DNA of 10,807 nucleotides from an uncultured Clostridia bacterium (GTDB taxonomy: Bacteria; Bacillota; Clostridia; Oscillospirales; Acutalibacteraceae): the NCBI GenBank assembly GCA_946409885.1, contig CAMJYF010000026.1:1-10807 (forward strand). Reading direction: 5' to 3'. Under the pieces are notes generated by a model, which was not told the DNA's origin, ran no database searches, and was given only the letters and a program-made list of their open reading frames with translations. Made by a program: the position numbers and the translations under genes. Of this stretch, positions 1 to 10,807 are shown piece after piece; positions within the stretch are counted from its first letter, which is position 1, and each line of letters begins with the position of its first letter.

Positions 1-761
1 CAGTGTTCACCCAATTCCATCATCTGCCCGCAACAAGTACCGGCAGAAAATTCTTTTTGAGCTGGTCGCATTATTTAAAGCTGATGCGGATCGGCAATGT
101 GGAAGAACGCCATTTTTACGAAATCGAATCCGTCAGGAACAATTGGAGCCTGAGCGAACTGAAGCGCCAGTTTGACAGTGCGCTTTATGAAAGGATCGCC
201 CTCAGCAAAAACAAAGACGAGGTCTATCGTCTTTCCTTAGAGGGACAAACGGTGACCTCGCCGAAGGATGCGGTAAAAGATCCGTATATTCTTGAATTTT
301 TAGGATTGCCGGAATTGCCGGCGTATTCGGAAAATGAACTGGAAAACCGGATCATTGACCACTTGCAGCAGTTTCTGCTGGAACTTGGCACCGGTTTTGC
401 CTTTGTCGGGCGGCAGGTCCGGTTTACGTTTGAAGAGGAACACTTTTTTGTCGATCTTGTATTCTATAACCGTTTGCTGCGCAGCTTTGTTCTGTTCGAT
501 CTAAAAATCGGCGAGCTGAAGCATCAGGATATCGGGCAGATGCAGATGTATGTGCATTATTATGACAGGGAAGTGAAGCTGCCGGAGGAAAATCCCACCG
601 TAGGTATCATCCTGTGCAAAGACAAAAACAACGCGGTGGTGGAAATGACCCTGCCGGAGGACAACGCGCAGATTTTTGCCAGTAAATACGAAACCGTTCT
701 GCCCAGCAAAGAGGAACTGAAAAGATTGCTGGAAGATCCCTCCGCCGGGGCAGCGGATTGA
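1..761 (+). CDS. YhcG/DUF1016-family PDDEXK nuclease, C-terminal part (5' end outside window)
   Basis: The visible ~252 residues match the C-terminal half of the YhcG/DUF1016 family. Near the start is the family's LSWSHY motif, then the FYEIE and NNWS-LSELKRQ segment with LYERIALSK (residues ~19-70, counted from the GTG at position 3). Next comes the PDDEXK-like core: FVDLVFYNR with Asp151, FDLKIG with Asp166/Lys168, and GQMQMY with Gln179. All core acidic/Lys residues are present, so the nuclease domain looks intact. Family members are usually ~330-380 aa and carry a helical DUF1016_N domain first, so the GTG at position 3 is probably internal and the gene continues to the left. Such proteins are often found beside restriction-modification or other defence genes, which would lie outside the window; the genes to the right do not look like defence genes. 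The family is sure; the cellular role is not known. Confidence 0.88.
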   Translation, partial: VFTQFHHLPATSTGRKFFLSWSHYLKLMRIGNVEERHFYEIESVRNNWSLSELKRQFDSALYERIALSKNKDEVYRLSLEGQTVTSPKDAVKDPYILEFLGLPELPAYSENELENRIIDHLQQFLLELGTGFAFVGRQVRFTFEEEHFFVDLVFYNRLLRSFVLFDLKIGELKHQDIGQMQMYVHYYDREVKLPEENPTVGIILCKDKNNAVVEMTLPEDNAQIFASKYETVLPSKEELKRLLEDPSAGAAD

Positions 762-878
762 CGCCGACCGAAGATGGAAAAGAGGCGTTGCTGTGGTAGC
801 GGTTTTGTTTGTTTTGCGAAATGGCAGCTCATTTTGCCTTGCTGACCCACGGCGGCTGCCAGGAAAGGAACCGATCGT

Positions 879-1781
879 ATGAAACAATTCCTTGAAAAAA
901 TCCCCACCGCCAGCATCGTCCTGCTGATCGTCGCCGGCATGTTCGCGGCCTGGGGCGGGTACCAGAGCAGGAGGTACCGCGCCGCCTGCGCCGTGTTTGA
1001 CAGCGCGGAACAGATCGAAAACGTCGGGGCGCTCACCCCGGCGCAGCTGGCGGCGTATGAAGGCAAAACGGTCTGCTTTTTCGGAGCGCTGACCGTGACC
1101 GGTACGCCCGCCGATCCTTTGACCGGCGTGACCGTTCCCGGCGCGCTGGCGCTGACGCGGCGGACTTCGATGTACCAGTATTCCCTGTCCGACGACAGCG
1201 TGGTCACGGACTGGTTCAGCTATCAGATGCCCAACGTGAACGGAAAAAACGGCGAGCGGTACGAAAACCCCGTCTTCCCGGCGGAGCTGGGCGGGCTGAC
1301 GCTGCTGTGCGGCGCGTCCGTCGGCCCCGTGAAGCTGGCGGACGCCTATGCGCGGGCGTTTACCGCCTCCTATCCCTACGTGGCGTCGGCGGGGCAATAC
1401 AGCGATTATGAGACGGACAGGGCGTTCGACAACGCCTACGGCCTTACGCCGCAGGACGGCGGTTACGGCAGCGGGGATCCCGACGACCCGCATTTGGGCG
1501 ACCTGCGCGTCCGCTATGAATACATCCCGGCGGAAGCGGCAGGCGGCCGGCTGTTCTTCTTCGGCCGGCTGTCCGGCGGCGTGCTGGGCGCGGAGGATCC
1601 CGAAAACGCCTTTATGATGGACGGCTGCGAAACCTTTGCGCAGGCGCGGGAAAAGGCGGCCGGGGACCGCAAAGACAACGCGAACGGCCTGTTCCTTTTC
1701 GCGGGGCTCAACGCCGCGGCGGCGGTCGCCGTCTTCGGCGTGAAAACCCTCCGAAACAGAAAAAGAGGTGCGGAAGGATGA
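879..1781 (+). CDS. TMEM43-like two-pass membrane protein
   Basis: This 300-aa protein has an N-terminal membrane segment (about residues 10-27), a long extracytoplasmic or lumen-like middle, and a second membrane segment near the C-terminus (about 270-288) followed by a basic tail. The middle has features I associate with the TMEM43 (LUMA/DUF1625) family: an EGKTVCFFGAL strand (61-71), a 'tDPltGVtVPgalaLtRRtsMYQY' pattern (79-101), and HLGDLRVRYEYIP (205-217), which resembles the GD-R-V-x-F/Y-Y stretch of that family. Eukaryotic TMEM43 has more membrane segments, so this would be a simpler bacterial version. The start at 879 is preceded by AGGAAAGG. The stop overlaps the next start as ATGA, so the two genes are translationally coupled and the products probably act at the same membrane. 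The function is unknown. The TMEM43 assignment rests on recalled motifs, not a search. Confidence 0.6.
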   Translation: MKQFLEKIPTASIVLLIVAGMFAAWGGYQSRRYRAACAVFDSAEQIENVGALTPAQLAAYEGKTVCFFGALTVTGTPADPLTGVTVPGALALTRRTSMYQYSLSDDSVVTDWFSYQMPNVNGKNGERYENPVFPAELGGLTLLCGASVGPVKLADAYARAFTASYPYVASAGQYSDYETDRAFDNAYGLTPQDGGYGSGDPDDPHLGDLRVRYEYIPAEAAGGRLFFFGRLSGGVLGAEDPENAFMMDGCETFAQAREKAAGDRKDNANGLFLFAGLNAAAAVAVFGVKTLRNRKRGAEG

Positions 1782-2893
1782 AAAAACTCAAACGGGCGGC
1801 GCTGTTTCTGAGCGCCGCGCTGCTGCTGTTCGTATTCGCGCCGTTCGTACCGGCGGATTTCGGCGATTACGCCGGGGATTCCGACTACGGCTACGACGAC
1901 TACGATTCCTACGACTACGATGACGACGACGACGACGACGACGACGGCTGGTTCTTCGGCGGGTCCGGCAGCTCCGGCGGGTCCGGCGGAAAGAGCTCCT
2001 ACTACTCCTTCGGGGATTACCCCGCGGAGGACGTGTACTACGGGGCCATGCGGCTGGCGGACAGCCTGGGCCGGACGATCCGGGACGGCACCCTCAGCAC
2101 GGAGGCGCTGCGTACGCCGGGGGACGACGACAGCGGCGCCGCCCTCGTCGGTCTGGCGCTGCTGCTGGGCACGGCGGCCATCGTCACGGTGGTGATCCTG
2201 CGCGCCCGGTCGCGCAGAGGCGCCCGCCGCAAACGGAAGGTGACCGTCAGAAGCACCGGCCATCAAAACACCCGTTCCGTGGCTCCCGGCGCGCAGCCCA
2301 CGCCGCAAAGCGCATTGCAGAATATCAGCGAGTATTACCGGCTTGACCCGGATTTCTCCGAGGCAGAGCTGTCTGAAAAGATCGCCAACTGGTACGTGCG
2401 ATTCCAGAACGCGTGGCAGGCCCGGGATCTGGAGGAGCTGCGCCCCTGTCTGACCGACGCCTTCTACGCCCAAATGGACCGTCAGATGGCCGTCTACCGT
2501 CAAAAGAAGCAGACGCCCCACGTGGAGCGCATCGCGGTGCTGGGCGTGACCTTGTCTGGTTGGCGGCAGCGGGGCGGCGAGGACCTGATGACGGCCCGGC
2601 TGCGCACCCGCATTGTGGATTACGTCACCGACGACGCCACGGGCAAAATCGTCCGCGGCAGCGACACGGCGGAAAAATTTATGGAATACGAGTGGACGCT
2701 GACCCGCAAAACGGGCGTAACAACCACCGCGGGCGGCGGCGTGCGGGTGCAGAACTGCCCCAACTGCGGCGGCACGGTCAATATCAACCGCACCGCGAAA
2801 TGCCCCTACTGCGACAGCATCATCACCGTGGATTCCTCCGACTGGGCCGTCTGCGAAATCAAAGGCCTTTCCCAACGGACCGGGAAGCGGTAA
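1778..2893 (+). CDS. Tim44-like domain membrane protein with Asp-rich tract and zinc ribbon
   Basis: The 371-aa product starts with a basic n-region and hydrophobic core (residues 4-23) with a possible cleavage site after VPA (26). An Asp/Tyr-rich stretch (29-57, including nine consecutive Asp) and a Gly/Ser-rich linker (61-72) follow. One membrane segment lies at about 120-142, followed by a strongly basic RARSRRGARRKRK stop-transfer segment (142-154). Residues ~188-315 look like a Tim44-like domain: 'DPDFSEAELSEKIANWYVRFQNAW' spacing, then LRPCLTDAFYAQMD and a beta-rich part ending EYEWTLTRK. The protein ends with a zinc ribbon, Cys327/Cys330 and Cys342/Cys345. This arrangement recurs in Clostridia proteins annotated as Tim44 domain-containing. 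In mitochondria this fold binds membranes and the import motor; the bacterial role is unknown. With the basic segment cytosolic, the Asp-rich part would face outward and the Tim44 and zinc domains inward. The start overlaps the upstream stop (ATGA), with GAGGTG just upstream. Confidence 0.75.
   Translation: MKKLKRAALFLSAALLLFVFAPFVPADFGDYAGDSDYGYDDYDSYDYDDDDDDDDDGWFFGGSGSSGGSGGKSSYYSFGDYPAEDVYYGAMRLADSLGRTIRDGTLSTEALRTPGDDDSGAALVGLALLLGTAAIVTVVILRARSRRGARRKRKVTVRSTGHQNTRSVAPGAQPTPQSALQNISEYYRLDPDFSEAELSEKIANWYVRFQNAWQARDLEELRPCLTDAFYAQMDRQMAVYRQKKQTPHVERIAVLGVTLSGWRQRGGEDLMTARLRTRIVDYVTDDATGKIVRGSDTAEKFMEYEWTLTRKTGVTTTAGGGVRVQNCPNCGGTVNINRTAKCPYCDSIITVDSSDWAVCEIKGLSQRTGKR
1919..1945 (+). repeat. 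(GAC)8 trinucleotide run encoding poly-Asp
   Basis: One GAT followed by eight perfect GAC codons encodes nine consecutive Asp in the extracytoplasmic part of the Tim44-like protein. The run is in frame, so slippage would change the Asp count without disrupting the protein. Confidence 0.9.
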
Positions 2894-2895
2894 TG

Positions 2896-3100
2896 GGGGA
2901 TTTGTCGAACCAATTCGGAATGCGGAATTCGGAATGCGGAATGATTGTGAACCTGCGTTTGTGTGCAATTTGAAACGTCCGGATTTGATTATCTCGTTGA
3001 TTCTTTAAGACACCCAATTACAATCAAATCGCGTCAGCGATTTCCGAAATTCCGCATTCCGTATTCCGAATTCCGCATTAAAACGGCTCGACCAACTCCC
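2896..3100. mobile_element. MITE-like inverted-repeat element with 7-bp tandem arms
   Basis: The left arm (2912-2943) is a tandem array of heptads AATTCGG/AATGCGG. The right arm (about 3044-3079) is the same array in reverse orientation. 2919-2943 and 3055-3079 pair at 24 of 25 positions. Outside these, 2896-2911 and 3085-3100 also pair imperfectly (12 of 16, around a shared TCGA core), so the whole ~205 bp is one large imperfect inverted repeat. The interior has a 9-bp inverted repeat (2982-2990 with 3022-3030) and a 7-bp perfect hairpin with GTCA loop (3026-3043). No ORF with plausible coding character lies inside. It sits between two convergent genes, starting 3 bp after a stop codon. It could be a non-autonomous transposable element or a REP/STRR-type intergenic repeat. 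Target-site duplications are not clear. Confidence 0.6.
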
Positions 3101-3142
3101 AATTTGCCGCCATCCACCAAAAAAAACCGTGATAAACCACAA

Positions 3143-3180
3143 AAAAGCGGTATCGGTTTCCCGACGCCGCTTTTCTTTTC
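3143..3180. terminator. Probable bidirectional Rho-independent terminator
   Basis: AAAAGCGG (3143-3150) pairs with CCGCTTTT (3167-3174), and an inner TCGG/CCGA stem (3153-3156 with 3161-3164) extends the hairpin past a 2x2 internal loop. On the plus strand a T-rich tail follows (TTTTCTTTTC). On the minus strand the loop reads GAAA and the hairpin ends in six T. It would stop both the TMEM43-like/Tim44-like operon and the minus-strand phosphodiesterase gene that ends at 3196. Confidence 0.75.
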
Positions 3181-3195
3181 ATGCAGCATACCGCA

Positions 3196-3963
3196 TCAGA
3201 ACACGTCCGATTCAATGTAATCCACGCCCAGGGATTTGCTGTAATTCAGCGACAGCAGATCGTTGCAGGTCCATACGGCAAATTCCAGCCCCGCGTCGTG
3301 GAAGGCCTGCACCATCTCCTCCGTCACGCAGCGGTAATCCGCGTCGATGGAAAAGCCGTGCTCCAGGCAGCGCTCCCAGCCCGTGTCGTCCGCGCCGTAG
3401 GTCAGCATGATGGGCAGGTCCGGGAACTGCTCCCTTGCCTTCAGCAGGTTATCAAAATCAAAGGACTGCAGAATGCATTTGGAAAGGTCGTATACCTCCC
3501 CGGCCAGTGTGAACACCTGATTCACCTGCTCGTCCGTGTAGCCGCCCTTCAGCTCGATAAAGCAGATCATATCGTTCTCCTTCATCACCTCCAGGTAGCG
3601 GCGGAAGGTGCAAAGGTATACCTCGCCGAGGTTTTTGCGTTTCAGCGGCTGGGCGGTCAGCTCCTCCAGCGTGTGGTCGGCAATGGCCAGCACCGTGCCG
3701 TCCTTCAGTGTGATCTCGCCGTCGTGGCTGCACACAAACTCACCGTCTTTGGTGATGCGCACGTCGGTTTCCGCGCCGCCGCTGCCGTGCTCCGCCGCCT
3801 TTTGAAAGGCCAGCTCCGTGTTCTCATGGTACACGCCGCTGTAGCCCCGGTGGGCGATCATGCACACCTGCTTTTGCGGCGCCCCGCCGAACAGGCTGCC
3901 GAAGGCGGTGAAAACGGACATCAGCGTGGCAAGGACCATTTTGAAAATTAACTGTACAGACAT
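3196..3963 (-). CDS. Glycerophosphodiester phosphodiesterase, membrane-anchored
   Basis: This 255-aa protein belongs to the GDPD family (GlpQ/UgpQ type), TIM-barrel enzymes that hydrolyse glycerophosphodiesters to glycerol-3-phosphate and an alcohol using a divalent metal. Visible motifs are AHRGYSG with His38-Arg39, HENTELAF (Glu47-Asn48), ETDVRITKDGEFVCSHDG with Glu65, Asp67 and His80-Asp81, FIELKG with Glu137/Lys139, and a late AVWTCND segment (229-235). The catalytic His pair and metal ligands are therefore present. Residues ~4-26 are hydrophobic and look like a signal anchor, so the enzyme probably faces outward and acts on released phospholipid head groups or teichoic-acid-like material. 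The segment after HDG is slightly shorter than the usual 'T-xR-TT' stretch. The start is supported by AAAGGAGA about 8 nt upstream. It is a single-gene unit with its own promoter and a shared terminator. The exact substrate is not determined. Confidence 0.9.
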   Translation of the reverse strand: MSVQLIFKMVLATLMSVFTAFGSLFGGAPQKQVCMIAHRGYSGVYHENTELAFQKAAEHGSGGAETDVRITKDGEFVCSHDGEITLKDGTVLAIADHTLEELTAQPLKRKNLGEVYLCTFRRYLEVMKENDMICFIELKGGYTDEQVNQVFTLAGEVYDLSKCILQSFDFDNLLKAREQFPDLPIMLTYGADDTGWERCLEHGFSIDADYRCVTEEMVQAFHDAGLEFAVWTCNDLLSLNYSKSLGVDYIESDVF

Positions 3964-3996
3964 GGTCGTCTCTCCTTTTCTGTTCCTATTAAAGTA

Positions 3997-4025
3997 ATCA
4001 TAGCACCGCCGCCGGCGTTTTGCAA
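3997..4025 (-). promoter_or_regulatory. Promoter of the phosphodiesterase gene
   Basis: On the minus strand, TTGCAA (4020-4025) is followed after exactly 17 bp by TATGAT (3997-4002), a good sigma-A-type match 34 bp upstream of the start codon. A ribosome binding site lies between. Confidence 0.7.
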
Positions 4026-4155
4026 TCCTTTCCCATCAGAACCTGCGCAAAAAACGGCGCAATCATTGAAAAAACGTGACTTTCCATAAAAATACAACTG
4101 TGAAATTGTGTGATATTTCCATAATAAAGAATTTCAAGAGAATACCGGAAATCTA

Positions 4156-4184
4156 TTGACAAAACAATACATGATAATTATAAT
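4156..4184 (+). promoter_or_regulatory. Consensus promoter of brnTA, probably leaderless
   Basis: TTGACA (4156-4161), a 17-bp spacer and TATAAT (4179-4184) form a perfect consensus promoter. Transcription would start about 7 nt after the -10 box, near 4191, which is the A of the brnT ATG. No Shine-Dalgarno sequence lies before the ATG. A second TATAAT (4184-4189) overlaps but has a 22-bp spacer. Confidence 0.85.
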
Positions 4185-4192
4185 ATAATTAT
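4174..4192. promoter_or_regulatory. Candidate operator: two ATAATTAT palindromes over the -10 region
   Basis: The self-complementary octamer ATAATTAT occurs at 4174-4181 and 4185-4192, 11 bp apart centre to centre (one helical turn). The copies cover the -10 box and the start codon. BrnA proteins are DNA-binding antitoxins that autoregulate their operon in Brucella, so this is a natural candidate operator. The AT-rich context makes short palindromes less surprising. Confidence 0.45.
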
Positions 4193-4475
4193 GGAAACAA
4201 TATCATTTGAATGGGATGAAAACAAGAATTCCATCAACAAACAAAAACACAAAATCTCCTTTGAAGAAGCCGCAACCGCATTTTATGACGATAACGCGCT
4301 TCTGATAGACGATCCGGAGCATTCCGAATCAGAGGAGAGATTTATTCTGTTGGGGAACAGTTTTTCCGCCAATCTGCTTGTTGTCTGTCACTGCTATCGG
4401 GCATCAGAAACCGTCATTCGCATCATTTCCGCGCGAAAGGCAACCAGACATGAAGCGGAACAATACTATGGATGA
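4191..4475 (+). CDS. brnT: BrnT-family toxin (type II toxin-antitoxin, RelE-like RNase)
   Basis: The 94-aa protein matches BrnT: an ISFEWDENK start, NKQKHKISFEEAATAFYDD (residues 15-34), the DDPEHSESEERFILLG segment (40-55), a hydrophobic LLVVCHCYR strand (62-70) and the C-terminal IRIISARKATRHEAEQYYG (76-94). BrnT proteins have a RelE-like fold and cleave RNA, blocking translation until neutralised by BrnA. The length is typical, and the conserved Arg70, Arg77 and Arg82 are present, so it should be active. The first codon lies at the predicted transcription start, so translation is probably leaderless. The toxin-before-antitoxin order is typical of this family. Codon use is visibly AT-richer than in the flanking genes, which fits horizontal acquisition. 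Confidence 0.93.
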   Translation: METISFEWDENKNSINKQKHKISFEEAATAFYDDNALLIDDPEHSESEERFILLGNSFSANLLVVCHCYRASETVIRIISARKATRHEAEQYYG

Positions 4476-4482
4476 GAGGTGA

Positions 4483-4698
4483 ATGAATATGAGAGAAGAA
4501 TATGATTTTTCCGGGGCAAAAAAGAATCCCTACGCCAAAATGCTGAAAAAGCAGATCACGATCAATATCGACAGCAACGCCATCGCGTATTTCAAAGAGC
4601 AGGCCGCCGCCACAGGCATTCCCTATCAGACGCTGATCAATCTGTACCTGACGGACTGTGCCAGACAGCACAGAAAACTGACAGTCTCGTGGGAATGA
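4483..4698 (+). CDS. brnA: BrnA-family antitoxin (ribbon-helix-helix)
   Basis: The protein has the BrnA layout. A short N-terminal segment, EEYDFSGAKKNPYAKMLKK, is the likely toxin-binding region. The DNA-binding part follows: beta strand QITINIDSNAIAYFKEQAAATGIPYQTLINLYLTDCA. This is the usual pattern for a ribbon-helix-helix/CopG-like fold with a 'GIPYQTLIN' second helix. It lies 7 bp after the brnT stop, so the two genes form one operon. Two starts are possible: ATG at 4483 (71 aa) or ATG at 4489 (69 aa). The ribosome binding site AGAGGTG (4475-4481) abuts the first but has a normal 7-nt spacing to the second, so 4489 is more likely the true start. BrnA binds BrnT and represses the operon. 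Confidence 0.9.
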   Translation: MNMREEYDFSGAKKNPYAKMLKKQITINIDSNAIAYFKEQAAATGIPYQTLINLYLTDCARQHRKLTVSWE

Positions 4699-4807
4699 CA
4701 AGGGAACCTCTCCCTCCGCAAAACAGCAAACGCTGCCCGTCTTTGAGGGGAGATAATGTTTTTTCAGGCAGACTGATGAAACTGCCGTGCGGTGAACCGG
4801 TTCCGTC

Positions 4808-4823
4808 CGCCGCGCGGCGTTTT
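4808..4823 (+). other. 12-bp perfect GC palindrome followed by TTTT
   Basis: CGCCGCGCGGCG (4808-4819) is fully self-complementary and is followed by TTTT. With no room for a loop it is a poor hairpin. It may be a binding site or a weak part of the brnTA terminator region. It lies in the 374-bp stretch between brnA and the ABC transporter gene, where I see no credible gene. Confidence 0.3.
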
Positions 4824-4879
4824 GTGTATATACAGCGCAGTCGCCCGCTGGTGGCAATCCGGCCCCCGCGTCCGAAGGC

Positions 4880-4913
4880 AAATGATACGGCCGCGGTCAA
4901 CGGCCGTCATTTT
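4880..4913 (+). terminator. Probable terminator between brnTA and the ABC operon
   Basis: ACGGCCG (4887-4893) pairs with CGGCCGT (4901-4907) across a 7-nt loop. After a 2-nt bulge the stem extends by AAATG (4880-4884) with CATTT (4908-4912). A short T run (4910-4913) follows. The stem is strong but the U tract is short. Confidence 0.5.
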
Positions 4914-4985
4914 AAACAAAAATATCCCAGAACAATTGTGCATCAATAATGAATTGGTAGAACTTCAAAAGAATCCCGTTTTCGC

Positions 4986-5014
4986 TTGACTTCTCCTGCC
5001 CGTTTGCCTATAAT
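4986..5014 (+). promoter_or_regulatory. Promoter of the ABC-DUF1854-darA operon
   Basis: TTGACT (4986-4991) and TATAAT (5009-5014) are separated by exactly 17 bp, a near-consensus promoter. Transcription would begin near 5021. The transcript would open with a small hairpin, GGAAA (5021-5025) with TTTCC (5032-5036), then six T (5041-5046), leaving a ~52-nt leader before the start codon. Confidence 0.8.
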
Positions 5015-5072
5015 GTGCGCGGAAAAACGGCTTTCCAACATTTTTTCATGACAACCGGAATGGGGTGACAAC

Positions 5073-7322
5073 ATGAAAATCGATACCAACAAACCTTTCC
5101 CTTCCCGCTTTCAGGCGCAGTACGACAGGGTGTTCGGCCAGGAAGCGCCGCTGTTTATGGTGGTGGGCGACCTGACGCTGGCCCAGCAGTACGGCGAATG
5201 CGCCCTCTGCTTTGCCCCGGACGCGGTGTATGCCTTTGACGAGGCCCACCAAGACGGCGTTCTGCGGGTGGGGTACGACGCAATCAAAGAGGCCAAGGTC
5301 AAGCGCATGTACGGCAACGCCACCTTTGACGTGTACTTAAAGGAGGGCGGCCGGAAAAAGCTGGTCCGCTTCACCTTCGCCGCCGCCAACGTGGCGGACG
5401 CCGGCGCGGATTTCATCAACGGGATGATCGCCGGGGAGGACGCGGCGGAGCTGCTGGCCGGGGTGGAGAACACCTTTTTAAAGCAGCGCTCCTTCTGCCC
5501 CAAGTGCGGCCGAAAGCTGCCCTCGCCGGACGCGGAATGCCTGAACTGCAAGGGCAAGGGGAAGATGATCTCCAAATTTGCCCAGTACGCCAAGCCCTTC
5601 AAAAAGGGGCTGATCGTGTGCATGCTGCTGTCCGTCTTCACCACCGCCATGTCCCTGATCCCGCCCTATGTGACGGGCTATATGGTGGATACGGTGCTGC
5701 CCGCCCGCGACGGCAAGGCGCTGGTCACCATGATCCTGGCGCTGCTGGGGGTATACGTGCTGCAGTACGCCGTCTCCGCCCTGCGCACCTACCTGCTGCG
5801 CATGACCGGCGACAAATTCATCATCGGCATGAAAAAGGATATTTACGCCCGGGCGCAGCACCTGCCCATGAGCTTTTACGACAAGACCTCCACCGGCTCC
5901 GTCATCAACCGCATCAACGGCGATACCGCCATGATCCAGAACTTCGTGCTGCGGGTCACCCAGGACGCGGTGGTGCAGTTCTTCACGCTGATCGGCATTC
6001 TGGTCATCATGTGCTGCCTGAACTGGAAGCTGACCCTGTTCTCGCTGGCGCCCATCCCCTTTGTGGCGCTGATCGGCCGCTTTTTCGGCAAAAAGATCGG
6101 CCCCCGCTATATGCGCCTGTGGCGCAGGGGCGCTTCCATCACCACGCTGCTGACGGATACCATCCCCGGCATCCGGGTCATCAAGGCCTTTACCAACGAA
6201 AAGGCGGCGGTGGACAAATACAACGCCTATAACGACGAGTGGCTGAAGGAAGACGCCCACGTGGCGAAGATCTCCAGTATCTTCCCGGCGTTCATGACCT
6301 TCCTCGTCACCTGCGGCTCCCTCATCATCTGGTATTCCGGCGGTTCCTTCGTTATCTCCGGCGAAACGGGCTTTTCCATCGGCCTGCTGGTCAGCTTCGT
6401 CTCCTACGCCAGCATGTTCTACGGCCCCGTCAACTTCTTCGCCAACTTCTCCGATACCTACCAGAACACCCTGGCCAGCGCGGAAAAGCTGCTGGACATT
6501 CTGGACGCGGAGCCGGAGCACGACTTCGGCAAGGGCAACGTGCCGGAGCGCATTGAGGGCAAGATCGAGCTGAAGAACGTCAATTTCTCCTTCGACCGCT
6601 CCAAAAAGACCCTCAGCAACATCAATCTCACCATCGAAAAGGGCGACGTGGTGGGCATCGTGGGCACCACCGGCAGCGGCAAGTCCACCCTGATCAACCT
6701 CATCATGCGCTATTACGACGACTATGAGGGCGAGATCTTCATCGACGGCAAAAACATCCGGGATATCGATATGTCCTACTACCGCAGCCAGATCGGCTTT
6801 GTGCAGCAGGAGCCGCTGATGTTCAAGGATACCGTCTTCAACAACATCGCCTACGGCAGCCCCAACGCCCACGTGGAGCAGGTGCTGCGGGCGGCGGATA
6901 TCGCCAACGCCCACGGCTTTATCTCCCGGCTGCCGGAGGGCTACGACACCCTGCTGGGCGAGCGCGGCACCGGCCTTTCCGGCGGCGAGCGCCAGCGGGT
7001 CTCCATCGCCCGGGCGGTGATGAAAAACCCGTCCATCCTCATCTTCGACGAGGCCACCGCGGCGGTGGACAGTGAAACGGAGCACCTGATCCAGGAGGCC
7101 ATCGAGCGGCTGATCCGGGGCCGCACCACGCTGATGATCGCCCACCGGCTTTCCACCCTGCGCAACGCCAACAAGATCGTGGTGGTGGATAAGGGCGAGA
7201 TCATTGAATGCGGCCCGCCGGAGGAGCTGCTGGCCCAAAAGGGCAAGTATTACAAGCTGGTGCAGATCCAGTCCATGGGCGAGCAGCTGCAAAAGCAGAA
7301 GGCCGCCGAAAACTTTGAATAA
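5073..7322 (+). CDS. ABC exporter (fused permease-ATPase) with N-terminal extension and zinc ribbon
   Basis: The 749-aa protein is a half-transporter of the MsbA/MdlB type with an unusual N-terminus. Residues 1-~138 form a soluble, beta-rich domain resembling a PH-like or GRAM-like fold (inference). A zinc ribbon follows at Cys142/Cys145 and Cys156/Cys159. The membrane domain spans ~165-470. The ATPase shows Walker A GTTGSGKST (531-539), Q-loop FVQQE (577-581), signature LSGGE (635-639), Walker B ILIFDE with catalytic Glu660, D-loop AAVD and His691. All catalytic residues are present, so a homodimer should be active. The start is supported by GGGGTG five nt upstream and by the promoter. A DUF1854 gene follows after 14 bp, then darA after 17 bp. 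ABC-DUF1854 pairs are also known beside cyanophycin genes, but no cyanophycin synthetase is visible here. The substrate is unknown. Confidence 0.9.
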   Translation: MKIDTNKPFPSRFQAQYDRVFGQEAPLFMVVGDLTLAQQYGECALCFAPDAVYAFDEAHQDGVLRVGYDAIKEAKVKRMYGNATFDVYLKEGGRKKLVRFTFAAANVADAGADFINGMIAGEDAAELLAGVENTFLKQRSFCPKCGRKLPSPDAECLNCKGKGKMISKFAQYAKPFKKGLIVCMLLSVFTTAMSLIPPYVTGYMVDTVLPARDGKALVTMILALLGVYVLQYAVSALRTYLLRMTGDKFIIGMKKDIYARAQHLPMSFYDKTSTGSVINRINGDTAMIQNFVLRVTQDAVVQFFTLIGILVIMCCLNWKLTLFSLAPIPFVALIGRFFGKKIGPRYMRLWRRGASITTLLTDTIPGIRVIKAFTNEKAAVDKYNAYNDEWLKEDAHVAKISSIFPAFMTFLVTCGSLIIWYSGGSFVISGETGFSIGLLVSFVSYASMFYGPVNFFANFSDTYQNTLASAEKLLDILDAEPEHDFGKGNVPERIEGKIELKNVNFSFDRSKKTLSNINLTIEKGDVVGIVGTTGSGKSTLINLIMRYYDDYEGEIFIDGKNIRDIDMSYYRSQIGFVQQEPLMFKDTVFNNIAYGSPNAHVEQVLRAADIANAHGFISRLPEGYDTLLGERGTGLSGGERQRVSIARAVMKNPSILIFDEATAAVDSETEHLIQEAIERLIRGRTTLMIAHRLSTLRNANKIVVVDKGEIIECGPPEELLAQKGKYYKLVQIQSMGEQLQKQKAAENFE

Positions 7323-7336
7323 GGAGGCGGCGCGGC

Positions 7337-7825
7337 ATGATCACCTATATTGACGGTCCCGAGGCGCGCATCACGCCCAACGACGGCATTTTTGTGGACG
7401 TGGAATTTTACCACACCAAACAAAAGCTGACCGGCCTGGAGCCCCACCGGCTCTTTCCCCGGTCCGGCGGCAACCGGTACGTGGCCCTGCTGGACGGCGA
7501 CGGCAACCAGGTGGCGGTGATCCGCAACGCGGATAACCTGCTGCCGGAATCCAGAGAGACGCTGCTGGCGGCCATGGAGGAATACTACATGATCCCCCGC
7601 ATCACGCGGTTCATCAAAATGACGGAAAAATTCAAGATATGGATGTGGACAGCCCAGACCGACAAGGGCGAGATCACCTTTGAGATCCGCAACCATATCG
7701 CCTCGGTCAAGCCCCTGTACGACGGCCGCGTCCTCATCAAGGACGCCAACGACAACCGCTACGAGATCCCCGATTACCGCCAGCTTGACAAAAAGAGCCA
7801 GAAAATGCTTTTACCGAAACTATAA
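7337..7825 (+). CDS. DUF1854 domain protein, ABC exporter partner
   Basis: The 162-aa soluble protein has the DUF1854 pattern: HRLFPRSGGNRYVALLDGDGNQVAVI (residues 37-62), NLLPESRETL (67-76), YYMIPRITRFIKM (83-95), then TDKGEITFEIRNHIASV (108-124) and the C-terminal RVLIKDANDNRYEIPDYRQLDKKS (131-154). I see no signal peptide, membrane segment or catalytic motif. DUF1854 genes usually sit directly after an ABC exporter gene, as here, and in proteobacteria the pair is associated with cyanophycin loci. It is probably an accessory or regulatory subunit of the transporter; its biochemical function is not known. The strong AAGGAGG ribosome binding site (7321-7327) overlaps the upstream stop codon at 9-nt spacing, so the gene is translated from the same transcript. 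Confidence 0.85.
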   Translation: MITYIDGPEARITPNDGIFVDVEFYHTKQKLTGLEPHRLFPRSGGNRYVALLDGDGNQVAVIRNADNLLPESRETLLAAMEEYYMIPRITRFIKMTEKFKIWMWTAQTDKGEITFEIRNHIASVKPLYDGRVLIKDANDNRYEIPDYRQLDKKSQKMLLPKL

Positions 7826-7842
7826 AACAGGAGGAGTACGCA

Positions 7843-8169
7843 ATGAAACTGATGATAGCGATCGTGAACAACGACGACAGCGCGGTGGTGGCCTCCGCGC
7901 TGACCAAGGAAAACTTTGTGGTGACCAAGCTTTCCACCACCGGCGGCTTTTTAATGGTGGGCAACACCACCTTTCTGATCGGCATGGAGGACAACAAGGT
8001 GGAGGCCGCCAAAAAGATCATCTCCCAGTATTCCCACACCCGCACCCACCAGGCCGCCACCACCGAATCCTTCGGCCGCGGCTTTGCCGAAGGGGCCCTG
8101 GCCCACGACGTGACCGTAGGCGGCGCCACCGTGTTCGTGCTGGGCGTGGAGGAGATGGAAAAATACTGA
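7843..8169 (+). CDS. darA: Cyclic-di-AMP receptor DarA/PstA (PII-like)
   Basis: The 108-aa protein starts MKLMIAIVNNDDS and contains ALTKENFVVTKLSTTGGFLMVGNTTFLIG (residues 20-47) and the C-terminal VTVGGATVFVLGVEEMEKY (90-108). These are hallmark stretches of the DarA/PstA/YaaQ family. Members form PII-like trimers that bind c-di-AMP between subunits; the TTGGFL/GNTT segment lines the pocket. The region between the two blocks (about 63-88) is the mobile loop, here with several His/Thr. The length is normal for the family (~109 aa). In Bacillus and relatives this gene lies with tmk and holB; here it closes an ABC exporter operon. AGGAGG (7829-7834) is 8 nt before the start. The downstream target of this receptor is not established in general. 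Its placement suggests it could tune the transporter in response to c-di-AMP. Confidence 0.93.
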   Translation: MKLMIAIVNNDDSAVVASALTKENFVVTKLSTTGGFLMVGNTTFLIGMEDNKVEAAKKIISQYSHTRTHQAATTESFGRGFAEGALAHDVTVGGATVFVLGVEEMEKY

Positions 8170-8209
8170 TCCGCCCGCGTCCCTTCCGCGCATGGACGAC
8201 CAAGAGAAG

Positions 8210-8256
8210 AAGGGTCCCCGAACGTTTTTTCCGTTCAGGGACCCTTGCTTTTTTGA
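8210..8256 (+). terminator. Strong Rho-independent terminator after darA
   Basis: A 15-bp stem (8210-8224 with 8232-8246, one C-A mismatch) with a 7-nt loop is followed by GCTTTTTTGATTTTT. On the opposite strand the mismatch becomes a G-U pair, but only a broken T run follows, so it might weakly stop the convergent operon too. Confidence 0.9.
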
Positions 8257-8330
8257 TTTTTCCACGGACCGTTCCGCGACGGCTGATCTTATTGTTGTAT
8301 AAAGACCGGCTTTTCGGCGGGGGACAGCGA

Positions 8331-8711
8331 TCACTCGTATTCCGTCTGAATGGCCTCGTGGCGGCAGCGGACCACGCACATGCCGCACTGGGTGCATTTT
8401 TCCTGCATGATGGTAAACGGCTTGCCCCGCTCGCCGAAGGGGGCCTTTTCCGGGCAGACGTGGCGGCAGACGGTGCAGCCGACGCAGTTTTCCGGCAGAA
8501 TCGTCACCTTTTTCAGCCGCCGGTGATCCGGGCAGGGCTCGATGGCGTTGTTGGGGCAGATGTTTTCGCAGTGGCCGCAGCCCACGCATTTCTCCTTGGG
8601 GATCTCATATTTCGATTTATCCGGAGCCGCGCCCTGGGGCACGCCGAACAGGCACACCCACGCGCAGGCGCCGCAGCCCACGCACTTTTCCTCAATGATC
8701 CTGTATGCCAT
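8331..8711 (-). CDS. Ferredoxin-type protein with four 4Fe-4S motifs
   Basis: The 126-aa protein is almost entirely iron-sulfur motif. There are four CxxCxxCxxxC sets: Cys10/13/16/20, 42/45/48/52, 76/79/82/86 and 106/109/112/116, plus an extra Cys60. It should carry up to four 4Fe-4S clusters and act as an electron carrier. There is no signal or Tat peptide, so it is cytoplasmic. The gene follows the MoaD-like gene by 3 bp, with ribosome binding site GGGAGG inside the end of that gene. It shares an operon with an aldehyde:ferredoxin oxidoreductase-family enzyme and most likely takes electrons from it or delivers electrons to it. The arrangement recalls YdhY beside YdhV in Escherichia coli. 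I see no clear terminator of its own in 8257-8330. Confidence 0.9.
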   Translation of the reverse strand: MAYRIIEEKCVGCGACAWVCLFGVPQGAAPDKSKYEIPKEKCVGCGHCENICPNNAIEPCPDHRRLKKVTILPENCVGCTVCRHVCPEKAPFGERGKPFTIMQEKCTQCGMCVVRCRHEAIQTEYE

Positions 8712-8714
8712 GGC

Positions 8715-8969
8715 TCACCCTCCCGAAGCGGGGCTCAGCAGCCAGATCTCGTCCCCGTCGCTGAGCTTCTGTGATTTTTTGCGGCAGCTTTCGCCGTTGA
8801 CGTAGACCACCGCGTCCTTGAACTGCAGGCCGGATGCCAGCTGCGCGCCGCCCAGCTTTTCATGCAGCGCGTCGAATACGTCCTTCAGCTTTTCCGCGCC
8901 CACCTCCACTTCGGCTGTGCGCGTATCCACACGAAACACGCCGAAGAGCTTTACCTTTACCTGCGCCAT
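8715..8969 (-). CDS. MoaD/ThiS-family small sulfur carrier
   Basis: The 84-aa protein has the ubiquitin-like MoaD/ThiS layout: VKVKLFGVFR at the N-terminus, AVVYVNGESCRKKSQKLSDGDEIWLLSPASGG at the end, and the terminal Gly-Gly (83-84) that is adenylated and thiocarboxylated in this family. It may supply sulfur for the tungsto- or molybdopterin cofactor of the adjacent oxidoreductase. It could also act as a dedicated carrier in another sulfur transfer; no MoaE, MoeB or ThiF is visible in the window. The start codon overlaps the stop of the upstream gene by one base (TAATG), with AAAGGAGG about 10 nt before the start, so the three genes are tightly coupled. Confidence 0.9.
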   Translation of the reverse strand: MAQVKVKLFGVFRVDTRTAEVEVGAEKLKDVFDALHEKLGGAQLASGLQFKDAVVYVNGESCRKKSQKLSDGDEIWLLSPASGG

Positions 8970-10807
8970 TACCGGTACGCCTCCTTTACCGCCGCGTCAT
9001 AGACGCTTCTGTCGATTTTGATGCCCAGCGTTTTCAGCCGGTGCCAGGTGGGGATGCCGTCCTTCCAGCCGCGGGCGCGGTAGTAGACGGGCATCATCTT
9101 ATCCAGCGGCACCTTCGTGCGCGGGTCCTTCGGGTCCTGGGGCTCGTCGGTGAGGCGGCCGGGCAGGGTGTCCGCGTCCGCCTTCTGACCCAGTATCACG
9201 TTGGCGATGCGCTCCGCGTTGTAGCCGTAGGCGCCCCAGGTGAGCATCTTCCCCATGGTGGAGGGGATGCCCGTGGCGTATTTGATGGCGTAGGATTCCG
9301 GCAGCAGCGGGATGTTGATGGCCGGGGCCTTGGTGAAGTGGCTCAGCAGGTTGATCACCGGGCCCACGTAGGGGAAGGCCGCCAGGATGATCTTGGTCAG
9401 CGGCCAGTTGGGCTTGTCGATCAGAAAGCCCGGCAGCACCGCGTAGCTGGTGAACAGGCACTCGCCGCCGGCGGAGACCGCCTCCATCAGGTTCTGGAAC
9501 ATGATGGCCAGCGCCGCCTTGCCGTGGTAGGTAAGGGAATCCACATCCAGGCCAAGGCCTTCCACCACCACCAGATAACCGGCGTTCAGGTGGCAGCCGC
9601 CCCGGTTGGCGGTGGCGTAGCCCAGGCCGTGGCCCACCGCGTGGCGCGGGGTGTAGGCCGCCAGCTCCATGCCCTTGGCGTTGATGGCGTAATCCTTGCC
9701 GCCGAACTCCTCGCTCAGCCAGCGGGAGCCGTTGGCCAGCAGATCGCCGTCGCCCTCCCGCAGGGCGATCTTGTGGAACATCTCTTCGATGTTGTCGGTC
9801 TTGCCGAAGCGCAGGCCGAAGTCCCGCACGCCCTTTTCCGCCAGCTCCATGGCAAAGGCCACGGTGCCCGCGGCGGAGATGGAATCCATGCCCAGCTCGT
9901 CCAGCACGTAGTTCCAGCGGATGATCTTTTCGATATCGTCGTTGAGGATATTGGCGCCCAGCAGCCCTAATATCTCCAGCTCCGGGCCCTTGACCACCTT
10001 GTCGTCCACCTTCACCATGCGGGCGCAGCGGATGGCGCAGGTGGTGCAGGCGGCGTTGCTGACCAGATGGTTTTCCGCCAGCTCCTCGCCGGAGATCTTT
10101 TCAAAGCCGTCGAAGCGCCCGGCGCTGAAATTCTTGGTGGCAAGGATCTTATGGGCCTGCATGGGGGCGATGAGCCCCGCCGTGCCCAGCTTTGGCAGCT
10201 GGCGGCCCGTCAGCGGATGGGTCTTGAGGATATGCACCCATTTTTCGTTGGTCTTTTTCAGTTTGTCCCGGTTGCGCACCGTGGGCAGCGCCGTGCCGAA
10301 GGCGGTGACGGCCTTCAGCTTTTTATCGCCGAAGACGGCGCCCACGCCGCCCCGGCCCGCCGTGCGCTCGCCCGAGAACACGCAGGCGTACAGCACCTTG
10401 TGCTCCCCGGCGGGGCCGATGACCAGCTTGCCGGTCTGTTTGGGCAGCTTTTCCTGGGTCTCCGTGGTGGTGCAGCCCCACAGGGAGGAGGCGTCCGTAA
10501 AGATCACGTCGTCGTGCAGGATGCTGACGGTGACGGGCGTTTCGCTTTTGCCCGTAAAGATGACCGCGTCGTACCCGGCGCGCTTGAGCCACAGGCCGAA
10601 ATCGCCGCCGCAGTTGGAGGAGGTGACGATGCCCGTCAGCGGGGAAACCGTGGAGATGTTGAAGCGGGAGGAATTGGGGCAGCCGCAGCCCGTCAGCGGG
10701 CCGGTGGTGACCACGATCCAGTTGTCCTCGTCAAAGGCCTTCATGCCCGCGTGGACGTGGTGCAGCAGGATATCCGCCGCCATCACCTTGCCGCCCAGCG
10801 TGCGCTT
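8969..10807 (-). CDS. Aldehyde:ferredoxin oxidoreductase-family enzyme (5' end outside window)
   Basis: The frame stays open to the window edge; beyond the GTG at 10786 the codons read K-R-T-L-G-G-K, the conserved GG segment, so roughly 20-25 N-terminal residues are missing. The family is recognisable by TTGPLTGCGCPNSSRFNISTVSPLTG (residues ~27-52 from that GTG), GGDFGLWLKRAGYDAVI (60-76), FSGERTAGRGGVGAVFG (137-153) and ATANRGGCHL (391-400). The 4Fe-4S ligands are Cys247-x2-Cys250-x3-Cys254 plus, by position, Cys443 in GECLFTSY. Such enzymes bind a tungsto- or molybdo-bis-pterin and oxidise aldehydes, or reduce acids, with ferredoxin as electron partner. The four-cluster ferredoxin downstream suits this. 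The substrate cannot be assigned, and members of this superfamily also include benzoyl-CoA reductase-like proteins. It ends one base inside the MoaD-like start. Confidence 0.93.
   Translation of the reverse strand, partial: KRTLGGKVMAADILLHHVHAGMKAFDEDNWIVVTTGPLTGCGCPNSSRFNISTVSPLTGIVTSSNCGGDFGLWLKRAGYDAVIFTGKSETPVTVSILHDDVIFTDASSLWGCTTTETQEKLPKQTGKLVIGPAGEHKVLYACVFSGERTAGRGGVGAVFGDKKLKAVTAFGTALPTVRNRDKLKKTNEKWVHILKTHPLTGRQLPKLGTAGLIAPMQAHKILATKNFSAGRFDGFEKISGEELAENHLVSNAACTTCAIRCARMVKVDDKVVKGPELEILGLLGANILNDDIEKIIRWNYVLDELGMDSISAAGTVAFAMELAEKGVRDFGLRFGKTDNIEEMFHKIALREGDGDLLANGSRWLSEEFGGKDYAINAKGMELAAYTPRHAVGHGLGYATANRGGCHLNAGYLVVVEGLGLDVDSLTYHGKAALAIMFQNLMEAVSAGGECLFTSYAVLPGFLIDKPNWPLTKIILAAFPYVGPVINLLSHFTKAPAINIPLLPESYAIKYATGIPSTMGKMLTWGAYGYNAERIANVILGQKADADTLPGRLTDEPQDPKDPRTKVPLDKMMPVYYRARGWKDGIPTWHRLKTLGIKIDRSVYDAAVKEAYR

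Follow-up and report, generated by a model that had tools for sequence, protein, structure and literature searches.

Relatives among transporter-linked regulators

The glnK and amtB genes form an operon, and glnB and glnK are a pair. The SbtA and SbtB proteins are also encoded by one operon, and they form a complex (PMC10117731, in the part consulted). The darA2 gene, found in a window of 10,807 nt (the whole stretch of DNA that was analysed), resembles both systems in encoding a PII-superfamily protein within one putative operon with a transporter, and has the conserved operon-like linkage to a transporter expected of a PII-type regulator. It differs from them in that its partner is an ABC exporter with a DUF1854 protein, not a trimeric channel or a symporter, and in that its expected ligand is c-di-AMP. 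DarA2 shares family, length and c-di-AMP contact residues with the DarA/PstA proteins of B. subtilis, L. monocytogenes and S. aureus, whereas it belongs to a separate clade, mostly carries K57 and is encoded behind ABC-DUF1854 instead of beside holB/tmk. The binding partners of the DarA sensor family are reported as unknown, and the conserved triplet offers a concrete candidate target.

A putative ABC-DUF1854-darA2 operon

The features of the locus are collected in Table 1. The two intergenic gaps are 14 nt (7323-7336) and 17 nt (7826-7842), each with a GGAGG-type site. The window has nine other promoter-like sites, none of them between that of the operon and position 8169. The region of the 3' hairpin (8196-8260) folds with a dG of -30.4 kcal/mol (z -5.6; no equally good structure in 200 shuffles), and on the + strand the hairpin is followed by GCTTTTTT. 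The terminator scan reported it for the - strand only and a convergent gene lies beyond it at 8331-8711; the hairpin may therefore be bidirectional. The sequence thus supports a single transcription unit, as the initial annotation had proposed from one promoter, the same two gaps with their ribosome binding sites and one terminator; the genes lie where it had placed them, and the hairpin after darA2 is strong.

Table 1. Features of the ABC-DUF1854-darA2 locus (positions in the window).
Feature	Position	Strand	Remarks
Sigma-70-type promoter-like site, TTGACT-17-TATAAT	4986-5014	+	11/12 match
ABC exporter half-transporter, 749 aa	5073-7322	+	PF00664 E 2e-52, PF00005 E 6e-34
Predicted PH-like domain, N-terminal extension of ABC protein, aa about 24-121	5142-5435	+	
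Four-cysteine zinc-ribbon-like knuckle of ABC protein, aa 142-159	5496-5549	+	
DUF1854 protein, 162 aa	7337-7825	+	PF08909 E 3e-36
DarA2, DarA/PstA-type c-di-AMP receptor paralogue, 108 aa	7843-8169	+	PF06153 E 7e-30
Predicted c-di-AMP pocket segment of DarA2: T28, G34-G35-F36-L37, N41, G47	7924-7983	+	LmPstA numbering, no gaps
Intrinsic-terminator-like hairpin, 3' end of operon	8210-8246	+	Folding and terminator scan

Scanning 84,980 species genomes gave 225 related DUF1854 loci, the best 80 of which were analysed. Among these 80, an ABC gene was found at 76, DUF1854 at 80 and a DarA-type gene at 78, and the complete set at 75. Any other neighbouring family occurred at no more than 17 of the 80, except an antisense frame over the unit itself (24 loci); the flanking genes vary, and the three genes remain linked. 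The two gaps have medians of 14.5 nt (76 loci) and 16.5 nt (78 loci), outlying values being 511 and 1584 nt, and darA has an SD-like site in front of it at 71 of 78 loci. Among the 57 usable related loci, a promoter-like site matching at least 10 of 12 positions was located no more than 150 nt upstream of ABC at 44 and upstream of darA at three (49 and 17 when the threshold is lowered to 9/12). Terminator-like sites follow darA in 33 of 75 loci, compared with three in an ABC-internal stretch of equal length (denominator at most 75). The placement of promoter-like and terminator-like sites in the related loci thus exceeds chance.

The initial annotation would have been abandoned had the triplet been confined to its source genome; in a draw at the level of the order, same-strand ABC-DUF1854-PF06153 recurs in 9 of 147 genomes, that is, at 9 of 69 DUF1854 places. 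A conserved ABC-DUF1854-DarA unit is thus present in many gut Clostridia, nearly all of the loci being from metagenome assemblies. The operon is also found split, either with ABC and darA2 together and DUF1854 elsewhere (L206, L071) or with DUF1854 and darA2 together and ABC elsewhere (L092; G540:C16, 63% identity), and two genomes with a broken-up operon retain all three parts. No ABC of the triplet type was found in the genome of L112, and the genome of L129 has a triplet-type ABC-DUF1854 pair and zero PF06153 matches.

The ABC protein combines ABC_membrane and ABC_tran domains with Walker A, signature, Walker B and AHR motifs, as is typical of ABCB/MsbA-type exporters, and the patterns of the four motifs occur in 66, 69, 70 and 71 of 71 full-length relatives. 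Its nearest solved structures in sequence are ABCB-type exporters and Sav1866, and it is presumably a homodimer because the unit has one ABC gene. Its N-terminal extension has the predicted seven-strand barrel and closing C-terminal helix of the PH-domain superfamily. The knuckle that follows presumably binds zinc, given its four-cysteine motif: the CxxCG..CxxC pattern is present in 67 of the 71 full-length relatives, and C142, C145, C156 and C159 are invariant across 66 aligned rows. The DUF1854 protein (124.4 bits against PF08909, gathering cut-off 26.8) is beta-rich, its C-terminal half being weakly PH-like, and triplet-type DUF1854 proteins form one clade (SH-aLRT 99).

When 56 of 93 other listed DUF1854 places were fetched, an ABC match lay within 1.5 kb in all 56, which bears out the earlier description of DUF1854 as a usual ABC partner. 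No DarA match was found within 1.5 kb in the 48 of these 56 loci that are not triplets; taken with L129, this means that the ABC-DUF1854 pair does not require DarA2. Two ABC matches were seen at 34 of the 56 fetched loci. In the ABC-DUF1854-ABC clusters of related genomes DUF1854 adjoins an ABC gene, as in the triplet, but a second ABC gene stands on its other side, where the triplet has darA2. In all three clusters inspected (L004, L214 and L216) the ABC protein is extended at its N-terminus, and in L004 and L214 it has the four-cysteine knuckle too. The best NCBIfam matches of the pair are the cyanophycin metabolism-associated ABC and DUF1854 families (NF052233 and NF052234), which represent the same two families. 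A cyanophycin-associated identity was rejected, as both curated cut-offs were missed (553/880 and 71.7/150 bits), and cyanophycin synthetase did not exceed its cut-off in any of the nine triplet genomes searched (the source genome being 69% complete).

DarA2, a second DarA with a predicted c-di-AMP pocket

DarA2 matches PF06153 (CdAMP_rec) at 103.9 bits, the gathering cut-off being 27, and its nearest solved relatives are PstA/DarA structures. The earlier observation that darA is paired here with a transporter instead of tmk/holB stands as far as the pairing goes, but it had missed a second, holB-linked darA on contig C30 of the source genome. Judged by sequence, the operon gene is a paralogue of the holB-linked one, not the latter moved elsewhere. 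DarA2 proteins form one separate clade (SH-aLRT 99), and K57 is present in 77 of 82 of them and in none of 63 other PF06153 proteins. This clade often coexists with holB-linked DarA, a copy of which was retrieved for 28 of 50 triplet genomes. A single PF06153 gene was found in 20 of the 50, and DarA2 may therefore have further DarA functions as well. The 94 PF06153 places of the order draw comprise 80 linked to holB, nine linked to DUF1854, one MFS fusion, two elsewhere and two cut by a contig end. In the four two-copy genomes of the draw the extra copy is always transporter-linked (completeness is 87% and contamination 7% in one of them, G048, which has the MFS fusion).

The DarA equivalog model NF058593 has a curated cut-off of 140 bits, below which DarA2 scores (108.6), as do four further triplet DarA2 proteins (103.5-116.4). 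Since six holB-linked proteins of the order, the source genome's included, also fall below it (118.5-132.2 bits), this miss cannot separate DarA2 from the local DarA. The position beside holB/tmk that goes with NF058593 is not that of darA2 in the window, which stands behind DUF1854.

We judged the pocket against the c-di-AMP contacts of LmPstA as they are listed in the part of PMC4475381 consulted. T28, the GGFL of positions 34-37, N41, G47 and F99 are all present in the DarA2 of the window. Among 82 distinct DarA2 proteins, T28, GGFL, N41 and F99 are found in every one and G47 in 81; T97 is substituted in 27 and position 26 is variable. The predicted c-di-AMP pocket is intact, and DarA2 would be expected to bind c-di-AMP.

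A possible sensor subunit of an exporter

We consider that DarA2 is probably a dedicated c-di-AMP sensor subunit of the ABC-DUF1854 exporter, in the manner of GlnK-AmtB and SbtB-SbtA. The three proteins would make up a single membrane machine equipped with a second-messenger sensor of its own. The ABC protein would form the exporter, with the PH-like domain and the zinc-ribbon-like knuckle on its N-terminus, and DUF1854 would be the soluble protein that regularly accompanies ABC proteins of this family. c-di-AMP would bind between the subunits of DarA2, a putative PII-like trimer, and a resulting change in the T- and B-loops could lead to docking on, or release from, the cytosolic part of the exporter, candidate docking sites being DUF1854, the PH-like domain or the nucleotide-binding domain. 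The c-di-AMP level might thereby switch export on or off. This reading builds on the gene anatomy, the conservation of the unit, the DarA2 clade, the predicted pocket, the ATPase motifs, the diadenylate cyclase gene of all nine triplet genomes and the fusions, all drawn from sequence and models; from these we infer c-di-AMP binding, contact with the exporter and gating of export. The initial annotation had suggested that c-di-AMP-bound DarA regulates the exporter; this putative control gains support because the module is self-contained, split operons retain all parts and PF06153 is fused to other transporters. The model would in addition point to a function for DUF1854 and for the PH-like N-terminus of the partner ABC protein, and the unit, the intact predicted pocket and the natural fusions narrow the question of DarA partners to a few named ones.

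Several observations count against the model: the ABC-DUF1854 pairs without DarA, the L112 genome, the changes at T97 and position 26, and the genomes with a single PF06153 gene. A DarA trimer is also mismatched in symmetry to an ABC dimer, which counts against it too; C3-symmetric partners are expected according to the part of PMC12435418 consulted.

The three genes might simply be co-expressed, DarA2 and the exporter answering the same stress while DarA2 acts on another soluble target. The DarA-less loci described above (48 of 56, and L129) and the 20 genomes with a single PF06153 gene fit this explanation, but the persistence of the linkage despite changing flanks, the two split operons that retain all three parts and the joining of PF06153 to transporters in other proteins argue against it, and we regard it as unlikely. 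Another explanation makes c-di-AMP or a related nucleotide the cargo, with DarA2 sensing it or feeding it in, and opening export at high c-di-AMP levels. Transporters export c-di-AMP in Listeria, the exporter is encoded together with a putative c-di-AMP binder, and all nine triplet genomes possess a diadenylate cyclase gene; since the same ABC family occurs without DarA at those 48 loci, its cargo need not be c-di-AMP, and we hold this explanation to be very improbable.

DarA2 could also have kept its fold and sense a different adenine nucleotide (e.g. ATP, ADP or AMP), reporting the energy state to the exporter. The PII-like SbtB binds several adenyl nucleotides (PMC10117731, same part), and the changes at T97 and residue 26 would agree with a shifted specificity. 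The c-di-AMP contacts themselves are invariant, or nearly so for G47, however, and in LmPstA the F36A and N41A substitutions weaken c-di-AMP binding and ATP is said not to be bound (both from the part of PMC4475381 consulted), so that a different ligand seems hardly probable to us.

Returning to DarA2 as a c-di-AMP sensor of the exporter, a wider and more tentative idea, which we would not expect to hold but take seriously, is that transporter control is a general job of PF06153 receptors. The fusion search gave six matches in all, PF06153 being fused to MFS transporters in four clusters and to Na+/H+ antiporters in two. Taken with the ABC-DUF1854 operon, these fusions would mean that a single PII-like sensor lets c-di-AMP gate three transporter families unrelated to one another, and, if this is true, exporters would be the place to look for what DarA/PstA targets in model Firmicutes. 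DUF1854 itself is fused to ABC in another gene.

Operon structure and a second darA in the source genome

Looking at the three genes of the unit, it is clear that they are closely packed: 14 nt separate ABC from DUF1854 and 17 nt separate DUF1854 from darA2, and both gaps carry ribosome-binding sites. The window has nine further promoter-like sites, all of them outside the unit. The hairpin 3' of darA2, followed by GCTTTTTT, was not equalled in stability by any of 200 shuffles. With one promoter and one closing hairpin, the sequence is that of a predicted single unit, as the initial annotation had proposed.

Features of the triplet and its neighbours in the window
Feature	Position	Strand or placement	Basis
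Promoter-like site of the triplet	4986-5014		11/12 match
ABC half-transporter	5073-7322	+	gene call and domain match
DUF1854 protein	7337-7825	+	gene call and domain match
DarA/PstA-type PF06153 protein (DarA2)	7843-8169	+	gene call and domain match
Hairpin 3' of darA2	8210-8246		dG -30.4 kcal/mol (65-nt stretch), z -5.6
BrnT toxin-type and CopG/BrnA antitoxin-type genes	4191-4698	just upstream of the triplet	domain matches
Ferredoxin and aldehyde ferredoxin oxidoreductase	within 8331-10786	convergent, downstream of the triplet	domain matches

A 12/12 promoter match (4156-4184) precedes the BrnT/CopG-BrnA-type pair. The window also encodes a Tim44-like domain protein with a C-terminal CxxC..CxxC stretch (1778-2893), preceded by an unassigned frame at 879-1781, and a small frame at 8715-8969 that we take to be ThiS/MoaD-like.

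The source assembly (2.33 Mb, 428 contigs, 69% complete, 0.19% contamination), of which the window is contig C26, has two PF06153 genes, the window copy (102.8 bits) and a copy on contig C30 (127.5 bits) that directly precedes a DNA polymerase III delta'-like gene, named holB from its sequence. Since the genome also has this holB-linked copy, the window gene is a paralogue (DarA2). The initial annotation had DarA paired with a transporter and not beside holB; the pairing stands, but the genome keeps the holB-linked gene as well. There are also two DUF1854 genes, the second on contig C218 next to another ABC gene, a locus where no DarA match was found, and one diadenylate cyclase match.

Recurrence of the triplet

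The survey proposed in the initial annotation recovered the triplet repeatedly. Among 147 Oscillospirales genomes, PF06153 occurs in 90 (94 places) and DUF1854 in 50 (69 places), and in nine genomes, source genome included (G000, G021, G041, G042, G077, G091, G100, G131 and G137), a PF06153 match lies 21-98 nt after DUF1854 on the same strand. In all nine, DUF1854 is preceded by an ABC gene of the same type as in the window, and the genome has a diadenylate cyclase gene; in six (five 97-98% complete, one 83%) the DUF1854-linked copy is the sole PF06153 match. As for the 94 PF06153 places, 80 are HolB-adjacent (our own C30, 57 of the first 60 fetched and 22 of a further 23), nine come after DUF1854 and one belongs to an MFS transporter fusion; two (L180, L195) lie elsewhere and two (L190, L248) stop at a contig edge. 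Four genomes of the order carry two copies, and in all four the extra one is attached to a transporter, in three as an operon and in one (G048, 7% contaminated) as a fusion. In a draw of 398 Bacillota genomes, DUF1854 was present in 20, and none of the 26 places outside the source genome, all fetched and some cut by contig ends, had a DarA match. So far the triplet has been seen in Clostridia alone.

Scanning a DUF1854 alignment against one genome per species (84,980 species) gave 225 relatives; among the best 80, a DarA-type gene was found at 78, an ABC gene at 76 and all three genes at 75. The assembly titles of these 80 loci name Clostridia, Clostridiales, Eubacteriales, Oscillospiraceae and Ruminococcaceae, and many assemblies come from ruminant, deer and horse samples. 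One locus (L083) begins within DUF1854; at L111 darA2 lies 1.6 kb downstream, and at L106 ABC and DUF1854 are 511 nt apart. By clustering, no further neighbour family exceeded 17 of the 80 loci, except a frame antisense to the triplet itself (24 loci).

At least two PF06153 genes were present in 30 of the 50 triplet genomes (from 78 triplet-type loci), and the second copy, fetched for 28 of these 30, was holB-adjacent in every case. One of the other two, the genome of L064, has an apparent second triplet (L078, same assembly name). Paired triplet-type loci within one assembly were seen for L094 with L095 and L064 with L078 (SIG595, RUI251); SIG595 additionally has a holB-linked darA.

DarA2 residues and a possible regulatory role

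All 82 distinct triplet proteins (from a set of 87) have T28, G34-G35-F36-L37, N41 and F99; G47 and G94 are kept in 81 and 80, and position 97 is T in 55 and isoleucine in 22. The conserved residues are among the contacts of Listeria PstA to c-di-AMP and, in the portion of that report available, F36A and N41A weakened binding to 7 and 140 micromolar (PMC4475381). Other residues set DarA2 apart from 63 other PF06153 proteins: K57 (77/82 vs 0/63), S31 (80/82 vs 13/63) and V or I at T-loop residue 39 (81/82 vs 7/63). In a tree built on only 108 columns from those 63 proteins and 48 of the 82, a branch with SH-aLRT 99 sets the triplet proteins apart; triplet-type DUF1854 proteins are likewise separated (SH-aLRT 99).

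The NCBIfam DarA cut-off (140 bits) does not tell DarA2 from holB-linked DarA, six holB-linked proteins scoring 118.5-132.2 and five triplet proteins 103.5-116.4. As the cut-off was missed, DarA2 was rejected as a DarA equivalog and assigned as a PF06153 member; the ABC-DUF1854 pair was rejected as cyanophycin-associated for missing its cut-offs.

DarA2 is, in our estimation, rather probably a c-di-AMP-responsive regulator of the ABC-DUF1854 exporter. From its residues, c-di-AMP would bind between the subunits of a DarA2 trimer and order the T-loops, as described for PstA in the text available (PMC4475381, PMC12435418). The loops could then change how DarA2 touches DUF1854 or the cytosolic domains of the exporter, and with that ATPase activity or cargo access. 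Since it is apo-PstA/DarA that does harm in Listeria and B. subtilis, according to the accessible parts of PMC12802241 and PMC7857571, the analogy hints that the partner-binding form of DarA2 may be the ligand-free one. A trimer acting on an ABC dimer is a symmetry mismatch and a real difficulty for the proposed regulation; DUF1854 as adaptor might offer one way round it. The nearest known arrangements are GlnK-AmtB and SbtB-SbtA, in which a PII-type regulator is encoded with its transporter (PMC10117731, as far as its available text goes). Literature searches in an open-licence library listed no description of the ABC-DUF1854-darA2 unit.

Transporter fusions and broken units

At one Oscillospirales locus (L210, 288-1877, +), a PF06153 domain is fused C-terminally to an MFS transporter within a single 530-codon open frame. 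Searched with this domain, proteins about 290-930 residues long yielded six matches, all transporter fusions: four MFS proteins (P0241-P0244, the query's own gene included), forming four clusters, and two Na+/H+ exchangers. An ABC-DUF1854 fusion frame of 1024 codons also occurs naturally (L214, 2247-5318, -), with a second ABC gene after it. These fusions suggest, short of proof, that the separate proteins touch each other. In the exchangers (P0245, P0246; PF00999), the C-terminal PF06153 domain keeps the GGFL motif and the N41-type asparagine.

Besides L083, four of the best 80 loci are incomplete. L071 has a triplet-type DUF1854 alone, between what are presumably MgtE-like and methionyl-tRNA synthetase-like genes (3616-5486), and elsewhere in that genome darA2 comes immediately after the ABC gene (L206). 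L092 and L112 have DUF1854-darA2 with no adjoining ABC; in the genome of L092 an ABC 63% identical to the window's lies on another contig, and that of L112 has no ABC of the window's type at the threshold used. Of these three broken units, two still have the full set of parts; DarA2 is linked to ABC but not DUF1854 in one of the three, and to DUF1854 but not ABC in the other two. At L129 a triplet-type ABC-DUF1854 pair lacks darA2, and the absence of any PF06153 match from that genome is an apparent sensor loss, or an assembly gap. In another genome (L216, G112:C98), ABC (7570-9867), DUF1854 (10012-10557) and a second ABC frame lie, in this order and in the same orientation, after a darA-holB cluster (5115-6422).
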